Shown here: positions 1-64,000 of the stretch, one piece after another
Position numbering within the stretch: position 1 is the first letter of the stretch
How the letters are laid out: every line of letters starts with the position of its first letter
NCBI GenBank assembly: GCA_947090755.1
Contig: CAMUPF010000002.1
Location: 1-64,000, forward strand
DNA length: 64,000 nucleotides
DNA from: an uncultured Candidatus Melainabacteria bacterium
GTDB lineage: Bacteria > Cyanobacteriota > Vampirovibrionia > Gastranaerophilales > Gastranaerophilaceae
Direction of reading: 5' to 3'
Translations under genes and position numbers: made by a program
Notes under the pieces: model-generated
Told to the model about the DNA's origin: nothing
Seen by the model: only the letters and a program-made list of their open reading frames with translations
Databases searched by the model: none

Positions 1-412
1 AATTAACAAGATTGTTTCATTTCTTCGTCTTCTCTATTCTTTTGTCAACGTACTGACCGTCCATTCAAACCTGCTGCTCAATCTTTTGTCTTTTGACTTC
101 CAATCTCACCTCAGGGTAAACAACTTTTCGTGTCTTAACTCTTACTATCTTTAAAAGTGAATTTTCGGCTGTGAGCTTTATTTATCGCTCACAGGTATGA
201 TTATTTCACAAACAATTTTTAAAGTCAACAATAATTTTTCGTTTTGTTAAATTATATTTACAATCAACGAGAACTATTGCTATAAAAGGCTTTTAAGTGT
301 TTCGAATCGACAATTTTCGTTACATGCCCTAAAGATTTTTTCTAAAATGCCGATATAGATATCAAGTTAATAGAATTAAGTTGTTACTAAAATTTAGGAA
401 AGGCACAAAACT
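1..412. other. Gene-free region upstream of the first CDS
   Basis: No convincing coding region was found on either strand. The first 170 bases are pyrimidine-rich on the plus strand. A perfect 8-bp hairpin (CTGTGAGC / GCTCACAG, about 170-197) has no T-run on either side, so it is not an ordinary terminator. The right-hand part holds the probable promoter of the 413 gene and an unusually long leader of about 120 bases. No RNA family was recognised. Confidence 0.6.
257..286 (+). promoter_or_regulatory. Probable promoter of the 413 gene
   Basis: TTTACA (257-262), an 18-base spacer and TATAAA (281-286), with TGC directly before the -10 box. It would give a leader of about 120 bases before the start at 413. 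Confidence 0.5.
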
Positions 413-2137
413 ATGGGCTTAGCTGCTTCACAAGCCAGATTTCTAGGGATTACCGCAAGAAAAAATTCTTGCGAACTTCGTTCTATGCAAATCGCACAGG
501 AAAAACTCTCTATTACAAATCAGCTTACTCAAATTAGTGAAGATTATCAAAGAAGCCTTGATGCCACTAAGTTAGTATGGGATTCCGAATACATCACTGA
601 CGGGTCTGTTTATGATGTTACTTACGAACTTTTAATGCAGCCGTCATTATTAAACGGATATTCCCCGCAACTATTGACTAACAACAAAAACCAGATTGTC
701 CTTGACAGTCAATTTGCCAATGCAATTAAAGATGTGATTGCTTATCAAAAATTCGACATAACCGGCAATCCTGTTGAAAGTAAAAGTTTTGCCGAAATGC
801 AGCTTGGCGGTTCAACAAGAAACAATATGAACTTCCAAAACTTCTTAAAAGCTTTGAATAAAGGCGGTATTCTCAGCCAGAATAATCTTGACAAAATGAT
901 TCTTGCACTGGGAGACCCTAGTCAACCTAGCAATAATTATAATCCTCAAAATGGCTTAGGCGGCAATGTTACAGAAAAATTCACGACTAATTCAATGAAC
1001 CTTGCCACAATGAAAAGCTATATTAACAAAATTACAGATCCAACTTCAAAATACAGAAATGACGTTGAAGAAAGGCATGCAAGAGGCGACCTGAATGATG
1101 ACGCCTATAATCAAATAAAAAAAATTGCTGATATATTAAACTTCAACACTACGGATCCGGCAGACCCAACCAAAAAGATTCAATTCGGAGAATATATTAA
1201 AAATAATCCAACATTAAAAAATGACACTTCAGTTTCTGATCCGAAATTCAACATGGCGGATTTGCTTAATAAAGAAGTCACTTTAAAAAGTACTGACGAT
1301 ACTCACATGGGTGAAGCGCTTGGTTTATTCATGCAAAATATTTACGGAATAATGACAGACTTTTTAGCCATCAATAAAAATTCCGTTGATATGGACTACA
1401 TTGATTACGCAATGGATCAAGTTTGCAAACTTGCCGGTATGAAATGGGACAGCACAACCCATCAGGCTATCAATTTTGATGCAGCAAAAGCGTTTAACAC
1501 CGAAGATCCGGCAAGCAAACACACCTGCCTAATTAAAAATGGCGATAGTTATCAAATTTCACTTTCTAACCTTATGAAAGGAACTTTGACATACTTTGAA
1601 AAAGCTGTTGAAGGCTTTAGCTCCGGCTATAAAGTTGAAACAACAGACGAGAAAAAGACTGAAAATTCATTCTATATCACGCAAGATCCGGGATATTATT
1701 ACTTCATCAAAAATCCGGAAGCACTCGGTTTAGACAATGAAACGCAACTTATGCTCGACTACTATGCACAGATGTTCAACCAGATTTGTGCAAACGGATG
1801 GACTGAAAACACTCTGGTTTCAGAACCCGAAAACCTTAAAAACATGTTGGAAAACGGAACATTATTTACTTCCGTTCTTTCAAGCGATGGTAATTTTTAT
1901 CAGGCACCTTACACCAGAAACAACTTCATCGCAGAGGTCGCCGATCAGGACGCTATTACACGCGCTGAAGCCGAATACAAAACTAAACAATTAAAACTCA
2001 GTGCCAAAGAAGAAGAATTAAATATTGATATGCAAATGGTTGACGCTGAACTTTCCGCGCTCACAACTGAATACGACACAGTTAAACAGATGATTAGTAA
2101 AGGCGTTGAAAAAGGCTTCTCTACTCTGGGAGGATAA
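413..2137 (+). CDS. Lineage-specific protein of unknown function with C-terminal coiled coil
   Basis: A 574-residue protein I cannot assign to a characterised family. It starts MGLAASQARFLG, an N-terminus I associate with proteins of gut Melainabacteria. No signal peptide or membrane segment is visible. The middle is polar and Asn/Asp-rich. The last 60 residues (roughly 510-574) are strongly helical with alternating charge and look like a coiled coil that could mediate assembly. A good SD (GGAAAGG) lies about 9 bases before the ATG. The Hsp20-like gene follows 82 bases later without an obvious terminator between them, so the two may be co-transcribed. A secreted or appendage-related role is possible but is only inference. 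Confidence 0.8.
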   Translation: MGLAASQARFLGITARKNSCELRSMQIAQEKLSITNQLTQISEDYQRSLDATKLVWDSEYITDGSVYDVTYELLMQPSLLNGYSPQLLTNNKNQIVLDSQFANAIKDVIAYQKFDITGNPVESKSFAEMQLGGSTRNNMNFQNFLKALNKGGILSQNNLDKMILALGDPSQPSNNYNPQNGLGGNVTEKFTTNSMNLATMKSYINKITDPTSKYRNDVEERHARGDLNDDAYNQIKKIADILNFNTTDPADPTKKIQFGEYIKNNPTLKNDTSVSDPKFNMADLLNKEVTLKSTDDTHMGEALGLFMQNIYGIMTDFLAINKNSVDMDYIDYAMDQVCKLAGMKWDSTTHQAINFDAAKAFNTEDPASKHTCLIKNGDSYQISLSNLMKGTLTYFEKAVEGFSSGYKVETTDEKKTENSFYITQDPGYYYFIKNPEALGLDNETQLMLDYYAQMFNQICANGWTENTLVSEPENLKNMLENGTLFTSVLSSDGNFYQAPYTRNNFIAEVADQDAITRAEAEYKTKQLKLSAKEEELNIDMQMVDAELSALTTEYDTVKQMISKGVEKGFSTLGG

Positions 2138-2168
2138 TAAATAATTAATCCACTATCTAATAGATTTT

Positions 2169-2215
2169 AACTCCTTTCTTTGCAATAGTACTTATACTAT
2201 ATCAAGAAAGGAGTT
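2169..2215 (+). promoter_or_regulatory. Hairpin that buries the SD of the Hsp20-like gene (RNA-thermometer-like)
   Basis: AACTCCTTTCTT (2169-2180) is perfectly complementary to AAGAAAGGAGTT (2204-2215), and the second arm contains the AAGAAAGGAG ribosome binding site. The loop holds a second perfect 6-bp stem, ATAGTA/TACTAT (2185-2190, 2195-2200), closed by CTTA. No T-run follows, so it is not a terminator. Position and target gene type match translational thermometers, but the uninterrupted 12-bp stem is more stable than usual for that class. Confidence 0.7.
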
Positions 2216-2219
2216 TCGC

Positions 2220-2774
2220 ATGAACGAAAACAACGATTACTACGAAGAACACAACACTACACATTATGACCACCACGACCATCACCACGAGTGCTTCGCG
2301 CACAGACATCCGTGGCTTTCACACCTTTTAACGGCTTTATCCGTTTTACTTGGTTCCTTTTTAGCATTTTATGTTGTCACTGACTGGCACATGAAAAGAA
2401 TGCTCGATCCTGTTCATCAGATGAAAAGAATGGAAAGAATGATGATGAAAGAAGATCGCGCAATGCAAAATATGGTTCAAAGAGATTTGAGAACCGAAAG
2501 ACAACTTGAAAGTTACATTCAAATTGACGAAAATTCTGACGCTTACGTTATCACTGTAAACCTCAAACCTTTCAACAATGATGAAAAGAATGTAAGCATT
2601 TCAACCGATGACAACATTTTAACGGTTCACGCGACTAATGAAAGAAACCAGAAAAACGGTTCACGCGCACTTGCTGTAAGCCAGAGCTATGCGTTTTCAA
2701 AAGATGTTGATTTCAACAAAATCACTAAAAAACGTGACGGTGATAAATATTTAATCACAGTTCCTATGGCTTAA
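2220..2774 (+). CDS. Membrane-anchored Hsp20/alpha-crystallin-like protein
   Basis: 184 residues. Residues 1-30 are rich in His, Asp and Glu and could bind metal. One hydrophobic segment (about 34-53) should anchor the protein in the inner membrane. A Met/Arg/Lys-rich linker follows, and residues about 96-184 resemble a small heat-shock (alpha-crystallin) domain, with alternating beta strands ending in a short basic and hydrophobic tail. Small heat-shock proteins hold unfolding clients; the membrane anchor is uncommon for the family. The SD is occluded by a 12-bp hairpin, pointing to post-transcriptional control. The stop overlaps the convergent kinase gene by 4 bases. The domain call rests on pattern only. 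Confidence 0.65.
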   Translation: MNENNDYYEEHNTTHYDHHDHHHECFAHRHPWLSHLLTALSVLLGSFLAFYVVTDWHMKRMLDPVHQMKRMERMMMKEDRAMQNMVQRDLRTERQLESYIQIDENSDAYVITVNLKPFNNDEKNVSISTDDNILTVHATNERNQKNGSRALAVSQSYAFSKDVDFNKITKKRDGDKYLITVPMA

Positions 2775-3820
2775 TCATTTACTATTGTATATTTATAATC
2801 CGGTGTTTCTTTGAGTTTTTCTTCGATTTGCTCAAAAGTCAGAAGGCCCTGAGTTGCGCCGAAGGCTGAAACAACACCTGCAGAATTCACTGAAGCGTAC
2901 ATGAGCGATTTACCTATATCGTTTCCTGTACGCTTTAAACTTGCGCACAATGTAGAGGCAAACGCATCACCCGCTCCGAGTGTCGAAACCACCGGTCCGT
3001 CAAAGACAGGGCAATAAAAATAATTTTTACCGTCGTAAGCATAAGCGCCCTTGCCGCCATCCGTTATAACTACAATCTGATAATGATTTACACAAAGTTT
3101 CTTCAACATTGCTTTAACATCAGGGTGAATTACTTCATTTGAATACTTAACGTCCTTTGTATCAGGGCGAACCTGAATTTGAGTTGCCATTGAGGCTTCT
3201 TCTTTGTTCATTACGACAATATGAGCAAAATTCAAAATCTTTTCAAGGTATTTAAAACCTTTTTTAATACTTGATGAACCGGCATTAAAACAGACATAAA
3301 CATTATGTTCAGCCGCAAATTTTACGATATCGTCAAGAATTTTACTGCTATCACCGTTAATAGGCGCAATATAAAGAAGTTTTGCATTCTTGATTGCGTC
3401 AAAATTAATGTCATGCTTCTTTATCGCTGCGTTTGCTCCGCGGTGTGCAAGAACGGTTCTATCACCCTGAAAACTTACCAGAATAATAGAAAAGCCGGTG
3501 CTAACCTTTTTATCCTGAACGATATTTGATAAATCAACATTTTTATCTTCAAAGTAGTGTAAAATACCTTTTGAATAAATATCGTCGCCAATTTTGAATA
3601 TTGCGCCTGTATTAAACCCGAGGTTTGCAAAATTCATAGCAGTATTAACACCGCCGCCGCCAACTTGAGAATCAAAATCAGAGATTTCAACTTTAGCACC
3701 ATAAGGATAACTCATAAATTCGGATTTTTTATCTTTGCTTTGAACAGAAACAATATTTGCATCTTCACACTGGACAAAAACATCCATCGTCGCGCTGCCA
3801 ATAGTTATAACGTCACACAT
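2771..3820 (-). CDS. PfkB-family carbohydrate kinase
   Basis: 349 residues of the ribokinase/PfkB fold, which phosphorylates a sugar or nucleoside with ATP. The N-terminal signature GGGGVNTAMNFANLG (around 53-67) and the C-terminal anion-hole motif GAGDAFAST, with its catalytic Asp, are both intact. The length is slightly above ribokinase. The substrate cannot be read from the sequence; adenosine, ribose or fructose phosphate are all possible. The SD AAGGAGA precedes the ATG, which lies 16 bases inside the end of the upstream radical SAM gene, so the genes at 4922-2771 form one operon. Confidence 0.85.
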   Translation of the reverse strand: MCDVITIGSATMDVFVQCEDANIVSVQSKDKKSEFMSYPYGAKVEISDFDSQVGGGGVNTAMNFANLGFNTGAIFKIGDDIYSKGILHYFEDKNVDLSNIVQDKKVSTGFSIILVSFQGDRTVLAHRGANAAIKKHDINFDAIKNAKLLYIAPINGDSSKILDDIVKFAAEHNVYVCFNAGSSSIKKGFKYLEKILNFAHIVVMNKEEASMATQIQVRPDTKDVKYSNEVIHPDVKAMLKKLCVNHYQIVVITDGGKGAYAYDGKNYFYCPVFDGPVVSTLGAGDAFASTLCASLKRTGNDIGKSLMYASVNSAGVVSAFGATQGLLTFEQIEEKLKETPDYKYTIVND

Positions 3821-4749
3821 TTATCAATCTCCTTATATCTAAAACCTTGAAAAGTATTGCGTGCCAAAAGTTCGCGGTCAATCTGGTTAAGGCAATCTAA
3901 CTTTTTACCTAACCAGCGCGGAGCGATTAAATTTTTCTTCAAACCGTTTCCCGCAAGCCTGTGAATTGTTGTTTCCGGCGGTAAATATTCCAGAAAGTCA
4001 CACACGGTTTCAATATACTCTCTTTCACTCATAAAATCAATAGCTTTTTCTTCGTAAATTCGGGCTAATTTTGTATTTTCAAGCGCACAGAGCATGTGAA
4101 TTTTCACGCCGTCAACCTTTAGTTCTGCAAGTTTTTGGGCGGTTTGCAAAATCTCCTCATGTGTTTCCCATAGCCCGAAAATCACATGCACGCAAACATT
4201 AATTCCGCGTTCTTTTGTTTTTTCATAGGCCCTGAGAAAACACTCAAAATCATGCCCGCGGTTTATACGGCGTAAAGTTTTGTCGTGTATGGATTGCAGC
4301 CCGTATTCAACCCACGTATAATAATCATCTTTGTAGCCCGCAATCAGGTCTAATTTTTCATCATCAACGCAATCAGGGCGGGTGCCGATAGAAAGTCCGA
4401 CAATTTTGTCGTTTTTTAGCGCAGAATTATAAATCTTTTCCAATTCTGCAACCGGTTTATAAGTATTTGTATAAGCCTGAAAGTATGACATAAATTTTTC
4501 AGCCTTAAAGCGCTCGGATAAAGTTTTAATACCCGTTTCCACCTGTTCCTCAATAGTCAAAAGGTTGGAATGCGCCTGCGAAAAGCTTCCGCCTTCATCG
4601 CAAAAAATACAGCCGCCTGATGAAATCGTTCCGTCACGATTCGGACATGAAAAACCGGCATCAAGAGTTATTTTATAAACCTTGAAGCCGAATTTTTGCT
4701 TTAAAAACGCACTAAACTGATTATATCGTTTATCAGTGTTGTTAAACAT
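3805..4749 (-). CDS. Radical SAM protein of the YhcC/TIGR01212 family
   Basis: 314 residues. The N-terminal region contains GFSCPNRDG followed by GGCIFCDEGG, the unusual cysteine spacing of the YhcC/YtqA family that should hold a 4Fe-4S cluster for S-adenosylmethionine cleavage. The family's substrate is not well defined; a link to RNA modification has been suggested. The start codon overlaps the stop of the upstream 57-residue zinc-ribbon gene as TAATG, indicating translational coupling, and the 3' end overlaps the kinase gene by 16 bases. Confidence 0.85.
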   Translation of the reverse strand: MFNNTDKRYNQFSAFLKQKFGFKVYKITLDAGFSCPNRDGTISSGGCIFCDEGGSFSQAHSNLLTIEEQVETGIKTLSERFKAEKFMSYFQAYTNTYKPVAELEKIYNSALKNDKIVGLSIGTRPDCVDDEKLDLIAGYKDDYYTWVEYGLQSIHDKTLRRINRGHDFECFLRAYEKTKERGINVCVHVIFGLWETHEEILQTAQKLAELKVDGVKIHMLCALENTKLARIYEEKAIDFMSEREYIETVCDFLEYLPPETTIHRLAGNGLKKNLIAPRWLGKKLDCLNQIDRELLARNTFQGFRYKEIDKCVTL

Positions 4750-4922
4750 TAGTTTTTGTTTTCTTCATCATTGTCATAAATCGGATAAACATAGTGCTCA
4801 CCGCAATTAGGACAAACAACTTCCTGCTGTTTTCCGTTTTCAAGTTGCGCAACTTCAAATAAAGTTTTGCAGCCGGACTGAACACATCTGATAGCCCATG
4901 TTGGTCTTATTAATCTTGCCAT
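4749..4922 (-). CDS. Small four-cysteine zinc-ribbon-like protein
   Basis: 57 residues, starting MARLIRPTW and ending in an acidic tail. Four cysteines form two knuckles, CVQSGC (13-18) and CPNC (37-40), a pattern typical of small zinc ribbons. A strong AGGAGG SD sits 6 bases before the ATG and the stop overlaps the radical SAM start (TAATG), so this is very likely a real gene despite its size. Function unknown; it may assist the radical SAM protein or bind nucleic acid. Confidence 0.75.
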   Translation of the reverse strand: MARLIRPTWAIRCVQSGCKTLFEVAQLENGKQQEVVCPNCGEHYVYPIYDNDEENKN

Positions 4923-4980
4923 AATTCCCTCCTATAATAATCAAAGGATATCATAATTAACCAAAAAGGGCAAGCGTTTA

Positions 4981-6645
4981 TTATTGCAGTGGCAGGGCAA
5001 AAATAAACTCTGAACCTTTGCCGACTTCACTTTCACACCATATCATACCATTATGTTTTTCCAGTAATTGTTTTGCAATCGGAAGCCCCAAACCTGTTCC
5101 TCCAACTTTACGGGAAAGTGAATTCTCAATCTGCGCAAACTTATCAAACGCACGCAAAATATCATTTTCGGCGATTCCGATTCCTTCGTCTTTAACCGAA
5201 ACTAAAATATAATCGCCTGAAAGCTTTTCCAATTCAGCCTTAAACGCATTATTTTTATCAATATCAGCGGCGCTGCAAAGACATGATTTTATCGTAATCC
5301 CCTTACCGTTTTCAGTAAACTTAATCGCGTTTGAAACTAAATTTGTCAAAACCTGTTCCAGACGTTTTGCATCACCGTTAATCTGTGGCAAGTTCAATGC
5401 GCAATCAGCCTCAAGCGCCAAATCTTTTTCTCTAGCAAGGCCTGTAAGTGAAGCACGGACATTTTCAATAACTGAATTTATATCCAACGGTTCAAAATTG
5501 AAATCCATCTTTCCGGCTTCAATCTTAGAAATATCAAGCAAATCATTAATGATTTCCGCAAGACAGCCAATATTACGCTTCGCCATCGAAAGAAACTTAT
5601 TTACATTAACCGGTAACTCACCGGCCTTGCCGCTTAATACGATATCAACAGCATTCTTAATAGAGGTAAGAGGAGTTCTTAATTCGTGAGAAACTATCGA
5701 AATAAAGTCTGATTTTATTTTTTCTAAGCGCTCGAGTTTAACATTTGTTTCTTTGATTTCACGATAAAGTGTCGCGCTCTGTAACGGCAAGGAAACCTGA
5801 CGCGCTATTGTTTGAAAACAGGTAGAATCATCCGTCGTAAACTGAACTTCCTTAAAAATTTCCACACATCCGTAAAATTCTTCCCCCTGACTGATTGAAG
5901 CCAGCATATTATCATATTGAAAAAGCATAAAATTAAAACGGCTGGATGGATTTTTAACCTTTTTAATAACTTTTAATGTGTCGGCCTCAACTTCGTAAGG
6001 AATATTTTTGCCTTCAAAAAGGGTTTTATAATTAAGAATTGTCCGAAGTTTAATCGCACTCAACAACTCATCAGAGATTTCATATAGCGAATTTAGAATC
6101 AAAACCGGTTCCTTCGGGTTGCAAAAGGAGAGCGTGCAGGTAAGCGAAAAACTTAACGCTTTATCCATCCCTTCAATCATAATATCAATAAGTTTTTCGT
6201 TATCCAGAGTTCCCGCAAATTTAGAACTTGTGTCATACAAAACCTTTTCACGGTAAAGACTGGACGCTAAATTTTTGTTAGTATGATATAAATTTTCCTG
6301 AGATTTTTTGTTGCGAAGACAGATTTCAATCGTTGCGGCTATAACTTCATCCGAAAAATCCGTTGTAATAATACCGTTTGAATATTTCAGAAGCTCTTTG
6401 TCCGTTTTATCTGACAAAAAAGCAACGACAAATGTATTTTCAAAAAGCGATTTTATATTTTTGACAAATTTTTTGGTTTCAGCAAAATCGGAATCCGCAA
6501 TAATTATATCAGGCGGTTCGACATTCAACAAATCAATTACATAAGAAGAATCAGAATACGCAACAACATCACAAAGCGAAAAAATCCGCTCCAATCGTCC
6601 CTGCTTCTCAAAATCCTGACCAAAATACAAAATCCTGCTCTTCAT
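4981..6645 (-). CDS. Cytoplasmic sensor histidine kinase with receiver-like N-terminus
   Basis: 554 residues with no membrane segment. Residues 1-115 resemble a response-regulator receiver: an Asp is present in DIIIADSDF, but the usual Lys region reads TTDF, so it may not be phosphorylated normally. A GAF-like sensory region follows (about 140-300), then the H-box SHELRTPLTS and a HATPase domain with LVSNAIKFTENG and GTGLGLPIA. It should autophosphorylate on the H-box His and signal to a regulator not encoded next to it. No SD precedes the ATG, and an extended -10 box ends 6 bases upstream, so the mRNA is probably leaderless. Confidence 0.85.
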   Translation of the reverse strand: MKSRILYFGQDFEKQGRLERIFSLCDVVAYSDSSYVIDLLNVEPPDIIIADSDFAETKKFVKNIKSLFENTFVVAFLSDKTDKELLKYSNGIITTDFSDEVIAATIEICLRNKKSQENLYHTNKNLASSLYREKVLYDTSSKFAGTLDNEKLIDIMIEGMDKALSFSLTCTLSFCNPKEPVLILNSLYEISDELLSAIKLRTILNYKTLFEGKNIPYEVEADTLKVIKKVKNPSSRFNFMLFQYDNMLASISQGEEFYGCVEIFKEVQFTTDDSTCFQTIARQVSLPLQSATLYREIKETNVKLERLEKIKSDFISIVSHELRTPLTSIKNAVDIVLSGKAGELPVNVNKFLSMAKRNIGCLAEIINDLLDISKIEAGKMDFNFEPLDINSVIENVRASLTGLAREKDLALEADCALNLPQINGDAKRLEQVLTNLVSNAIKFTENGKGITIKSCLCSAADIDKNNAFKAELEKLSGDYILVSVKDEGIGIAENDILRAFDKFAQIENSLSRKVGGTGLGLPIAKQLLEKHNGMIWCESEVGKGSEFIFALPLQ

Positions 6646-6651
6646 ATAATT

Positions 6652-6679
6652 ATGTTAGCAAGAGGATAAGAAAAATCAA
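6652..6679 (-). promoter_or_regulatory. Leaderless promoter of the 6645 kinase gene
   Basis: On the minus strand: TTGATT (6679-6674), a 16-base spacer ending in TGC, TAACAT (6657-6652), then 6 bases to the ATG at 6645. Transcription should start at or next to the start codon. Confidence 0.55.
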
Positions 6680-6680
6680 A

Positions 6681-6702
6681 TTTTTTACAAACTTGTAAAA
6701 AA
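6681..6702. promoter_or_regulatory. 22-bp perfect palindrome, possible operator
   Basis: TTTTTTACAA, two bases, TTGTAAAAAA. It lies just upstream of the -35 box of the kinase gene and overlaps the T-run of the neighbouring terminator. It could be a repressor or activator site or just an extended terminator tail. Confidence 0.4.
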
Positions 6703-6724
6703 GGCGTTCCTGTCGGAACGCCTT
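6696..6724 (-). terminator. Rho-independent terminator after the 702-residue gene
   Basis: On the minus strand GGCGTTCC, loop GACA, GGAACGCC, followed by a run of T. It begins 5 bases after the stop of the gene ending at 6729. Confidence 0.85.
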
Positions 6725-6728
6725 TACA

Positions 6729-8837
6729 TTATTTCTTAGTTAATAACTGATTCAATTTTTCCTGCAATTCATTTATTTTTTTGTTGGAACTTTCCTCAAA
6801 TTCTCTAAAATATTTACTCAAATCGCCGATAATATCAGCCATCAAGAATTTTAACCCCTGATTTAATTCTAAACGCAGCTGGTCGATTTGCGTCTGCATT
6901 TGCAATAATACATCGTTATTGTTAATGCGTGGTTGTTTTTCAGTTTTTTGAGGTTTAACAGATTCTGCGACTTCCGAACTCTTAACAGCAGCAGGCTTTT
7001 CAGATTTTAAACCTCTTTTACCTGCTTTATAACTTTCAACGGTTTCATTGGCTTTTTGCAAGTGTTCGTTTATCACAGAAAGATATTTTTTAACACCCAA
7101 ACGCTCTATTTCTTCCTCAGAGTAAAAGCGCAACTTCCTGTCATCACGAACCGCAGAATGAATATCGTCAGCGTCGAATCTTACAAGTTTATCATCTAAA
7201 ATATAAAACACCTGTTTAACACTGTCATTTTCACCCAACAGTTGGATTTTAGCCGCGCGTTTTCCTACAAACATGGGGAAACTAAGATGTATATTCTCGG
7301 AATTTTCACCTACACCCCGCATTATAATTGAAGGATTACCGCGTTTTGTTTCAAATCCTATTTCAGAAAGCAACTGCGCGCGTTTGTGGAACTGAACCTG
7401 CCTGAATGTTTCTTTATACTTACTAAAACCTTCATAAAGAGAGTTTATCAACTCTTTTTCGCCCGCCAGAGAACCAATGTTTTCCGGTTGAAACTGACGG
7501 TCTTTCCACTCAGACGTCTTGTTAAGCCTTGCTTCAATATATTGGGTATATTCACCAAGTTCTTTTTTCAAACGTTGAAGCATAGGTATAAAATCTAATT
7601 TATCAATTTCTTCACGTGTATACGTTCTACTTTTCATCGCAAGTGCAAGTTTATCTTTGAATGCAACCGAAGTTGCAGTAACTTTCCCCTGACTATTCAC
7701 GATTAAATCCTGAACTTTGCCGGACTTATCAGTCAAGCGAATCTGCATAAATTCATAACCTTGAAAAGTTGCAAAATTGACGCCGGCATTTGCACCATTC
7801 GGACCAATTCCCACAAATGTAAGCCTCTTTGAACCTGCAAGACCTTTATCAATTTTGTCATATCCGTTTTTAATTAAAGAACGTGTATTCACACTTAAAG
7901 GCTGCGAGTCAAGCGTTTTGTATACTTGATTAAAGGCTTTTTTAACGTCATTTACCAGATTCATATCTTCATCGGAAAGAACGCGCATTGAAGAACCACG
8001 GGTTCTTTTTAGTTTTACGTCAGGTTCCGGTTTTTGAACCGTAACTTTTGGGGCCGGTTTAGATATGGTCGGTGCGGAGTCCGATGTATTTTTAAGACGG
8101 GCTTCAACGATAGAGATTCTGGAAGGCGAAATCGGGGCTCTGCGGTCTTGATATTGTTCTCTTGTAACCACAGGTTTAGCAACAGTTTCGACTTTTACGG
8201 GTGCAGAACTTACCGGTTTTACAACTTGTACAGGCATTGACATAGTTTCGTCAACCTTGCATATTTCCGCCTGAATCTCAGGCTTTGCAAGTTCGCGTCT
8301 TAATTTTAACAAAGAAAAATCAATATCATCCATTCTTTCTTGCAAACCTGTTTCAAATTGGGGCAAATTTACTTCATTTTGCTTTAAATATTCGATTTTT
8401 TCAGGAACATCGCCCCTTGTATCAGTTTTTGCAATTCTCTTATCGTTGATATAAAGGCTGTTTTCAATCGCGCCTGTTTTAGCATTTTGTTCTCTAATCC
8501 GTAATGCATTATGTCCGTGTGAGGATATTATCAAATTTTTATTTTCACCTGATGCGAGAACAAAACCTTGTGCCTTAGTTTCAAAGACTTCTCCAACTCC
8601 GTGGCTTACGCGCAAACCTTCCAGAAGATTCTGTGCTTCAGGGTTATTTTTCTGCACGGTTAATTTTCTCAACGCTGTGTGCATTTTATTCACAACATCA
8701 ACAATCGTATTAACCTGACTTGATAATTCGCCCTTTATATAAATCACAGCGTCCTGCGCCTTAGAGGGTTTAATTTTTGACATCTTTGCGGCAAACGTAA
8801 TTCTTCCGGAGTTATTATTAATTTCTGAAACTTGCAT
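6729..8837 (-). CDS. Large lineage-specific protein, unknown function
   Basis: 702 residues from the ATG at 8837 (MQVSEINNNSGRITFAAKM). An in-frame upstream ATG at 8876 is rejected because it lies inside the tsf terminator. Residues about 30-190 and about 290-600 look globular and may be related to each other: both contain stretches on sequence recognition and a 'lysine/isoleucine' beta pattern (LIISSHGHNALRI versus GVNFATFQGYEFMQI). They are separated by a Pro/Val/Lys-rich linker (about 205-275). A Lys/Glu/Pro-rich linker precedes a C-terminal coiled coil (about 645-702). No signal peptide is visible. It has its own terminator. I do not recognise the family. Confidence 0.75.
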   Translation of the reverse strand: MQVSEINNNSGRITFAAKMSKIKPSKAQDAVIYIKGELSSQVNTIVDVVNKMHTALRKLTVQKNNPEAQNLLEGLRVSHGVGEVFETKAQGFVLASGENKNLIISSHGHNALRIREQNAKTGAIENSLYINDKRIAKTDTRGDVPEKIEYLKQNEVNLPQFETGLQERMDDIDFSLLKLRRELAKPEIQAEICKVDETMSMPVQVVKPVSSAPVKVETVAKPVVTREQYQDRRAPISPSRISIVEARLKNTSDSAPTISKPAPKVTVQKPEPDVKLKRTRGSSMRVLSDEDMNLVNDVKKAFNQVYKTLDSQPLSVNTRSLIKNGYDKIDKGLAGSKRLTFVGIGPNGANAGVNFATFQGYEFMQIRLTDKSGKVQDLIVNSQGKVTATSVAFKDKLALAMKSRTYTREEIDKLDFIPMLQRLKKELGEYTQYIEARLNKTSEWKDRQFQPENIGSLAGEKELINSLYEGFSKYKETFRQVQFHKRAQLLSEIGFETKRGNPSIIMRGVGENSENIHLSFPMFVGKRAAKIQLLGENDSVKQVFYILDDKLVRFDADDIHSAVRDDRKLRFYSEEEIERLGVKKYLSVINEHLQKANETVESYKAGKRGLKSEKPAAVKSSEVAESVKPQKTEKQPRINNNDVLLQMQTQIDQLRLELNQGLKFLMADIIGDLSKYFREFEESSNKKINELQEKLNQLLTKK

Positions 8838-8860
8838 TTTCCCTAATCCTTTTTTAAAAC

Positions 8861-8889
8861 AAAAAAGCGGCCCCAAATTGGAGCCGCCC
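8861..8889 (-). terminator. Terminator of the rpsB-tsf unit
   Basis: On the minus strand GCGGCTCC, loop AATTT, GGGGCCGC, then TTTTTT. It starts about 30 bases after the tsf stop. Confidence 0.85.
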
Positions 8890-8919
8890 TATCTTTATGC
8901 TCCTGACGCTAACGCATTA

Positions 8920-9783
8920 TTAACCTTTAATCTGGTTCATAACTTCATCAGCGAAGTTTTCTTGACGTTTTTCAAGACCTTCACCAAGAACGAATCTTGT
9001 GAAACCTTTGATTGTCATTTTGCCTTCAACCAACTGACCGACAGTTACGTCAGGGTTTTTAACAAACGGTTGTTCAAGAAGGCATCTTTCAGCCATAAGT
9101 TTGTTAACACGGCCTTCAACGATTTTTCCTCTGATTGCTTCAGGTTTCTTTTGCAAATCTTCTTTACCCATTTCGATTCTTGTTTCTTCATCGATAACAG
9201 CTTGAGGAATATCTGCTCTTGAAACAAATTGAGGAGCAGAAGAAGTGATGTGTAAGCAAACATCTTTCATCAATTCTTCGTCTTTTTTATCAGTTTCTAA
9301 AAGAACACCGATTTTACCGTTGTGAATGTAAGAAGCAGTTGAACCTTCAACTCTGACAAATCTTCTGAAAGTGATTTTTTCACCGATAGAAGCGATTTTT
9401 TCTTTAATAACGTCTGAAATAGCTTTACCGCATTTAGGGCAAACAGACGCCAAGAAAGAATCAACATCAGCAGGGTTAGATTCAGCAACAGCTTGAGCAA
9501 GGCAGTTAGCCAATTCTTTAAATTCTTCGTTTTTAGCAACGAAATCAGTTTCGCAGTTCAACTCAATCAATGCGCCGACTGAATCAGAGATATAAGAAGC
9601 GACTACACCTTCAGCCGCGATTCTGCCCATTTTCTTATCAGCAGAAGCGATACCTTTCTGGCGCAAAACTTCCATTGCTTTTTCCATATCACCATCGGTT
9701 TCAACAAGTGCTTTTTTAGCATCCATCATGCCTGCGCCTGTCAAATCGCGAAGTTCTTTTACCATTGTAGCTGTAATATTCAT
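8920..9783 (-). CDS. tsf: Elongation factor Ts
   Basis: 287 residues. It has the N-terminal UBA-like region (VKELRDLTGAGMMDAKKAL), then the signature ETDFVAKNEEF that contacts EF-Tu. EF-Ts exchanges GDP for GTP on EF-Tu in the cytosol. Between the core segments there is a CPKCGK stretch (around residue 120), a Cys pair not usual in EF-Ts. The gene lies 71 bases downstream of rpsB on the same strand, the conserved rpsB-tsf order, with a hairpin between them, and ends at a strong terminator. The SD TAGGAG precedes the ATG. Confidence 0.97.
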   Translation of the reverse strand: MNITATMVKELRDLTGAGMMDAKKALVETDGDMEKAMEVLRQKGIASADKKMGRIAAEGVVASYISDSVGALIELNCETDFVAKNEEFKELANCLAQAVAESNPADVDSFLASVCPKCGKAISDVIKEKIASIGEKITFRRFVRVEGSTASYIHNGKIGVLLETDKKDEELMKDVCLHITSSAPQFVSRADIPQAVIDEETRIEMGKEDLQKKPEAIRGKIVEGRVNKLMAERCLLEQPFVKNPDVTVGQLVEGKMTIKGFTRFVLGEGLEKRQENFADEVMNQIKG

Positions 9784-9812
9784 TGTAAATTCTCTCCTAT
9801 ATTAATTTTTTT

Positions 9813-9841
9813 AAAAGTTGGGCCTATAAAAAGCCCAACTT
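9813..9841 (-). terminator. Hairpin between rpsB and tsf, partial terminator
   Basis: On the minus strand AAGTTGGGC, a 9-base loop, GCCCAACTT, then TTAAAAAAATT. The broken T-run suggests attenuation or mRNA end stabilisation rather than full termination, lowering tsf relative to rpsB. Confidence 0.55.
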
Positions 9842-9854
9842 CAATAAATTTGGC

Positions 9855-10607
9855 TTATGCTTCAACACCGGCATCAGCAGCTTCGATTTTTTCAATCTTA
9901 GCAGTTGCTGTTGCGTTGTTTTCTTTCAATTGTTTACCTTCCAATACAGCGTCAGCCAATCTGGAAACGATTAATTTTACTGAACGGATTGCATCGTCAT
10001 TACCAGGGATAATGTAATCAATACCTTCAGGATTAGCGTTTGTATCAGCCAGGCAGATTACAGGGATGTTCAATTTGTTAGCTTCTTTAATAGCGATTTC
10101 TTCTTTAGCCTGATCAACGATAAAGATAATGTCAGGTAATCCTCTCATTTCTTTAATACCGCCAAGAGTTTTGCTCAATTTAGCAACTTGTCTGTTGATT
10201 TGAGCGATTTCTTTTTTAGGTAATTTTTCGATATGACCGGAAGCGATGAAATCTTCCAATTCTCTAAGTTTGTTAACGCGTGAACGGATAGTTTCAAAGT
10301 TAGTAAGCATACCGCCTAACCATCTTCTGTTAATATAATAAGCGCCAGCTCTGTTAGCTTCTTCAGCGACAACGTCAGCGGCTTGTTTTTTTGTACCGAC
10401 AAATAAAACATTTTTGCCTCTTGCTGCGTAATCTCTAACTACATTGTATGCCGCGTCGAGCAAATCAGTAGTTTTGCGCAAATCAATTACATAAATACCA
10501 TTTCTGGCACCGTAAATATACGGTTTCATTTTAGGGTTCCATCTTTGTGTTTGGTGACCGAAGTGTACACCAGCTTCTAAAAGTTCAATCATAGATGCTA
10601 CCGGCAT
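9855..10607 (-). CDS. rpsB: 30S ribosomal protein S2
   Basis: 250 residues, the usual bacterial length. It contains the S2 signatures [12 protein letters not shown] near the N-terminus and [22 protein letters not shown] in the second half, followed by the typical [11 protein letters not shown]2 is needed to bring S1 to the small subunit. The C-terminal tail (about 225-250) is Ala/Glu-rich. An AAAGGAG SD precedes the ATG. A leader of about 130 bases with small hairpins could be the site of S2 autoregulation, which is known in several phyla. Confidence 0.98.
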
Positions 10608-10740
10608 CGTTTTTCTCCTTTATGTTTTTGTATTGTACTACGGGAAACACCGTTCCATTTTTACTTTGTAAAAACTAGGGTTATGCCTATCGAACCAGTG
10701 TATCCGAATCCACAATACTACAAACATAAAATTTTTACAA
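10608..10740 (-). promoter_or_regulatory. rpsB leader with small hairpins
   Basis: Upstream of rpsB the minus strand contains GTTTTTAC-AAA-GTAAAAAT and other short pairings, with no open frame. It could be an S2-binding leader. I do not recognise a described rpsB leader motif, so the call rests on position. Confidence 0.3.
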
Positions 10741-10771
10741 ATAACATTAAGAAGCATTAAGCCGCCTAACT

Positions 10772-11780
10772 TTATCGTTTTACACAACGGACAAAAGCAT
10801 TACTGGTTTTCTGCCGGTCGTCAATCTGCCCTGTATACGCGCCGGCTACTTGCATAAACCATGCAGCATAAGCATTTACCGGAGAAGAAGACCAGTAGCC
10901 TCCGTAGTCGGATTCAGGGTTAATACTAAACAAATTCATATTAACAAACATTGAAACCAGCTCCTCAACATTTGCAAGTCGATATTCACCGTCAAAATTT
11001 GAACAAGCTTTTGACGCTGATGTCCACGGATAAGAACCCAATGTTCTGGTTGCCGGATATGGCGCCGCGACTTTTACATCACTAGGATACATCGCAGTAA
11101 TAACCCCGATATCCTTGCCGACGGTATTCGGACCTTTATTGCCGTTCAAATCGTACACAAAATTTGCACAAACTTTTGGCTGTGAATAATATCCGCCATC
11201 ACCGCCCAGCGGCATCTCGCTTAAACTACCGATACAATTTGGGTTATAAAATACCGCAATACTTTCTCCATTCTGTGTTTCAAATGCCGCGGCTTTTGTA
11301 TTAAGCAAAGACATCGAATCGGTTCCCGTTGAGCGCGCACCTACCATATACGGATTCAATTCTTCCATAGTTGTAGGAAACGAAATCACACTTGCGTTCA
11401 TAGTAGTTATTTGTGAAGCAATGCCGCAATCAGCCAAATGGTCATTGTCGCAAATGTTGTTTATTTTAAGGACTTTTGAAAGCCCTTCCGTGACAAAGGT
11501 TTCAGCCGCCGTATCCACCGCAGATGTTGAATCGTTGCCCTCGGTCAGTGTTCCATAACCATTCAACGCGGGCATTAGGGCTATTGCCTGTGAAAATCTT
11601 GCATAAAGCGCTTTTCGCTGTGTGTTCCACGTGCGTTCGTTAATATTACCCGTCAAAGACGGTAAAGTTATCGCCGCAACCACGCCGATTATTGTTAACG
11701 ACAATAATATTTCCGCCATAGTAAAGCCTGTTAAGAGAGGCCCCCCCCCCCCCTGTCCATGTTAATAGTCTATTTTTCAT
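10772..11780 (-). CDS. Type IV pilin-like protein, copy 1, phase-OFF
   Basis: The start ATG at 11780 (SD AAGAAAGGA) opens a leader of 9 codons, then a run of 13 G, then a frame reading PLLTGFTMAEILLSLTIIGVV. With 13 G the leader frame and the pilin frame do not match: translation runs into a TAA about 40 codons on. 12 or 15 G would restore one frame. The downstream part has the prepilin peptidase site G/FTMAE with the conserved Glu and the hydrophobic helix, followed by a pseudopilin-like region. The C-terminus (YWSSSPVNAYAAWF... VRCVKR) resembles the DUF1566/Lcl domain. It would be displayed at the cell surface or pseudopilus when ON. A close paralogue lies at 18245-19229. Confidence 0.85.
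11741..11753 (-). repeat. 13-G homopolymer (phase-variation tract), copy 1
   Basis: Thirteen C on the plus strand, in the leader of the pilin-like gene between its start codon and the GFTMAE site. A change of one base switches the reading frame. Confidence 0.9.
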
Positions 11781-11801
11781 ACGTACATCCTTTCTTTAAA
11801 C

Positions 11802-11830
11802 ATTATATAACATGTTTCTAATTTAGTCAA
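11802..11830 (-). promoter_or_regulatory. Promoter of pilin-like copy 1
   Basis: On the minus strand TTGACT (11830-11825), exactly 17 bases, TATAAT (11807-11802). Copy 2 has the same arrangement and shares the AGAAACATG spacer sequence. Confidence 0.8.
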
Positions 11831-11835
11831 GGCTT

Positions 11836-11965
11836 AAAAGCAGTTCTCCGCCGCCTGTTTGGCAAACGCGGATTGGCAAACGCGGTTTGCCAATCCGCGG
11901 CTGCGCTGTCTAAAACGCCACTCGAAATTCTCGCTCACGTTCCTTATCGCGAGAATTTCTCGGAC
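11836..11965 (+). repeat. Dispersed intergenic repeat, copy 1
   Basis: Shares long identical stretches with 53388-53541: CGCCGCCTGTTTGGCAAACG, CTGTCTAAAACGCCACTC and the block from ATTCTCGCTCACG to TTTCTCGGACA. Contains the palindrome GATTGGCAAA...TTTGCCAATC and the inverted pair ATTCTCGC/GCGAGAAT. No transposase is associated. It may be a MITE-like or REP-like element. Confidence 0.75.
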
Positions 11966-12069
11966 AAAAATGTAAACTTTTACAACAAAACTAGCAAAAA
12001 AATTTTTCTTTTGGTTTAGAATACTGCGTAGGGATTTTTAACCAGACTAATCAAAGGATTAAATATAAA

Positions 12070-12597
12070 ATGTCACTCAGAAATAACCTCGAATATGTAG
12101 GTAAAAATATTAAACCGTACTGGCCAACTGTCGCAGTTGCGTCTGCGGAACTTATTTTTCGTCCGTTATTCACGATGATGGATAAAAAAACTCCGGACGA
12201 AACTAAAAAATATACAGCGTTAAGAGAAGGGCTTACCGAACTTATTGCGGCGCCGACTTACCTTGCACTGCCGATTCTGGCTGCTAAAGCAAGCAATTTA
12301 ATAAAAGACCCTAACAAGGCTAAAATGGCAAAACACAACCTGCAAACTTTAGGAACATGGACTGCAGCGCTGGTTGTAATTCCGGGGCTCTGTTCAATGG
12401 CGGTTAAACCGTTTATGGATAAAATTTACGCTGACAAAAACAAAGGTGACGAAAAGCCTGCTGAAAACAAATTAGACGTGACATCGCAAACAATAGAAAT
12501 CGAACCCGTCAAAACGCCGGTTACGCAACAAAATCCTGCATATCCGATTAATAAAGTTAATCTGGCCGGATTTACAAATACAGGAATGAGGGTGTAA
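12070..12597 (+). CDS. Hypothetical membrane-associated protein
   Basis: 175 residues with two hydrophobic stretches (about 58-80 LIAAPTYLALPILAA and about 98-120 WTAALVVIPGLCSMAV) and a polar, Lys/Pro/Thr-rich tail. No family recognised. The next gene starts one base after the stop with its SD (GAGGG) inside the end of this frame, so the two are translationally coupled and probably act together. Confidence 0.75.
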   Translation: MSLRNNLEYVGKNIKPYWPTVAVASAELIFRPLFTMMDKKTPDETKKYTALREGLTELIAAPTYLALPILAAKASNLIKDPNKAKMAKHNLQTLGTWTAALVVIPGLCSMAVKPFMDKIYADKNKGDEKPAENKLDVTSQTIEIEPVKTPVTQQNPAYPINKVNLAGFTNTGMRV

Positions 12598-12598
12598 T

Positions 12599-13159
12599 AT
12601 GGCAGGAATTTCAAGTATCGTAGCAAACCAAACATTCTTTAACGCGACTCAGGGTACAGCCGCTCAAATGGGTATCAAAACCGGTTTAAACGCGGTTGCA
12701 CGTCCGGGGGCAATTTTACTCGACAACGACATCGACCAGCATACAAAAAAATTCTCTGCTTCAAAAGAGTTTTTATATCAAGCGATAAGCCTTGCAATGT
12801 ATATGCTGGTAATTATTCCGATTTTCAAAAACGGCGCTTATAAACTTGCGGCAAAAAAATTCAATGATGAAGCTGTATTCAAAGCTTTCAAAAGTCCTGA
12901 TAAGTTCAAATCATACCTTAAACTTGACGAAGCCGGAAAAGTTAAAAAGCTTAAAGAACTTTCAAAAAATGGTGACACTTTCAGCCGTAACAACATCACA
13001 GAAAAGAGCGAACATCTTGCAAACGGTGTAATCGAGACAAGTTCTCTTATCGGAACAGTTCTGGGCTTAGCCGTAATCGCACCGCTTACAGCTACAAAAG
13101 CTATTCACCCTATTTTAAAGGCTGTCGGTTTAGTTAAAGAAGACGAAAAGAAAGCCTAA
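12599..13159 (+). CDS. Hypothetical membrane protein, partner of the preceding gene
   Basis: 186 residues. Two probable membrane helices: about 63-80 (AISLAMYMLVIIPIF) and about 145-165 (SSLIGTVLGLAVIAPLTA). A charged Lys-rich segment lies between them (about 85-135). It resembles in style, but not clearly in sequence, the membrane part of the protein at 46592-48544. The start overlaps the coupled upstream gene's end region (TAATATGG). Its 3' end overlaps the convergent TPR/NHL gene by 4 bases. Function unknown. Confidence 0.75.
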   Translation: MAGISSIVANQTFFNATQGTAAQMGIKTGLNAVARPGAILLDNDIDQHTKKFSASKEFLYQAISLAMYMLVIIPIFKNGAYKLAAKKFNDEAVFKAFKSPDKFKSYLKLDEAGKVKKLKELSKNGDTFSRNNITEKSEHLANGVIETSSLIGTVLGLAVIAPLTATKAIHPILKAVGLVKEDEKKA

Positions 13160-14022
13160 ATTTTGTAACGCACAACGGTATTATTACCCTGTGATGAAAT
13201 AAATAGGTAGCCGCCGCTTACGTATAAATAGTACGGTTTTTCAATATTTTCGATTAAAGTTGTAAGTTCGTGTGAGGATGAAAGTTTCAGAACTGAATTG
13301 TTGTTATAGTTTGCGATATAAAGGTTTCCGCCATCATCCATTGCAAGCCCGATTGGCCCGTTGATTTTCGGGTTCTTAAGATAAACAAGTTTTTCGCCTG
13401 TCGGAGTTATTCTAAAAATCAAATTATCTGAAAAGTCTGCGACATACAGATATCCAACATTATCAACAACGATTCCGGTCGGGCTCGGAAGGTCTTCATA
13501 ATAAAAGTTTCCGGCAAAAGTTCCCTTTGGTTTTTGGGGTTCGGCGGAGGTTTCATCTTCAACCGGCTGCGAAGCTTTTATTGTTTGAATATCAGTGCCA
13601 AGCTGGCGGGCAAGTTCTTGCCCTTTATAATAAAACGGACTGCTGGACGGAAGTTTTGCAAGGAACTCTTTAGCCTGTTCGGGCAGGTTCATTTTATAAC
13701 TTACGACGGCCGCACGGTAGGCCGCAGAATAATCATCGGGTTTACGCGCCAACAACTCCTTAAACATTGAAACAGAGGCTTCATATTGTTTAAGGTAATC
13801 AAAAGTCATGCCTAAATTGTAATAAGCGTCTATATAATCGGGTTCTAGGTCAATCGCTTTTCTAAAGCAGTCAACCGCGTTGTCAAATTGGCCGGAGTTA
13901 TAGAAATCAATACCTTTATTATATTCAAGTTTTGCATCGGTTTCGACTCTGACGGGCTTATCGTCCGCAATCGCCGGAACTGCGCAAAACAAGAATATTA
14001 ATAAAAGGATTTTTTTTAGCAT
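13156..14022 (-). CDS. Secreted TPR and NHL-repeat protein
   Basis: 288 residues. A signal peptide (MLKKILLLIFLFCAVPAIA) directs export. Residues about 30-130 carry three TPR units, with DAYYNLGMTFDYLKQYEASV a clear one. Residues about 165-288 carry NHL-like beta-propeller blades (GIVVDNVGYLYVADFSDN, GLAMDDGGNLYIANYNNN). Only three or four blades are present, so it must form a partial propeller or assemble with a partner. Likely a periplasmic scaffold. The start overlaps the end of malQ by 7 bases, indicating co-transcription. Confidence 0.8.
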   Translation of the reverse strand: MLKKILLLIFLFCAVPAIADDKPVRVETDAKLEYNKGIDFYNSGQFDNAVDCFRKAIDLEPDYIDAYYNLGMTFDYLKQYEASVSMFKELLARKPDDYSAAYRAAVVSYKMNLPEQAKEFLAKLPSSSPFYYKGQELARQLGTDIQTIKASQPVEDETSAEPQKPKGTFAGNFYYEDLPSPTGIVVDNVGYLYVADFSDNLIFRITPTGEKLVYLKNPKINGPIGLAMDDGGNLYIANYNNNSVLKLSSSHELTTLIENIEKPYYLYVSGGYLFISSQGNNTVVRYKI

Positions 14023-15857
14023 ATTTCTTCTAACTCTTTAATAAGTTTTTCGTTCTTTTCTGCGAACTCGTGGCCTCTTGCGATTATTGCGCGTTTTAGA
14101 ATCTTTGCCAAATTAATTGGCTGAAGTTCTTTGTAATTGTCAGGAAGTCTTAAACTCCAGTTTTGATCACCGGAAGTTCCCGGACGGTTGTAAACATCAT
14201 AAACATTGAAATAATCGGTAAAGAAAATTTGAATGTTTTGAGCTTTTGACGCGAACATTTCAACGAGTTTGGTTTCTGTGAGGAAGTTTGCGTCCTGAGT
14301 CATTCTAACGATAATATCGTCTTTGTTTTCACATTCAGCGAACAAATCTTCGACAAGATTTTTCACGTGAAGATATCCTTCGTGAGTGTTTACAAGTGAG
14401 TCCGCCCACATTTTCACAGGTTGATTGTCGTGGGTTCCGACCATTGCCCAGCATTTCTCGTCGATATTGCAGCAACGGTACGGGTCATTTTCTTTATCAG
14501 GCTCTGTGAACTGTGTAAGTTTCATACCTTGAAGTTTATACTCTTTCATTACTGATGCAACAGGATTTGTCAAGGTTCCAAGGTCTTCGCACACGATTGA
14601 ATTTTTATCAAGTCCTTCTTCTTCCGCCGCAGCGATAACAATTTTCTCGATTAAGCGGCCGTATAACTTAATTTGCTGTTTAGATAAAGTTTTAACGCGT
14701 TTTTCTTTATCGGCCTCAAGTTCCATATCCAAATCCTCAAGTGACGGAATCGCGTATTTTGAAAGTTCAGGATGTTCAGGTGATGAATAGAGTCTTCCTG
14801 CGCCTTGTTCAATCATAGGTTTTTTGCCCGCTTTATAAACCCACGGGTCAATAAGTCCTACAATGTGGTCAATTCTAACACCACCAGGGTTTTCTTTGAA
14901 CATTTTGCGGAAAAGATTTTTCATCAAAATTCCGCCCTCATCCAGTGAACCGTCTGCTTTGTAAAGTTTTTCAGGGTTCATCACAGGGAAGCCCCAGCCT
15001 TGACCGTCTTTTGAGAAGTAATCCGGCGGGCAGCCTAAGCACCAGCCGTCAAGGAACAAGGATTGATACGCCCAAGTGTCACGGTCTGAGAATGCAACCT
15101 GTCTGTCGGCAATCATTTTAACCTTATTATCAAGTGCAAACTTCAATGTTTCTTCGTTCTGTTTTGCACATATAAATTGAATAAATTTATATTCGTCGAT
15201 TTCATCAGCGTATTTGTTTTCAATTTCATCAATACGTTTGCCGAAAGCCATTTTTTCTTCGTAAGATTTCGGATTCAAAAGATTTTTGTCGGTTTCGTTG
15301 GTCCAGCTTGGCCAGTAATCGTTTCCGTTTTCAATTGTAAGCGCTTCATAAAGAGCGTCTTTATCAAGCCAGTACGCGTTTTCTTTTTTGAATTTTTCAA
15401 ATTCTTTTTCCATTTTTTTAGAATGCTTAGACTTATAGTTGTTCCAGACTTCATTCAGCGCAATATTTTGTTGTCTGTAAATGTATGAATAAGCGGTTCT
15501 GTTTTTGTCTTTATTAGGATTATTCTCAACAATTTCGTTGTAAGTTGCTTCTGATAAAAGATTTTCCCACGCCTTTGTCGTCAAAGCTTTCAGGTCAATG
15601 AAGAGCGGGTTTGCCGAGAAAATTGTGCCTGTATAAGGTGATGAATCACAGCTTTTAGTTTTACCGGCAGGCCCGAGTTGAATAGCGTCAAAAAGTCCTG
15701 CTGAATATTCGATAAACTCGCGTCCTGCATTAGAATTTATAGTACCAAAACCTGTATTTTCACCCGCTGCGGCAGGAAAACTTCCGTTATGCATAATAAC
15801 AACAAAGTTCTTCTTGCCCAAAGCTTTCAGAGCTTTTCTGATTAATTTTTTATCCAT
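14016..15857 (-). CDS. malQ: 4-alpha-glucanotransferase (GH77)
   Basis: 613 residues, longer than the usual 500 or so of bacterial amylomaltase. It transfers maltodextrin units between alpha-1,4-glucans in storage polysaccharide turnover. The three catalytic carboxylates are visible: D330 in GGVRIDHI, E424 in CEDLG and D477 in GTHDN. The Lys/Glu-rich stretch around 115-225 is the extra length. SD AAGGGG precedes the ATG. It is the first gene of an operon with the TPR/NHL protein and is divergent from pyrH. Confidence 0.9.
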   Translation of the reverse strand: MDKKLIRKALKALGKKNFVVIMHNGSFPAAAGENTGFGTINSNAGREFIEYSAGLFDAIQLGPAGKTKSCDSSPYTGTIFSANPLFIDLKALTTKAWENLLSEATYNEIVENNPNKDKNRTAYSYIYRQQNIALNEVWNNYKSKHSKKMEKEFEKFKKENAYWLDKDALYEALTIENGNDYWPSWTNETDKNLLNPKSYEEKMAFGKRIDEIENKYADEIDEYKFIQFICAKQNEETLKFALDNKVKMIADRQVAFSDRDTWAYQSLFLDGWCLGCPPDYFSKDGQGWGFPVMNPEKLYKADGSLDEGGILMKNLFRKMFKENPGGVRIDHIVGLIDPWVYKAGKKPMIEQGAGRLYSSPEHPELSKYAIPSLEDLDMELEADKEKRVKTLSKQQIKLYGRLIEKIVIAAAEEEGLDKNSIVCEDLGTLTNPVASVMKEYKLQGMKLTQFTEPDKENDPYRCCNIDEKCWAMVGTHDNQPVKMWADSLVNTHEGYLHVKNLVEDLFAECENKDDIIVRMTQDANFLTETKLVEMFASKAQNIQIFFTDYFNVYDVYNRPGTSGDQNWSLRLPDNYKELQPINLAKILKRAIIARGHEFAEKNEKLIKELEEIC

Positions 15858-16018
15858 ACCAATAACCCCTTATACTCTCTCTTAACATGAAATATGAAAA
15901 CACATAAACATGTTCTTTGCAAGTTATCCTGTTATATAGTTACAAAATTTAAACCTTTTCTTTACAATATGAATGTTTTTGTATAACATAAAGGAAAGGG
16001 GTATTTAGGAGAGGCATA

Positions 16019-16735
16019 ATGGAACTAAAGTATAAAAGAATTTTATTAAAAATAAGCGGCGAAGCATTACTTGGCGAACAGCAGTTCGGCATTGATCAAA
16101 AACCTGTTCAAAAGATTGCGGAAGAAATCAAAAAAGCACGCGATTTAGGCGTTGAAATAGCCGTTGTTGTCGGCGGGGGAAACATTTTCCGCGGTATGAA
16201 AAACAGTGCAAAATTAGGGATGGATCAGGCGTCGGGCGATTATGTCGGAATGCTGGCGACTGTTATGAACGCCATAGCTCTGCAAAGCGCGCTTAACCAA
16301 TTAAAAGTTCCATGCCGTGTACAAACAGCCATTGCAATGAACCAGATTGCAGAACCTTACATCCGCCACCGCGCAATCCGCCACCTTGAAAAAGACCGTG
16401 TGGTAATATTCGCGGCAGGAACAGGCAATCCGTTCTTCACAACAGACACCGCCTCAGCACTTAGGGCGTCTGAAATTAACGCTCAGGCCATGCTCATGGC
16501 AAAAAATGGCGTCGACGGCGTTTACACAGACGACCCGCGCACAAACCCTGACGCTAAAAAGATTGAAGAAATGTCTTATGATGAAATCATCAAAAACGAA
16601 CTTAAAGTTATGGATACAGCAGCCTGTGCGCTTTGCAAACAAAACCATATCCCGATTGTTGTATTTGACTTCGACCTTGAAAACGGGTTAACAAAAATTC
16701 TTAACAACGAAAAAATCGGAACTTACGTACATTAA
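16019..16735 (+). CDS. pyrH: UMP kinase
   Basis: 238 residues of the amino-acid-kinase fold, converting UMP to UDP. Signatures: [11 protein letters not shown] at the N-terminus, [10 protein letters not shown], and [26 protein letters not shown] precedes the ATG. First gene of the conserved pyrH-frr-cdsA order, linking nucleotide, ribosome recycling and phospholipid genes. Confidence 0.97.
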
Positions 16736-16778
16736 TATATATTACAACCGCTAACGCGGCGATAAGAAAGAGGTAAAT

Positions 16779-17345
16779 ATGTCAGAAGCATTAGATGAAT
16801 TATTTTTATTCGGTGAAGAAAAAATGGAAAAAGCTATTACACAGCTCCACCGCGAATTTGCAGCAGTTCGTTCAAACCGCGCTAATCCGTTAATCCTAGA
16901 CAGAGTTCTCGTTGACTACTACGGCGTGCCTACACAACTTCGCCAAATGTCACAGGTAACTGTTCAAGACGGTACAACTCTCGTAATTTCACCTTATGAC
17001 AAATCTATCCTTAAAGACATTGAAAAAGCGATTATCAAATCTGAAATCGGTATTACTCCAAACAGTGACGGCGTTTGCATTAGATTAAACTTCCCGCCTA
17101 TGACAGAAGAAAGACGCCGCGAAACAGTTAAAGAAGTTAAAAAAATCGGCGAAGATACTAAAGTTGCAATCCGTAACGCAAGACGTGATATGACCGATGA
17201 TTTGAAAAAAATCGAAAAAGAAGAAAACCTTCCTGAAGATTTGGTTAAAGACACTCAAGACAAAATCCAAAAATTAACAGACAAATATACCGGTATTATT
17301 GACACCGAAGTTGCGGCAAAAGAAAAAGAGGTTTTAACCGTATAA
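16779..17345 (+). CDS. frr: Ribosome recycling factor
   Basis: 188 residues, close to the standard 185. Shows the RRF signatures FAAVRSNRANPLILDRVLVDYYG and the C-terminal helix RRETVKEVKKIGEDTKVAIRNARRD. Acts with EF-G to split post-termination ribosomes. SD AAGAGG. Its stop overlaps the cdsA start as TAATG, so the two are translationally coupled. Confidence 0.97.
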   Translation: MSEALDELFLFGEEKMEKAITQLHREFAAVRSNRANPLILDRVLVDYYGVPTQLRQMSQVTVQDGTTLVISPYDKSILKDIEKAIIKSEIGITPNSDGVCIRLNFPPMTEERRRETVKEVKKIGEDTKVAIRNARRDMTDDLKKIEKEENLPEDLVKDTQDKIQKLTDKYTGIIDTEVAAKEKEVLTV

Positions 17346-18211
17346 TGGATTTAGGATTAAATAAAAACGCGACTAGAATGCTTACAGGCTTTATTTTAGG
17401 TCTTATAGTATTATACTCAATCATCTGGGGCGGAATCTGGCTGGCCTTGTTAATCCTTGGATTTATGTGCCTTGCCTCACGCGAGTACGTAAAAATCCTT
17501 GAGCACAAAGGTTTCTACCCGAGTTTAAAAATCATCATCGCTTCAGAAATTTTCTTTGCGGTGATTGCATATTTTAAACAGTTTGATTTAGTATCAATTG
17601 CGCTTACGGCATGCTCAATGGCGGCTTTCTTGTGGATATTATTCCGCGGACGCCAGCCATATATCGCGAATGTCGCAACGACAATTTTAGGGTTCGTATA
17701 TTGCGGCTGGTTTCCGTTGCACCTGATTTTTCTCAGGGATTTGCACTCAAACACATACGACAGCGGTTTAGGGTTTGTAATTCTGATGTTTACATCAATC
17801 TTGCTTACTGACACAGGCTGTTATTATGTGGGAACAAAATTCGGCAAACATAAACTTGCACCTATAGTCAGCCCGAATAAAACCATCGAAGGCTCAATCG
17901 GCGGAATTATATGTGCGATGATAGGCGCAACAATTGTAGGTCTGACAATCGGCGTTGAATGGTACTTAGCTGCGTTTGCCGGCTTAATCTGTACGATTTG
18001 CGCTCAAATCGGTGACCTGTGCGAATCACTAATCAAACGCGACGCCGGAGTAAAGGATTCCGGCAACAGCCTTCCGGGCCACGGCGGTTTTTTAGATAGA
18101 GCGGACAGCTTTATTTTCACAATTCCGGCGATGTTCTACTTTACAAAATGGGTAATAATGAACGACAGCGCAATGCCCGCCATTATAGAATTTTTCAAAA
18201 ATCTGTTTTAA
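17345..18211 (+). CDS. cdsA: Phosphatidate cytidylyltransferase
   Basis: 288-residue polytopic membrane protein making CDP-diacylglycerol from phosphatidate and CTP. About seven to eight hydrophobic segments are visible. The C-terminal family signature appears as SLIKRDAGVKDSGNSLPGHGGFLDRADS, with the conserved K-D-S-G and G-H-G-G-x-x-D-R-x-D residues. Ends at a strong bidirectional terminator shared with the convergent pilin-like gene. Confidence 0.95.
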   Translation: MDLGLNKNATRMLTGFILGLIVLYSIIWGGIWLALLILGFMCLASREYVKILEHKGFYPSLKIIIASEIFFAVIAYFKQFDLVSIALTACSMAAFLWILFRGRQPYIANVATTILGFVYCGWFPLHLIFLRDLHSNTYDSGLGFVILMFTSILLTDTGCYYVGTKFGKHKLAPIVSPNKTIEGSIGGIICAMIGATIVGLTIGVEWYLAAFAGLICTICAQIGDLCESLIKRDAGVKDSGNSLPGHGGFLDRADSFIFTIPAMFYFTKWVIMNDSAMPAIIEFFKNLF

Positions 18212-18242
18212 AAAAAGGCCGCCTTTGGGGGCGGCTTTTTTT
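18211..18242. terminator. Bidirectional terminator between cdsA and pilin-like copy 2
   Basis: AAAGGCCGCC and GGGCGGCTTT arms with an A-run before and a T-run after, so it works on both strands. It directly follows the cdsA stop and lies 3 bases from the end of the minus-strand gene. Confidence 0.85.
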
Positions 18243-18244
18243 AT

Positions 18245-19229
18245 TTAACGTTTAATACAATTTGCGCTTGCTGAACCGGCAGTCTTACTTCCGAAAGTTT
18301 GCAAAAAGCCGATATCCCACATATAATATGGTCTTCCGCCTGAATACATTGTTGACGACCATGACGTATACACATTACGAATTAATTTTTTATTTATTAT
18401 ATACGCAGCCAGTTCATCATTATTTGGTAATCTATACTCATCACCAAGGTTACGACAAGATTCAACTGCTTGAGACCATGTGCCGTTTCCATTAGTTTTC
18501 ATCTCCTGAAGTAATACAACGGAACTGTCAACAGGGTAGAAAACACTAATTACGCCTATATCTTTGCCCATTGTATTTGGCCCTTTATTACCATTCAAAT
18601 CATATACAAAATTTACACAGAGCTTTGGCCAGATAATATACTCAAATTCACCCATATACGACTGACATTTTGGGTTATAATATGCGATAATGCTTTCACC
18701 ATTGGCTGTTTCAAATGCGGCAACCTTTGTATTTATCGCCGAATAACTCTGTGCAAAGGTACCATTAGCATAAGCCCAGCTTACAGAAACCAAATTTACA
18801 TTCAAATCCTTCAATGTTGTAGGAGTATCAATAATTGAACCGTTTATAGTTGTTAATTTTGCAACAATTCCGCAATCTTCAATATGCTCAGAATCACAAA
18901 TATTGTTAATTTTAAGCACCTTTGATAAACCTTCCGTTATGAAGGTTTCGGCCGCTGTATCGGCAGTAACACTATGGTTTTCGTCTTCTGTTAACGTTCC
19001 GTAACCATTCAACGCAGGCATTAAAACTATTGCCTGACTCATTCGCGCATAGAGCGCTTTTCTCTGCGTGTTCCACGTCCGCTCGTTAATATTACCGGTG
19101 AGTGCTGGAAGCGTTATCGCTGCCACTACGCCGATTATTGTTAATGACAGAAGTATCTCCGCCATAGTGAAGCCTGTTAAGAGAGGCCCCCCCCCCCCCT
19201 GCACAAATTGATACACTATCTTTTTTCAT
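18245..19229 (-). CDS. Type IV pilin-like protein, copy 2, phase-OFF
   Basis: Paralogue of 10772-11780, nearly identical over the first 80 residues of the pilin part (GFTMAEILLSLTIIGVV, NINERTWNTQRKALYAR). ATG at 19229 follows SD GTGAGGA and opens a 10-codon leader, then 13 G, then PLLTGFTMAE in a different frame. 12 or 15 G would put the gene ON. With 13 G a GTG at 19216 is in frame with the pilin, but its distance to the SD (about 20 bases) is poor. The OFF product would be about 45 codons long. The C-terminus (EYRLPNNDEL... SANCIKR) is a diverged DUF1566-like domain, so the two copies would display different surface domains. Confidence 0.85.
19187..19199 (-). repeat. 13-G homopolymer (phase-variation tract), copy 2
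   Basis: Same length and same downstream flank (CCTCTCTTAACAGGCTT) as the tract at 11741-11753, inside the leader of the second pilin-like gene. Confidence 0.9.
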
Positions 19230-19251
19230 ATTATCCTCACTTTCTATAATT

Positions 19252-19280
19252 ATTATTAACCATGTTTCTAAACATGTCAA
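19252..19280 (-). promoter_or_regulatory. Promoter of pilin-like copy 2
   Basis: On the minus strand TTGACA (19280-19275), 17 bases, AATAAT (19257-19252). It is back to back with the rnc promoter. Confidence 0.75.
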
Positions 19281-19288
19281 CTATTTTA

Positions 19289-19297
19289 TGCTATAAT
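19289..19297 (+). promoter_or_regulatory. Extended -10 promoter of rnc, leaderless
   Basis: TGC-TATAAT, then 6 bases, then the ATG at 19304. No SD is present. Confidence 0.65.
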
Positions 19298-19303
19298 TCA
19301 CCT

Positions 19304-19996
19304 ATGCAAAGATTAGAAAAAATTTATGGAATAAAACTTGGCGACATTGAACTTTTCAAGCGCGCGCTTACGCACCCGTCTTACACTCAGGAAAACGGTC
19401 TTGAAGCCACAGAAAGCTATGAACGCCTCGAATTCCTCGGCGATTCTGTGTTAAAACTTCTCACTTCTGACATTCTGTTTGAAATGTATCCTGAATTTCC
19501 AGAAGGTAAACTTTCAAAGATTCGCTCAATAGTTGTTTCTGACATGACGCTTGCCAAAATTTTTAAATCTTTTAATCTGCAAGAACTTTTAATCGTATCA
19601 AAACACGATAAAAAACAAGGATTAACCCGAAACGACACCGTTTGTGCATGCGCATTTGAAGCGTTACTCGGAGCATTCTATCTTGAAGGCAGGCTCAAAC
19701 AGCTGCGTAAATTTCTCAAAAAAGTTCTAAAACCTTACATTGAAGACGTTAACGAACATTACATAAACTTTAATGCAAAAGCCTTGCTGCAGGAATACAC
19801 TCAGGGCATAAACAAAAAACTTCCGGTTTACACGATTCTTGAAGAAAGCGGGCCGGCGCATAAAAAAAGCTTTACGGTGCAGGTTTCATTTAACGACGAA
19901 GTCTGCGGCATCGGAACCGGTTCAACCAAAAAAGAAGCGGAACAAAACGCCGCCACAGAAGCGTGTAAAAAGTTCAATGTAGGAGAAGGTCAATGA
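19304..19996 (+). CDS. rnc: Ribonuclease III
   Basis: 230 residues. N-terminal nuclease domain with the signature ERLEFLGDSVL and the metal-binding Glu/Asp in CAFEALLGAFYLEG. C-terminal double-stranded-RNA-binding domain (about 155-228, GTGSTKKEAEQNAATEACKKF). Cuts double-stranded RNA, including rRNA precursors. The ATG at 19304 is chosen over an in-frame ATG at 19262 because the latter lies upstream of the -10 box. There is no SD, so the mRNA is probably leaderless. The stop overlaps the rpe start (ATGA). Confidence 0.95.
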   Translation: MQRLEKIYGIKLGDIELFKRALTHPSYTQENGLEATESYERLEFLGDSVLKLLTSDILFEMYPEFPEGKLSKIRSIVVSDMTLAKIFKSFNLQELLIVSKHDKKQGLTRNDTVCACAFEALLGAFYLEGRLKQLRKFLKKVLKPYIEDVNEHYINFNAKALLQEYTQGINKKLPVYTILEESGPAHKKSFTVQVSFNDEVCGIGTGSTKKEAEQNAATEACKKFNVGEGQ

Positions 19997-20634
19997 TTAT
20001 TTCACCGTCGATATTATCAGCGGATTTTGCAAATCTTGAACGCGACATAAAACGTGTTGAAGAAAACGGCGCTGACTGGATTCATGTTGACGTTATGGAC
20101 GGTCATTTTGTACCCAATATTACAATCGGAATCCCTGTTACAGCCGCTCTTAAGCGTATAGCGAGCGTTCCGCTTGATGTTCATTTAATGATAGATAATC
20201 CCGAAAAATACGCCCGAGATTTCATCAAAGCCGGCGCTAATATTCTCACATTCCACTACGAAGCAATGAAAAGCGACGAGGAGGTTTTGAACCTGATTCG
20301 TTTAATCAAAAGTTTTGGTATAAAAGCGGGTTTATCCATCAAGCCCAAAACAGCACCGGGAAAAATCCTGCCGTTTTTAAATGAAGTTAATTTATTGTTA
20401 GTAATGACTGTAGAACCGGGGTTTGGCGGTCAGAAGTTTATGGAAGATTGCGCAGAAAAGATTAAAGTAATCCGTAAAAATGCGCCGTCCACACTAATTA
20501 TTCAGGTAGACGGCGGAATCAATGCAGATACAGGGCGGATTTGCAGAGATTTCGGTGCAGACTCACTTGTTGCAGGCAGCTACATCTACAAATCCGCCGA
20601 CATAAAATCAGCGATTAACTCCTTAAAAGTGTAA
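19993..20634 (+). CDS. rpe: Ribulose-phosphate 3-epimerase
   Basis: 213 residues, a TIM barrel that interconverts ribulose-5-phosphate and xylulose-5-phosphate. Signatures: HVDVMDGHFVPNITIG, DVHLMI and VEPGFGGQKF, with the catalytic Asp and metal-binding His residues. Starts within the rnc stop (ATGA) with AGGAGA just upstream inside rnc, so expression depends on rnc translation. Confidence 0.96.
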   Translation: MIISPSILSADFANLERDIKRVEENGADWIHVDVMDGHFVPNITIGIPVTAALKRIASVPLDVHLMIDNPEKYARDFIKAGANILTFHYEAMKSDEEVLNLIRLIKSFGIKAGLSIKPKTAPGKILPFLNEVNLLLVMTVEPGFGGQKFMEDCAEKIKVIRKNAPSTLIIQVDGGINADTGRICRDFGADSLVAGSYIYKSADIKSAINSLKV

Positions 20635-23235
<2,601 letters not shown>

Positions 23236-23246
23236 CAGACAGCGAA

Positions 23247-23286
23247 GCCACGGTGAATCCACACGGGAGTGTGGTTGGCAGGTGGC
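23247..23286 (+). ncRNA. Structured RNA element in the gyrB-adk gap
   Basis: GCCAC (23247-23251) pairs with GTGGC (23282-23286). Inside, CCACAC (23259-23264) and GTGTGG (23269-23274) form a perfect stem closed by a GGGA loop of GNRA type. A symmetric 7x7 internal loop (GGTGAAT / TTGGCAG) separates the helices. No T-run follows. It may be a cis-regulatory element for adk or an mRNA processing site. I do not recognise a known riboswitch. Confidence 0.45.
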
Positions 23287-23387
23287 GAAGAACTGATTTA
23301 GAAAGAAGGCAACAAAAAATGTCAGTAAAAGAACACACAGAACAAGACATCATTACCCGATTAAATGACATGACAAAGGGGAACACA

Positions 23388-24044
23388 ATGAGAAAACAGT
23401 TAATCTTTTTAGGCCCGCCGGCTTGCGGAAAAGGAACACAAACCTCCAAACTGGCTGACTATCTGAACTTGCCTCACATTGACACAGGTTCATTGTTAAG
23501 AGCAGAAATTAAAGCACAAACGCCAAACGGAATCGTCGCTAAATCTTTCATTGATAAAGGCAATTTAGTTCCGGTAGAACTTGTTGCATCTATCATCAAA
23601 GACAGACTTTCTCAAAGCGATTGCGCAAACGGTTACATCCTTGACGGATATCCGAGAAGCATGGAACAGGCTGAAATGCTTGAAGTTATGCAAAAAGAAA
23701 TCAACGGCACTGACGCGGTAGATTTCAGAGCGATTTATTTTGACCTTGATCAGGATATCTTAATTTCAAGAATCGTAAACCGCCGTTCTTGCTCTGTTTG
23801 CGGTGAGATTTATAACGTAAAATTCCACCCGACAAAAGTAGAAGGCGTTTGCGACAAATGCGGCGGGGCATTAACGCAGCGAAAAGACGATACTGAAGAA
23901 ATCGCAAAAGCGCGTTTTGAAACCTACTTCCGAGAAACCGCACCGTTAATTGACTTCTACAAAAACAAAGGTGTTTTAAGAACAATCAACGCAAACGGTT
24001 CAATCGACGAAGTCTGGGAAAGACTTTTAGAGGTTATAAAATAA
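23388..24044 (+). CDS. adk: Adenylate kinase
   Basis: 218 residues. The P-loop is GPPACGKGTQ (the usual GAGKGT has become ACGKGT, with a Cys), followed by the AMP-binding DTGSLLRAEI and LDGYPRSMEQAE. The lid carries a zinc-type Cys4 set, CSVC and CDKC. It equilibrates ATP, ADP and AMP. ATG at 23388 with SD AAGGGG gives the family-standard N-terminus. An in-frame ATG at 23319 with SD GAAGG would add 23 residues and cannot be excluded. Ends at tandem terminators. Confidence 0.94.
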   Translation: MRKQLIFLGPPACGKGTQTSKLADYLNLPHIDTGSLLRAEIKAQTPNGIVAKSFIDKGNLVPVELVASIIKDRLSQSDCANGYILDGYPRSMEQAEMLEVMQKEINGTDAVDFRAIYFDLDQDILISRIVNRRSCSVCGEIYNVKFHPTKVEGVCDKCGGALTQRKDDTEEIAKARFETYFRETAPLIDFYKNKGVLRTINANGSIDEVWERLLEVIK

Positions 24045-24047
24045 AAA

Positions 24048-24070
24048 AGAGGGCATAAGCCCTCTTTTTT
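24048..24070 (+). terminator. Terminator after adk
   Basis: AGAGGGC, loop ATAA, GCCCTCT, then TTTTTT, four bases after the adk stop. Confidence 0.9.
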
Positions 24071-24075
24071 ATTTG

Positions 24076-24109
24076 AGTGCGCAGCCCGTCGGGCTGCGCA
24101 CTGTTTTTT
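24076..24109 (+). terminator. Second strong hairpin terminator
   Basis: A 12-bp perfect stem AGTGCGCAGCCC / GGGCTGCGCACT with a 3-base loop followed by GTTTTTT. It lies in tandem with the adk terminator and overlaps the end of the convergent nadE. Confidence 0.8.
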
Positions 24110-25523
24110 AATACAACCCCTGTACTATCGGAATTTTTATTCCGCTTAAAAACGATCTTTCTGTCAATCTGACGCCCAGACAACATTGTTTTCGTTTGAA
24201 TTGTGCACGATAAATTCTTCTGACTGTATCTTTAACAAGATTTCTGTCGTATTTTTTACCGATTTCATCAATAGAAAGATTTTGTTCTAAATACATTTCG
24301 ATGATATCGTCCAGTACTGCGTATTCCGGCAAGCTATCCTGATCCTTCTGGTTAGGACGAAGCTCGGCTGACGGCGCTTTCTCAATAATCTCAACAGGAA
24401 TAACAACACCGTTGCGATTAATATAGTTAGAAACCTTATAAACATTCGTTTTCGTAAGGTCTGCAATCAGATTCAAACCGCCGCATAAATCCCCGTATAG
24501 TGTTCCATAACCCATTGCCGCTTCAGATTTATTGCCGGTTGAAAGCAGCAAATAATTTTCACGATTTGAATAAAACATCAAAATCAGCCCGCGAAGTCTT
24601 GCCTGTAAGTTTTCTTCCGCAAGATCCTGTTTTCGAATCTTTGCGATATCTGCTATGAATTCATCAAACAGCGGTGTAATCGGATGAGTTACTGTTTTAA
24701 TTCCAAGATTTTTAGCAAGCGCAAGCGAATCATCAATACTTCCCTGAGATGAAAACATACTCGGCATTAAAACCCCGAAAACATTTTCTTTTCCCAGTGC
24801 CATAACCGCTAACGCCGCAGTGAGAGCACTGTCAATTCCACCGGAAAGTCCGAGAATTATCTTTTTAAAACCCGTATTTTCACAGTATTCGCGCAGTGCA
24901 AATGTCGTAACCTTAATTATCTGCTGCTCGACAGGTTCAAAAACAGGAACAGCCTGTTTTGAAAAATCAATTTTTGCAATACATTCTTCACACAAAGGTG
25001 CGTGAAAAACAAGTTCATTACTTGAACTTTTAGCAAAACTTCCGCCGCAGAAAATATTTTGATCGGCCATACCTACACCGTTTACGAATATAAAATCGCA
25101 ATGGTTATCAACGCTTGCTATAAAATCCTCTAACGTATTCATTGCATAGTAACGATTATGCGCAAGAATATACATGTCGCATTCAATATCATCCTCAAAG
25201 GTATCAGAAACATAAACTTTTTTACCATTTATATCATACATACCTGATTCATCAGGCTCGACGAATTCACCGCTATGAATCAAAACATCGCCGATAAAAA
25301 CATATTTTTCGCCTACACGTGCGGCAATTTTTTCGTAAAAATCCCCTTCGCGCTTGCCGGCTCTCTCGTCAAGAATCAAATCTTTACCGCCGCTATTGAC
25401 CAGATCATACTGAGGAAAAACAACTACATCTGTCTTAACCTTTTCCAATTTATCTAAAACACTTTTAAGATTAAACGCGAAATCCGCGACTTTCAATCTG
25501 CTTTGAACAACCGTAATATCCAT
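24108..25523 (-). CDS. nadE: NAD+ synthase with degenerate glutaminase domain
   Basis: 471 residues against about 540-680 for glutamine-dependent enzymes. The C-terminal synthetase is intact: SGGIDS (227-232), STGNKSEAAMGYGTLYGD and EIIEKAPSAELRPNQKDQDSLP. The N-terminal 190 residues align in style with the carbon-nitrogen hydrolase domain. The catalytic Glu position reads FPQYDL (Q38), the Cys position reads VSDTF (S106), and the Lys-bearing segment between them is shortened by about 50 residues. All three catalytic residues therefore appear lost, and the enzyme should use free ammonia. It lies 4 bases after ftsQ, in the mur cluster. Confidence 0.9.
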   Translation of the reverse strand: MDITVVQSRLKVADFAFNLKSVLDKLEKVKTDVVVFPQYDLVNSGGKDLILDERAGKREGDFYEKIAARVGEKYVFIGDVLIHSGEFVEPDESGMYDINGKKVYVSDTFEDDIECDMYILAHNRYYAMNTLEDFIASVDNHCDFIFVNGVGMADQNIFCGGSFAKSSSNELVFHAPLCEECIAKIDFSKQAVPVFEPVEQQIIKVTTFALREYCENTGFKKIILGLSGGIDSALTAALAVMALGKENVFGVLMPSMFSSQGSIDDSLALAKNLGIKTVTHPITPLFDEFIADIAKIRKQDLAEENLQARLRGLILMFYSNRENYLLLSTGNKSEAAMGYGTLYGDLCGGLNLIADLTKTNVYKVSNYINRNGVVIPVEIIEKAPSAELRPNQKDQDSLPEYAVLDDIIEMYLEQNLSIDEIGKKYDRNLVKDTVRRIYRAQFKRKQCCLGVRLTERSFLSGIKIPIVQGLY

Positions 25524-25527
25524 AATT

Positions 25528-26382
25528 TTACTCCAATTTTAAATAAGGATCTTTCCATCTTAAATCAAGATACTTAATTTTTACATCCATCAATTTAATC
25601 TCAGGCAGGATAGCAGTAAGACGTTGAACCCGTTCAAACGCACTTGCATCCAGTTTTCCCAGACGAATTTTTAATGAGGAAATTTTTACAAATATATCAT
25701 CCGGATTCCTGAAATCAATATATTCAACATTTTCTTTAGAACAATTTTCGACATATCTGGCAAACCGTAAAAGTTCGTCGACATCGTCTTTTTTCCAGTT
25801 ATGGTAAACATCATTTTGATAACCTGTTGCCAGAACATTAAGAGTATGAAACTCAGCGATATACGGAGCATATTCTTTTCCAACGAGGGTTCCGTCCTGC
25901 GTGAAGTATGCATACGGACAGCTATTAACGTCCGGGATTACGGAAATCACAGGAATCCGCTCTCTAAAAATAAAATCCATACGCGCCGGAAACGCATATC
26001 GTCTTATATAAACATCCTCTACAGGCGGTAAAGTTTTAAGCAAATTTTTCAACTCATCCGTTTTCTGCGCAAAAATTGGCCAGCCGTCAACCTGAAAACC
26101 GCTCAAAAGCTTATAAATTTTTTCGTCAGGTACTATTTCATTATTCACAAGCTTTATAACCTCGGAATCAGAATTTGTAAAAGCCTCCTGAGAAATATAT
26201 AGCTGTGGAAGCTTCACAAAATAGTACACACCAACAAGCAAGAGCGAACTCAAAAGAAAACGGCAAAAAGTATGAATATGCTTCAAACTGTTTTGTTTTC
26301 CTCTCACGCGTCTTTGCCGCAAGCGTTTTTTCGCTTCGCGCTCGTGATTTTCTATGTCAAACTCCTGAATTTCTTCGTCCAT
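25528..26382 (-). CDS. ftsQ: Cell division protein FtsQ (POTRA)
   Basis: 284 residues. A basic cytoplasmic N-terminus (about 1-35), one membrane helix (FLLSSLLLVGVYYFV, about 42-56), then a POTRA-like region and beta domain in the periplasm. FtsQ/DivIB links early and late divisome proteins. Sequence similarity is low, as is usual for FtsQ; the call relies on topology and on the murC-murB-ddl-ftsQ order. The start codon touches the ddl stop. Confidence 0.85.
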   Translation of the reverse strand: MDEEIQEFDIENHEREAKKRLRQRRVRGKQNSLKHIHTFCRFLLSSLLLVGVYYFVKLPQLYISQEAFTNSDSEVIKLVNNEIVPDEKIYKLLSGFQVDGWPIFAQKTDELKNLLKTLPPVEDVYIRRYAFPARMDFIFRERIPVISVIPDVNSCPYAYFTQDGTLVGKEYAPYIAEFHTLNVLATGYQNDVYHNWKKDDVDELLRFARYVENCSKENVEYIDFRNPDDIFVKISSLKIRLGKLDASAFERVQRLTAILPEIKLMDVKIKYLDLRWKDPYLKLE

Positions 26383-27323
26383 TATTTATTTAATCCTGCA
26401 CTTTTCAAAATGAGTAACACAAGGTTATCGTAATCAATTCCCATAACATCAGACTGTGCCGGAAGATCACTCGTTTCGGTCATTCCGGGGCTTGTATTGA
26501 TTTCAAGAATATAAGGGATATCGTCAACTATCAAAAAGTCAACTCTTGAAACACCGCTGCAACCTACTGTTTCATAAGCTTTTACCGCCAGCGCTTTGAC
26601 ACGGGCTGTCATTTCTTCAGATAATTCAGCCGGCAAAATGAATTCGGTCATTCCTTTTGTATATTTGGCCTCGTAATCATACCACTCGTTTTTCGGACGA
26701 AGTTCAAGAATTTCGGTCGCAAACGGAACGCCGTCACGTTCAAGAACACCCACGGTCGTGCCGATTCCCACCAGATATTCCTCGATTAACACATCATTAT
26801 TGAATTTACTTGCCTCCGCGTAAGCCGCTGCCAGTTCTTCTTTTTTGTTAACTTTTGTCATACCAAAACTGGAACCTTCGCAAACAGGTTTTGTGATAAG
26901 CGGGTATTTTAGGTCTTTCGTCATTTCAAAAACATCATCGCCTTTGCGTACAAAGACGGATTTTATTAACGGAATTTCGCCACAGGCCGCCAGCATTCTT
27001 TTTGTGTATTCCTTGTTCATACAAACTGCACTTGCCATAACACCGCATCCTGTATAAGGAATTTTAAGGATTTCAAGAATCCCTTGAATACAGCCATCTT
27101 CGCCGTATTTTCCGTGAAGCGCGTTATATGCTATATCAAACTTACCTTCTTTTAATGTTTGCGCGATATTCTCATCGACGACCACCAGTTCGGCGTTTTT
27201 AAACCCCAAACGTTTAAGCGCGTCAAAACAACCCTTGCCCGAACGCATTGAAACCTCGCGTTCAGACGACATTCCGCCACAAAGAACGGCTATTTTTGCG
27301 TCTTTTGATATAACATTTTGCAT
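26382..27323 (-). CDS. ddl: D-alanine--D-alanine ligase
   Basis: 313 residues, ATP-grasp fold. Signatures: HGKYGEDGCIQGILE at the N-terminus and SRVDFLIVDDIPYILEINTSPGMT near the C-terminus, with the metal-binding Asp, Glu and Asn. Makes the D-Ala-D-Ala dipeptide for peptidoglycan. Overlaps the end of murB by 34 bases. Confidence 0.95.
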   Translation of the reverse strand: MQNVISKDAKIAVLCGGMSSEREVSMRSGKGCFDALKRLGFKNAELVVVDENIAQTLKEGKFDIAYNALHGKYGEDGCIQGILEILKIPYTGCGVMASAVCMNKEYTKRMLAACGEIPLIKSVFVRKGDDVFEMTKDLKYPLITKPVCEGSSFGMTKVNKKEELAAAYAEASKFNNDVLIEEYLVGIGTTVGVLERDGVPFATEILELRPKNEWYDYEAKYTKGMTEFILPAELSEEMTARVKALAVKAYETVGCSGVSRVDFLIVDDIPYILEINTSPGMTETSDLPAQSDVMGIDYDNLVLLILKSAGLNK

Positions 27324-28219
27324 AATTCTTCCTCTCTTTTATTATTACCGCCTAAAAATATTATTTCAGGCTCAAGTTTTATTCCAAATTTTTCCTCAAC
27401 TGCGCGGTGCATTTTGGCCATTAACTCCAGAACATCCAGCGACGAACCACTGTTGTGATTAACGATAAAGTTAGCGTGGTTTTCCCAAACCTTTACCCCG
27501 CCCTGCGTTAAACCTTTTACGCCGCAATCGTCAAGAAGTTTACCCGCGGAATTTCCCAGAGGGTTTTTAAAAATACTTCCACAGTTGGGCAGACTCAAAA
27601 GCGGCTGATGGCAACGGCGGAATTCAAGACACGCGGCCATTCTTGCCTCTACTTTTTGAGAATCCATTGCTTCAAGTTCAAACTCTGCGCCCAAAATTTT
27701 AACATCCTGCTCCTGACAAACGGATGAGCGGTAGCCAAATTTCATCTCCTCTTTTGAAAGTTCAAAGACACCGCGTTCAGGGCAGTAACAACGGGCCCTG
27801 ACAAAGCTATCCGATATAGCCTGCCCGTTGGCGGACGCATTCATAAAGACTTCACCGCCAACAGCGCCGGGGAACCCTATCATAAACTCCAACCCCGCAA
27901 GTCCGGCTTTTGCTACGGTCTGAGCCAGTTTCTGGCCTTTAACGCCGCAATCCGCAGTTACACGAACACCATCAATTGTAATATTATTCATTTTTGAGGT
28001 CAAAACAACTGCGCCGGAATAGCCTTCTGATGAAATCAAAACATTGGAAATATTACCCAAAACCACCGCCTGCGGTTCTTTTTCCATAATCTCAACGAAT
28101 TGAGCCTCGTTTTCGGGAAAATAAACCCGCGCAATTTTGCCGCCAATCTTAAAACTGGTAAGTTTCTTTATATCAAAATTTTCTTCAAAACTAATTACCA
28201 ACTTTAACAATCTCCCCAT
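27290..28219 (-). CDS. murB: UDP-N-acetylenolpyruvoylglucosamine reductase
   Basis: 309 residues from the ATG at 28219. FAD-dependent reduction making UDP-MurNAc. Visible motifs: TSFKIGGKIA, VLGNISNVLIS, GFPGAVGGEVFMNASANG and GSIFKNP, with the catalytic Ser of type I MurB (GYRSSVC) and a C-terminal Glu (LEPEIIFLG). An in-frame ATG at 28267 would overlap murC too far. A TTG at 28201, preceded by GGGGAG, is a good alternative start. Confidence 0.93.
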   Translation of the reverse strand: MGRLLKLVISFEENFDIKKLTSFKIGGKIARVYFPENEAQFVEIMEKEPQAVVLGNISNVLISSEGYSGAVVLTSKMNNITIDGVRVTADCGVKGQKLAQTVAKAGLAGLEFMIGFPGAVGGEVFMNASANGQAISDSFVRARCYCPERGVFELSKEEMKFGYRSSVCQEQDVKILGAEFELEAMDSQKVEARMAACLEFRRCHQPLLSLPNCGSIFKNPLGNSAGKLLDDCGVKGLTQGGVKVWENHANFIVNHNSGSSLDVLELMAKMHRAVEEKFGIKLEPEIIFLGGNNKREEELCKMLYQKTQK

Positions 28220-29570
28220 CAAGCGCCAGAAGTTCTTTGCCAAGATTTGTAATAGTACCTGCGCCAAGCCCGATTACAACATCTCCGTCTTTTAACATCG
28301 GGAACAGTTCTTTTGCGACATTTTTCATATCACCGCCAATGTATTTTGCGCCCAGCTGCTCAGCAAATTTTTCGCCGGAAACGCCCTCAATTTTATCCTC
28401 AGACGCCGCATAAACATCTGTTACGATTACATTTTCACAAGATTTCAAAACATTCTGGAAATCGTTCCAGAGGCTTTGCAGCCTTGTATATCTGTGCGGT
28501 TGAAACACAGCGATTACACGACGTTCATTAAAGGATTTTGCTGCGTCAAGCGTTGCGTTGATTTCAGTCGGATGGTGCGCATAATCATCATAAAGTTCCA
28601 CATTAACGCTGTTCAACTTGCCGGTAAACTGGAAACGTCTTCCCATGCCGGTAAAGGCTGCGAAATACTCTTTGAGTGCAGCGACATCAACACCGGTCAG
28701 ATAAAGCGCCGCGATAACCGCCAGTGAATTATAAACATTATGACGCCCCTTCAATATTATTTTAAATTCAGAAATAAATTCGTTTTTATAATAAACGTCA
28801 AATGTCGTAAAATCCACGCCAAAATTAACATTGTTTGCGACGAAATCCGCGTCATTTTCCAGCGCATAGGTATAAATATCGCCGTAAACCCTGCCACGCA
28901 ACTGCTGAACCCCTGAATCATCAACATTCAAAAGGATTCTGGCATCCTTCTTTAAAGAACAAATAAATTTTTGGAAAGTCGCAAGCACATCCGGCAGCCC
29001 GCCTTTATAAAAATCGAGGTGGTCAGCCTCCAGATTGTTAACGACAAGCACATTCGGCGAATACTTAACAATCGTGCCGTCGCTTTCATCAAGTTCTGCC
29101 ACAAAATGCGTACCATTTTTACATTGGGCATTAGTATTCAACTCCGGAACGATTCCACCGTCAACAAATGACGGTTCCAGCCCGCCTTTTTCCAGAACAT
29201 ACGAACAAAGCCCGCTGGTTGTAGTTTTACCATGTGTACCGGAAAACCCTATAAAACATTTCTCGCTTCGTGAAATCTCAGCCAGTAAATCCGAGCGGTG
29301 GAAAACCGGCAGATTTAAAACACGCGCTTTTTGTAATTCCGGATTGTCTTCTCTAACCGCGGTACTTGCAACAACAACACAATCGGAAGGCAGATTTTTT
29401 TCGTCGTGGCCGATAAAAACCTTTGCGCCTAACTTACGTAATTTTTCAACATACTTGCTATCGGCGATGTCCGAGCCGGAAACCTCATAGCCGTTTTCCA
29501 ACAAATACTTAGCGAGGCCGCTCATTCCAATCCCACCGATTGCTATAAAATGATACTTCTTCTTATTCAA
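28191..29570 (-). CDS. murC: UDP-N-acetylmuramate--L-alanine ligase
   Basis: 459 residues, normal for MurC. N-terminal Rossmann domain (IAIGGIGMSGLAKYL), P-loop GFSGTHGKTTTSGL, and the later ELDESDG and DYAHHPTEI. Adds L-Ala to UDP-MurNAc. The start is a TTG with SD GAGG 8 bases upstream. First gene of the murC-murB-ddl-ftsQ-nadE run, in which all genes overlap or nearly touch. A TATAAT upstream, divergent from the antiporter promoter, probably drives it. Confidence 0.95.
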   Translation of the reverse strand: MNKKKYHFIAIGGIGMSGLAKYLLENGYEVSGSDIADSKYVEKLRKLGAKVFIGHDEKNLPSDCVVVASTAVREDNPELQKARVLNLPVFHRSDLLAEISRSEKCFIGFSGTHGKTTTSGLCSYVLEKGGLEPSFVDGGIVPELNTNAQCKNGTHFVAELDESDGTIVKYSPNVLVVNNLEADHLDFYKGGLPDVLATFQKFICSLKKDARILLNVDDSGVQQLRGRVYGDIYTYALENDADFVANNVNFGVDFTTFDVYYKNEFISEFKIILKGRHNVYNSLAVIAALYLTGVDVAALKEYFAAFTGMGRRFQFTGKLNSVNVELYDDYAHHPTEINATLDAAKSFNERRVIAVFQPHRYTRLQSLWNDFQNVLKSCENVIVTDVYAASEDKIEGVSGEKFAEQLGAKYIGGDMKNVAKELFPMLKDGDVVIGLGAGTITNLGKELLALDGEIVKVGN

Positions 29571-29621
29571 AATAAAATCCTCAAAATCCCTAATACATTA
29601 ATTATAATACAAAAAAATAGT

Positions 29622-29649
29622 TTGAGATACCAGTTTTTTATGATAAATT
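29622..29649 (+). promoter_or_regulatory. Leaderless promoter of the antiporter gene
   Basis: TTGAGA (29622-29627), 16 bases ending in TGA, TAAATT (29644-29649), then 7 bases to the ATG at 29657. No SD is present. Confidence 0.6.
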
Positions 29650-29656
29650 AATATTT

Positions 29657-30961
29657 ATGGAAATAATTTTCAATCCTGTTGTAATATCTGTCATAACACT
29701 TTGTATTCTTTGCGTTCGCAGAGTAAATGTTTTGCTGGCAATTTTTATTTCCTCAATCGTCGCCGGTCTGTGCGCAAAAATGCCTTTAACCGAAATTATG
29801 GACGACTTTATTTCAGGCATGGGAGCCAATTCTGAAACCGCTTTGAGTTACATTCTTCTGGGAGCTTTCGCCGCTACAATGACACATTCAGGACTCGAAA
29901 GTGTTCTTTCTAAAAAAATCTCTACGGTTATCAAAGGGAATATTTATATTTTAATCGGGATTCTAACCTGTATGGCAATATTTTCACAAAACCTTATTCC
30001 CGTTCACATTGCCTTTATTCCCATAATCATCCCGCCGTTAATCAAAACGATGAACGCGCTTAAACTTGACCGCCGCGCCGTTGCCTGCGCGCTGGCATTC
30101 GGGTTAAAAGCACCGTATATCGCGATTCCAACAGGTTTCGGCTTGATATTTCAAGGACTACTTGCCGACAATCTCACCCAGAACGGTATGGAAATTGCCA
30201 AAAGTGAAATCTGGAAATCCACGTGGTTTCTGGGTCTGGCAATGCTTGTCGGCTTTGCTTATGCACTTTTTATTTCCTACCGCAAGCCGCGTGAATATTC
30301 AGATATTCCGTTTTCAAGCGAAAGAATCACACGCGACGATATAAAAATCAAAAAAGAACACTACCTTATACTTGCGGCGGCCGGCGCAACATTTCTGGTG
30401 CAGTTGTGGACGAAATCCCTTCCCCTCGGTGCTTTAGTGGGGTTAGGCATAATCTTCGGTACAGGGGCGATTAATTATCAAAAAATGGATAAAGTTATCA
30501 ACGAAGGTATTGGCCTGATGGGCTACGTTGCATTTGTAATGCTTGTTGCGGCGGGGTTTGCGGCAGTATTAAAAGCAACCGGCGGAATAGATACTTTCGT
30601 AAACGCAGTTTTGCCGTTTATGACCAGTAAAGTTCTGGCCGCAGCATTAATGTTATTAATAGGTTTGTTTATAACAATCGGAATAGGCACTTCTTTCGGA
30701 ACCATCCCGATTCTGGCAGTTTTATTTGTACCGATTTGTTTAAAGCTTGGTTTCAGCCTTCCGGCGACCGTAATAGTACTTGCGGCGGCAGCGGCACTCG
30801 GCGACGCGGGCTCTCCGGCTTCTGACACAACACTTGGCCCGACATCAGGGTTAAATGTCGACGGCCAGCATAACCACATCTGGGATACTTGCATTCCGAC
30901 TTTTTTGCACTACAATATCCCGCTTATAATTTTTGCAATAATTGCGGTAATAATTTTTTAA
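29657..30961 (+). CDS. Na+/H+ antiporter family transporter (YuiF-like)
   Basis: 434 residues with about 11-12 membrane helices. The Gly-rich, charged motif LGDAGSPASDTTLGPTSGLN in the last third is characteristic of the NhaC-like/YuiF group. Members are annotated as sodium/proton antiporters or amino-acid transporters; the substrate is not proven here. The gene stands alone, divergent from murC, with a leaderless-type promoter. Confidence 0.85.
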   Translation: MEIIFNPVVISVITLCILCVRRVNVLLAIFISSIVAGLCAKMPLTEIMDDFISGMGANSETALSYILLGAFAATMTHSGLESVLSKKISTVIKGNIYILIGILTCMAIFSQNLIPVHIAFIPIIIPPLIKTMNALKLDRRAVACALAFGLKAPYIAIPTGFGLIFQGLLADNLTQNGMEIAKSEIWKSTWFLGLAMLVGFAYALFISYRKPREYSDIPFSSERITRDDIKIKKEHYLILAAAGATFLVQLWTKSLPLGALVGLGIIFGTGAINYQKMDKVINEGIGLMGYVAFVMLVAAGFAAVLKATGGIDTFVNAVLPFMTSKVLAAALMLLIGLFITIGIGTSFGTIPILAVLFVPICLKLGFSLPATVIVLAAAAALGDAGSPASDTTLGPTSGLNVDGQHNHIWDTCIPTFLHYNIPLIIFAIIAVIIF

Positions 30962-30973
30962 AGCGTCCCAAAA

Positions 30974-31231
30974 TTATTCAGTCGCACTATTTCCTTTACA
31001 GCATTTTTGTTGGAAATCATTAATAAGTTTATCAAACATGTCAACGCGCCCCTCCAACATTTCGTACAACATTTCTATAGTTGTTTCAATGTCTTTTGGT
31101 TCGATTGGATCAGCCTCGTTGCCGATAGCACTGCGTAAAATAGCTATCATCGTTACGACTGATACGTAATGTACTCTAAACTCAATAAATCTGTTTTCTA
31201 AATCTGCATTATCCATGGATACAATATTCAT
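30974..31231 (-). CDS. Small hypothetical protein
   Basis: 85 residues, all alpha-helical by pattern, acidic, with a CC pair near the C-terminus. SD GAAAGGGG precedes the ATG. It is divergent from the XRE-type regulator with only 20 bases between the starts, so the two promoters must overlap each other's coding ends. It may be a target or partner of that regulator. No family recognised. Confidence 0.65.
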   Translation of the reverse strand: MNIVSMDNADLENRFIEFRVHYVSVVTMIAILRSAIGNEADPIEPKDIETTIEMLYEMLEGRVDMFDKLINDFQQKCCKGNSATE

Positions 31232-31251
31232 TTATTTCCCCTTTCTTTAGA

Positions 31252-31587
31252 ATGTCCTCGTTTGAGAACGTACAAAATATAATTACCACTAACATGAAAT
31301 ATATGCAAGAGAGTGAAGAACAACTTAGAAGAAAATTACTTTTCGAAACGATTGGTAAAATTATAAAGAAGCATAGAAAAAGCCAGAACAAATCTATGTT
31401 TGCCCTCGCCAATGAGTGTTCTCTATCGCGAAGTACTTGGTATGATATAGAAAACGCTTCTTGTAAAGAGCCTGCACTGGCTACCTACTGGAAAATTTCC
31501 GAAGCGTTAGATATTCCGTTTGATGTTTTGATGGCTGAAGTTCGCGAAACGCTCGGCGAAAATTTCTCTTTATCCGGCTTAAACTAA
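31252..31587 (+). CDS. XRE-family HTH transcriptional regulator
   Basis: 111 residues. A helix-turn-helix of the XRE/Cro type spans about 32-90 (SMFALANECSLSRSTWYDIENASCKEPALATYWKIS), with a short helical N-terminus. No SD precedes the ATG at 31252. An in-frame ATG at 31294 lies 10 bases after a TATAAT and could be the real, nearly leaderless start. It probably controls itself and the divergent 85-residue gene. Confidence 0.8.
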   Translation: MSSFENVQNIITTNMKYMQESEEQLRRKLLFETIGKIIKKHRKSQNKSMFALANECSLSRSTWYDIENASCKEPALATYWKISEALDIPFDVLMAEVRETLGENFSLSGLN

Positions 31588-31685
31588 ATTTTGCGTTACT
31601 TTTCGCAATATTCGGCGGCTCCCATCTTTTGATTTTTGAAAATATATGTTAAAATAATTACAGAGATTATATTTGGAGGGTTATT

Positions 31686-31991
31686 ATGAAAAAGATTGCT
31701 TTAACTTTTATGGCCGTTATTTTATGCGCTGCGGTTGCAAACGCGTTTCCGGAAACATCTTCCTTTAACACGACACAAATGCAGCAGATTCAACACCTGC
31801 AGTACACGCAAAGCGGTGACTATGACAATGTTCAGAACTTTAAAGAAAGAAAACAGGTCAGACAGGAACGCGCTAAAAAGCTTGAAGAACGCCAACAGCG
31901 TCTTGAGCAACGGGCGGCTCAGCCGGTTCCGGCTCCGAAAGTTCAGTTCGTTAACGAAAACGGCGTCGTTAAAATCGAACAACAAAAATAA
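31686..31991 (+). CDS. Small secreted Gln/Arg-rich protein
   Basis: 101 residues. Signal peptide MKKIALTFMAVILCAAVANA, cleaved before FPETSS. The mature part is a charged helix rich in Gln, Glu and Arg (about 55-78), then a Pro-containing tail. SD TGGAGGG. It has its own terminator. Unknown periplasmic function. Confidence 0.8.
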   Translation: MKKIALTFMAVILCAAVANAFPETSSFNTTQMQQIQHLQYTQSGDYDNVQNFKERKQVRQERAKKLEERQQRLEQRAAQPVPAPKVQFVNENGVVKIEQQK

Positions 31992-31996
31992 ATTTC

Positions 31997-32026
31997 AAAG
32001 GCTCCTTGATACAAGGAGCCTTTTTT
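31997..32026 (+). terminator. Terminator after the 101-residue gene
   Basis: GGCTCCTTG, loop ATA, CAAGGAGCC, then TTTTTT. Confidence 0.92.
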
Positions 32027-32073
32027 ATTTCAAAATTACTTGTCCGCATATTTGCCTACACACCTTTGACGAC

Positions 32074-32103
32074 TTGACACAACATTCAAAATATTTGTAT
32101 AAT
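32074..32103 (+). promoter_or_regulatory. Consensus promoter of the 32128 gene
   Basis: TTGACA (32074-32079), 18 bases, TATAAT (32098-32103). The start of transcription should fall at about 32110, giving an 18-base leader with a GGGAGG SD. Confidence 0.85.
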
Positions 32104-32127
32104 CAAGAAAATTATCCGGGAGGTATT

Positions 32128-32838
32128 TTGAATAAGTTTTTTGCGTTATTTTTGACAATCCTTATTTTCATGACAACGGGAAACTCTAGTCTCGCAGTCG
32201 AAAACGATAGCTTAAACATCTTTGATTATACTAGACCTATGTCAGAAGAAAAAATCGCCATTTACGACAACTATGTTATGGAGTTATACGAAGCCACTAA
32301 AATTGCATACAAAAATTACAAATTTAAATGTTGGCCGCTTAAGTTCGAATGTTGGGAGGCTAGTGCTACTTTAGACCTTAATAAGGATGGAGTTATTGAA
32401 AGCTATCTTTTACAAACACATTTATCTAAAGTCTATACGCTTATCGACGGGCAATATGTTGAAACGGAAGATTTAGACAAAAAACACCACTCCATGGATA
32501 CCAGTCAGGTGTATTTTTCATACGACCGTTATGCACATCCTATCAGAAGAAAAGTGCATTTTAAATATAGGGACGAATTTCATGACCGTATCAGAAACTT
32601 TATTGAAAACGAAATCCATACTAAACCTTTCCCTAAAGAATTTATACACGATGGAATCTGCATACGTATAACACTATATTACTTCCCGCTTGACGGTATA
32701 AGATACCACGGTACAAAAATAGTATGGAAATTAGATAAAAAACATGGTCCTATTAATTCCCCTAAACGCATTCCGACTAAAAATGGATATATATTCCCCA
32801 AACCACCGAGCTGGGGTTTTGCTTTAATAAAGAACTAA
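32128..32838 (+). CDS. Secreted protein with EF-hand-like loop, TTG start
   Basis: 236 residues beginning at TTG 32128 (NKFFALFLTILIFMTTGNSSLA signal peptide), with GGGAGG just upstream. The frame is open further 5' but that part is antisense noise over the preceding gene and terminator. Residues about 88-100 (DLNKDGVIESY) match a calcium-binding EF-hand loop. The rest is rich in aromatic and basic residues. It precedes the lipase-like gene by 75 bases and may be co-expressed with it. Function unknown. Confidence 0.75.
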   Translation: MNKFFALFLTILIFMTTGNSSLAVENDSLNIFDYTRPMSEEKIAIYDNYVMELYEATKIAYKNYKFKCWPLKFECWEASATLDLNKDGVIESYLLQTHLSKVYTLIDGQYVETEDLDKKHHSMDTSQVYFSYDRYAHPIRRKVHFKYRDEFHDRIRNFIENEIHTKPFPKEFIHDGICIRITLYYFPLDGIRYHGTKIVWKLDKKHGPINSPKRIPTKNGYIFPKPPSWGFALIKN

Positions 32839-32913
32839 TTCTAAACCACTCATTTAAAAAATATAAATAGCTTAAAAAACAAGATTTACACTTTTAACTT
32901 AAGGAGGAAAACA

Positions 32914-33837
32914 ATGGAAAAATCTATTGAGCACACTAGCCGTGTCAACAAAACTAAAGCCAACGATTACTTAGAACTCTGCAAAAACTTTGAGGAGGCT
33001 TACGATAACAAAAATTTTACAAAAAAAGGCTATTATGTATTAGAAGGTAATAGTGCCCCAAAAACGTTTGGCAGTAACTTTAAAGCCGTGGCATTCTATA
33101 ATGCAGATGAAGTCGTTATTGCTTTTGCAGGAACCGATATTAAATCACCTAACGACCTTTACACTGACATTCAAATGGGGCTACATCTAACTCCGCCACA
33201 ATTTACTCAGGCCAAAAAATTTGTCGACGATTTAATGCGAGATTACAACATTTCTGCGGAAAAAATCACCGTAATCGGACACTCCGAAGGCGGCTCTGAA
33301 GCCATTTATGTTAAATCTGCTATCCCCGGTATTAAAGCCGCTTACACATTCAACCCATTTGTACCGGTTATAAAAAATGCTGACCCGCAAAATATGAATA
33401 ACATTTACAATTTCAGAAGTCCCGCTGACCCTATTTCCAAAATGGGCAGCACTATCGGGCAAGATTTCATTGTCGAATGCGAATATTCTGAAATCCGCAA
33501 AGGCCCGCTTAACAGACTTGACCAGCACAGACTTAAGGGATTTGGGGATTGCGAAGATGCAGTAACGCCCGCTGTTTACAAGCAAAAAGACCATAAATTC
33601 AAAAACAAATGGAGAAAAGAAAGACTCTCCGCACAAGATATTCAAAGCATTCCGCCGGAATTTTACCATTTCGTTGAAGACGACATCTTCGCTTCTGTTA
33701 TGGAATTTGGCACTCAAGAACAACCCAAACAAAATTCCCAATGTTCCGGTAGTTACAGCGTTTCAGGTTACACACGCTCTGACGGAACTAAAGTTTCTCC
33801 TTATGTTAGATCCTGTGGCGCTCACAACGCCTTTTAG
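32914..33837 (+). CDS. Class-3-lipase-like alpha/beta hydrolase
   Basis: 307 residues with no signal peptide. The nucleophile elbow is GHSEGG (S124), preceded by VIAFAGTD typical of lipase class 3. Probable triad partners are D170 in SPADPIS and H203 in DQHRL. The C-terminus carries GYTRSDGTKVSPYVRS, a short motif found at the ends of various exported proteins. Strong SD AAGGAGG. The combination suggests an exported or effector-type hydrolase acting on lipids, but the export route is not evident. Confidence 0.75.
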   Translation: MEKSIEHTSRVNKTKANDYLELCKNFEEAYDNKNFTKKGYYVLEGNSAPKTFGSNFKAVAFYNADEVVIAFAGTDIKSPNDLYTDIQMGLHLTPPQFTQAKKFVDDLMRDYNISAEKITVIGHSEGGSEAIYVKSAIPGIKAAYTFNPFVPVIKNADPQNMNNIYNFRSPADPISKMGSTIGQDFIVECEYSEIRKGPLNRLDQHRLKGFGDCEDAVTPAVYKQKDHKFKNKWRKERLSAQDIQSIPPEFYHFVEDDIFASVMEFGTQEQPKQNSQCSGSYSVSGYTRSDGTKVSPYVRSCGAHNAF

Positions 33838-33917
33838 GAGGCCGCGGGCTTGCCAGCGGGTTCATTTTTATTTATAAAGGATATCATTTATTTCAAAAAA
33901 TTAGCCAAGTCGGCTAA

Positions 33918-33946
33918 TTGCTTTATAGAAAAATATGTAATAATAA
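33918..33946 (+). promoter_or_regulatory. Leaderless promoter of the hybrid kinase gene
   Basis: TTGCTT (33918-33923), 17 bases, TAATAA (33941-33946), then 7 bases to the ATG at 33954. No SD. The -35 box overlaps the end of a hairpin ATTAGCC-AAGTC-GGCTAAT (33900-33918). Confidence 0.5.
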
Positions 33947-33953
33947 TTGTTAT

Positions 33954-35369
33954 ATGAACAATTTATTAAAAGAAGTCGACAACGACAAAGTTCTCTACAT
34001 CGAGAATATCGCTGATTTCAACAATAATCAGTTATTAAAAAATAAGAAGTTATGCATTATTAAAACTAATTTTAAAGACCTCGCACTAATCAAAAAGCTG
34101 GCTAAAGTACATCCTCATCTGGATTTATGGCTTACTTCAGAAAATATTACACGAAAAGACATTTTCGCCGCCAATTCCTGCGGAATACAAAACATTCTGC
34201 CGTTTCCCGTTCAGCCTGAAACATTACACGAATATTTCAAACAAAAACCAAATCAGAGCAAAATTGATGCAAAATTTAACGAGGAATTTCTAAAAAATAA
34301 GCAGATTCTAATCCTTGATGATAATATTTTGAACATCGAACTCCTTGAAGAAACTCTGGAGCCTTTAAACCTTGATATTCACAGTTTTTTAAAACCGCAG
34401 GATGCAATCGCAAGTGCCGCAGAAATAAAATACGACCTTCTGCTTCTTGACATTATGATTCCGGAAATCTCAGGTTTCGACGCCGCTAAAATCATAAAAA
34501 ACAGTTCGCTTAACCACAATACACCGATTATTTTCATTTCCGCGCTCTCTGACGCCGAAAACAAAATAAAAGGATACGATTTAGGCTCTATTGCTTATAT
34601 CGAAAAACCGTTTAATGTTAGCGTTGTTCAATCTCAAATATACAATATTCTAAAGAGTAAATCCCTTCAAGACGCGTTAGAAGAAACCAGAGAAACATTT
34701 CTCGCTATGGTTACGCACGATTTAAAAACCCCTATTAACGCTGAAATTTGCGCCTTAGAACTACTATTAAAAAACAAATCCGCCAACGCTTTAGAACACG
34801 AAATTATTTGCGATATGTTAAGCGCATCTAAATATATGAAAACACTTGTCGAAAATCTACTTTTTAAATACAAAAGCGAAAATAACAATATAATCCTCCA
34901 ACTTGAACCTTACCCGCTTGAAAGTATTATCAGAAAATGTATAGAAGAAATTCACTACCTTACGCAGGACAAAGAACAGAAAATTATGTTCAAAAACAAA
35001 TTACGTGAAACCATCTGCAATGTTGATTACATCGAAATCAAAAGAACTATCAACAACCTCTTAACCAATGCAAATCAGTATTCGCTGCCAAAAACCACCA
35101 TCACAATCGAGTTGAAAGAAACAGAACACGATTTTATCATAGAAATTATTAACCAGAGTGATAAAGAACGCACTAAAAATTTAAAGGAAGATATTTTTGA
35201 AAAATTTGTACAGTATAACCGCAGCACCAAAACCGTCAATACCGGCTTAGGTCTGTACATTTGCAAAAAAATTGTGGAACTTCACGGTGGGTCAATACAC
35301 TACGAGCCTATGGCTTCCAACAAAAATAAATTCTGGTTTAACCTTCCGAAATGCGCAACTCAGCGCTAA
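33954..35369 (+). CDS. Receiver-histidine kinase hybrid protein
   Basis: 471 residues without membrane segments. Residues 1-95 look like a degenerate receiver. A canonical receiver follows (about 108-230, phosphorylatable Asp in LLLDIMIPEISG, Lys in EKPF). Then a histidine kinase: H-box VTHDLKTPINAE, N-box LLTNANQYS, and TGLGLYICKKIVELHGG. The receiver-before-kinase order suggests the kinase is controlled by phosphorylation from another kinase. Leaderless-type start. The 3' end overlaps the convergent prmC gene by 32 bases. Confidence 0.85.
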   Translation: MNNLLKEVDNDKVLYIENIADFNNNQLLKNKKLCIIKTNFKDLALIKKLAKVHPHLDLWLTSENITRKDIFAANSCGIQNILPFPVQPETLHEYFKQKPNQSKIDAKFNEEFLKNKQILILDDNILNIELLEETLEPLNLDIHSFLKPQDAIASAAEIKYDLLLLDIMIPEISGFDAAKIIKNSSLNHNTPIIFISALSDAENKIKGYDLGSIAYIEKPFNVSVVQSQIYNILKSKSLQDALEETRETFLAMVTHDLKTPINAEICALELLLKNKSANALEHEIICDMLSASKYMKTLVENLLFKYKSENNNIILQLEPYPLESIIRKCIEEIHYLTQDKEQKIMFKNKLRETICNVDYIEIKRTINNLLTNANQYSLPKTTITIELKETEHDFIIEIINQSDKERTKNLKEDIFEKFVQYNRSTKTVNTGLGLYICKKIVELHGGSIHYEPMASNKNKFWFNLPKCATQR

Positions 35370-36186
35370 TCACACGTTCTATACCTGCTAAATCTTTTGT
35401 TATTTTTATATTTACAAAACCGTTCTCAACAAAAAGTCTTTCAACAAGCGGTGCCTGATTAATACCGAGTTCAAAAACAACAAACCCGCGGTTAACGAAT
35501 AGCCTGTGTGCGCCCTCAATAATCCGTTTATAAAATTCAACACCCGCTTCATCAGGCGCAAAAAGCGCTATTTCAGGGTCAAATTCGACTTCCTTTTGGA
35601 GCGAACCTTTTTCATTCACAGGAATATAGGGCGGATTTGAAATGATAATGTCAAATTTTTCACGTTCGCGAACATTAGAATAAATATCCGATTTTCTGAA
35701 AATTGCCCTGTTGAAAAGGTTGTGTTTCGTAGCGTTATCAAGCGCAATATGCAGCGCCTCGTTTGAAATATCAACCCCGATTACAGGAATATTTGCCAGC
35801 TTTGCAACCATACACGAAACACAGCCGGAACCCGCACCGATTTCGATTGCCTGTTTTAAATCATTTTCCTTGATAATCCTTACGGTTTCACGGACAAGGA
35901 ATTCCGTTTCGTCACGCGGAATAAGTGTATGTTCGTTAACAATAAACTTTTCACCCATAAAGTCCGCAAGTCCGATAATATGTTGAATCGGCCTGCGCGT
36001 TTCAACTCTTTCGTGCGCCTTCTCTTCTACAAACGATAAATTATCGGCAGAAAGTTCCACACCCATAATCTCTTTTTTTGAATCATAATTGCAAAAATGT
36101 TCCAGTAAAAGTTCCGCCTCAACACGCGCCTCATTTGGCTCAATTCCGCCATCAATCAATATTTTTGTAATCCGCTGTATGCTCAT
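35338..36186 (-). CDS. prmC: Peptide chain release factor glutamine methyltransferase
   Basis: 282 residues. N-terminal helical domain, then a Rossmann methyltransferase with EIGAGSGCVSCMVAK (S-adenosylmethionine binding) and the diagnostic ISNPPYIP that binds the Gln side chain. Methylates the GGQ motif of release factors. Starts 35 bases inside the upstream 168-residue gene. Confidence 0.93.
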   Translation of the reverse strand: MSIQRITKILIDGGIEPNEARVEAELLLEHFCNYDSKKEIMGVELSADNLSFVEEKAHERVETRRPIQHIIGLADFMGEKFIVNEHTLIPRDETEFLVRETVRIIKENDLKQAIEIGAGSGCVSCMVAKLANIPVIGVDISNEALHIALDNATKHNLFNRAIFRKSDIYSNVREREKFDIIISNPPYIPVNEKGSLQKEVEFDPEIALFAPDEAGVEFYKRIIEGAHRLFVNRGFVVFELGINQAPLVERLFVENGFVNIKITKDLAGIERVISAELRISEG

Positions 36187-36658
36187 CTATTATCCTTGAA
36201 ATTCTCTCTTTTAAATCAAACCTTGACAACTCTTCAACGTTATCTTTTTCAATTTTATACTTTTTACACAACGCGTCATAGTAATAAAGCTGTTTTTTAG
36301 TAGGCTTTTCAGACTTCATCTTTAATTCTTTCAAAAACTCTCTTTTTTGTTTTTCAAAAGCCTTTTGTGCCTGCAAAATCGGTTCCTGAGATTTTTTATA
36401 ATCAAAATATTTCCTGCATTCACGAATGAACAACATCGTATCGTTATAAAAATTCTCTTCATCAATAATATCACATAAAAACTCAAAGCGTGAAGCGTTC
36501 ATCTCAAGATAATACTTTTCATCATCGTAAAATTTCTGCCATAATTCATCCGGCCCGAATTCGGGCATCTTTTTGACAAATGCCTTCAAATAATTACACA
36601 ACGCCGCCTTCTGATTTTTGGAAAGCGACGGGTAAACACGCTTTTTAACTTCATACAT
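36152..36658 (-). CDS. Hypothetical helical protein upstream of prmC
   Basis: 168 residues, rich in Lys, Glu, Tyr and Phe, almost entirely helical by pattern, with a probable coiled coil about 92-120. No membrane segment or motif recognised. It starts two bases after the stop of the 56-residue gene and overlaps prmC, so all three form one operon. Confidence 0.75.
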   Translation of the reverse strand: MYEVKKRVYPSLSKNQKAALCNYLKAFVKKMPEFGPDELWQKFYDDEKYYLEMNASRFEFLCDIIDEENFYNDTMLFIRECRKYFDYKKSQEPILQAQKAFEKQKREFLKELKMKSEKPTKKQLYYYDALCKKYKIEKDNVEELSRFDLKERISRIIDEHTADYKNID

Positions 36659-36660
36659 AA

Positions 36661-36831
36661 TTAATCTTTGCCGAATAAATCCATAATTCTGAATTTATCC
36701 ATTGCCTTTTCCTTACTGAAATCCAACAACTTCTTTCTGATAGGAGATGTAACATTTTGAGAACGCACAGTTTTTTCAGGCTCAACGCCCTTAATTAAAA
36801 TCAGATTCTTTTCATCAGAATTTTCTCTCAT
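36661..36831 (-). CDS. Small basic protein, first gene of the prmC operon
   Basis: 56 residues (MRENSDEKNLILIKGVE... DLFGKD). SD AGAGGT sits 5 bases before the ATG. A TTGTAA-18-TATAAG promoter lies just upstream on the same strand. The tight junction to the next gene supports it as real. Function unknown. Confidence 0.65.
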   Translation of the reverse strand: MRENSDEKNLILIKGVEPEKTVRSQNVTSPIRKKLLDFSKEKAMDKFRIMDLFGKD

Positions 36832-36987
36832 CGTTACCTCTTATACATTTTATAAAAAGTATTTTACAAAAAAATTGCCCTTCGGGGTTTTTATATTAAC
36901 TTTTGTAACAAAAGCCACCCCAAACTAAAGATTTACCCGTATTTTTCCGACAAAAAGACTAAGGAAACTTTGGCAAAGGAATGTTTT

Positions 36988-39900
36988 ATGTCTATTGATG
37001 CAAGAGTAAAAGCTATAATAGAAAACAGAAAAAACAACTTCTACGATCTTTTTGACGAATTCAAAGACGAAGACGTGAACTATTTTGATGGTTATTCCGA
37101 ACCAAAATTTGATTTTGAAGCCGGTTCTGATGAAGAAAAGATTTATAATCAAAAAATGGCGCGTTTTAAAGCTTTAAGCGCACGCATAGAATCAAACGCA
37201 AATATTTACTACACAGATGACGAATCAAGCGACTTCTTCGGATATAGTTACGAAGAAATTATCGGTATGGCAAACAACGGAACGGTTATTCCTGATGAAG
37301 TCTTAAGCTGGGCTTACTCTATGGCAGAAAAGAACCCTCAGGGTGAAACAACCGATACCGCCGAAGACACTAATGACGCACAGGAATTATACAAAGCGTT
37401 AAAACAAAATCCTAAACTTAACATCAAAACAATCACCAGAATCTTCGCGTCTAAATGTATTGAGCAAGAAGATGAACTTGAAGCCTACCTTGACGAAATC
37501 GCACCTATTGAAAGAGAAATGGAAAGTGCCAGAGTTGAGGCTGAAACTCAAAGAGCCGACGCATTGATAAAAATTAAAGATTTGGCAAAAGAATGGAAAG
37601 ACTTAAAATCAAAAGTTGAAGGCGGCGAAGAATTATCTGCCGAAGAACAAGCAAGATTTGAAGAATTAAAAGACGAATTTGGCGCAGAAGACAAAAAATA
37701 TCAAAAAGCCATTGACTCCGCAACTAAAAACTTCACCAAAATCGGTGAAAGATTGACATTTGTAACCGGCAAAGCCGACACGACCTTCGACTTTGGAGAA
37801 CAAACCGTTGAAGTAGCAAAAGAACTTTCCGAGTTTGAAAAAACACACAAAAGAACCGGAATCTTTGGCGGAATGATAGCAATGGGAATTGCCGGTGTTC
37901 TTGGTATAGACGGATTCGGCGGTGTAAAACGATTCTCTGAAATCGCTACAACAATAGGTACCAACACCCAGTTCTTTGCAGAAGATGTTAATGATGTGAT
38001 TAATGAAGTCCAACTTCTTATGGACGACGTTGCAGATACTGCAAAATTCGACATCAACGACCCGTCACATAAAGTCGAACCGCTCACTAACGACCCAAGT
38101 ATTGATGTTCCAGAACTCAAAACAGTTACAAAACCAAAAGGCGTTGGCACAGAAGAAGTTTCATCTGAATCAGAAGAAGAAGAGCCGGTTGAAGGCGAAG
38201 AAGTCGTTGAAGACGCGACAACAGAACAACCGGTAGAAGAAAACGTAGAAAATCCTGAAGGCGAAACTGAAACCACAGAAGAAACCGACGAAAACAGCGA
38301 ACCCGAAGAACCCGTCGAAGAAGACCCACGTACCAAAGAACAACAATTGATTGAAGAAATGAATCTTCAAAACGAAAAACTTTCTCAAATCAAACCGGTT
38401 ATAAAAGCTGACGGTAAAACATCAACCGCACTCGGTATCGAAAACGTTAAGAAAACAAAAGAACTTGAACCGCAAATTCCTCAAATCACAGAGGAAGCAA
38501 TCGCTGTTGCGCGCGCAAAACGTGACAAAGAAGCAGAGGCGAAAAACAACGCCGGTACCGCAAGTTCTGAACTTGAAGCACAAGGCCAAACCGAACAAAT
38601 CGCAGAAGGTACTCAAGAACTTGAAGAAGATAAAAAAGAAAAAGAAACTATCTTCGATCAATACAACAACGATTTCCAACAAGATAAAGCTAAAAACGCA
38701 CAGTTCTCACAAGATATCCAAAACAGCAACACCGAATCTAACACAGGTTTAGAACTCGGTGCCCAAGGTTCTGCGACCGGAATGGAAAGAACAAATATAG
38801 GTGCAGGCGAAATCGCAACAGGCACAATGCTTCTAATGAACTGGATGAATCCGGTTTCAATTATGCTCGGCCGTAAATTAATCAAACTTGGCAAAGAAGA
38901 TACCGCGCTTGGCGGAAGTTTATTAGGTTCAGGATTAGCATTAACAGTCAACAGCGGTGTAACAATGGCTGTAAATTCGGTTGCAAGCGACAGCGTTGCG
39001 GCTTCCAATGAAAAAACCGACGAATCAGCGGCTATTGTAAAAGGCTTTGAAACAGACGTCAACGCCGCAGTCGAAGAACAACTTGAACAGGATAAAGAAG
39101 CCGAAGAAGCTAAAGAAACAGAACAACCTGATGACAAGAAAGCAGGAAAAGAAGAAGACAAAGAAGTTACACCTGAAGATTCCGGTGACGCGGTAGGCGA
39201 TGCAGAAGATGAACAAGAAAATGCTGAAAACGAAAACGAAAAAAATGAAAAAATCGCGAAGAAAACAGATAAAAAATTAAAGAAAAATGATAAAAAATTA
39301 AAAAAGACTGATAAACAGGCTAAAAAAAGCGACAAAGAAGCTAAGCTTGAAGACAAAAAAGGTGTACAAAGCGGCAAACAAGGTGAAGAAGAAGCTAAAA
39401 AAAGTAATACCGATGAAGCCAATGGTTCAGCAGAAAAAACAACAGAAGATTTAGCAGAAACCGCTGTAATTTCAGAAGAAGTTACACAATTAGCAACAGA
39501 AGCGGAACAAGAAGCCAACGACTTACAAAAAGCAAGTGCAGAAGCTCTTTCTGAAAACCAGGCAATTGTTACGGAAATGGGCATAATTAATAATGAGTTG
39601 CAACAAGATGATGCTAAACTCAAAGATATTGAAAACCAAATCCAACAAGAAAGTAATAAGCTTGCCGAAGATAATGCTCAGCCGGCACAGCAGCCTCAAC
39701 CACAACCGGTTCAGCAACCTAAAAAGGCACCTAAAAAACAACCGCAAAAACCGGCAGAAGAAAAAGAAACTCCGGCGGAAAAAGCTGAAAATGCAAAAAT
39801 TGAAGCAGATATTAAAAAAGCCAAAAAGCAATCCAACGCTCAGGCTCCTAAAAAAGCTCCTGCACAAACGACACAACCGGAAACTGCGCCGGAAGGCTCT

Positions 39901-41388
39901 GACAAAATTGAATATTCTTCTGACAAAGAAAAACAACCATCTTTTGTAGGTTTCGTTGCACAAAGTGACAGCCTTGCTTCCGGCAGTGCACTTGCAGGTT
40001 CAAACACGACTTCCACGCAGCCACAAGAAAATAACAATCAAGGTAACGGCGCAAGCATTATGGCATTGAAGAATGCACAAAACAAGAAAAAAGCAGCGCA
40101 AAAGAAACAACAAAATAAAACCACAAGTGCAAACCCTGCCGGCAATACAGCCCCACAACAAGATGAAAAACAAATCATTACAGCAAACAGAACTACTGAA
40201 AAACCATTTGATATCAATTCAATGGACGGCGGCAACGATAAAGTACAAGGTTTAAGGCAAAGTGCAGAAGCTCTCAGAGCACAAGCATTTCATAAACAAG
40301 CACGGTTGCGCGATATGTATATTCGCGCTAACAACAATGCTATGCAAAGAATTGCAGAAGAAGCACGCATTCAAGCAGAAAATGCAAGAAAACAACGTTT
40401 AGCACAGGAAAAACAAGAACGTATCGCTAAAATCAAACAATATGCAGGCTATGTTCAAGGCATTGGCAGCTTGACAACGACAGCCGGTATGATTGTTGAA
40501 AAATGCGGTACTGCACAAGTTTCAGCCGGTACTGCTCAGGTCACCGCAGGTACATCACAGATGACAGCAGGTCTTACACAAGTCACAACAGGCACAGTGC
40601 AAGTTACTACGGGTACTACAATGGTTACAACCGGTACCGCACAAGTAACCGCCGGAACGACTCAAATAACAACCGGTACAGGTCAGGTAACGTCCGGTAC
40701 AAGTATGATTTCATCAGGTACGACAATGATTTCAACCGGAACTCCTATGTTATCAAACCCATTTACAGCAGCTGCCGGCGCTGCATTAGTAGCAGGCGGT
40801 ACGACTATGGTTGTTAATGGTTCAAGCTTAGTCGCAACCGGAACAGCGATGATTGCCACGGGAGGAACACAAATCGCAACCGGTACTTCAAATATCGCAA
40901 CCGGTACTTCAAATATCGCAACCGGTAGTGCTAATATAAGTTCAGGCAGTGCCCAAATTTCAGCCGGATCTGCACAGATAATCACCGGTACTGCGCAGAT
41001 TGCAAGCGGTACTAGCTTAGTTGCAACCGGTGCTACTTTACAAACTATCGGTACAATTGTGACCGCGGCCGGCGCCGCTACAAGCGCCGGCGCTGATATC
41101 GCTAACGGCAACATACTCGGCGGTATTGCTTCAATCGTTGGTGCAGCAGCTTCTGTCGTCGGTTGCGCCGCTCCTGTTTCTCAATTAGGAAACGCCGCTA
41201 TGCAACTCGGTTCTCAAGGTATTGCAGTAGCCGGTCAACTCACCACTTCCGGCGCGGGTCAAGACAACGGTAACCAGCAACAAGACCAGAAGAAAAAGAA
41301 AAAATTCAAACAAAACGCAAGAACTCAAGGTATTATGGACAAAGCCGCACAACAAAAACAAGCCGTTGGCAACAGATTCAACAAATAA
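36988..41388 (+). CDS. Very large lineage-specific repeat protein
   Basis: 1466 residues from the ATG at 36988 (SD AAAGGA; an upstream TTG at 36970 has none). Order: a folded, acidic N-terminal part (1-330); Glu/Thr/Val-rich spacer (about 370-460); helical segments; two hydrophobic stretches (about 610-665); a Lys/Asp heptad block KKTDKKLKKNDKKL (about 757-785); Gln/Pro/Lys-rich linkers; and a long Gly/Thr repeat region (about 1174-1355) of 7-residue units such as TGTAQVT, with a glycine- and alanine-rich hydrophobic end before a basic tail. No signal peptide. The repeats could form a beta-solenoid or membrane-inserting structure. No family recognised. Confidence 0.8.
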   Translation: MSIDARVKAIIENRKNNFYDLFDEFKDEDVNYFDGYSEPKFDFEAGSDEEKIYNQKMARFKALSARIESNANIYYTDDESSDFFGYSYEEIIGMANNGTVIPDEVLSWAYSMAEKNPQGETTDTAEDTNDAQELYKALKQNPKLNIKTITRIFASKCIEQEDELEAYLDEIAPIEREMESARVEAETQRADALIKIKDLAKEWKDLKSKVEGGEELSAEEQARFEELKDEFGAEDKKYQKAIDSATKNFTKIGERLTFVTGKADTTFDFGEQTVEVAKELSEFEKTHKRTGIFGGMIAMGIAGVLGIDGFGGVKRFSEIATTIGTNTQFFAEDVNDVINEVQLLMDDVADTAKFDINDPSHKVEPLTNDPSIDVPELKTVTKPKGVGTEEVSSESEEEEPVEGEEVVEDATTEQPVEENVENPEGETETTEETDENSEPEEPVEEDPRTKEQQLIEEMNLQNEKLSQIKPVIKADGKTSTALGIENVKKTKELEPQIPQITEEAIAVARAKRDKEAEAKNNAGTASSELEAQGQTEQIAEGTQELEEDKKEKETIFDQYNNDFQQDKAKNAQFSQDIQNSNTESNTGLELGAQGSATGMERTNIGAGEIATGTMLLMNWMNPVSIMLGRKLIKLGKEDTALGGSLLGSGLALTVNSGVTMAVNSVASDSVAASNEKTDESAAIVKGFETDVNAAVEEQLEQDKEAEEAKETEQPDDKKAGKEEDKEVTPEDSGDAVGDAEDEQENAENENEKNEKIAKKTDKKLKKNDKKLKKTDKQAKKSDKEAKLEDKKGVQSGKQGEEEAKKSNTDEANGSAEKTTEDLAETAVISEEVTQLATEAEQEANDLQKASAEALSENQAIVTEMGIINNELQQDDAKLKDIENQIQQESNKLAEDNAQPAQQPQPQPVQQPKKAPKKQPQKPAEEKETPAEKAENAKIEADIKKAKKQSNAQAPKKAPAQTTQPETAPEGSDKIEYSSDKEKQPSFVGFVAQSDSLASGSALAGSNTTSTQPQENNNQGNGASIMALKNAQNKKKAAQKKQQNKTTSANPAGNTAPQQDEKQIITANRTTEKPFDINSMDGGNDKVQGLRQSAEALRAQAFHKQARLRDMYIRANNNAMQRIAEEARIQAENARKQRLAQEKQERIAKIKQYAGYVQGIGSLTTTAGMIVEKCGTAQVSAGTAQVTAGTSQMTAGLTQVTTGTVQVTTGTTMVTTGTAQVTAGTTQITTGTGQVTSGTSMISSGTTMISTGTPMLSNPFTAAAGAALVAGGTTMVVNGSSLVATGTAMIATGGTQIATGTSNIATGTSNIATGSANISSGSAQISAGSAQIITGTAQIASGTSLVATGATLQTIGTIVTAAGAATSAGADIANGNILGGIASIVGAAASVVGCAAPVSQLGNAAMQLGSQGIAVAGQLTTSGAGQDNGNQQQDQKKKKKFKQNARTQGIMDKAAQQKQAVGNRFNK
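40506..41060 (+). repeat. Tandem 21-bp repeats encoding Gly/Thr heptapeptides
   Basis: About 25 imperfect units, broken once (about 40740-40830) by a unique stretch. Units read as TGTxxVT / AGTxQIT / GTSNIAT. Two adjacent units (about 40880-40920) are identical at the DNA level, showing recent duplication. Confidence 0.85.
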
Positions 41389-41417
41389 TTGTAATTTTCA
41401 TAAACTTATAGTATACT
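41389..41417 (+). promoter_or_regulatory. Promoter of the micropeptide mRNA
   Basis: TTGTAA (41389-41394), 17 bases, TATACT (41412-41417). It starts one base after the stop of the large repeat gene. Predicted transcription start is about 41424. Confidence 0.6.
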
Positions 41418-41438
41418 TGCAATACGGGTAAGTACCTA

Positions 41439-41491
41439 CACTTCCTCTGACACACGCGATTATATGAAGAAATCGGTCAGTAAAGGAGGTG
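41439..41491 (+). promoter_or_regulatory. Leader hairpin that buries the micropeptide SD
   Basis: CACTTCCT (41439-41446) pairs with AGGAGGTG (41484-41491), the SD itself, with one G-U pair. The helix continues after a 3-base bulge with CTGAC/GTCAG (41447-41451, 41476-41480) and CGATT/AATCG (41457-41461, 41471-41475). The apical loop is ATATGAAGA (41462-41470). Full-length mRNA should therefore be translated poorly. Confidence 0.65.
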
Positions 41492-41497
41492 GTTAAA

Positions 41498-41596
41498 TTG
41501 AGATTAAGGTTTGAAAAATTTTTGTACCTTTTATGCAAAGTGTACAAAAAAAGATTTCCAGTCCTAGAACTACTGGAAATCTTTTTAGAACATTAA
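41498..41596 (+). CDS. 32-residue micropeptide, TTG start, antisense to a small RNA
   Basis: Begins MRLRFEKFLYLLCKVY and ends LLEIFLEH. It is amphipathic and positively charged, with two hydrophobic clusters (FLYLLCKVY and FPVLELLEIFL). The AAAGGAGGTG before it is nearly a perfect match to the 16S 3' end, 6 bases from the TTG. The second half of the frame encodes the hairpin that also serves as terminator on both strands, so a plus-strand transcript could end just before the stop codon. Together with SD occlusion and an antisense RNA this resembles a type I toxin gene. Coding status is unproven, and the plus transcript could instead be a non-coding RNA. Confidence 0.5.
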   Translation: MRLRFEKFLYLLCKVYKKRFPVLELLEIFLEH

Positions 41597-41657
41597 ACTC
41601 ATAGGGTATGAAGTGAGTCCTTAAACTATGGTTTAGTCTTTAAGGGCTCATCCCTAT
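41546..41657 (-). ncRNA. Small antisense RNA of about 112 nt
   Basis: Driven by a consensus promoter (41692-41664) and ended by the terminator at 41585-41546. The predicted 5' end AUAGGG pairs with CCCUAU (41606-41601), enclosing an inner stem GAGCCCUUAAA/UUUAAGGACUC with one C-A mismatch. The unpaired side strand contains ACUUCAUA. The last 50 bases are antisense to the 32-codon frame. It is not a known family that I recognise. Position and structure suggest an RNA antitoxin or a regulatory RNA. Confidence 0.65.
41551..41587. terminator. Bidirectional terminator shared by the convergent RNAs
   Basis: AAAGATTTCCAGT and ACTGGAAATCTTT form a 13-bp perfect stem with a 9-base loop. The minus strand is followed by seven T, the plus strand by five T. 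Confidence 0.85.
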
Positions 41658-41663
41658 ACGTAT

Positions 41664-41692
41664 ATTATTTACTATTTTAAAGCGCTTGTCAA
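41664..41692 (-). promoter_or_regulatory. Consensus promoter of the small antisense RNA
   Basis: On the minus strand TTGACA (41692-41687), exactly 17 bases, AATAAT (41669-41664). It starts 8 bases after the mtnA stop. The same -35/-10 pair occurs in pilin-like copy 2. Confidence 0.75.
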
Positions 41693-41700
41693 GCCCTATG

Positions 41701-42759
41701 TTAAACTTTAAACGCTTCTGCGATAGATTTTTTGTAATCAGGCCGCAAAATACCTTTTTCAGTTATGATTCCGGCAATCAATTCGTGCGGTGTCACGTCG
41801 AAGCCAGGATTAATAACATTAACCTCTTTTGCGCAGATGATTTTTCCGTTAATATGCGTAACTTCTTCTCTGTCGCGCTCTTCTATTACAATCTCGTCGC
41901 CGCTTGCAATTGATGTGTCAATTGTGGAAAGCGGAGCCGCCACGTAAAACGGTACATTATGATATTTTGCCGCAATCGCAACTGTGTAAGTGCCGATTTT
42001 ATTTGCAGCGTCGCCGTTTGCAGCTATTCTATCCGCGCCTACAACTACCATATCAATCATACCTTTTTTCATAAAATATGAACACATTCCGTCTGTAATC
42101 AAAGTCGTCGGGATTCCATCCATTGTGAGTTCGAATGTGGTAATCCTTGCGCCCTGCTGACGCGGTCTTGTTTCATCCGCAAAGACCTGAACCGTATTGT
42201 CTTTTGCATAAGCAGAACGAACAACCCCCAGAGCCGTTCCATAACCAACGGTTGCGAGAGCACCTGCGTTACAATGGGTTAAAATCGTTGCGCCTTTCGG
42301 AACAACCTCCGCGCCATAATCGCCGATTTTTTTATTTATCGCAATGTCATCGTTTTCCATCTGAATCGCATTAACTTTTAATTCCTCAATTATGCCTGCG
42401 ACATCCTTTGTTGAATTGCTAATAACTTCTTTTTGTTTTTTAACCGCCCACATCAGGTTAACCGCAGTAGGGCGTGAAGTTGCCATATAATCAGCTTTTT
42501 TCAACAGTTCCGCCACGAACTCATCACGTGAAAGACCTTTTTGTGCCAGTTCCTGCGCGAACAAAATTACGCCGTGAGCACCTGCGATTCCGATAGCCGG
42601 CGCGCCGCGGACTATCATTGTTCTTATAGCCTGAAACATATCCTCGCCCGTTGTTATATTCACATACTTAAACTCGTGCGGGATAACAGTCTGATCTACC
42701 ATTTTTGAATAAGTATCAACCCATTCAATCGTTTTTATTTTTGAATTAAATTCCGTCAT
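41701..42759 (-). CDS. mtnA: Methylthioribose-1-phosphate isomerase
   Basis: 352 residues. Converts 5-methylthioribose-1-phosphate to the ribulose form in methionine salvage. Signatures: MIVRGAPAIGIAGAHG, the catalytic Cys in LTHCNAGALATVGYGTALG, and GADRIAANGDAANKIGTY with the catalytic Asp. SD AGGAGA. Its start overlaps the end of the membrane gene by 14 bases. No other salvage gene is nearby. Confidence 0.94.
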   Translation of the reverse strand: MTEFNSKIKTIEWVDTYSKMVDQTVIPHEFKYVNITTGEDMFQAIRTMIVRGAPAIGIAGAHGVILFAQELAQKGLSRDEFVAELLKKADYMATSRPTAVNLMWAVKKQKEVISNSTKDVAGIIEELKVNAIQMENDDIAINKKIGDYGAEVVPKGATILTHCNAGALATVGYGTALGVVRSAYAKDNTVQVFADETRPRQQGARITTFELTMDGIPTTLITDGMCSYFMKKGMIDMVVVGADRIAANGDAANKIGTYTVAIAAKYHNVPFYVAAPLSTIDTSIASGDEIVIEERDREEVTHINGKIICAKEVNVINPGFDVTPHELIAGIITEKGILRPDYKKSIAEAFKV

Positions 42760-43198
42760 TTTTCTCTCCTGTAAAACTACTTATCACATAGTAATACAAA
42801 AGAGAAGAAAATGCATTAAAAATGACACTTACTGATGAAATAAAAATTGTAAACATAACAAGCAGGCCGACAGTAATGTTATGCAGAATCAGCACGAATC
42901 CCCCAAGATAGCCGATAGGGAAAAAGTAACTTATGACAAACACAAGCGGCAGAAACACTAAAGAAAATGCCATATAAGAAATAAAACCGCTCAATGCACC
43001 TGTGATAAGACTTTCCTTAACACTAGTCATCGTATCAAACCCGTATTTTCGCAAAAGGATTATAACAGGCAGGCACGCGCAGGTCATAAGAATAAAAACC
43101 GCTAACTTAACAACAACCGGAATCAACGACACAAATGCAAGAACCACCCCTAAAAGTGCACTCAAAATAATTATATTTCTTACTGTAAGTTTATTCAT
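42746..43198 (-). CDS. Hypothetical integral membrane protein
   Basis: 150 residues with four to five membrane helices (about 7-28, 28-48, 65-95, 100-130) and few charged residues between them. Only 8 bases separate it from the upstream TPR gene and it overlaps mtnA, so it belongs to the ruvC-mtnA operon. No family recognised. Confidence 0.75.
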   Translation of the reverse strand: MNKLTVRNIIILSALLGVVLAFVSLIPVVVKLAVFILMTCACLPVIILLRKYGFDTMTSVKESLITGALSGFISYMAFSLVFLPLVFVISYFFPIGYLGGFVLILHNITVGLLVMFTIFISSVSVIFNAFSSLLYYYVISSFTGEKNDGI

Positions 43199-43206
43199 TT
43201 CAAGTC

Positions 43207-44946
43207 CTATTCAAATGTAAACGGCGGATTATTCGGATATTTTTCTTTTGCTTCCTGTGCCAACTCTTGTAATTTCGTAAATTGTTGGGTCTTATAATAA
43301 ATTTGTGCCAGAAGCGAATAATCCATAAGCCCGCCGAATTCCTCTACGGATTGCTCCATAAATCCTTGCGCTCCGGCATAATCTTCATTCAAGAATCTTG
43401 TATAAGCAACAAGATACTGACTATCTTTATTTTTTGACAAGGAATATGCTTTATCGGCGCATTTTTGTGCATCTGTATTATTGCCAACCTTCACATAAAC
43501 CCCCGTAAGGTTCATAAGAAGTCTGTAAAAAGTTTCTTTTGATTCTACAAACTGGATAGCTTTTTGATAAGCCTGTAACGCATCGGCGTATTTACCCTGT
43601 TGATAATATATAAAACCAAGGTTAAAATATACGCTAAAAATACTTTGTTTTTTATTTAAAGTTTTAAGTGAAAGTTTATAAGCCTCAATTGCCTCCAGAT
43701 ATCTTTGCTGAGAACTATATGTGTCACCCACACGCGCATAAACTTTAGCCTTAAATTCCGCGTCATTTAACAGAACTATACTTCTTGAATAAACAGCCAG
43801 CGCTTCGTCGTATTTCTCATGTTCACTGTAATAATTCGCAAGCGCGATATGCAATGCCGGAACATCCGGAGAGCGTTCGATATTATACAAAATCGCTTTT
43901 TCTGAGGTTGGTGTACGTTCAAAAGTGTCACCCCAAACTTCTTCAGGACGAATAAGTTTTCTTAACTGTTCTTCAGAAAACTCTTGATTTGTTTTATCCG
44001 GTAATACTGAATAAATAAGTTTTAAAGTATTAACATCAGCAACATTAATTTCAGGTCTTACGCTTTCGTTTTTGTTCGGTGCCGGATAGTAGAGAATTTT
44101 ATCCTGAAATTTTCCGCTGTGTCCGCGAAGGCCCAACGAATGGCCAATTTCACGTAATGCAAATGCATAAACGAGGTCTTCTGCGTAAACCTCTCCGTTA
44201 CAATCCTTGTATGTTAATTCAATATTAGATTTGGTAATTTTTCCGGTTTGGTCATAAGAGAAATATTGTTTTGAAGTCAAAGATGACTGATTACTATCGC
44301 AGGTACGGTAAAAATCTGCCGGATAAGTACAAACTATATTAGCCTTCTCTGGGCTGTCCACGAACGCAAAAGCAATGAACCCGCCGGTCGTATCCTGCCA
44401 TTTAACAAACGCATTTTTCAACTCATTTATATGGGAAGCAGGAACTTCCGGATTTTTTTGGATATAAACTTTTAACGGAAACGTTTCAGGATTCCAGCGT
44501 TCAAGGGTACCGTAAGAAAGCACGCTGTCAATGTAATTTTCTCCAACTTTCTGGTTAATTATCTGACGTTTTCTCAACTGAATTTCATCATTTTTCATCG
44601 TGGCAAAATATAAATTTTCAGGCATTTCCTTAACATTAACGGTAAATGCATGATTGCCGGCAGTTTCAGTTTTAACCTCTTCCTCATTAAGCATAATTGA
44701 AACATCACCATCGGCCGTGCTGTCGTTCAAATCCAAAAGTTCGCGAACTGCCTCGTCACCGGAATCGTTATTGATAAAATCTTCGTTAATCATTTCGGTA
44801 TTTGCCGGTGTCTTCTTCTCCTCTTTTGGCATTACAAAACGCACAAGACTTATAAGACACCAGATTACGATAGCAATAAGCGAAACTATCGTCAGCCATT
44901 TTATCAATTTATTCAAACTATCTTCAAAATCATCACTGAAATTCAT
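43207..44946 (-). CDS. Membrane-anchored matrixin-like protein with TPR repeats
   Basis: 579 residues from the ATG at 44946 (SD GAGGA). One membrane helix (about 16-37) anchors it. Residues about 150-320 resemble a matrixin-type zinc peptidase domain, but the HExxHxxGxxH site reads REIGHSLGLRGH (265-276): the first zinc ligand is Arg (CGT), one transition from His. The protein may therefore be inactive or use another ligand. Residues about 375-579 carry five or six TPR units (EAIEAYKLSLKTL, DALQAYQKAIQFV). Probably a periplasmic scaffold or pseudo-peptidase. Confidence 0.8.
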   Translation of the reverse strand: MNFSDDFEDSLNKLIKWLTIVSLIAIVIWCLISLVRFVMPKEEKKTPANTEMINEDFINNDSGDEAVRELLDLNDSTADGDVSIMLNEEEVKTETAGNHAFTVNVKEMPENLYFATMKNDEIQLRKRQIINQKVGENYIDSVLSYGTLERWNPETFPLKVYIQKNPEVPASHINELKNAFVKWQDTTGGFIAFAFVDSPEKANIVCTYPADFYRTCDSNQSSLTSKQYFSYDQTGKITKSNIELTYKDCNGEVYAEDLVYAFALREIGHSLGLRGHSGKFQDKILYYPAPNKNESVRPEINVADVNTLKLIYSVLPDKTNQEFSEEQLRKLIRPEEVWGDTFERTPTSEKAILYNIERSPDVPALHIALANYYSEHEKYDEALAVYSRSIVLLNDAEFKAKVYARVGDTYSSQQRYLEAIEAYKLSLKTLNKKQSIFSVYFNLGFIYYQQGKYADALQAYQKAIQFVESKETFYRLLMNLTGVYVKVGNNTDAQKCADKAYSLSKNKDSQYLVAYTRFLNEDYAGAQGFMEQSVEEFGGLMDYSLLAQIYYKTQQFTKLQELAQEAKEKYPNNPPFTFE

Positions 44947-44956
44947 ACGTTCCTCA

Positions 44957-45424
44957 CTATATATTACGAGTATGACATATTGCAATCGCAATTGCATCAA
45001 TCGTATCGTCTAATTTTGGTAAATTTTCGGCGGCAAGAGAAATTTTCACCATTCTTTCAACCTCTTTTTTATCAGCCCTTCCATATCCGGTCAGGACCTG
45101 TTTTACCTCCATAGGCGTGTATTCGAAAATAGGAACCCCGAATTTTTCCAGAACCGTCAAAATCACTCCCCTTGCATGCGCAACAGGCATTACGGTTGTG
45201 CGGTTTCTGAAAAAAAACAATTTTTCAATCGCGGCAACATCCGGCTTGAACTTATTCACAATAACTTCCATATCATTACAAATTTCCAGAAGTCTTGCGG
45301 ATTCTCTCGCGCCTTTTTCCGTCCGGATTGAACCGGATGACACGAGTTTGACATCTGAACCGTCAACATCCAAAACGCCGTAACCAACTATAGCCATCCC
45401 CGGATCAATTCCTAGTATTCTCAT
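44957..45424 (-). CDS. ruvC: Crossover junction endodeoxyribonuclease RuvC
   Basis: 155 residues, normal length. The four acidic catalytic residues are visible: D7 (GIDPG), E67 (AAIEKLFF), and D140 and D143 near the end. Cuts Holliday junctions. The ATG has no SD; a TATAAT box with an extended TGG lies 7 bases upstream, so the mRNA should be leaderless. First gene of an operon running to mtnA; ruvA and ruvB are not in the window. Confidence 0.95.
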   Translation of the reverse strand: MRILGIDPGMAIVGYGVLDVDGSDVKLVSSGSIRTEKGARESARLLEICNDMEVIVNKFKPDVAAIEKLFFFRNRTTVMPVAHARGVILTVLEKFGVPIFEYTPMEVKQVLTGYGRADKKEVERMVKISLAAENLPKLDDTIDAIAIAICHTRNI

Positions 45425-45431
45425 GTTACAA

Positions 45432-45460
45432 ATTATACCAGATTTTCAACCATTATGCAA
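45432..45460 (-). promoter_or_regulatory. Leaderless promoter of ruvC
   Basis: On the minus strand TTGCAT (45460-45455), 17 bases ending TGG, TATAAT (45437-45432), then 7 bases to the ATG. Confidence 0.75.
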
Positions 45461-45517
45461 ATTTTTGAACTTTTTATTTTTTTCTGATATATTGAACTTG
45501 TTAGAAAGGAATGCAAT

Positions 45518-46525
45518 ATGAAAGAAATTATCGTATCAGGTATGAGATCTACCGGAAAATTACACCTCGGCCATTATCTGGGGGTTATTGATAACTGGGT
45601 AAAATTACAAGACCAGTATGAAAGCTACTTTTTTGTTGCGGACTGGCATGCTCTAACAACGAAATACGATAAAACAGAAAATTTAAAACAGGACGTTAAT
45701 GACGTTGTAATCGACTGGTTAGCCTCAGGCATAGACCCTGAAAAATCAACCATTTACGTACAATCACTTATTCCTGAAATCGCAGAATTAAATGTATACT
45801 TAAGTATGATTACACCTCAAAACTGGGTGGAGCGCGACCCGACCTTAAAAGATATGGCAAAAATTCTTCATTCAAAAGGCGAAGAAGGCTTAAACTCACA
45901 AATCAGTTACGGTCTGATGGGATATCCTGTTCTTATGAGTGCTGACATTATGGCGCTTAATGCACAAAAGGTTCCCGTCGGAATCGATCAGGTTGCACAC
46001 ATCGAAATCACACGTGATATCGCAAGAAGATTTAACAATATTTATAAAACGGATTTCTTCAACGAACCAACCCCTCTTTTGAATAAATGTTCTTTAATCT
46101 GCGGTCTTGACGGAAACAAAATGGGTAAATCTTTCAACAATGACATCAAAATTTCTGATACAGAAGAAGTTACGACCAAGAAAATTATGACTGCAATAAC
46201 GGACACAAACCGCGTAAGAAAAGACGATTTAGGCAACCCTGAAAACTGCCTTGTAGCATTCAAATACTGGCAAATTTTCGGAACAGAAGAACAAATTGCG
46301 CTCACAGATAAAGAATGCCGCGCAGCAGAGCGCGGTTGCGCACAATGCAAACGCGAACTTGCCAAAGTAATTAACGAACGCTTTGCTCCAATCCGTGAAC
46401 GCCGTCGCTATTACGAAGAACACCCTGAACTTGTCCGCGAAATAATCCAAACCGGAAGCGCAAGAGCCCGTAAAAAAATTCAGGAAGTCGTAGGAGAAGT
46501 CAGAAATATAATTGGAATGTATTAG
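45518..46525 (+). CDS. trpS: Tryptophanyl-tRNA synthetase
   Basis: 335 residues, class I synthetase. HIGH-type motif HLGHYLG and KMSKS-type motif KMGKS. Other TrpRS landmarks: GVDQVAHIEITRD-like GIDQVAHIEITRD, and a C-terminal Cys pair CAQC. Charges tRNA-Trp. SD AAAGGA with a TATATT -10 box upstream. Stands alone, convergent with the next gene. Confidence 0.96.
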   Translation: MKEIIVSGMRSTGKLHLGHYLGVIDNWVKLQDQYESYFFVADWHALTTKYDKTENLKQDVNDVVIDWLASGIDPEKSTIYVQSLIPEIAELNVYLSMITPQNWVERDPTLKDMAKILHSKGEEGLNSQISYGLMGYPVLMSADIMALNAQKVPVGIDQVAHIEITRDIARRFNNIYKTDFFNEPTPLLNKCSLICGLDGNKMGKSFNNDIKISDTEEVTTKKIMTAITDTNRVRKDDLGNPENCLVAFKYWQIFGTEEQIALTDKECRAAERGCAQCKRELAKVINERFAPIRERRRYYEEHPELVREIIQTGSARARKKIQEVVGEVRNIIGMY

Positions 46526-46591
46526 TAAAGGATTAAGATAACCTTAGATTTATAACATTAAAATAATGTTTCAATATTAATAAGTATATTA

Positions 46592-48544
46592 TTAGTGCAT
46601 TGCAAGGATTTTTAAGGCTTCTTGCTCTGCGTTGATTGAACGTTGCATTGCGTCATTTGCAGGGTCAATATTCGGCAATTGAGTTTGAACGCCAACCGGT
46701 GACGGGATATAGGTTCTTACCGGTTCCTGTCTTTTAGGTTGTTCTGATTGTTGGGTATTACCGTTTTGAGATTGTTTATAACGTTTAAGCATATCCATTT
46801 TAGGCGCATTTGCGTTTGCCTGAACATTTTGCTGATGTTGCGCAATCGCTTGTTGCCTTTGAAGTGCGTCCTGCCTTAATCTTGCAAGTTGTGCATTTAC
46901 ATTTTCAGAGCTTACTGCTTTTGTTTCTTCTTCCTCATCGTCAAGGACCGAATGTTTTGGTTTACCAAAAATCAAATTGGAAGCTTTGGTTACGGTTGTT
47001 GCAACAAACGGCATTAATGCAAACATTGCAAGACCGAATCTTAAAGGATAACCCGCTGCGTTCTTAGACCAGTAACCGAGTTTTCTTGCGAAATTGAAAT
47101 TACTGCCCTTTTTGATATATGGATGAATTTTTTCGTTACCAATGTTTACTAATTGACCGATTTTCTTAAACATTTTTGTAAAGAAGCCGTTTTTAGTATT
47201 ACCTTGAAGCAGGTCAGTTAATTGTTTTTTAGCGGCTTTGTATTCAGCCTTAGAAGCGAAGCCGCCGGATTTTGCTTTAGCGTTGAACGCTTCAAGTTCC
47301 GCTCTAAAATTAGCGACCTGATCAGGTGTCATGCCGGCATATTTCATACCGCCGGCTCTATGCATCATCATAATCGCAAGAGGAGCCGCAAAAACGAATG
47401 AAAAGTCGTTTACGTTATGTTCAATAAATGTTTGAGCCTTATCCTTAACCCCGTCAGCTTTCAAGGTTGAAACAAGTGCTTGCGCAAGAATTCCGGCCTG
47501 CATAATAGCAACCATTTTACCACCGGCGAATCTGTTTGTCATACCTTCTAAAACCCAGCCTAAACTTTTAGAAAGCCCGCGGCCAAGCGCTGTTTTATGA
47601 GGGTTTTTCAAAATTAATTCATACTTATTCGCGAGTTCTTTGAAGGTTACATCACGGCGGAATAAAAGTTTTCTCAAGCGGCCCAATTTACCTTCTCCGA
47701 CACATCTGTTGATTTTCATATTCGGATCAGCATTTTTTAACGCTTTAAAGATTTCATCTGAATGCTCAAGGAATTTGTTTCCTGCTGCGATTCTTTCATA
47801 TTGTGCAACATCATTAAAGCCTAAAGCTTTAATCTTAGCGGCTTTCAATGAATCAGCGTCAGTAACACCGAAAAGTTTAAATTCTTCTGCTTCAAGTAAT
47901 GCCAATCTTTCAGCTTTTTTCTTGCCTTTAAGTGTGTCTTTAAGTTTTTTAATGGCATCTTTTTTCATACCATAACGTTCAAGTTGGTCTGCAACTTCTG
48001 ATTTTTCAAGGAAAGAAGGAAGCAATGTATCGATTTCGGCGTTATGCCAGCCAAGCAAACCTTTTGCCTGAGTAATAACCATTTTATTTTCAGGGGTAGT
48101 CGGTGTTGTTGCAATAGCAGTCAACACTTTATTTTTAGCAATAATTTTTTCCTTGATAAACTTTTTAGAGTTGCTCAAAAAACTATGCAGCCCCTTACCG
48201 GCTTCGGAGTTGGCGAACGAACTGTTTGTATATGCGTTGCTGACTCTATCGCCCCACGCACCCAACTTTCCGAACGGAGTTTCCATATATTCTTTATTAC
48301 ATAATTTATTGTTAAAATGGTCCATTCCTTTGCAGATACCGAGCCATGCGGCTAAACCTGCCGGAAAAACAACCCAGTCATAGTTAAGTTTTTGTGCTCT
48401 TTTAGACACATAAGAGTCCTGTACACCTTGCATAGCAGGTGCATAAACCTGTTGTCCGCCCTGAGAAAGCGGTACAGATTGAGCGCTAAACGGCACATTA
48501 TTTCTATATTTTATTTCTGTAGTATTAATCATACCTATTACCAA
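46592..48544 (-). CDS. Large lineage-specific membrane-associated protein
   Basis: 650 residues from a TTG at 48544 preceded by GAAGG at 9 bases; an in-frame ATG at 48532 has no SD. Possible hydrophobic segments lie at about 53-68, 345-365, 380-395 and 500-525. Between them are Lys/Ala/Leu-rich helical regions (about 150-310). The C-terminal 110 residues are rich in Gln, Asn, Pro and Arg and probably disordered. It resembles the proteins at 12070-13159 in style. Function unknown. Confidence 0.75.
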   Translation of the reverse strand: MVIGMINTTEIKYRNNVPFSAQSVPLSQGGQQVYAPAMQGVQDSYVSKRAQKLNYDWVVFPAGLAAWLGICKGMDHFNNKLCNKEYMETPFGKLGAWGDRVSNAYTNSSFANSEAGKGLHSFLSNSKKFIKEKIIAKNKVLTAIATTPTTPENKMVITQAKGLLGWHNAEIDTLLPSFLEKSEVADQLERYGMKKDAIKKLKDTLKGKKKAERLALLEAEEFKLFGVTDADSLKAAKIKALGFNDVAQYERIAAGNKFLEHSDEIFKALKNADPNMKINRCVGEGKLGRLRKLLFRRDVTFKELANKYELILKNPHKTALGRGLSKSLGWVLEGMTNRFAGGKMVAIMQAGILAQALVSTLKADGVKDKAQTFIEHNVNDFSFVFAAPLAIMMMHRAGGMKYAGMTPDQVANFRAELEAFNAKAKSGGFASKAEYKAAKKQLTDLLQGNTKNGFFTKMFKKIGQLVNIGNEKIHPYIKKGSNFNFARKLGYWSKNAAGYPLRFGLAMFALMPFVATTVTKASNLIFGKPKHSVLDDEEEETKAVSSENVNAQLARLRQDALQRQQAIAQHQQNVQANANAPKMDMLKRYKQSQNGNTQQSEQPKRQEPVRTYIPSPVGVQTQLPNIDPANDAMQRSINAEQEALKILAMH

Positions 48545-48703
48545 TACAATAAACCTTCATATAAATAAACGTAATTTCCGTGTGAAAATTGCCTTTTTCA
48601 CCCCTTTGTAACGAAATGTAACAAAGAAAGCCTTTTGTGAAATCCGACCGGTGATATATACTTTATATATATACCCAACGTTAATGAGAGAGAGGTAAAG
48701 CAA

Positions 48704-48874
48704 ATGGCTTTAAAGAATTTGAATAGTATTGATGACAAATTGAAAGAGATGTATAGCAATCAGGTTACAACATCTGAATCAGCAGCCCAGCCATTTGTAG
48801 ATAGGTCGGAGGTATTATTTGCCCAGATGAATTTCATCGCAATGGCAAATAGAGAACGGCTAAATTTACTCTAG
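48704..48874 (+). CDS. Small hypothetical protein with strong SD
   Basis: 56 residues (MALKNLNSIDDKLKEM... RERLNLL). GAGAGAGG sits about 8 bases before the ATG. Helical and soluble by composition. It is divergent from the 650-residue gene, with TATATA-type -10 boxes between them. Its 3' UTR of about 150 bases holds three hairpins ending in a terminator. No family recognised. Confidence 0.6.
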   Translation: MALKNLNSIDDKLKEMYSNQVTTSESAAQPFVDRSEVLFAQMNFIAMANRERLNLL

Positions 48875-48886
48875 TAAAGATTTCCC

Positions 48887-48945
48887 CCTGCGTTAGCAGG
48901 AGTCAATGTCCGGATTTGGCGGCGGGAGCCGGCAAACTGAGGACA
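48887..48945 (+). ncRNA. Structured 3' UTR, possible small RNA
   Basis: Hairpin CCTGC-GTTA-GCAGG (48887-48900), then a nested element TGTCC/GGACA (48907-48911, 48941-48945) enclosing TTTG/CAAA and GGC-GGGA-GCC. With the terminator at 49001 this could release a 3'-UTR-derived RNA. No known family recognised. Confidence 0.35.
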
Positions 48946-49000
48946 GAACTCATTTTCCCAATATATTTTTTCCCAATTTAATTTTCCCCTACAATTTTAC

Positions 49001-49025
49001 ACCTGACGCAAGTCAGGTTTTTTTT
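49001..49025 (+). terminator. Terminator after the 56-residue gene
   Basis: ACCTGAC, loop GCAA, GTCAGGT, then eight T. Confidence 0.92.
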
Positions 49026-49051
49026 GCGGGAAAGAATTTCATGCAGGTCAG

Positions 49052-49072
49052 ATCCTGAATCAAGTTCAGGAT
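49052..49072. repeat. Palindromic element ATCCTGAA-TCAAG-TTCAGGAT
   Basis: Perfect 8-bp arms with a 5-base centre, just before the end of the CNNM gene. Closely similar palindromes occur as scattered repeats in many bacterial genomes. On the minus strand it lies right after the stop at 49085 and may protect the mRNA end. Confidence 0.6.
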
Positions 49073-49084
49073 GACAGTTAAAAT

Positions 49085-50431
49085 TTACTCTTCAACTTCT
49101 TCTTTTTTAATTCTTTTCACAACGAGCATCGCGATACGTGCGCCGTCTGTTTCTTTTACGATAAACAACAGGTCATTGAATTCTGCTCTGTCGCCTTCTT
49201 CTGCGATACGGCCCAGAAGTTTTACGACCAGACCTGCAACTGTGTCGATGTCCTCATCGTAATCTTCAATATCCTTGTCTTTAAGTTCAAAATACTCGCA
49301 GAAATCATCAAGGCGCATCATAGCGTCAACGAGGAAGGTATCCTCACCGACTTTTTTAATTTCAAACTCTTCTTCTTCATCAAATTCATCCTGAACATCA
49401 CCGAAAATTTCTTCCAGTAAGTCCTCAAGGGTAATAAGACCGGATGTTCCGCCGAATTCGTCGACAACGATAGCAATTTGCGCTTTACGTTTTTTGAATT
49501 CAAGCACAAGATTATCCATTGTAATCGTTTCCGGTACAAGCAATATCGGACGGATAAGCTTTTCCATAGAAACTTCAGATTCTTCAATCGAATTAGCGTA
49601 TAAATCTTTTACATGGATGAACCCGAGAATATGGTCAATATTATCCTGTTCGTACACCGGATAACGGGTATACTGGTTTTCAGCCGCGAACTGATAAACT
49701 TCATTCATAGACATATCGCTTGAAATACAAGCCATATCCGTACGTGGAACCATTACCTGCTTTGCAGTCAAATCAGAAAATTTAACGACATTATGAAGCA
49801 TATCTTTTTCTGTTTCGTTAAGCATACCGCCGTCATAACTGTCGTTAATCAGCATATCAATTTCTTCCATAGAGTGTACGAGCCCGCCTGCTTTAACATG
49901 GTCAATTTTAAATATTTTAAGTATAAGCGAACCTGTTTTTGTCAATAACCATACAAACGGTTTGCAAATCCAAATCATTGCACGCATAGATTTAGCGGTT
50001 CCGAGCGAAATTTTTTCAGGATACTGAAGCGCAAGGCATTTAGGCACCTGTTCACCGATTAATACATGCAGGAAGGTAATTACAAGGAACACAACGACAG
50101 TTGAAATCGTATGTGCTGCAACTGTTTGAACGCCTTGCGGAAGTATATCAAATACCGGAACAAGCATTTTTGCAATAGTAGGTTCGCCGACCCAACCAAT
50201 GCCGATACTTGCAACCGTGACACCAACCTGAACCGCAGCAATAAATTCGTCTAAATCCTTAAGAGTTTCCAGCGCAAGTTTAGCGTCGAAGTTTCCTTCT
50301 TCATTCAACTCTTCCATTCTTGTTTTTCGGACTTTAACAAAAGCAAATTCCGCTGCGACAAAATAACCGTTCAAAAGCAGTAACACCGCAATAATAACCC
50401 AGTTAATTAATATCTCGCTTATATCTATCAT
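49085..50431 (-). CDS. CNNM/CorC (HlyC) family membrane protein with CBS pair
   Basis: 448 residues. N-terminal DUF21 domain with about four membrane helices (1-190), a tandem CBS module (about 205-335, with VMVPRTDMACISSD and VDEFGGTSGLITLEDLLEEIFG), and a C-terminal CorC_HlyC domain (about 350-440). Family members are linked to magnesium or cobalt export and to stress tolerance. SD GAGGAAA. The C-terminus is Glu- and Lys-rich. Confidence 0.92.
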   Translation of the reverse strand: MIDISEILINWVIIAVLLLLNGYFVAAEFAFVKVRKTRMEELNEEGNFDAKLALETLKDLDEFIAAVQVGVTVASIGIGWVGEPTIAKMLVPVFDILPQGVQTVAAHTISTVVVFLVITFLHVLIGEQVPKCLALQYPEKISLGTAKSMRAMIWICKPFVWLLTKTGSLILKIFKIDHVKAGGLVHSMEEIDMLINDSYDGGMLNETEKDMLHNVVKFSDLTAKQVMVPRTDMACISSDMSMNEVYQFAAENQYTRYPVYEQDNIDHILGFIHVKDLYANSIEESEVSMEKLIRPILLVPETITMDNLVLEFKKRKAQIAIVVDEFGGTSGLITLEDLLEEIFGDVQDEFDEEEEFEIKKVGEDTFLVDAMMRLDDFCEYFELKDKDIEDYDEDIDTVAGLVVKLLGRIAEEGDRAEFNDLLFIVKETDGARIAMLVVKRIKKEEVEE

Positions 50432-50485
50432 TCAAATTTCCTCTATCATAATAATTATATATATAAATCCAACAAATGCAAGTTC

Positions 50486-51301
50486 TTACAGGTCAAATTC
50501 CCGCAACTGGGTGAATACCATAGGTAGAAAATTCTTAGAACTTACAACTTCAATGACTTTATAATAGTGAGGTTCCTCAGCAAATGCAGGGGTCGCAACA
50601 TGATAAACACCATTACGCATTTCCTCCCCATTAGTATGGTAGTGGCCTGCAACAACTGCAACAACATTTTCGTGCTTATCTAAAATCTCAAGGTATTCAT
50701 CAGCCTTGTAGGTTTTGTGTGAATTCATTTTCCGCGGTTCCACAAGCGGGAAGTGCTGTAAAATTATTACAGGATGCTTGCTGTTTTTAGTTAAAACTTT
50801 ATCAACCCATTCAAGGGTATCTTTCTTATAGTAGCCGTTAGGCCCCGGAATAACCTGCTTTGCACCGTCAACAATCACAAAAACAATTCCGTTTTTCTTA
50901 AACACATAATTAGGCTTCCACGCAGGATAAAACCAGTTATGGGAACGAATTATATCAAGGTATTTAGCTTTATCAACCTTAGAATTTTTAGAAACATCGT
51001 GGTTTCCGATTACAAAATACGTCGGGGCTTTAATCTTGCCTGCATAGTGTAGAAAACCGTGCAATGCCTTTGCATCAGGTGAATCTATATTATCACCGGT
51101 AAAGACAACAAAATCCACGCCGTCTATTTTATTTATTTCTTTTGCGAGTGATTTCATACGCGCGTCGACGTCATCATTTCCATAAAAATAATGAACATCC
51201 GTAACCTGAACAAACTTTACCGTCTTACTCTTTGCAAACGCTGCCTGCGAACAGGTTAAAAACGAAACAAGCATAAATATTATTGATAAAATTTTGCGCA
51301 T
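50486..51301 (-). CDS. Secreted calcineurin-like metallophosphoesterase
   Basis: 271 residues from the ATG at 51301 (SD GGAG); an open frame further upstream is antisense to rqcP and rejected. Signal peptide MRKILSIIFMLVSFLTCSQAAFA. Metal-binding motifs in order: DVH, FTGDN, GNHD, then QHFPL and GHYHTNG. It should hydrolyse phosphate mono- or diesters in the periplasm. Substrate unknown. Divergent from rqcP across a 58-base promoter region with a TGC-TATAAT box on this strand. Confidence 0.9.
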   Translation of the reverse strand: MRKILSIIFMLVSFLTCSQAAFAKSKTVKFVQVTDVHYFYGNDDVDARMKSLAKEINKIDGVDFVVFTGDNIDSPDAKALHGFLHYAGKIKAPTYFVIGNHDVSKNSKVDKAKYLDIIRSHNWFYPAWKPNYVFKKNGIVFVIVDGAKQVIPGPNGYYKKDTLEWVDKVLTKNSKHPVIILQHFPLVEPRKMNSHKTYKADEYLEILDKHENVVAVVAGHYHTNGEEMRNGVYHVATPAFAEEPHYYKVIEVVSSKNFLPMVFTQLREFDL

Positions 51302-51343
51302 AAAATCTCCGTTAGATTTATTATAGCATAAAATTTTATTGTG

Positions 51344-51352
51344 TGATAAAAT
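51344..51352 (+). promoter_or_regulatory. Extended -10 promoter of rqcP, leaderless
   Basis: TGA-TAAAAT, then 7 bases to the ATG at 51360. No SD and no clear -35 box. Confidence 0.55.
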
Positions 51353-51359
51353 ATGTATT

Positions 51360-51608
51360 ATGAGATTAGACAAGTTTTTAAAAGTATCAAGACTGATTAA
51401 ACGCCGGACAGTGGCAAATGAGGTTTCCGACACAGGACGGGTCTTTGTGAACGGAAACAGCGCAAAACCAGCAAAACAATTAAAAGCTGGCGACATTATC
51501 CGGATTGAATACGCAAACCGCGCACTTGAAGTCCGCGTTCTGGTAGTTCCAACCGGCAACGTAAGCGTTCAGGAGTCTTCGACTTTATACGAAATAATTA
51601 GTGAATAA
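51360..51608 (+). CDS. rqcP: S4-domain RNA-binding protein RqcP
   Basis: 82 residues, one S4 domain (MRLDKFLKVSRLIKRRTVANE, VFVNG, KPAKQLKAGDIIRI), closely like B. subtilis YabO/RqcP. RqcP works with RqcH to add Ala tails to stalled chains on large ribosomal subunits. The ATG at 51360 is used rather than the in-frame TTG at 51339, which lies upstream of the -10 box. Followed 10 bases later by the M49-like peptidase gene. Confidence 0.88.
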   Translation: MRLDKFLKVSRLIKRRTVANEVSDTGRVFVNGNSAKPAKQLKAGDIIRIEYANRALEVRVLVVPTGNVSVQESSTLYEIISE

Positions 51609-51618
51609 AGGAGCAATA

Positions 51619-53346
51619 ATGAGAGAGTTTGAATTTAACTTACCTGTGGAGGAACTCGAAAAACGTACCCACAAGGATTATTTGGTTACAAAAAAAATGT
51701 TAACGCCTGACGCTAAGGAGTATTTAGAACTCGCTGACGGTGACAAAGAGGCGCTTAAACACCTTGTTAAAGCCGCTTATATTCTAGAAAAAATCAATAT
51801 GCAGATTGACTGCCACGAAAACCTTGAGTTTAAAGCGTTTTTAGAACGTGAAATTAAAAAAGGCAACAGACAGGCAAAATTAACAAAGATTCTTTTTGAC
51901 GCACAAAAAGGCATCAATGCAATAGACAACATGTCAACAATTATCAACCTTGCAAAAGGCATTGAAACAAAGGCTGGAAAAGGCGTTTATCCAAATGACC
52001 TTTCAAAAGAAGAATTCCACTCAATATTATCAAGAATGCTTGATAGCGGCGAAGTTGAAGCGGTTAGAAAGATTTTAACCCAGCGCTCAGTAGTCGAGCG
52101 CGACGGCGTGAACCTTATCGGAATTGATTACATTGATAAGTGGGCGCAAGATTTTGCGCTTATGGCCGATGAACTTGAAAAAGCCGCTGAAACTTCAACA
52201 AACGCAGACTTCAACGAATACCTTAAACTTCAAGCCGCAGCATTAAGAAAAGCAGACCCTATGCTTGATGCTTACGCCGACAAAAAATGGGCAACACTTC
52301 AAGACACGCCTCTTGAATTTACCATCACCCGAGAAAACTACGAAGACGAAATGACAGGCACAATCGTTGAAAACGCAGAACTCAGCGAAAAATTAAAAGC
52401 ACACGGAATTTCACCGATTCCAAAAGATTTCCTCGGCGGACGCGTCGGAATAGTCAATAAAAAAGGCACTGAAGCATTAATGGCCATCAAACAATACCTT
52501 CCGACCTTAGCGCAAAATATGCCTTACAACAACGAATACACCCAAAACATTTCAACATCAGGCGACGCCAAACAAACAATGGTCGACGTTGACTTAGTTG
52601 CCGTAACCGGCGATGTCGGAGAGTTTCGCGGCGGCATAACCTTAGCCGAAAACCTTCCGAACGACGACAAACTCTCACTCACAATCGGCGGCGGCAGAAG
52701 AAATGTTTATCACCGTCAAATCAGATTTATCTCTGATATGAAAAAATTGCAGGAAAGACTTGACGAAATCCTCGACAAAGACCAACACCAATTCTACCTT
52801 GACGAGGCAGACCACTGGTTCACAATCGGCCACGAAAACGCACACTCTCTCGGCCCGCGCGAAGGCAGCGAAAAACTCGGCAAATACCGAAACATAATAG
52901 AAGAAAACAAAGCGGATATGGGTTCTTTAGCGTTCGTTGACCTGTTGACAGAACTCGGGATGTACACGGAAGAACAGCGCAAACAAATTATCGTAACAAC
53001 AATCGCTGATAACTTCCTGAAATCTAAACCAACCCTGAGTCAAGCGCACCGCGTAAGAACCGTAATGCAAAACAAATACTTTGCAGAACGCGGCGCTTAT
53101 GACCTTACAGCGGACGGCAAAATCCACGTAAATATTGACAAAGTTGTTCCAATCGCCAAAGAAATGCTCTCCGAAATCGTCAGAATTCAAATCGACGGCG
53201 ATTTTGCCAGAGCCGAACAATACGTGACGGATAACTTTGTCTGGACAGAAAACATGGAAATCATCGCGAAGAAACTTCAAAAAATCAACAAAACCCTCAA
53301 CGGTCAGGTTGAATCAAAACTTGCAGAAAAGTTATTAAATGAATAA
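51619..53346 (+). CDS. M49 (dipeptidyl peptidase III)-like metallopeptidase
   Basis: 575 residues from the ATG at 51619 (SD AAAGGAG). The zinc site is visible as HENAH (405-409) and a downstream Glu in IIEENKADMG (E428/E429), the M49 pattern. Bacterial members may have HExxH instead of the HExxxH of the mammalian enzyme. The N-terminal 230 residues are helical. No signal peptide, so likely cytoplasmic peptide turnover. Downstream of rqcP, suggesting a joint role in disposing of faulty peptides, which is inference. Ends at a terminator. Confidence 0.8.
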   Translation: MREFEFNLPVEELEKRTHKDYLVTKKMLTPDAKEYLELADGDKEALKHLVKAAYILEKINMQIDCHENLEFKAFLEREIKKGNRQAKLTKILFDAQKGINAIDNMSTIINLAKGIETKAGKGVYPNDLSKEEFHSILSRMLDSGEVEAVRKILTQRSVVERDGVNLIGIDYIDKWAQDFALMADELEKAAETSTNADFNEYLKLQAAALRKADPMLDAYADKKWATLQDTPLEFTITRENYEDEMTGTIVENAELSEKLKAHGISPIPKDFLGGRVGIVNKKGTEALMAIKQYLPTLAQNMPYNNEYTQNISTSGDAKQTMVDVDLVAVTGDVGEFRGGITLAENLPNDDKLSLTIGGGRRNVYHRQIRFISDMKKLQERLDEILDKDQHQFYLDEADHWFTIGHENAHSLGPREGSEKLGKYRNIIEENKADMGSLAFVDLLTELGMYTEEQRKQIIVTTIADNFLKSKPTLSQAHRVRTVMQNKYFAERGAYDLTADGKIHVNIDKVVPIAKEMLSEIVRIQIDGDFARAEQYVTDNFVWTENMEIIAKKLQKINKTLNGQVESKLAEKLLNE

Positions 53347-53355
53347 ATAATTTAT

Positions 53356-53387
53356 AAGCTCCGATATAAAAGAATCGGGGCTTTTTT
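53356..53387 (+). terminator. Terminator after the M49-like gene
   Basis: AAGCTCCGAT, 8-base loop, ATCGGGGCTT (one G-U), then TTTTT. Confidence 0.88.
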
Positions 53388-53541
53388 AAAAGCAGTACTT
53401 CGCCGCCTGTTTGGCAAACGCGGTTTGCCAATCCGCGTACCTCTCACAAACGATACTCAATCGTTTGTTCGGCAGAGTGCTGTCTAAAACGCCACTCAAA
53501 ATTCTCGCTCACGTTCCTTATCGCGAGAATTTCTCGGACAC
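53388..53541 (+). repeat. Dispersed intergenic repeat, copy 2
   Basis: Same element as 11836-11965. This copy has an extra piece (about 53450-53480) with its own hairpin AAACGAT/ATCGTTT in the middle, and lacks the duplicated GATTGGCAAACGCGG. It fills the gap between the M49-like gene and the convergent PRTase-like gene. Confidence 0.75.
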
Positions 53542-54713
53542 TAAACTTTTGAATGGTGAACCGCTTTTAGAAGTCCGCGGGCATTCAGACCGTCAAGGAT
53601 TCTGAAGTTCAGAAGGTTTCTAAAGTCGAACATCGTAGGCGTAAAGTGCGACATAATCTTTTTAGGTCCTTTTGATTCCGCTATCATTGCTTTTAATTTT
53701 TTAGGGTCTTTAATCAAACCAGTTTTAAAGCGACTCGGATTATAAATCGGCCACATACCGTGCGGGTAATATGTCGAACGGCATTCATTTGTGTTCTGGT
53801 TCAAGAGCATTTCACGGAACATACCATAGTGCATATCATAAAATTCCTGCCTGATGTTATCGCTGTATGGCTGCAAAATCTTCGGCATTGGAACACGCGG
53901 TTCTGAATATGTGTCCGCATACGGATTCAATACCTCCATATAATCCATTGAGCCTATACCAACTATCTGTATAGCTTTTGAAAATTTCTCAAGGATTCCG
54001 AGTTCATCTGCGTAACGGCCCATTACATCCAGAAATGAGCACGCACCCTTGCCACTGCAAATATAATCAGTTATAACCGTCTTTTTGCCTGTTTTTTCCA
54101 TATTATCAACTATTGTTTGAGGATCGGCCTTTATCCGTTTTAAATATTTTCTGTAGGCAATTTCTTCTTTCTCAGTCGGCGCAACACTTTCTATCCTGAC
54201 CATCCCTTCCCTGTAATCAGGGCGGTGCCAGAAGCCTGAAAATGCCACAAATTTATAATCATTTATACCGCCTTCTGTCCACAATGATGCATTAAGAAAC
54301 CATTTCGGACTCCGGCCAAGACAAATTATCGGCTGGTCTTTATATTTAGAATATATTTTAGATGTTTTAATAAATTCATCCATTAAAGTTTCATGTTGAA
54401 GAGGCATTCTTGTATCTTTAGAGTCAAAAAGTTCTCCAACATTCAAATTTTTATCAAAATTTTTATATCTTAAACGCATTCTTTTTTTTGCCGCTGGTTG
54501 CATGCACATATATTCTTCATAATCTATATGCGGAACAGTTCTATTAGGGTCGAAAAATTCGCCGAAATGAATACTCGCGCCATAACGAAAACCCGCAGGG
54601 GCAACGGCATAATTATGACTATCAGAAATGCCGTCGCCAGACTGTTTAGATACACGAAAACCTTGACGTGAATTATATAAAAGATTATTAGTTTGAATAC
54701 AAGATATGCGCAT
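53541..54713 (-). CDS. Uncharacterised protein with phosphoribosyltransferase-like motifs
   Basis: 390 residues. Residues 1-110 are polar and unrecognised. ICLGRSPKWFL (about 128-138) and VITDYICSGKGACSFLD (about 213-229) resemble the pyrophosphate and PRPP loops of type I phosphoribosyltransferases. The remaining 150 residues are aromatic-rich. SD AGGAG. No signal peptide. The 3' end abuts the dispersed repeat. Function unknown; a nucleotide-modifying role would fit but is inference. Confidence 0.65.
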   Translation of the reverse strand: MRISCIQTNNLLYNSRQGFRVSKQSGDGISDSHNYAVAPAGFRYGASIHFGEFFDPNRTVPHIDYEEYMCMQPAAKKRMRLRYKNFDKNLNVGELFDSKDTRMPLQHETLMDEFIKTSKIYSKYKDQPIICLGRSPKWFLNASLWTEGGINDYKFVAFSGFWHRPDYREGMVRIESVAPTEKEEIAYRKYLKRIKADPQTIVDNMEKTGKKTVITDYICSGKGACSFLDVMGRYADELGILEKFSKAIQIVGIGSMDYMEVLNPYADTYSEPRVPMPKILQPYSDNIRQEFYDMHYGMFREMLLNQNTNECRSTYYPHGMWPIYNPSRFKTGLIKDPKKLKAMIAESKGPKKIMSHFTPTMFDFRNLLNFRILDGLNARGLLKAVHHSKV

Positions 54714-54768
54714 AACAACTCCTATTTTAGTGAATTGTTCATGTTAAAACCGCGCATAAATTTTTTTG

Positions 54769-55518
54769 CTATTTATTATTTACACCATAGCCAAAAAGCG
54801 CGAAATCGTATTTTATCGGGTCCTGAGGGTCAAGTGTTCGCAAAAAAGCGGTTAATTCCTCAACAGATTTTTTATCATTAGCGTTGCGTTTTAGAATCCC
54901 CAGTTCCCGTGATATTCTCGCTACATGCACATCCATCGGAATCCGTAAATCTGCAGGGGACATGAATTTCCATACGCCCAAATCAACCACAGACTTTCTG
55001 ACCATCCACCGTAAATACATCCACATACGCTTCATCGCACCGCCTTTTGCAGGGTTCGGGATAGCAAAATAAAAACCGTCACCGGCTTTTTCGCCGGCAT
55101 TTTCATAAAAATAATCGGTTACATACTGCATTAAATCTTCTGTTTGTACTGCGCGGCTAAAAAGTCCCGCAAGCCCGCCGTCTTCAAGATAAAGCCTATG
55201 CAAGGCCTCCAAAACCGCAACGATATCCTCTTCTTTCATAAAACGGTAGTTGAATCCGTTTAATTCAAACTTGCCGGCCATAATATACTGATAAGGCCCA
55301 TCAGGCATCATCGCAAACAATTGATTAAGTTTCCCGATAAAAGCCTTACGGTTTCCGTAGGCAAAAATTGACGCAATAAATCCTGCGATTTCAACATCCT
55401 CGGCCTTTTTATAGTGGTGAGGGAATTGAACCGGATCATCCTTGATAAACTCCTCTGTTTCATAACGCAACGCCAATTCATCCATCAACGTTTTTATATC
55501 CAAGTCAGTTTTAAGCAT
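54769..55518 (-). CDS. TIGR02757 (DUF2400) family protein
   Basis: 249 residues. Shows the family hallmarks FIASIFAYGNRKAFI, NPAKGGAMKRMWMYLRWMVRKSVVDLGVW and DVHVARISRELGI. The C-terminal half resembles helix-hairpin-helix DNA glycosylases, but no biochemical role is established. Overlaps the end of tadA by 8 bases. Confidence 0.88.
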   Translation of the reverse strand: MLKTDLDIKTLMDELALRYETEEFIKDDPVQFPHHYKKAEDVEIAGFIASIFAYGNRKAFIGKLNQLFAMMPDGPYQYIMAGKFELNGFNYRFMKEEDIVAVLEALHRLYLEDGGLAGLFSRAVQTEDLMQYVTDYFYENAGEKAGDGFYFAIPNPAKGGAMKRMWMYLRWMVRKSVVDLGVWKFMSPADLRIPMDVHVARISRELGILKRNANDKKSVEELTAFLRTLDPQDPIKYDFALFGYGVNNK

Positions 55519-55942
55519 TTTTCCCTCTCAATCCGGCAAAATAATCTTCTAATATTTTATTACATTCATCCTCCATAATCCCGCCATAAACTTTGAGACC
55601 GGAATTAAGGAGTTTGCGCAAATCAATTACAGAGCCAAGCGCCCCGTAGTTTTTATCAAACGAACCGAAATAAACCGTACTTATTCGCGCCTGAATTATC
55701 GCCCAAGCACACATAGGGCAAGGTTCAAGGTTGACATAAAGCTCACACCCGTCAAGCCGCCAGCTGCCAAGTTTCTCTTCCGCTGCACGGATAGCAAGGA
55801 TTTCTGCGTGCGCAGTAACATCATTAACGCTTTCCTTTGTATTATGCGCATTTGCAATTACTTTGCCGCCCTTTACAATAATAGCAGCAACCGGAATCTC
55901 TGAACTTTGCAGGGCTGCAACAATATCAAGAACGCGCTGCAT
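55511..55942 (-). CDS. tadA: tRNA-specific adenosine deaminase
   Basis: 143 residues. Zinc and proton-shuttle motifs HAEILAI and EPCPMCAWAI. Converts A34 to inosine in tRNA-Arg. Starts 17 bases inside the end of the histidine kinase gene, as part of the minus-strand run. Confidence 0.92.
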   Translation of the reverse strand: MQRVLDIVAALQSSEIPVAAIIVKGGKVIANAHNTKESVNDVTAHAEILAIRAAEEKLGSWRLDGCELYVNLEPCPMCAWAIIQARISTVYFGSFDKNYGALGSVIDLRKLLNSGLKVYGGIMEDECNKILEDYFAGLRGKNA

Positions 55943-57671
55943 TCAACACCTCTGCCTGCTGTGGAAGCTTAAACTTAATCTCAACGGTAAAGCCCCACTC
56001 TTCATCGGAAGCCAGTGCGATTTCCGCATCCATTGCGTCAACCAGCGCTTTCACTATAAACAAGCCTAAACCCGTGCCACGGGTAGTTCTGGTTGTATTA
56101 TCATCAAGACGTATAAATTTTTCAAACAACTGTTCAAGTTTATCCTGCGGAATAACCTCACATTTGTTTCTTACGCGGATTGTAGGAACATCATTCTCAA
56201 TAAGGCCTTCAACAACAATTGATGTATAAGGCTCAGAATACTTAACAGCGTTTTCAAAAAGGTTGACAAAAACCTGAACAAGCCGTTCTTTATCAGCCGA
56301 TACCTGCGGAAAATTATCTGCCATATTGATTATAATATCATTTCTATCCTTAGTTTTCACTAAAGTTCTGGCATTTTCCATAATATCCTGAAGCCAGACT
56401 TTATCAATAGCGGTTCTGAGTCTAAACTGTTCGATATCCGGAACAGTGAGTAAATCCTCAATCAAATGTTTTAGACGCTCTGTCTGCTCTTTGATAATGC
56501 GTAAAGATTTAAGTTTCATCTCCTCATCAATAACAATATCCTGTCTCAAAAGACGTGACGTATAACCCTGAATACTTGTAAGCGGCGTGCGCAATTCGTG
56601 GCTTACGGTATCGATAAGGTTTTTTCGAAACTCGTTCATACTGTTAAGTTCTTTGTTTGTTTCATCCAATTTAAGATAAGTATTTTGAAGCTGGCCGGCC
56701 ATTTTGTTAAACTCAGATGCGAGGAACACCATTTCATAAGGCGTAAAAGCGCTTGTAATCAAACGAATCTGACGTTTATAGTTACCTTTTGCAACTGCCA
56801 TAATGCCTTTAAACAACTGCCTTATGTTCATATAAAGAGAATAAGAATGCAGGCCGCCAAGTCCGATTATTGCGATAGCGACAAGTAAAACCATTGAAAT
56901 AATTTTGAGCCTGCTTTGATAAATCGTCTGGTCGGTAAGACTTTTAGGCGTATTAACAATAATCGTAATTTCCGGAGAACGTTTTTTAATATAAACGAGC
57001 GGTTCATTTTTGATTTTCCCGTAAACAACAGGCGTTTCATACCTTGAAATTGCTTTGTTTTTAGGTAGAAGATTAAAGGATTCCTCAAAAACCGCGCCAT
57101 CAAAATTATGGCTGGCAATAAGGTTTAAATCGGTACCAAGAACGTAAATCTGACGCTTATCATCATTAAGAGCTTTAAAAAGTTCATCATCCAAATCATC
57201 AAGATTATAAGTCGCAACAAGATAACGACCGTTATCCATTTGAAGATAAATCGTTGAACGGCCTTCTTTCTTATTTTTATTCTTCAGAACATCCACTTCG
57301 TATTTTGAATAAACAATGTCAAGTTTTTCACGTCCGAACGCCATGCCGGAAATCGAATCCAGATAAATATACTGTTCTTCCTTAGTTTTCATATAGGAAA
57401 GCGCCGTTTTAATCTGTTCAAGGTTTTTAAGAACCGAATTGGTAAAGAAATCAATTTCAGTAGAAACCATTCCTGCGATTAAGGAAGCATTCTGACGTAA
57501 TTGAGCACGTACAACTTTCTGGTTAATATTACTAATTACGACACCGCCGATTGTCATCGGTATAATAACCGCAACAAGCAGTACAATCACATTTTGTTCA
57601 ACTATTTTTAGTCGTTTAAAATGAAAAAATTTACGAAATCTGCGTCTAAGGTTTGCGAGTTTTCTTTTCAC
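55926..57671 (-). CDS. Membrane sensor histidine kinase
   Basis: 581 residues. Basic N-terminus, membrane helix about 27-48, periplasmic sensor region about 49-255 (Cache-like by position), second helix about 258-278, HAMP linker, H-box SHELRTPLTSIQG, N-box NLFENAVKYSE, and GTGLGLFIVKALVD. Its partner is the OmpR-type regulator encoded 3 bases upstream. The signal sensed is unknown. Confidence 0.93.
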   Translation of the reverse strand: MKRKLANLRRRFRKFFHFKRLKIVEQNVIVLLVAVIIPMTIGGVVISNINQKVVRAQLRQNASLIAGMVSTEIDFFTNSVLKNLEQIKTALSYMKTKEEQYIYLDSISGMAFGREKLDIVYSKYEVDVLKNKNKKEGRSTIYLQMDNGRYLVATYNLDDLDDELFKALNDDKRQIYVLGTDLNLIASHNFDGAVFEESFNLLPKNKAISRYETPVVYGKIKNEPLVYIKKRSPEITIIVNTPKSLTDQTIYQSRLKIISMVLLVAIAIIGLGGLHSYSLYMNIRQLFKGIMAVAKGNYKRQIRLITSAFTPYEMVFLASEFNKMAGQLQNTYLKLDETNKELNSMNEFRKNLIDTVSHELRTPLTSIQGYTSRLLRQDIVIDEEMKLKSLRIIKEQTERLKHLIEDLLTVPDIEQFRLRTAIDKVWLQDIMENARTLVKTKDRNDIIINMADNFPQVSADKERLVQVFVNLFENAVKYSEPYTSIVVEGLIENDVPTIRVRNKCEVIPQDKLEQLFEKFIRLDDNTTRTTRGTGLGLFIVKALVDAMDAEIALASDEEWGFTVEIKFKLPQQAEVLNAARS

Positions 57672-57674
57672 GGC

Positions 57675-58391
57675 TTACTCTCCCGTAAAAGGTGTTAATT
57701 TGTAACCTACATTGGTGACAGTATGAAGATATTTAGGCTTTTTCGTATCAATTTCGATTTTGTTTCTCAAACCGCCGACGTGAACCCTTAACATTCTGAC
57801 ATCCTCGTTGCTATCGTAGCCCCAGACCTCATCAAGCAGAGTAGCAAGGGTTACCGGATTGTTGAAATGCTGCATTAAACAATAAAGGATTTCAAACTCT
57901 GTCGGAGTAAGTTTAACCTTTTTATTAATAATAATGGCTTCAAGAGTATCCGGAAGAATTTGAATATCACCAATTTTAGTCACTTCGTTTGAGAGCGAAT
58001 TGTCTTTTTCATGAATCTGATTTCTGCGCAAAAGTACGCGAATGCGTAGTAAAACTTCCTGAATATCAAAAGGTTTTACGAGGTAATCATCCGCCCCGCA
58101 GTCGAAACCTTCTGTTTTATCATAAATAGTACCTTTAGCAGTCAGCATAAGGATAGGAATGGCAAGTTTTGCCTGACGGATTGTTTTACAAACATCATAG
58201 CCGTTCATTTTCGGCATCATAACGTCTAACAGAATCAAATCATAGGTATTATTCAGCGCCTTATTAAGCCCTTCCAGCCCGTCTTTTGCCACATCAACAA
58301 AATACCCGCTCTGAGCAACGTCAAACTCTAAAAGTTCCCTGATTTCATCATCGTCATCAACTATTAAAATTCTTTTTTGAAAATCATCCAT
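57675..58391 (-). CDS. OmpR/PhoB-family response regulator
   Basis: 238 residues. Receiver with acidic pocket DDDDE, phosphorylated Asp in LILLDVMMPKMNG and Lys in VKPF, then a winged-helix domain (about 140-235, LTPTEFEILYCL, VHVGGLRNKI). SD GAGGTGGG. Cognate regulator of the downstream membrane kinase. Confidence 0.95.
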   Translation of the reverse strand: MDDFQKRILIVDDDDEIRELLEFDVAQSGYFVDVAKDGLEGLNKALNNTYDLILLDVMMPKMNGYDVCKTIRQAKLAIPILMLTAKGTIYDKTEGFDCGADDYLVKPFDIQEVLLRIRVLLRRNQIHEKDNSLSNEVTKIGDIQILPDTLEAIIINKKVKLTPTEFEILYCLMQHFNNPVTLATLLDEVWGYDSNEDVRMLRVHVGGLRNKIEIDTKKPKYLHTVTNVGYKLTPFTGE

Positions 58392-58408
58392 TTCCCACCT
58401 CGACGCAT

Positions 58409-58768
58409 TTATTTTATACGATTTTCTAAGATTTGTAAAACACTTTCTAAACGATTTTTATCGTAATGATACCACCAGCCGATTAAAGTTTCAAACGCGG
58501 TTGCCTGCCTGTATTCCGCCTGATTTGAACGGCGGCCTACAGGGATAGGAAGATTTCGGCCGCGACGCGCAATTTCTTTTTCTTCTTCGCTCAGTTGTTC
58601 ATCAAGTTCCGCGAGCAATTCAGCCTGAAACGCGGCCTTTACTCTGTCCGTTGTAATCTTGTGTAAAACTCCGGCGTTAGGCGTCAGGATTATAGTTCGT
58701 TCGCGCACAAACAATTCCCAAACCGCGTCGCCCAGATATGCAAGATGTCGTAATCCTATTTCTTCCAT
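58409..58768 (-). CDS. mrnC: Mini-ribonuclease 3
   Basis: 119 residues. An RNase III nuclease domain without a double-stranded-RNA-binding domain: LAYLGDAVWELFVR and ATAFETLIGWWYHY carry the catalytic Asp and Glu. Trims 23S rRNA precursor ends. Also present in Firmicutes and cyanobacteria. No SD; TAATAT ends 6 bases before the ATG, so probably leaderless. First gene of the mrnC-regulator-kinase-tadA run. Together with rnc at 19304, the window holds both RNase III types. Confidence 0.92.
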   Translation of the reverse strand: MEEIGLRHLAYLGDAVWELFVRERTIILTPNAGVLHKITTDRVKAAFQAELLAELDEQLSEEEKEIARRGRNLPIPVGRRSNQAEYRQATAFETLIGWWYHYDKNRLESVLQILENRIK

Positions 58769-58774
58769 AAGTTA

Positions 58775-58780
58775 ATATTA
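58775..58780 (-). promoter_or_regulatory. -10 box of mrnC, leaderless
   Basis: TAATAT on the minus strand with TG directly before it, then 6 bases to the ATG at 58768. No clear -35 box. Confidence 0.45.
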
Positions 58781-58790
58781 CAATAAATAT

Positions 58791-58819
58791 TTGAATATTT
58801 AAAGTTTTTCATGTATTAT
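58791..58819 (+). promoter_or_regulatory. Leaderless promoter of the 58826 gene
   Basis: TTGAAT (58791-58796), 17 bases, TATTAT (58814-58819), then 6 bases to the ATG at 58826. Confidence 0.6.
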
Positions 58820-58825
58820 AACAGT

Positions 58826-59431
58826 ATGAAGAGAGTTTTAATTTTATTTTTAATGTTTTTATTAGCGTCCGGCACAACGTTCGCGGCAGAATGCTGCTCC
58901 AACAAAAAACAGTACGATTTTGATACTGAATACAAGTGTTCGCAATTGATTGAAAAAATCAGAGCGCAGAAAAATACATTGTACAACGTCCTTGGTCTTT
59001 CTGCCGAACAACAAAAGATAAAAGATGAAATAGAACTCCGGCGCAAGGCGGAAATGAAGCCATACACCGAAAATTTCCAATGTGAACGCAAAAAGCTTTT
59101 ACAGTTAGCAAAAACCTCATATAAATCAAAAGAGTTTAAAAAGCAGGAAAAAGTAACAAAAAAAGCTTGGAAAGATATGCATAGAATCTTTAAAAAATAT
59201 GACAAAGAGTTCTATAAAATCCTATGCTCTACCCAGAAAACAAAATACAAAGAAATCGTAAAACTTACAAAGCGTGACATAAAATACTGCCGGCTTAACC
59301 GGAAGGCTTGCCCTAAAGACCCTTATATGAATACTTTTGGCAAAAATGACGCAAAAAATGCCTGCGAAGTTTGTCCGAAGCACACAAAACATCACCCGTT
59401 AAATTTTAAATGCACGCCGGATGAGCCATAA
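58826..59431 (+). CDS. Secreted Cys-rich Spy/CpxP-like protein
   Basis: 201 residues from the ATG at 58826; the upstream ATG at 58811 falls before the -10 box. Signal peptide MKRVLILFLMFLLASGTTFA. The mature part is helical and very Lys-rich, with two LTxxQ-like signatures (LSAEQ and LCSTQ) about 95 residues apart, as in Spy/CpxP periplasmic chaperones. Ten or so cysteines, including CC at the mature N-terminus and CxxC at the end, are unusual for that family. Leaderless-type start. Confidence 0.7.
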   Translation: MKRVLILFLMFLLASGTTFAAECCSNKKQYDFDTEYKCSQLIEKIRAQKNTLYNVLGLSAEQQKIKDEIELRRKAEMKPYTENFQCERKKLLQLAKTSYKSKEFKKQEKVTKKAWKDMHRIFKKYDKEFYKILCSTQKTKYKEIVKLTKRDIKYCRLNRKACPKDPYMNTFGKNDAKNACEVCPKHTKHHPLNFKCTPDEP

Positions 59432-59432
59432 C

Positions 59433-59461
59433 TTGCCTTTTAATTAAAAAATCATTATAAT
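59433..59461 (+). promoter_or_regulatory. Leaderless promoter of the 59469 gene
   Basis: TTGCCT (59433-59438), 17 bases, TATAAT (59456-59461), then 7 bases to the ATG at 59469. Confidence 0.75.
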
Positions 59462-59468
59462 AAAATGT

Positions 59469-60095
59469 ATGAAGAAGTCAGCACTTTTATTGTTAATAAT
59501 ACTTCTGGCGGCTGAAAGCGCGCTTGCGGGCAAACCCATAATAGACAGGAGCAAAGGTTACGTTGGAGATTTGCCGGAACTGGGCAAACAATTTGGCGAA
59601 CCCGAGCCTGCCAAAACCACACCGCAGTACGAAGCAACAAAAAACTTCAGTTCTGCGAATCAGGTCAAGCCCACTCCGCGCGATAATCCGGCGTTCGTAA
59701 ACATTATCCTCAAAGCAGATAAAAATACGCAGTACATAAACGATATAAATGACCTTTTACCTACTCTGGAAAAGATTTATGACTTAATAGAAAATGAAGC
59801 GGATGTACAGAGATTTATTGCTACCACCTATTTTTTCACTAAAAATATCGAATATTTACGTGATAAATATCAGGACAAACCGGAATTTTACTTTGTTTCG
59901 TTCCAAAAAATTCTCGAAACAGATTTGCATGTCCAAACCGTTTCAAACCTGCGCGCCGAAGCAGTAAAAAATGCGCCATACATGGCGTACGGCGCAGATG
60001 GAAAAATTTATAATTCCGTAAATATTGATGAACAGCTTTCATATCTTCAAAAAGAAATTGAAGAAACAATCGCTGTGATTAAAGGCGTTTACTAA
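59469..60095 (+). CDS. Secreted hypothetical protein
   Basis: 208 residues. Signal peptide MKKSALLLLIILLAAESALA. The mature protein has a Pro-rich start and two helical regions. No domain recognised. No SD; consensus -10 box 7 bases upstream. The 3' end overlaps the convergent deoC by 4 bases. It may act with the preceding Spy-like protein in the periplasm, but each has its own promoter. Confidence 0.75.
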   Translation: MKKSALLLLIILLAAESALAGKPIIDRSKGYVGDLPELGKQFGEPEPAKTTPQYEATKNFSSANQVKPTPRDNPAFVNIILKADKNTQYINDINDLLPTLEKIYDLIENEADVQRFIATTYFFTKNIEYLRDKYQDKPEFYFVSFQKILETDLHVQTVSNLRAEAVKNAPYMAYGADGKIYNSVNIDEQLSYLQKEIEETIAVIKGVY

Positions 60096-60739
60096 GAAAC
60101 AATCGCAACTCCGGAACTTGTGCCCAGACGTGTTGCCCCTGCTTCAATCAATGCCTGCGCAGAATATCTCGTTTTGATTCCGCCTGAGGCTTTTACCCCC
60201 AATCCGTGAGGCGCGACTGTTTCGTACATAAGCTTTACATCCTCAACTTTTGCGCCAACTCCGCCTTTAACAAAACCCGTTGAAGTTTTTACAAAATCCG
60301 CCCCGCCCTTAACGCAAAGTTCACAGGCGGTCTTTATTTCCAAACCGTTCAACAAATCTGTTTCAAGAATAACTTTTAAAACATGGTCTTCACATACGCA
60401 TTTTATTGCGCTGATTTCGGCAATAATCTTATCAAACTCACCGTTTTTCAAATCCGTAACATTAATTACCATATCGACTTCATCCGCGCCGTCGCTGATG
60501 GCTTGAGCCGCTTCAAACGCTTTGACTTCGACCCTTGTCGCACCAAGCGGGAAACCTACCACCGTCACGACCTTTACCCCTGTACCATTTAGCCTTTTAG
60601 CCGCCATCTCCACATACTCAGGATTAACGCAAACACCGAAAAATCTATTTTCGACTGCTTCTTTGAACAATTTTTCAAAATCAGCCTTAACCGCATCCTG
60701 TTTTAAAAGGGTGTGTTCTATATATTTATTAAGCTCCAT
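60092..60739 (-). CDS. deoC: Deoxyribose-phosphate aldolase
   Basis: 215 residues from the ATG at 60739 (SD GAGGAG). Class I aldolase TIM barrel cleaving deoxyribose-5-phosphate. Schiff-base Lys in FVKTSTGF, second Lys in VKASGGIKT, Asp in ADEVDMVIN. An upstream in-frame ATG at 60775 is too close to the -10 box and lacks an SD. Confidence 0.95.
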   Translation of the reverse strand: MELNKYIEHTLLKQDAVKADFEKLFKEAVENRFFGVCVNPEYVEMAAKRLNGTGVKVVTVVGFPLGATRVEVKAFEAAQAISDGADEVDMVINVTDLKNGEFDKIIAEISAIKCVCEDHVLKVILETDLLNGLEIKTACELCVKGGADFVKTSTGFVKGGVGAKVEDVKLMYETVAPHGLGVKASGGIKTRYSAQALIEAGATRLGTSSGVAIVS

Positions 60740-60765
60740 CCCTGTTTTCTCCTCTCTTCCGCCCC

Positions 60766-60794
60766 ATCTTAACATAAAACCTACAATTTGTAAA
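60766..60794 (-). promoter_or_regulatory. Promoter of deoC
   Basis: On the minus strand TTTACA (60794-60789), 17 bases ending TGT, TAAGAT (60771-60766). It overlaps the end of the small upstream frame. Confidence 0.6.
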
Positions 60795-61038
60795 AAATGT
60801 TATTATCACCGTCATCAATCCAAACAACAGTAATAGACTTTTCCTTGTCCTCAAACGGATTTTGCAGAAAAGAATTAGTCTTAAACGCCAGTTTGTCGTA
60901 AAACTTTATTTTTCGCCATAAATATTTTGTGTAAGTCAGTAATCTCATATCCCTATTATCCCGTCGGACTAAGCAAAAATAATCCTGATAATGGATAATT
61001 TTCACCGGAAAATCTATACTAAATATTAATATACTTTC
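60781..61038 (-). CDS. Possible small protein upstream of deoC
   Basis: 85 residues if started at the ATG at 61038, or 55 from the ATG at 60948, which has a GATAAT 6 bases upstream. Basic and aromatic-rich, ending in an acidic stretch WIDDGDNN. No SD at either start. A longer frame to 61152 would run antisense over the AsmA-like gene and is rejected. Coding status doubtful. Confidence 0.35.
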   Translation of the reverse strand, partial: ESILIFSIDFPVKIIHYQDYFCLVRRDNRDMRLLTYTKYLWRKIKFYDKLAFKTNSFLQNPFEDKEKSITVVWIDDGDNNIFYKL

Positions 61039-61063
61039 CATATAATATTTTTGAAGGTATAAT
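61035..61063 (+). promoter_or_regulatory. Leaderless promoter of the AsmA-like gene
   Basis: TTTCCA (61035-61040), 17 bases, TATAAT (61058-61063), then 7 bases to the ATG at 61071. A second TATAAT lies at 61041-61046. Confidence 0.55.
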
Positions 61064-61070
61064 GATAGGA

Positions 61071-64000
61071 ATGAATAAAGCAGGCAAAATATCATTAATA
61101 ACACTGGGGATATTAACGCTGTGGAGCGGGTTTTACTTTGTACTGCTTCCACAATTTTTGAGCGGAGATTTTGTAAGAACCAAACTCGAATCCGAAATTT
61201 TAAAAACCTCAGGTTTCAGCCTTACCCTGAATGATTATAAAGTCAGAACCGCTCTCGCGCCGGTAATAAGGTTCAAAGCCGCAGGTGTAACGTTAAAAAA
61301 AGAAGATGAATTTGTAAAAATCCAAAATATCAATACAAAAATCAACTGGCTTTCGCTTCTGACAGGCAAGGTTTCCGTTAGAAACTTTGAGGCGGATGAG
61401 ATTAACATTGCTCTTGATGAAGATTACAGCGAAAAACTTCTCAGCCCGAAAATCATTGACTTAATCAAGCATACACGCCTGCGTAATTTTAAAATACATA
61501 ATCTTGCGCTGGATTTAAAAAACCAGAAACTTATAGAAGACATTAAAATCAGCGGCAATGATATCGTAATAGATAAATTCAACCCGACAAAAAGAATAAA
61601 ACTTGCTGCGAATCTCCATTGTGAAGGGAAAGACGGAGCCGGCTATGCAAATCTGCGCACAGACCTTAGACTTCCGCTTTCGCCTGAAAACCTCCACAAA
61701 AGCGAAATCAGGGCAAATATTAACAATCTAAACTTAATGCCTTTTTCAAAATCCGTTCACACACTAAACCCTGAAATTGAAACTCTACAGGGCAAAATAG
61801 ACTTAAATATTAACAAAGATATCAACGAACTAATCAGTATAAGAATGTTAAGCGACGGACTTTATTTGAAGTTCAAAGACAAAGATAATCCGATATCTCA
61901 CACCAAACCCATTGAAATAAAGACCATTTTATCAACAGATGATGACAAAATTTTAATAAACAATTTCAAAATCACTTCGGATTTAATCAAAGCCTCAATT
62001 CTCGGCAGCGTTAACATAAAGGACAAGAAAAATCCGGATCTTAACCTTTCAATTTCAATGGACAAAACAAATGCACAGGAATTAATCCGACTTCTTCCGC
62101 CTGAAAAAGACTTAATGCCGGAACTTAATTTCATCGCGCTCAAAAAACATTACTTCGACGGAAACGCACTTGCACACCTTGACGTCACCGGCAAAGCTGT
62201 CAGACCGCTTCTTAACGGAAGTATTCTAATTACTGACGCGTACATGGTAAAACCGATTAAAAACGCCGGAAAAGCAACCATTAAACTCGTTTTCAAACGT
62301 GACAAAATGACGCTTGAAACAAATGTTCCGACAGCCCCTAAAGAGCGCGTATGGGCAAACGGCGTTTTCGATCTTTATGATGAAAAAAGATGTACTTTAA
62401 ACGTAAAATCCACCCCGAATATTGACCTTGAAACCGCACAAACAGTCCTCAACCCGTTACAGGAAATAATTAAAATCGATTTTGGCCCCGTTCCTTTGAT
62501 GAAAATCCTCGGCACAGGAAATATTGACATAAATGTAAACGGAAATGTCGCGGACCCGCATATTACCGGAGCGTTTAAATTCAAAAACGCCAAGGTTTCG
62601 TTTAACGATATGCCAAATTTAGTAATAAAAAACGGAGCCGGAGAACTTACCTTCAACGACACAGATACTTTATTCAAAACCACCTCCGCAACGCTTAATT
62701 CTAATCCTGTAAGCGTTACCGGCACCTGCACTCTTCAAGGCGTTTTCAATTTCTTTGCAAACACTAAGAACCAAAATCTGACCAAACTTCTGGCTGATAT
62801 CAAAGGCAACACTCTTCTTGCCGATTTGAACAACTACTTTGAGCAGATTGAAAATATCAAGGGAATAGGGGATTTAGACCTGAATATCTTCGGAACAATA
62901 AAAGATATTAATGAAATCGAATTTAACAAAAACATTTTTTCAAAAGGCAAAATCGGCCTGAACGCTGTAACAATTAAGCCAAAAGGCGTTCCGCAGGCTA
63001 TTTCCAACATTTTTGGCAATATTGAAATTGACAACAAAGACCTTCTCATGAATCTTTATGCGCTAATAAACATGTCAAAAATTACAATTGAAGGGAAAAT
63101 CAAAGACACAGACGCTAATCTTCTTGTAAAAACAAAAGATTTCAGACTCATCGACGGGATTTCAACACTTCCGATAGATTTGCAGAAAACTATTCTAACC
63201 CTTATAAAATCTAACGAAATTATGAACCTTATTCCGGCGATAAACACTAACTTTACCGCCAAATACAAGGGCCCGATTGAAAATATTCAGCCGCAAAATC
63301 TTGAAGTTTACGGAACCGTTCTATCAGACAACCCTGCGTTCAAAAAATCTAATTACGAACTTACAAACGGCACGCTTAAATTCAGCCCGATAAAAATTAA
63401 GACAAAAGACCTTCAACTGGACACAAACGCAACAGTTTCAAACATTTTAACAGATAAACAGTCCCTTTCCGGCGCTCTGGTGCTTAAAGATTTCGACCTT
63501 AATCTTATCAATATAAACACGCTTAAAAATATTCCCGAACTAAAATCGCTCACTTCAACGCTTGAAAATCTGAGCGGAAAAATAAATATTAACGCGGTAA
63601 CACAAAGCAACAATACTACCGCTAACTGCACATTACAGGGAATAAAAATTCAGGAAAACCACCGGACCCACGAAATCCTAAGCGGAAAACTAAGAATTCG
63701 TAACGACCAGCTTTTAACTGACGGTATAAACGCCAGATTCTTTGACATGCCGGTACTTCTAAACGGCAGAATTTCGCTGGTTGACAAGAAACTCCCGTCT
63801 TATCATTTCTGGCTTAACACAAAGCCAAATCAGGAATTCGTCAACAGCTGCTTCAACAAAAATGCGCTCTATCCGATAAAAATCAAAGGCGATATAAAAA
63901 TGGATGCCGAAATTTCAGGCACCGCACAGAATACCAATATAAAATCCGACCTCCTTCTAAACAAGGACTCTTCGATTTACTACATGGGCGCAACACTGGG
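61071..64000 (+). CDS. AsmA/TamB-like protein (5' part, runs off the window)
   Basis: At least 976 residues, open to the window edge. One N-terminal membrane helix (ISLITLGILTLWSGFYFVLL, about 7-26), then a long periplasmic region of repeated beta-strand units with alternating Asn/Lys/Asp, including ISGNDIVIDKFNP-type and GKIDLNIN-type segments. This is the pattern of AsmA/DUF3971 bridge proteins that move phospholipid to the outer membrane. An in-frame ATG at 61062 with GAAGG upstream is an alternative start. No enzyme motif. Its presence argues for a two-membrane envelope. Confidence 0.75.
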   Translation, partial: MNKAGKISLITLGILTLWSGFYFVLLPQFLSGDFVRTKLESEILKTSGFSLTLNDYKVRTALAPVIRFKAAGVTLKKEDEFVKIQNINTKINWLSLLTGKVSVRNFEADEINIALDEDYSEKLLSPKIIDLIKHTRLRNFKIHNLALDLKNQKLIEDIKISGNDIVIDKFNPTKRIKLAANLHCEGKDGAGYANLRTDLRLPLSPENLHKSEIRANINNLNLMPFSKSVHTLNPEIETLQGKIDLNINKDINELISIRMLSDGLYLKFKDKDNPISHTKPIEIKTILSTDDDKILINNFKITSDLIKASILGSVNIKDKKNPDLNLSISMDKTNAQELIRLLPPEKDLMPELNFIALKKHYFDGNALAHLDVTGKAVRPLLNGSILITDAYMVKPIKNAGKATIKLVFKRDKMTLETNVPTAPKERVWANGVFDLYDEKRCTLNVKSTPNIDLETAQTVLNPLQEIIKIDFGPVPLMKILGTGNIDINVNGNVADPHITGAFKFKNAKVSFNDMPNLVIKNGAGELTFNDTDTLFKTTSATLNSNPVSVTGTCTLQGVFNFFANTKNQNLTKLLADIKGNTLLADLNNYFEQIENIKGIGDLDLNIFGTIKDINEIEFNKNIFSKGKIGLNAVTIKPKGVPQAISNIFGNIEIDNKDLLMNLYALINMSKITIEGKIKDTDANLLVKTKDFRLIDGISTLPIDLQKTILTLIKSNEIMNLIPAINTNFTAKYKGPIENIQPQNLEVYGTVLSDNPAFKKSNYELTNGTLKFSPIKIKTKDLQLDTNATVSNILTDKQSLSGALVLKDFDLNLININTLKNIPELKSLTSTLENLSGKININAVTQSNNTTANCTLQGIKIQENHRTHEILSGKLRIRNDQLLTDGINARFFDMPVLLNGRISLVDKKLPSYHFWLNTKPNQEFVNSCFNKNALYPIKIKGDIKMDAEISGTAQNTNIKSDLLLNKDSSIYYMGATL

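Follow-up and report, generated by a model that had tools for sequence, protein, structure and literature searches.

The question raised by positions 41389-41692 of the window, the 64,000-nucleotide stretch of an uncultured Candidatus Melainabacteria genome analyzed here, is whether a short frame overlapped by an antisense RNA belongs to a type I toxin-antitoxin module, as the first-pass annotation of this DNA had suggested, or whether, in the alternative that it also offered, no peptide is made and both transcripts are regulatory RNAs. All of the sequence parts that it had described, on both strands, were located where it had placed them. On the plus strand, a promoter detected by consensus scan (TTGTAA-17-TATACT, 41389-41417) precedes a predicted start of the peptide mRNA at about 41424-41426; the mRNA 5' end, GGGTAAGTACCT (41426-41437), is placed at 41426, where matches to the leader model (R2, below) begin, and includes GTACCT (41432-41437), the 5' half of a contact between the two mRNA ends. 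A leader hairpin supported by folding and covariation (CACTTCC..CTGAC with GTCAG..GGAGGTG, 41439-41491) pairs the Shine-Dalgarno (SD) sequence AAAGGAGGTG (41482-41491), which is near-universal among copies of the locus, and is followed by a 32-codon ORF with a TTG start (41498-41596), the translation of which is LRLRFEKFLYLLCKVYKKRFPVLELLEIFLEH, that is, the peptide (M)RLRFEKFLYLLCKVYKKRFPVLELLEIFLEH of class e (see below). The 3'UTR contains a hairpin, ATAGGG...CCCTAT (41600-41657), identified by covariation, which harbors the 3' half of the contact, AGGGTAT (41603-41609), and the opposite strand of which corresponds to the 5' stem-loop of the antisense RNA. On the minus strand, a promoter with 11 of 12 consensus matches (TTGACA-17-AATAAT, 41664-41692) would drive a predicted antisense RNA of about 112 nt (41546-41657, both ends predicted) that is complementary to the 3' half of the ORF and to the 3'UTR, and ends with an intrinsic terminator, a 15-bp hairpin followed by a U-run, located within the ORF (41548-41587). 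The adjacent gene (36970-41388) encodes a 1472-aa protein with long charged stretches and C-terminal (T/S)GTxQ(V/I) repeats that is conserved in congeners.

By themselves, the promoter matches in the window are at chance level (three found, 3.0 expected in the promoter/terminator scan), and because this first scan gave chance-level counts, consensus promoter and terminator matches were dropped as evidence and the case was built on comparison among copies. Both the leader and the antisense RNA fold far better than shuffled sequences (z about -4). A DNA search of 59 related genomes, the kind of check that the first-pass annotation had proposed, found this piece of the window repeatedly in its own genome and in relatives and revealed a multi-copy family with a conserved frame and compensatory changes in the hairpins. 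There are at least six copies in the same genome, and the six strong ones (C2, that of the window, C3, C18, C15, C8 and C13) each encode a peptide of a different class, with the C13 peptide read by eye. The order of parts in the copies is fixed: a 5' GGGTAAGTACC, a hairpin that hides the SD and carries a conserved CACACACGATT..GAAGAAATCGG loop, the SD itself, an ORF of 21-32 codons, a 3' stem-loop that starts with (A)TAGGG, and a convergent antisense promoter. In the plus-strand promoter, a TANNNT box most often begins some 15 nt before the conserved GGG (in 27 of 72 copies), and the -35 element is not conserved.

Two covariance models built from separate regions, R1 from the 3' end with the antisense promoter and R2 from the leader, recover loci in the same genomes, often as the same pairs. 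Matches to R1 are present in 97 of 241 sampled genomes of the order (about 40%), with 96 of these in the window's own family of Gastranaerophilales and one in another; in a phylum-wide draw, 60 of 292 genomes have matches, and those among the matches listed are all in the window's own family. Two loci that match the leader model (L051, G015:C17; L049, G032:C20) do not have the usual 3' end and are possibly variants of this design with a different antisense promoter. Searches of phage and plasmid records and viral contigs with the window DNA and with two exact motif patterns gave no match, so that, at the sensitivity of these searches, nothing points to a reservoir in phages or plasmids. By eye, a small gene for an XRE-type helix-turn-helix protein was seen directly upstream of several copies, on the same strand (L031, L034, L036, L072, L133, L134, L140 and others), an adjacency that could reflect chance or a functional link. 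An XRE-type regulator as an obligate neighbor was rejected, being absent from most copies and from the window.

The comparison of copies bears directly on the peptide frame. When 95 distinct units were defined through the antisense promoter motif, an ORF (at least 18 codons, with a start 11-17 nt from the SD; observed lengths 21-32) was found open in 89 of them against 6.5 expected from dinucleotide shuffles. Relatives in which the RNA structures persist and the frame is broken are thus the exception, as the first-pass annotation's peptide would have it: only six units lack the frame. The start codon is ATG in 79 of these ORFs, GTG in nine and TTG in one; the third codon position varies most and the second least, and the pooled pN/pS is 0.57, which favors a selected frame, although a value that is only moderate also counts to some degree against the type I reading. 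The peptides have a median length of 24 aa, a mean GRAVY of 1.6 and a mean net charge of +1.8, and fall into at least seven mostly hydrophobic classes (a to g), split by our own sequence patterns. In class e (YK(E/K)K.P.LE.LELFLKS), to which the window peptide is assigned, its relatives in L036, L037, L090, L094 and L104 all comprise 32 aa and align gap-free; L043 appears, by eye, to be an additional shorter member. Broken copies are found in L111, L148, L159 and L172.

In accord with the first-pass annotation, which recognized no family for the peptide, searches of the peptides against Pfam and NCBIfam gave no match and the search against PHROGs a single match at chance level (E 0.94). A TisB-like identity of class c was considered and rejected, there being no significant alignment. 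Judging from the conservation of the ORF among the units, the peptide is a selected frame. We consider it extremely unlikely that the ORF is incidental and that both transcripts act solely as regulatory RNAs: the RNA structures are indeed strongly conserved and the antisense terminator accounts for part of the A-rich, inverted-repeat make-up of the ORF, but the frame is open far beyond expectation and its spacing from the SD hardly varies, the classes differ in their DNA hairpins and yet are nearly all hydrophobic, and class-e ORFs all have 32 codons.

The leader hairpin is conserved as a structure. Two-sided changes occur in all nine consensus pairs, 86.7% of cells are paired, and none of 500 shuffles equals this; the 24 two-sided cells compare with 8.6 by shuffling, and the signal is lost when the partners are slid. 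In the window, the core of the SD has a mean paired probability of 0.999 and the leader folds with a z of -4.2; the SD is paired in most copies, at 0.87 against 0.68 with shuffled leaders. Thus, in the computed structure of the mRNA, the ribosome-binding site is hidden, as in type I systems.

The antisense gene is conserved at both of its ends. The promoter core, ATTATnnACnAT with TTGTCAA, is almost invariant in 21 aligned copies, and the terminator of the window copy, located within the frame, has a z of -4.1. Terminator-like hairpins followed by a U-run are found in the antisense direction in 86 of the 89 ORFs and in the sense direction in 43; with the surrounding stretch added, antisense terminators are present in 79 of 88, where synonymous recoding predicts 41, and in the antisense direction the ORFs fold better than their synonymous recodings (mean z -3.1, with 73 of 88 below -2). 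The terminator therefore exceeds what the amino acids require, so that the same bases encode the peptide and the end of the antitoxin RNA. At the level of sequence, then, the antisense gene, with its near-invariant promoter and in-ORF terminator, overlaps the toxin gene, another feature of type I loci. Comparison with Rfam, at the gathering cut-off and at E up to 1, gave only chance matches (eukaryotic RNAs and SurC).

The 3' hairpin, too, is preserved by compensatory change (89.8% of cells paired, 32 two-sided cells, equaled in none of 500 shuffles). In addition, the leader bases that follow GGGUAA complement, in most copies, the bases that follow (A)UAGG of the 3'UTR, with several pair sets observed: GUACC with GGUAC or GGUAU, GCUCC with GGAGU, GCACC with GGUGU, GUUUC with GAAC, and GUGCC with GGUAC through a wobble pair. 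Cognate contact energies are stronger than those of all 20,000 permutations, for 76 copies and likewise for 23 copies with distinct 3' elements; the kinship of copies weakens this permutation figure and leaves the several different compensated pair sets standing. In the minimum-energy fold of the window mRNA, the 3' stem-loop forms and the 5'-3' contact does not, because AGGG is common to both, and the mRNA may therefore switch between the two structures. The contact is conserved and covarying, and is retained on covariation alone. By analogy with AapA and Hok (PMC6733600), it would be expected to affect translation.

The peptide classes are mixed with respect to the RNA parts that surround them. 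Placed on a tree of the regulatory chassis built without the ORF, the classes need 26 changes where the least possible is five, and well-supported branches alone force at least five changes for class a, four for b, three for c and two for e. At orthologous-looking sites 3' of a glycolate-oxidase-like gene, class c is encoded in L089, class b in L125 and class g in L139, and one contig, L104 (G119:C28), carries five units in tandem, with classes a, f, e, f and f in turn. The exchange of peptide classes on a common regulatory chassis is, on this sequence evidence, likely rather than proven, given that the chassis alignment is short and the tree quick. The broader proposal of a combinatorial type I superfamily is about as likely as not: a single covarying RNA chassis, made up of the SD hairpin, the 5'-3' latch and the stem-loop and promoter of the antisense RNA, would have received by recombination seven or more dissimilar toxin cassettes that each carry an antisense terminator in frame, yielding varied, independently addressed loci. 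Tandem arrays of two to five units were noted in L104, L112 (G209:C22), L155 and L157. Class f (NISLLLIFLILYILKNGSYLNR; L048, L008, L056, L081, L104) shares the antisense promoter and differs in its 3' element and in the start of its leader (AGGGTAAAAGA).

The site of the window copy itself is variable. Of six congeners, four (G001, G002, G004, G006) have the same convergent genes, for a long repeat protein and for mtnA, close together without the locus and separated by no more than a plain shared terminator; the remaining two have different neighbors at this site. By eye, apparent small type II toxin-antitoxin genes (HTH and RelE/HigB-like) replace the long repeat gene beside mtnA in G003:C2 (L193). 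Such absence from one gene pair in four related species, together with the many dispersed copies, might be taken to indicate a MITE-like repeat, the copies of which are passively carried. This explanation has very little probability, considering that no common ends or terminal repeats were seen among the copies (by eye) and that the SD, the ORF, the two promoters, the terminator and the covarying helices are each separately conserved.

Within the family, the window copy is a divergent outlier and may be a weak or decaying member. It has the only TTG start among the 89 ORFs and the lowest hydropathy of all peptides (GRAVY 0.26, best 18-residue mean 0.7), and on the plus strand its ORF contains an internal hairpin followed by five T's that could truncate the mRNA. 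That the family is real and this particular copy degenerate, with little or no active toxin, is a possibility that we hold only tentatively; it would be compatible with the type I reading of the family and in line with the broken copies found elsewhere, but the SD, the leader hairpin, the class-e motif PxLExLExF and the antisense promoter and terminator are all intact in the window.

Taken together, comparison of the copies demonstrates a repeated, selected design with intact frames, covarying helices and 5'-3' contact, and a conserved antisense gene, and the locus very likely belongs to a new superfamily of type I toxin-antitoxin systems, in which the mRNA would be locked through its 5' and 3' parts and the toxin cassettes would be exchangeable. 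The type I-like interpretation of the first-pass annotation is thus supported by the preserved frame, the compensated hairpins and the peptides, most of which share the strong hydrophobicity of type I toxins, and is extended by the multiplicity of the locus, the covarying contact within the mRNA and the mixing of peptide classes on one chassis. We infer transcription, toxicity, antitoxin action and activation by loss of the antisense RNA or by 3' trimming, as follows. The plus strand would yield an mRNA for a peptide of 21-32 residues, which for most copies would form a hydrophobic helix and enter the membrane of the cell that makes it. The new transcript would remain untranslated while the leader hairpin hides the SD, and pairing of GUACC in the leader with the first bases of the 3'UTR, GGUAC/U, which is shown by covariation, would hold the mRNA ends together. 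From the convergent downstream promoter would come an antisense RNA, about 110 nt long, that spans the 3'UTR as well as much of the ORF and ends at the terminator written in the ORF's own codons; by way of the 3' stem-loop, it would pair with the mRNA in competition with the 5'-3' contact, leaving the message silenced or destroyed. A drop in the antisense RNA or trimming of the mRNA 3' end would then allow the peptide to be made.

Type I architecture alone is no proof of toxicity, and the peptides might instead be small membrane proteins that tune a transporter or an enzyme and are kept at a low level by the cis-antisense RNA. Some copies do keep their site from one related species to another, with L032, L040 and L041 all placed after the same gene. 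Nevertheless, such a role is improbable, since toxins would better account for seven dissimilar classes on one chassis, for variation in copy number and tandem arrays, and for the empty sites and broken copies; tandem arrays and presence or absence at one site are typical of type I modules.

The loci form a large family with evolutionary support, found in an animal-gut lineage within the wider cyanobacterial phylum and invisible to Pfam, NCBIfam and Rfam; as a natural experiment, it would allow the evolution of the RNA control to be followed apart from that of the proposed toxins. With two covariance models and a set of peptide classes at hand, the family is directly testable. In the open-access literature searched, no paper was found with both 'type I toxin-antitoxin' and 'Melainabacteria', and the two papers with 'Gastranaerophilales' and 'toxin-antitoxin' concern other subjects according to their titles and abstracts.

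According to a 2025 report, knowledge of type I systems had been confined to Proteobacteria, Firmicutes and Tenericutes; a candidate from Microcystis aeruginosa, MsoT1/MsoA1, with an antisense RNA antitoxin and putative toxins of 39-81 aa, is presented there as the first in Cyanobacteria (PMC12390103). The loci described here resemble MsoT1/MsoA1 as candidate type I systems of the same phylum with an antisense antitoxin and differ in the length of the putative toxins and in that MsoT1/MsoA1 comes from another organism group and is a single-genome prediction, with no shared chassis seen in its description. Ldr, TisB and Ibs are small hydrophobic helical peptides, and Ldr and Ibs occur in tandem copies, as do the peptides here; identity with Ldr or TisB was rejected given that the Pfam controls match PF13940 and PF13939 and our peptides match neither. 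In TxpA/RatA and BsrG/SR4 of Bacillus, a convergent antisense RNA overlaps the 3'UTR and, within the toxin ORF, its 3' part, the same layout as here, whereas our peptides have no Pfam match; to our knowledge, neither a 5'-3' contact nor class exchange has been described for these systems. The antisense RNA of Hok/Sok covers the leader, in contrast to the 3' side here, and no Hok match was found in Pfam. The likeness lies in the mRNA: the full-length Hok mRNA is locked by a 5'-3' interaction, as cited in PMC6733600, and a similarly locked full-length mRNA is proposed here. The AapA/IsoA systems of Helicobacter and relatives are multi-copy, chromosomal type I modules with a small helical peptide, a hidden SD and a long-distance 5'-3' interaction in the mRNA (PMC6733600), and thus share with the present family the multiplicity, the small peptide and the hidden SD, along with a 5'-3' contact that covaries here. 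Identity with AapA was rejected on the SD criterion, given that the 3' end masks the SD in AapA and the leader hairpin does so here. Moreover, by description, the present loci are set apart by a contact that joins the extreme 5' end (GUACC) to the start of the 3'UTR and by a convergent antisense RNA that originates downstream and terminates within the ORF, suggesting that 5'-3' locked toxin mRNAs exist outside the Hok and AapA groups.

Follow-up and report, generated by a model that had tools for sequence, protein, structure and literature searches.

A probable type I toxin-antitoxin-like module with a Shine-Dalgarno-hiding leader hairpin, from a new family in the Gastranaerophilales

Known type I systems and the layout of the locus

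Many type I toxins are under two-step control, in which the nascent toxin mRNA is inactivated by its own structure and is then activated by processing (PMC11228461, PMC8167048). In the par/Fst system of the Enterococcus plasmid pAD1 the promoters are convergent, and a stem-loop in RNA I sequesters the Shine-Dalgarno (SD) sequence and restrains translation until RNA II pairs (PMC7472228). In ZorO/OrzO a structure in the 5′ UTR hides the ribosome binding site (RBS), and 5′ processing relieves it (PMC8309996, PMC11228461). The AapA/IsoA systems of Helicobacter combine SD-sequestering hairpins with a lock between the 5′ and 3′ ends (PMC6733600), and in TxpA/RatA of Bacillus the antisense RNA pairs with a long stretch on the 3′ side of the toxin mRNA (PMC8167048). 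According to reviews and a 2025 paper, type I systems were known from Proteobacteria, Firmicutes and Tenericutes only; the paper calls msoT1/msoA1 of Microcystis the first outside these groups and the first cyanobacterial candidate (PMC12390103). The msoT1 system was the sole cyanobacterial type I case in the literature that we searched, and a search on Melainabacteria or Gastranaerophilales together with toxins found no description of such modules.

The window analyzed here is a stretch of 64 000 nucleotides from an uncultured Candidatus Melainabacteria bacterium of the Gastranaerophilales. We conclude that its segment 41389–41692 is probably a type I toxin-antitoxin-like module on the chromosome, and that the family to which it belongs is new. 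A first-pass annotation had singled out the leader hairpin of this segment. The hairpin makes up one half of a convergent sense/antisense module that has sister copies. Neither the module nor the copies were in the annotation, and the finding was understated. The elements of the module are:

41389–41417, plus strand: RNA I promoter TTGTAA-17-TATACT (9/12 matches), with a predicted start near 41424
41426–41437, plus strand: 5′-terminal mini-hairpin of RNA I (GGGU...ACCU), the conserved AGGGUA..UACCC element; helix 1 of the alignment, with 92% of cells paired
41439–41491, plus strand: leader hairpin of 8 + 5 + 5 bp that pairs the SD, with a conserved ACACR bulge and UAUGRAGA loop (covariance model score 77.8 bits; covariation)
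41484–41489, plus strand: SD sequence AGGAGG within the lower stem, assigned from sequence (probability of being unpaired 0.01)
41498–41596, plus strand: ORF of a 32-aa micropeptide with a TTG start, MRLRFEKFLYLLCKVYKKRFPVLELLEIFLEH, of the subclass ending KxPxLExLExFL (homologues MKLGFILLVNYFVSRYKEKVPILEILELFLKS and others)
41548–41586, minus strand: perfect 15-bp palindrome within the ORF, read on this strand as an intrinsic terminator of RNA II with a U7 tract at 41552–41546
41541–41657, minus strand: predicted antisense RNA II of ~117 nt, both ends predicted, placed by its promoter (fold −35.1 kcal/mol, z = −4.1)
41601–41657, both strands: hairpin AUAGGG...CCCUAU, the 5′ hairpin of RNA II and, on the plus strand, the likely 3′ end or terminator of RNA I (from the fold; arms covary, z = −5.6)
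41664–41692, minus strand: RNA II promoter TTGACA-17-AATAAT (11/12 matches)

The two-strand module spans the whole of 41389–41692. It begins directly 3′ of the stop codon of a 1472-aa protein (36970–41388), and the next gene, mtnA (41701–42759), lies on the opposite strand and converges on it. RNA I comprises the hairpin and the 32-aa ORF, with a predicted length of ~240–247 nt. Throughout the family a −10-like element is typically found ~5–9 nt upstream of the conserved AGGG at the start of the leader. The 1472-aa protein contains acidic stretches and stretches rich in lysine, and it has a series of TGTAQVTAGT-like repeats at its C terminus. Elsewhere in the window two minus-strand genes (10772–11719 and 18245–19216) encode proteins of 315 and 323 aa whose N-terminal halves are pilin-like and nearly identical, whereas their C-terminal halves are different.

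Judged from sequence, the family unites features of par/Fst, ZorO, AapA and TxpA/RatA, with no detectable sequence relation to any of them. With par/Fst it shares the convergence of the promoters, a peptide length of ~30 aa and a stem-loop upstream that sequesters the SD.

The leader hairpin

The three helices of the leader form the minimum free energy (MFE) fold of 41424–41600, of 41424–41500 and of the predicted full-length RNA I. The lower helix (41439–41446 with 41484–41491) has 8 bp, its 3′ strand being AGGAGGTG. The middle helix (41447–41451 with 41476–41480) and the upper helix (41457–41461 with 41471–41475) have 5 bp each, and bulges of 3 nt (UAA) and 5 nt (ACACG) lie between the helices. 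The first-pass annotation had reported helices of 8, 5 and 5 bp at 41439–41491, and its coordinates are exact, both for the leader alone and in the full transcript. It had also described eighteen pairs converging on the SD as unlikely by chance. Because two bulges split the helices, the SD is contacted by the lower 8 bp only; that the arrangement is not due to chance stands, on the covariation presented below, the energy alone being only moderately unusual. The leader fold has a stability of −21 kcal/mol (z = −2.7), and 2 of 200 shuffled sequences were equally stable.

The proposed burial of the SD agrees fully with the folding calculations. In the window copy the probability that the SD is unpaired is 0.01, both in the leader and in the predicted full-length RNA I, and no alternative with an open SD is favored in 41424–41600 or in the predicted RNA I of 247 nt. 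When the upstream sequence is shuffled the mean probability becomes 0.47. Truncation of the window copy by 30 nt at the 5′ end in silico takes SD exposure from 0.01 to 0.78, and most other members show a similar opening when the first 30 nt are taken off in silico. Over 42 members the mean probability of an unpaired SD is 0.23, compared with 0.42 with shuffled leaders. In these folding models SD sequestration is a trait of the family.

A 5′ structure that hides the RBS in the mRNA of a hydrophobic peptide of ~29 aa is likewise found in ZorO, and the 78% opening of the SD on truncation is a further point of likeness; no sequence relation to ZorO/OrzO was found. The module also resembles AapA in being a multi-copy chromosomal family with SD-sequestering hairpins and a full-length mRNA that is predicted to be inert. 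However, the local hairpins of AapA are transient and its 5′–3′ interaction is the stable lock, whereas here the local hairpin is the stable fold. The two ends of RNA I are complementary to each other, and their pairing covaries in the Gastranaerophilales family (z = −5.8; distinct cores p = 0.001), a possible further resemblance to AapA. The complementarity includes the mini-hairpin element at 41426–41437, and the recurrence of a 5′-end element near the 3′ end of RNA I may be compared with the direct repeats of par. In the window copy the 5′–3′ pairing is weak (−4.7 kcal/mol) and is not used in the MFE fold. Within genomes, cognate ends do not consistently pair better than non-cognate ends, doing so in only 13 of 24 cases. 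The 5′–3′ pairing was weighed as the principal lock of RNA I but was set aside. The first 6–8 nt of RNA I and RNA II are nearly identical (e.g. TGTAGGGC or AAAAGGGAA) and change together across the family.

How well is the leader supported by its relatives? In an Infernal model-fitted alignment of 46 distinct homologous rows 86.7% of cells pair, and changes on both sides are found in 13 of the 20 pairs. The covariation score is 0.298, compared with 0.158 ± 0.010 for shuffled controls (0 of 500 reaching it), and a slid control gave at most 0.081. In the core SD pairs only one side varies, in keeping with a fixed SD. Since a model-fitted alignment is biased toward the structure, an anchor-based pairing test was run too, in which five bases anchored on the CACA motif were set against five anchored on the SD and no structural alignment was used. 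The middle stem was fully paired in 31 of 45 members, compared with 8.2 on average and 16 at most when partners were swapped 2000 times; the swaps leave some relatedness in, but 24 distinct 5′ strands took part. The first-pass annotation had pointed to covariation in relatives as a check, and compensatory changes there are plentiful. RNAalifold returned no structure from a plain MAFFT alignment, as a result of indels around the helices, and the anchor-based and Infernal-aligned tests were used in its place.

The ACACR bulge and the UAUGRAGA loop are conserved in sequence to an extent that exceeds what is needed to hide the SD. This would be understandable if the leader were a sensor (a riboswitch, a protein-binding site or a thermometer) whose bulge and loop bind a factor that opens the SD. 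We regard this as rather unlikely. A search of Rfam with the window and the locus gave no match at the gathering threshold, and permissive E-values gave chance-level matches only. At −21 kcal/mol the leader is stable for a thermometer. Moreover, a copy in the same genome (L008, contig C8, about 58947–59190, minus strand; peptide MYFAVSEKALIILLLILLVLKLIH) hides its SD by a different hairpin that lacks the ACACR bulge motif, and it keeps the usual antisense promoter. A sensor would in any case be compatible with a toxin-antitoxin module and not exclusive of one.

The antisense RNA and the micropeptide

An antisense RNA gene overlapping the peptide mRNA is predicted on the opposite strand, where a promoter, a palindromic terminator and a stable fold are all present. 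The RNA II promoter has 10–12 of 12 matches in all 50 members, compared with 7.8 in control stretches and 9.0 for the RNA I promoters. A pattern made of this promoter and TAGGG was found at 30 sites in 59 genomes, and the reversed control pattern at none. By comparison of coordinates, 27 of these 30 sites adjoin leaders found independently by the covariance model. At the level of sequence, two independent searches on opposite strands meet at the same loci.

The 15 bp of the palindrome in the window copy are matched by 0 of 60 codon shuffles; over 40 members the mean stem score is 10.2, compared with 5.6 in shuffles. In the family as a whole, the next eight bases beyond the stem contain on average 5.2 T on the RNA II side and 2.7 on the RNA I side. 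A palindrome within the ORF that is U-rich on the RNA II side suggests that the peptide codons contain the terminator of RNA II. This differs from par, where a shared bidirectional terminator lies after the ORF. In most members the U-rich stretch is confined to the RNA II side of the palindrome, but the window copy also has a T5 tract on the RNA I side, at 41582–41586, following the palindrome on the plus strand. In this copy RNA I could end at the tract, within the ORF and short of its stop codon, to give a nonstop mRNA. The terminator of RNA I is non-canonical in most copies.

The predicted RNA II is complementary to the 3′ half of the ORF and to the 3′ UTR of RNA I. It ends within the ORF, downstream of the SD and with no overlap with it, and must therefore work through duplex degradation or refolding, if it acts as predicted. 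The long complementarity on the 3′ side, suited to decay by RNase III, is shared with TxpA/RatA. The differences from that system are that TxpA has 59 aa and that the part of the published account available to us does not describe the RatA terminator inside toxin codons; no sequence relation was found. In ZorO/OrzO, by contrast, OrzO pairs with the 5′ UTR (the EAP region), and the RNA II of par is ~40 nt long, compared with ~117 nt and complementarity to half the ORF here.

The micropeptide of the window belongs to a subclass (L015, L043, L022, L040 and L023) with the common ending KxPxLExLExFL. The other peptide classes are membrane-type helices of 21–30 aa, e.g. MAKEIIKTVITVIITVLKIIMIWL and MVEQIIKALVILELLAKLILAILQL. 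Sibling peptides are mostly 21–25 aa long, and their 17-residue hydropathy (KD17) is mostly 1.7–2.9. These peptides may resemble ShoB, TisB and DinQ. The KD17 of the window peptide is 0.5, less hydrophobic than most siblings; with its TTG start, this suggests that the window copy may be weak or decaying. The hydropathy of the siblings falls in the range of known type I toxins (PMC8309996). None of 15 peptide entries had a match in Pfam or NCBIfam, the known toxin families there included, in searches that are weak for such short peptides; with the same reservation, the lack of an Fst-type peptide motif is a further difference from par. MsoT1 has 63 aa and two predicted membrane helices, and the part of its description that we could consult mentions no such leader hairpin (PMC12390103).

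For 52 of 58 sibling pairs (50–99% identity) pN is smaller than pS, with pooled values of 0.21 and 0.40, the pairs being non-independent. A few members (e.g. L032, L026 and L051) were entered with corrected starts or left out. The palindrome also constrains synonymous sites, so that the ratio is conservative. By this comparison of sequences, the sibling peptides are under purifying selection.

Distribution of the family and a model for its action

How widespread is the module? A DNA search of the same genome found four further units, on contigs C18, C3, C15 and C8, of which the first three have the same leader as the window. A first covariance model, made from four leaders of this genome, gave 50 credible members in relatives; two weak matches (L034 and L061), in which the other features are missing, were discarded as false. 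A second model, built from the members found by the first, has matches in 116 of 286 Gastranaerophilales genomes and 25 of 49 genera, with up to nine per genome, and almost all of them lie in one bacterial family. In a phylum-wide sample 62 of 292 genomes have a match, and among the matches listed all are in the same family. The exceptions are a weak match in another family (G050) and a member from an assembly of poor quality, where it sits on a short contig (G051). When named genomes were scanned with a pattern, the matches were to entries under Candidatus Gastranaerophilales and Candidatus Melainabacteria, and also under uncultured bacterium and Cyanobacteria bacterium.

The unit is found in many unrelated gene contexts, and two or three leaders may occur in tandem at a spacing of ~300 nt (G209:C22:8848-9514, G237:C2:55013-55405 and G079:C56:822-1196). 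In four genomes of the same genus (G001, G002, G004 and G006) there is only a short spacer, with no unit, between the 1472-aa repeat protein and mtnA, indicating a discrete cassette that has been gained or lost. No target-site duplication was seen at this locus. Scans of viral contigs with the leader pattern gave no match, and thus no sign of carriage by phage. Decay is seen too. One member (L024) has changes in the SD, start and stop, and two others (L041 and L019) have frameshifts, and in all three the RNA II promoter still has 11 of 12 matches. Though the cases are few, a broken peptide ORF with a preserved RNA II promoter is the pattern to be expected of a protective RNA and a peptide that harms the cell or that it can do without.

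These observations bear on whether the peptide might instead be a regulated, non-toxic small membrane protein that modulates a membrane enzyme or a stress response, its dose being tuned by the antisense RNA. The purifying selection would fit, and the conserved charged residues of the window subclass (KEKxPxLELLELFL) could contact a partner. However, patchy presence, divergent and tandem multiple copies and gain at an intergenic site are better explained by a toxin-antitoxin system, as is the tolerance of ORF lesions while the antisense promoter is kept, which would be less expected of a housekeeping regulator, and we consider a small membrane protein quite improbable. A leader-peptide attenuator of a downstream gene, suggested by a short ORF followed by hairpins, is excluded for practical purposes, since mtnA lies on the opposite strand and converges on the unit, which moreover occurs in many unrelated contexts. 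A chance intergenic hairpin, with which an energy matched by 2 of 200 shuffles might be reconciled, is refuted by the comparative evidence, in the form of covariation in 46 distinct homologous rows and covariance model matches in >100 genomes, and its likelihood is negligible.

The best reading of the family is thus that it is lineage-restricted and type I toxin-antitoxin-like, and on its sequence features the module is predicted to work like such a system. RNA I would encode a putative membrane-active micropeptide and be inert in translation at birth, its SD being paired by the leader hairpin. The leader would keep ribosomes off the nascent RNA I until RNA II can pair. RNA II, made from the stronger, opposing promoter, would pair with the second half of the ORF and the 3′ UTR, and RNA I would be kept off or decay as an RNA duplex. 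Translation would be turned on when the anti-SD strand is removed or opened. The most likely activating step would be a cut in the conserved ACACR bulge, which is single-stranded and directly follows the anti-SD strand. According to the first-pass annotation, the full-length mRNA would stay silent until it is processed, unfolded or bound; this is plausible, and agrees with the principle documented for other type I toxins (PMC11228461, PMC8167048).

In such a module the DNA would be doubly used, with the peptide codons carrying the terminator of RNA II and the 5′ hairpin of RNA II being the 3′ end of RNA I. A more far-reaching form of the model is offered tentatively: this may be a lineage-wide toxin-antitoxin-like family in which the leader has its own sensor or cleavage site, in the form of the conserved bulge and loop, and almost all bases are used by both RNAs. 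The antitoxin terminator would then be translated as the toxin helix, and the antitoxin 5′ hairpin would form the 3′ end of the toxin mRNA.

The matches in >100 genomes of an uncultured gut lineage would widen the known range of type I-like systems. The comparative signal suffices to define an RNA family, and to annotate peptides that are likely to escape gene callers. An RNA terminator that overlaps the code for a membrane helix would be a tidy case of dual coding. Finally, two-step control, with an inert leader followed by activation, could be tested here beyond the usual model bacteria.
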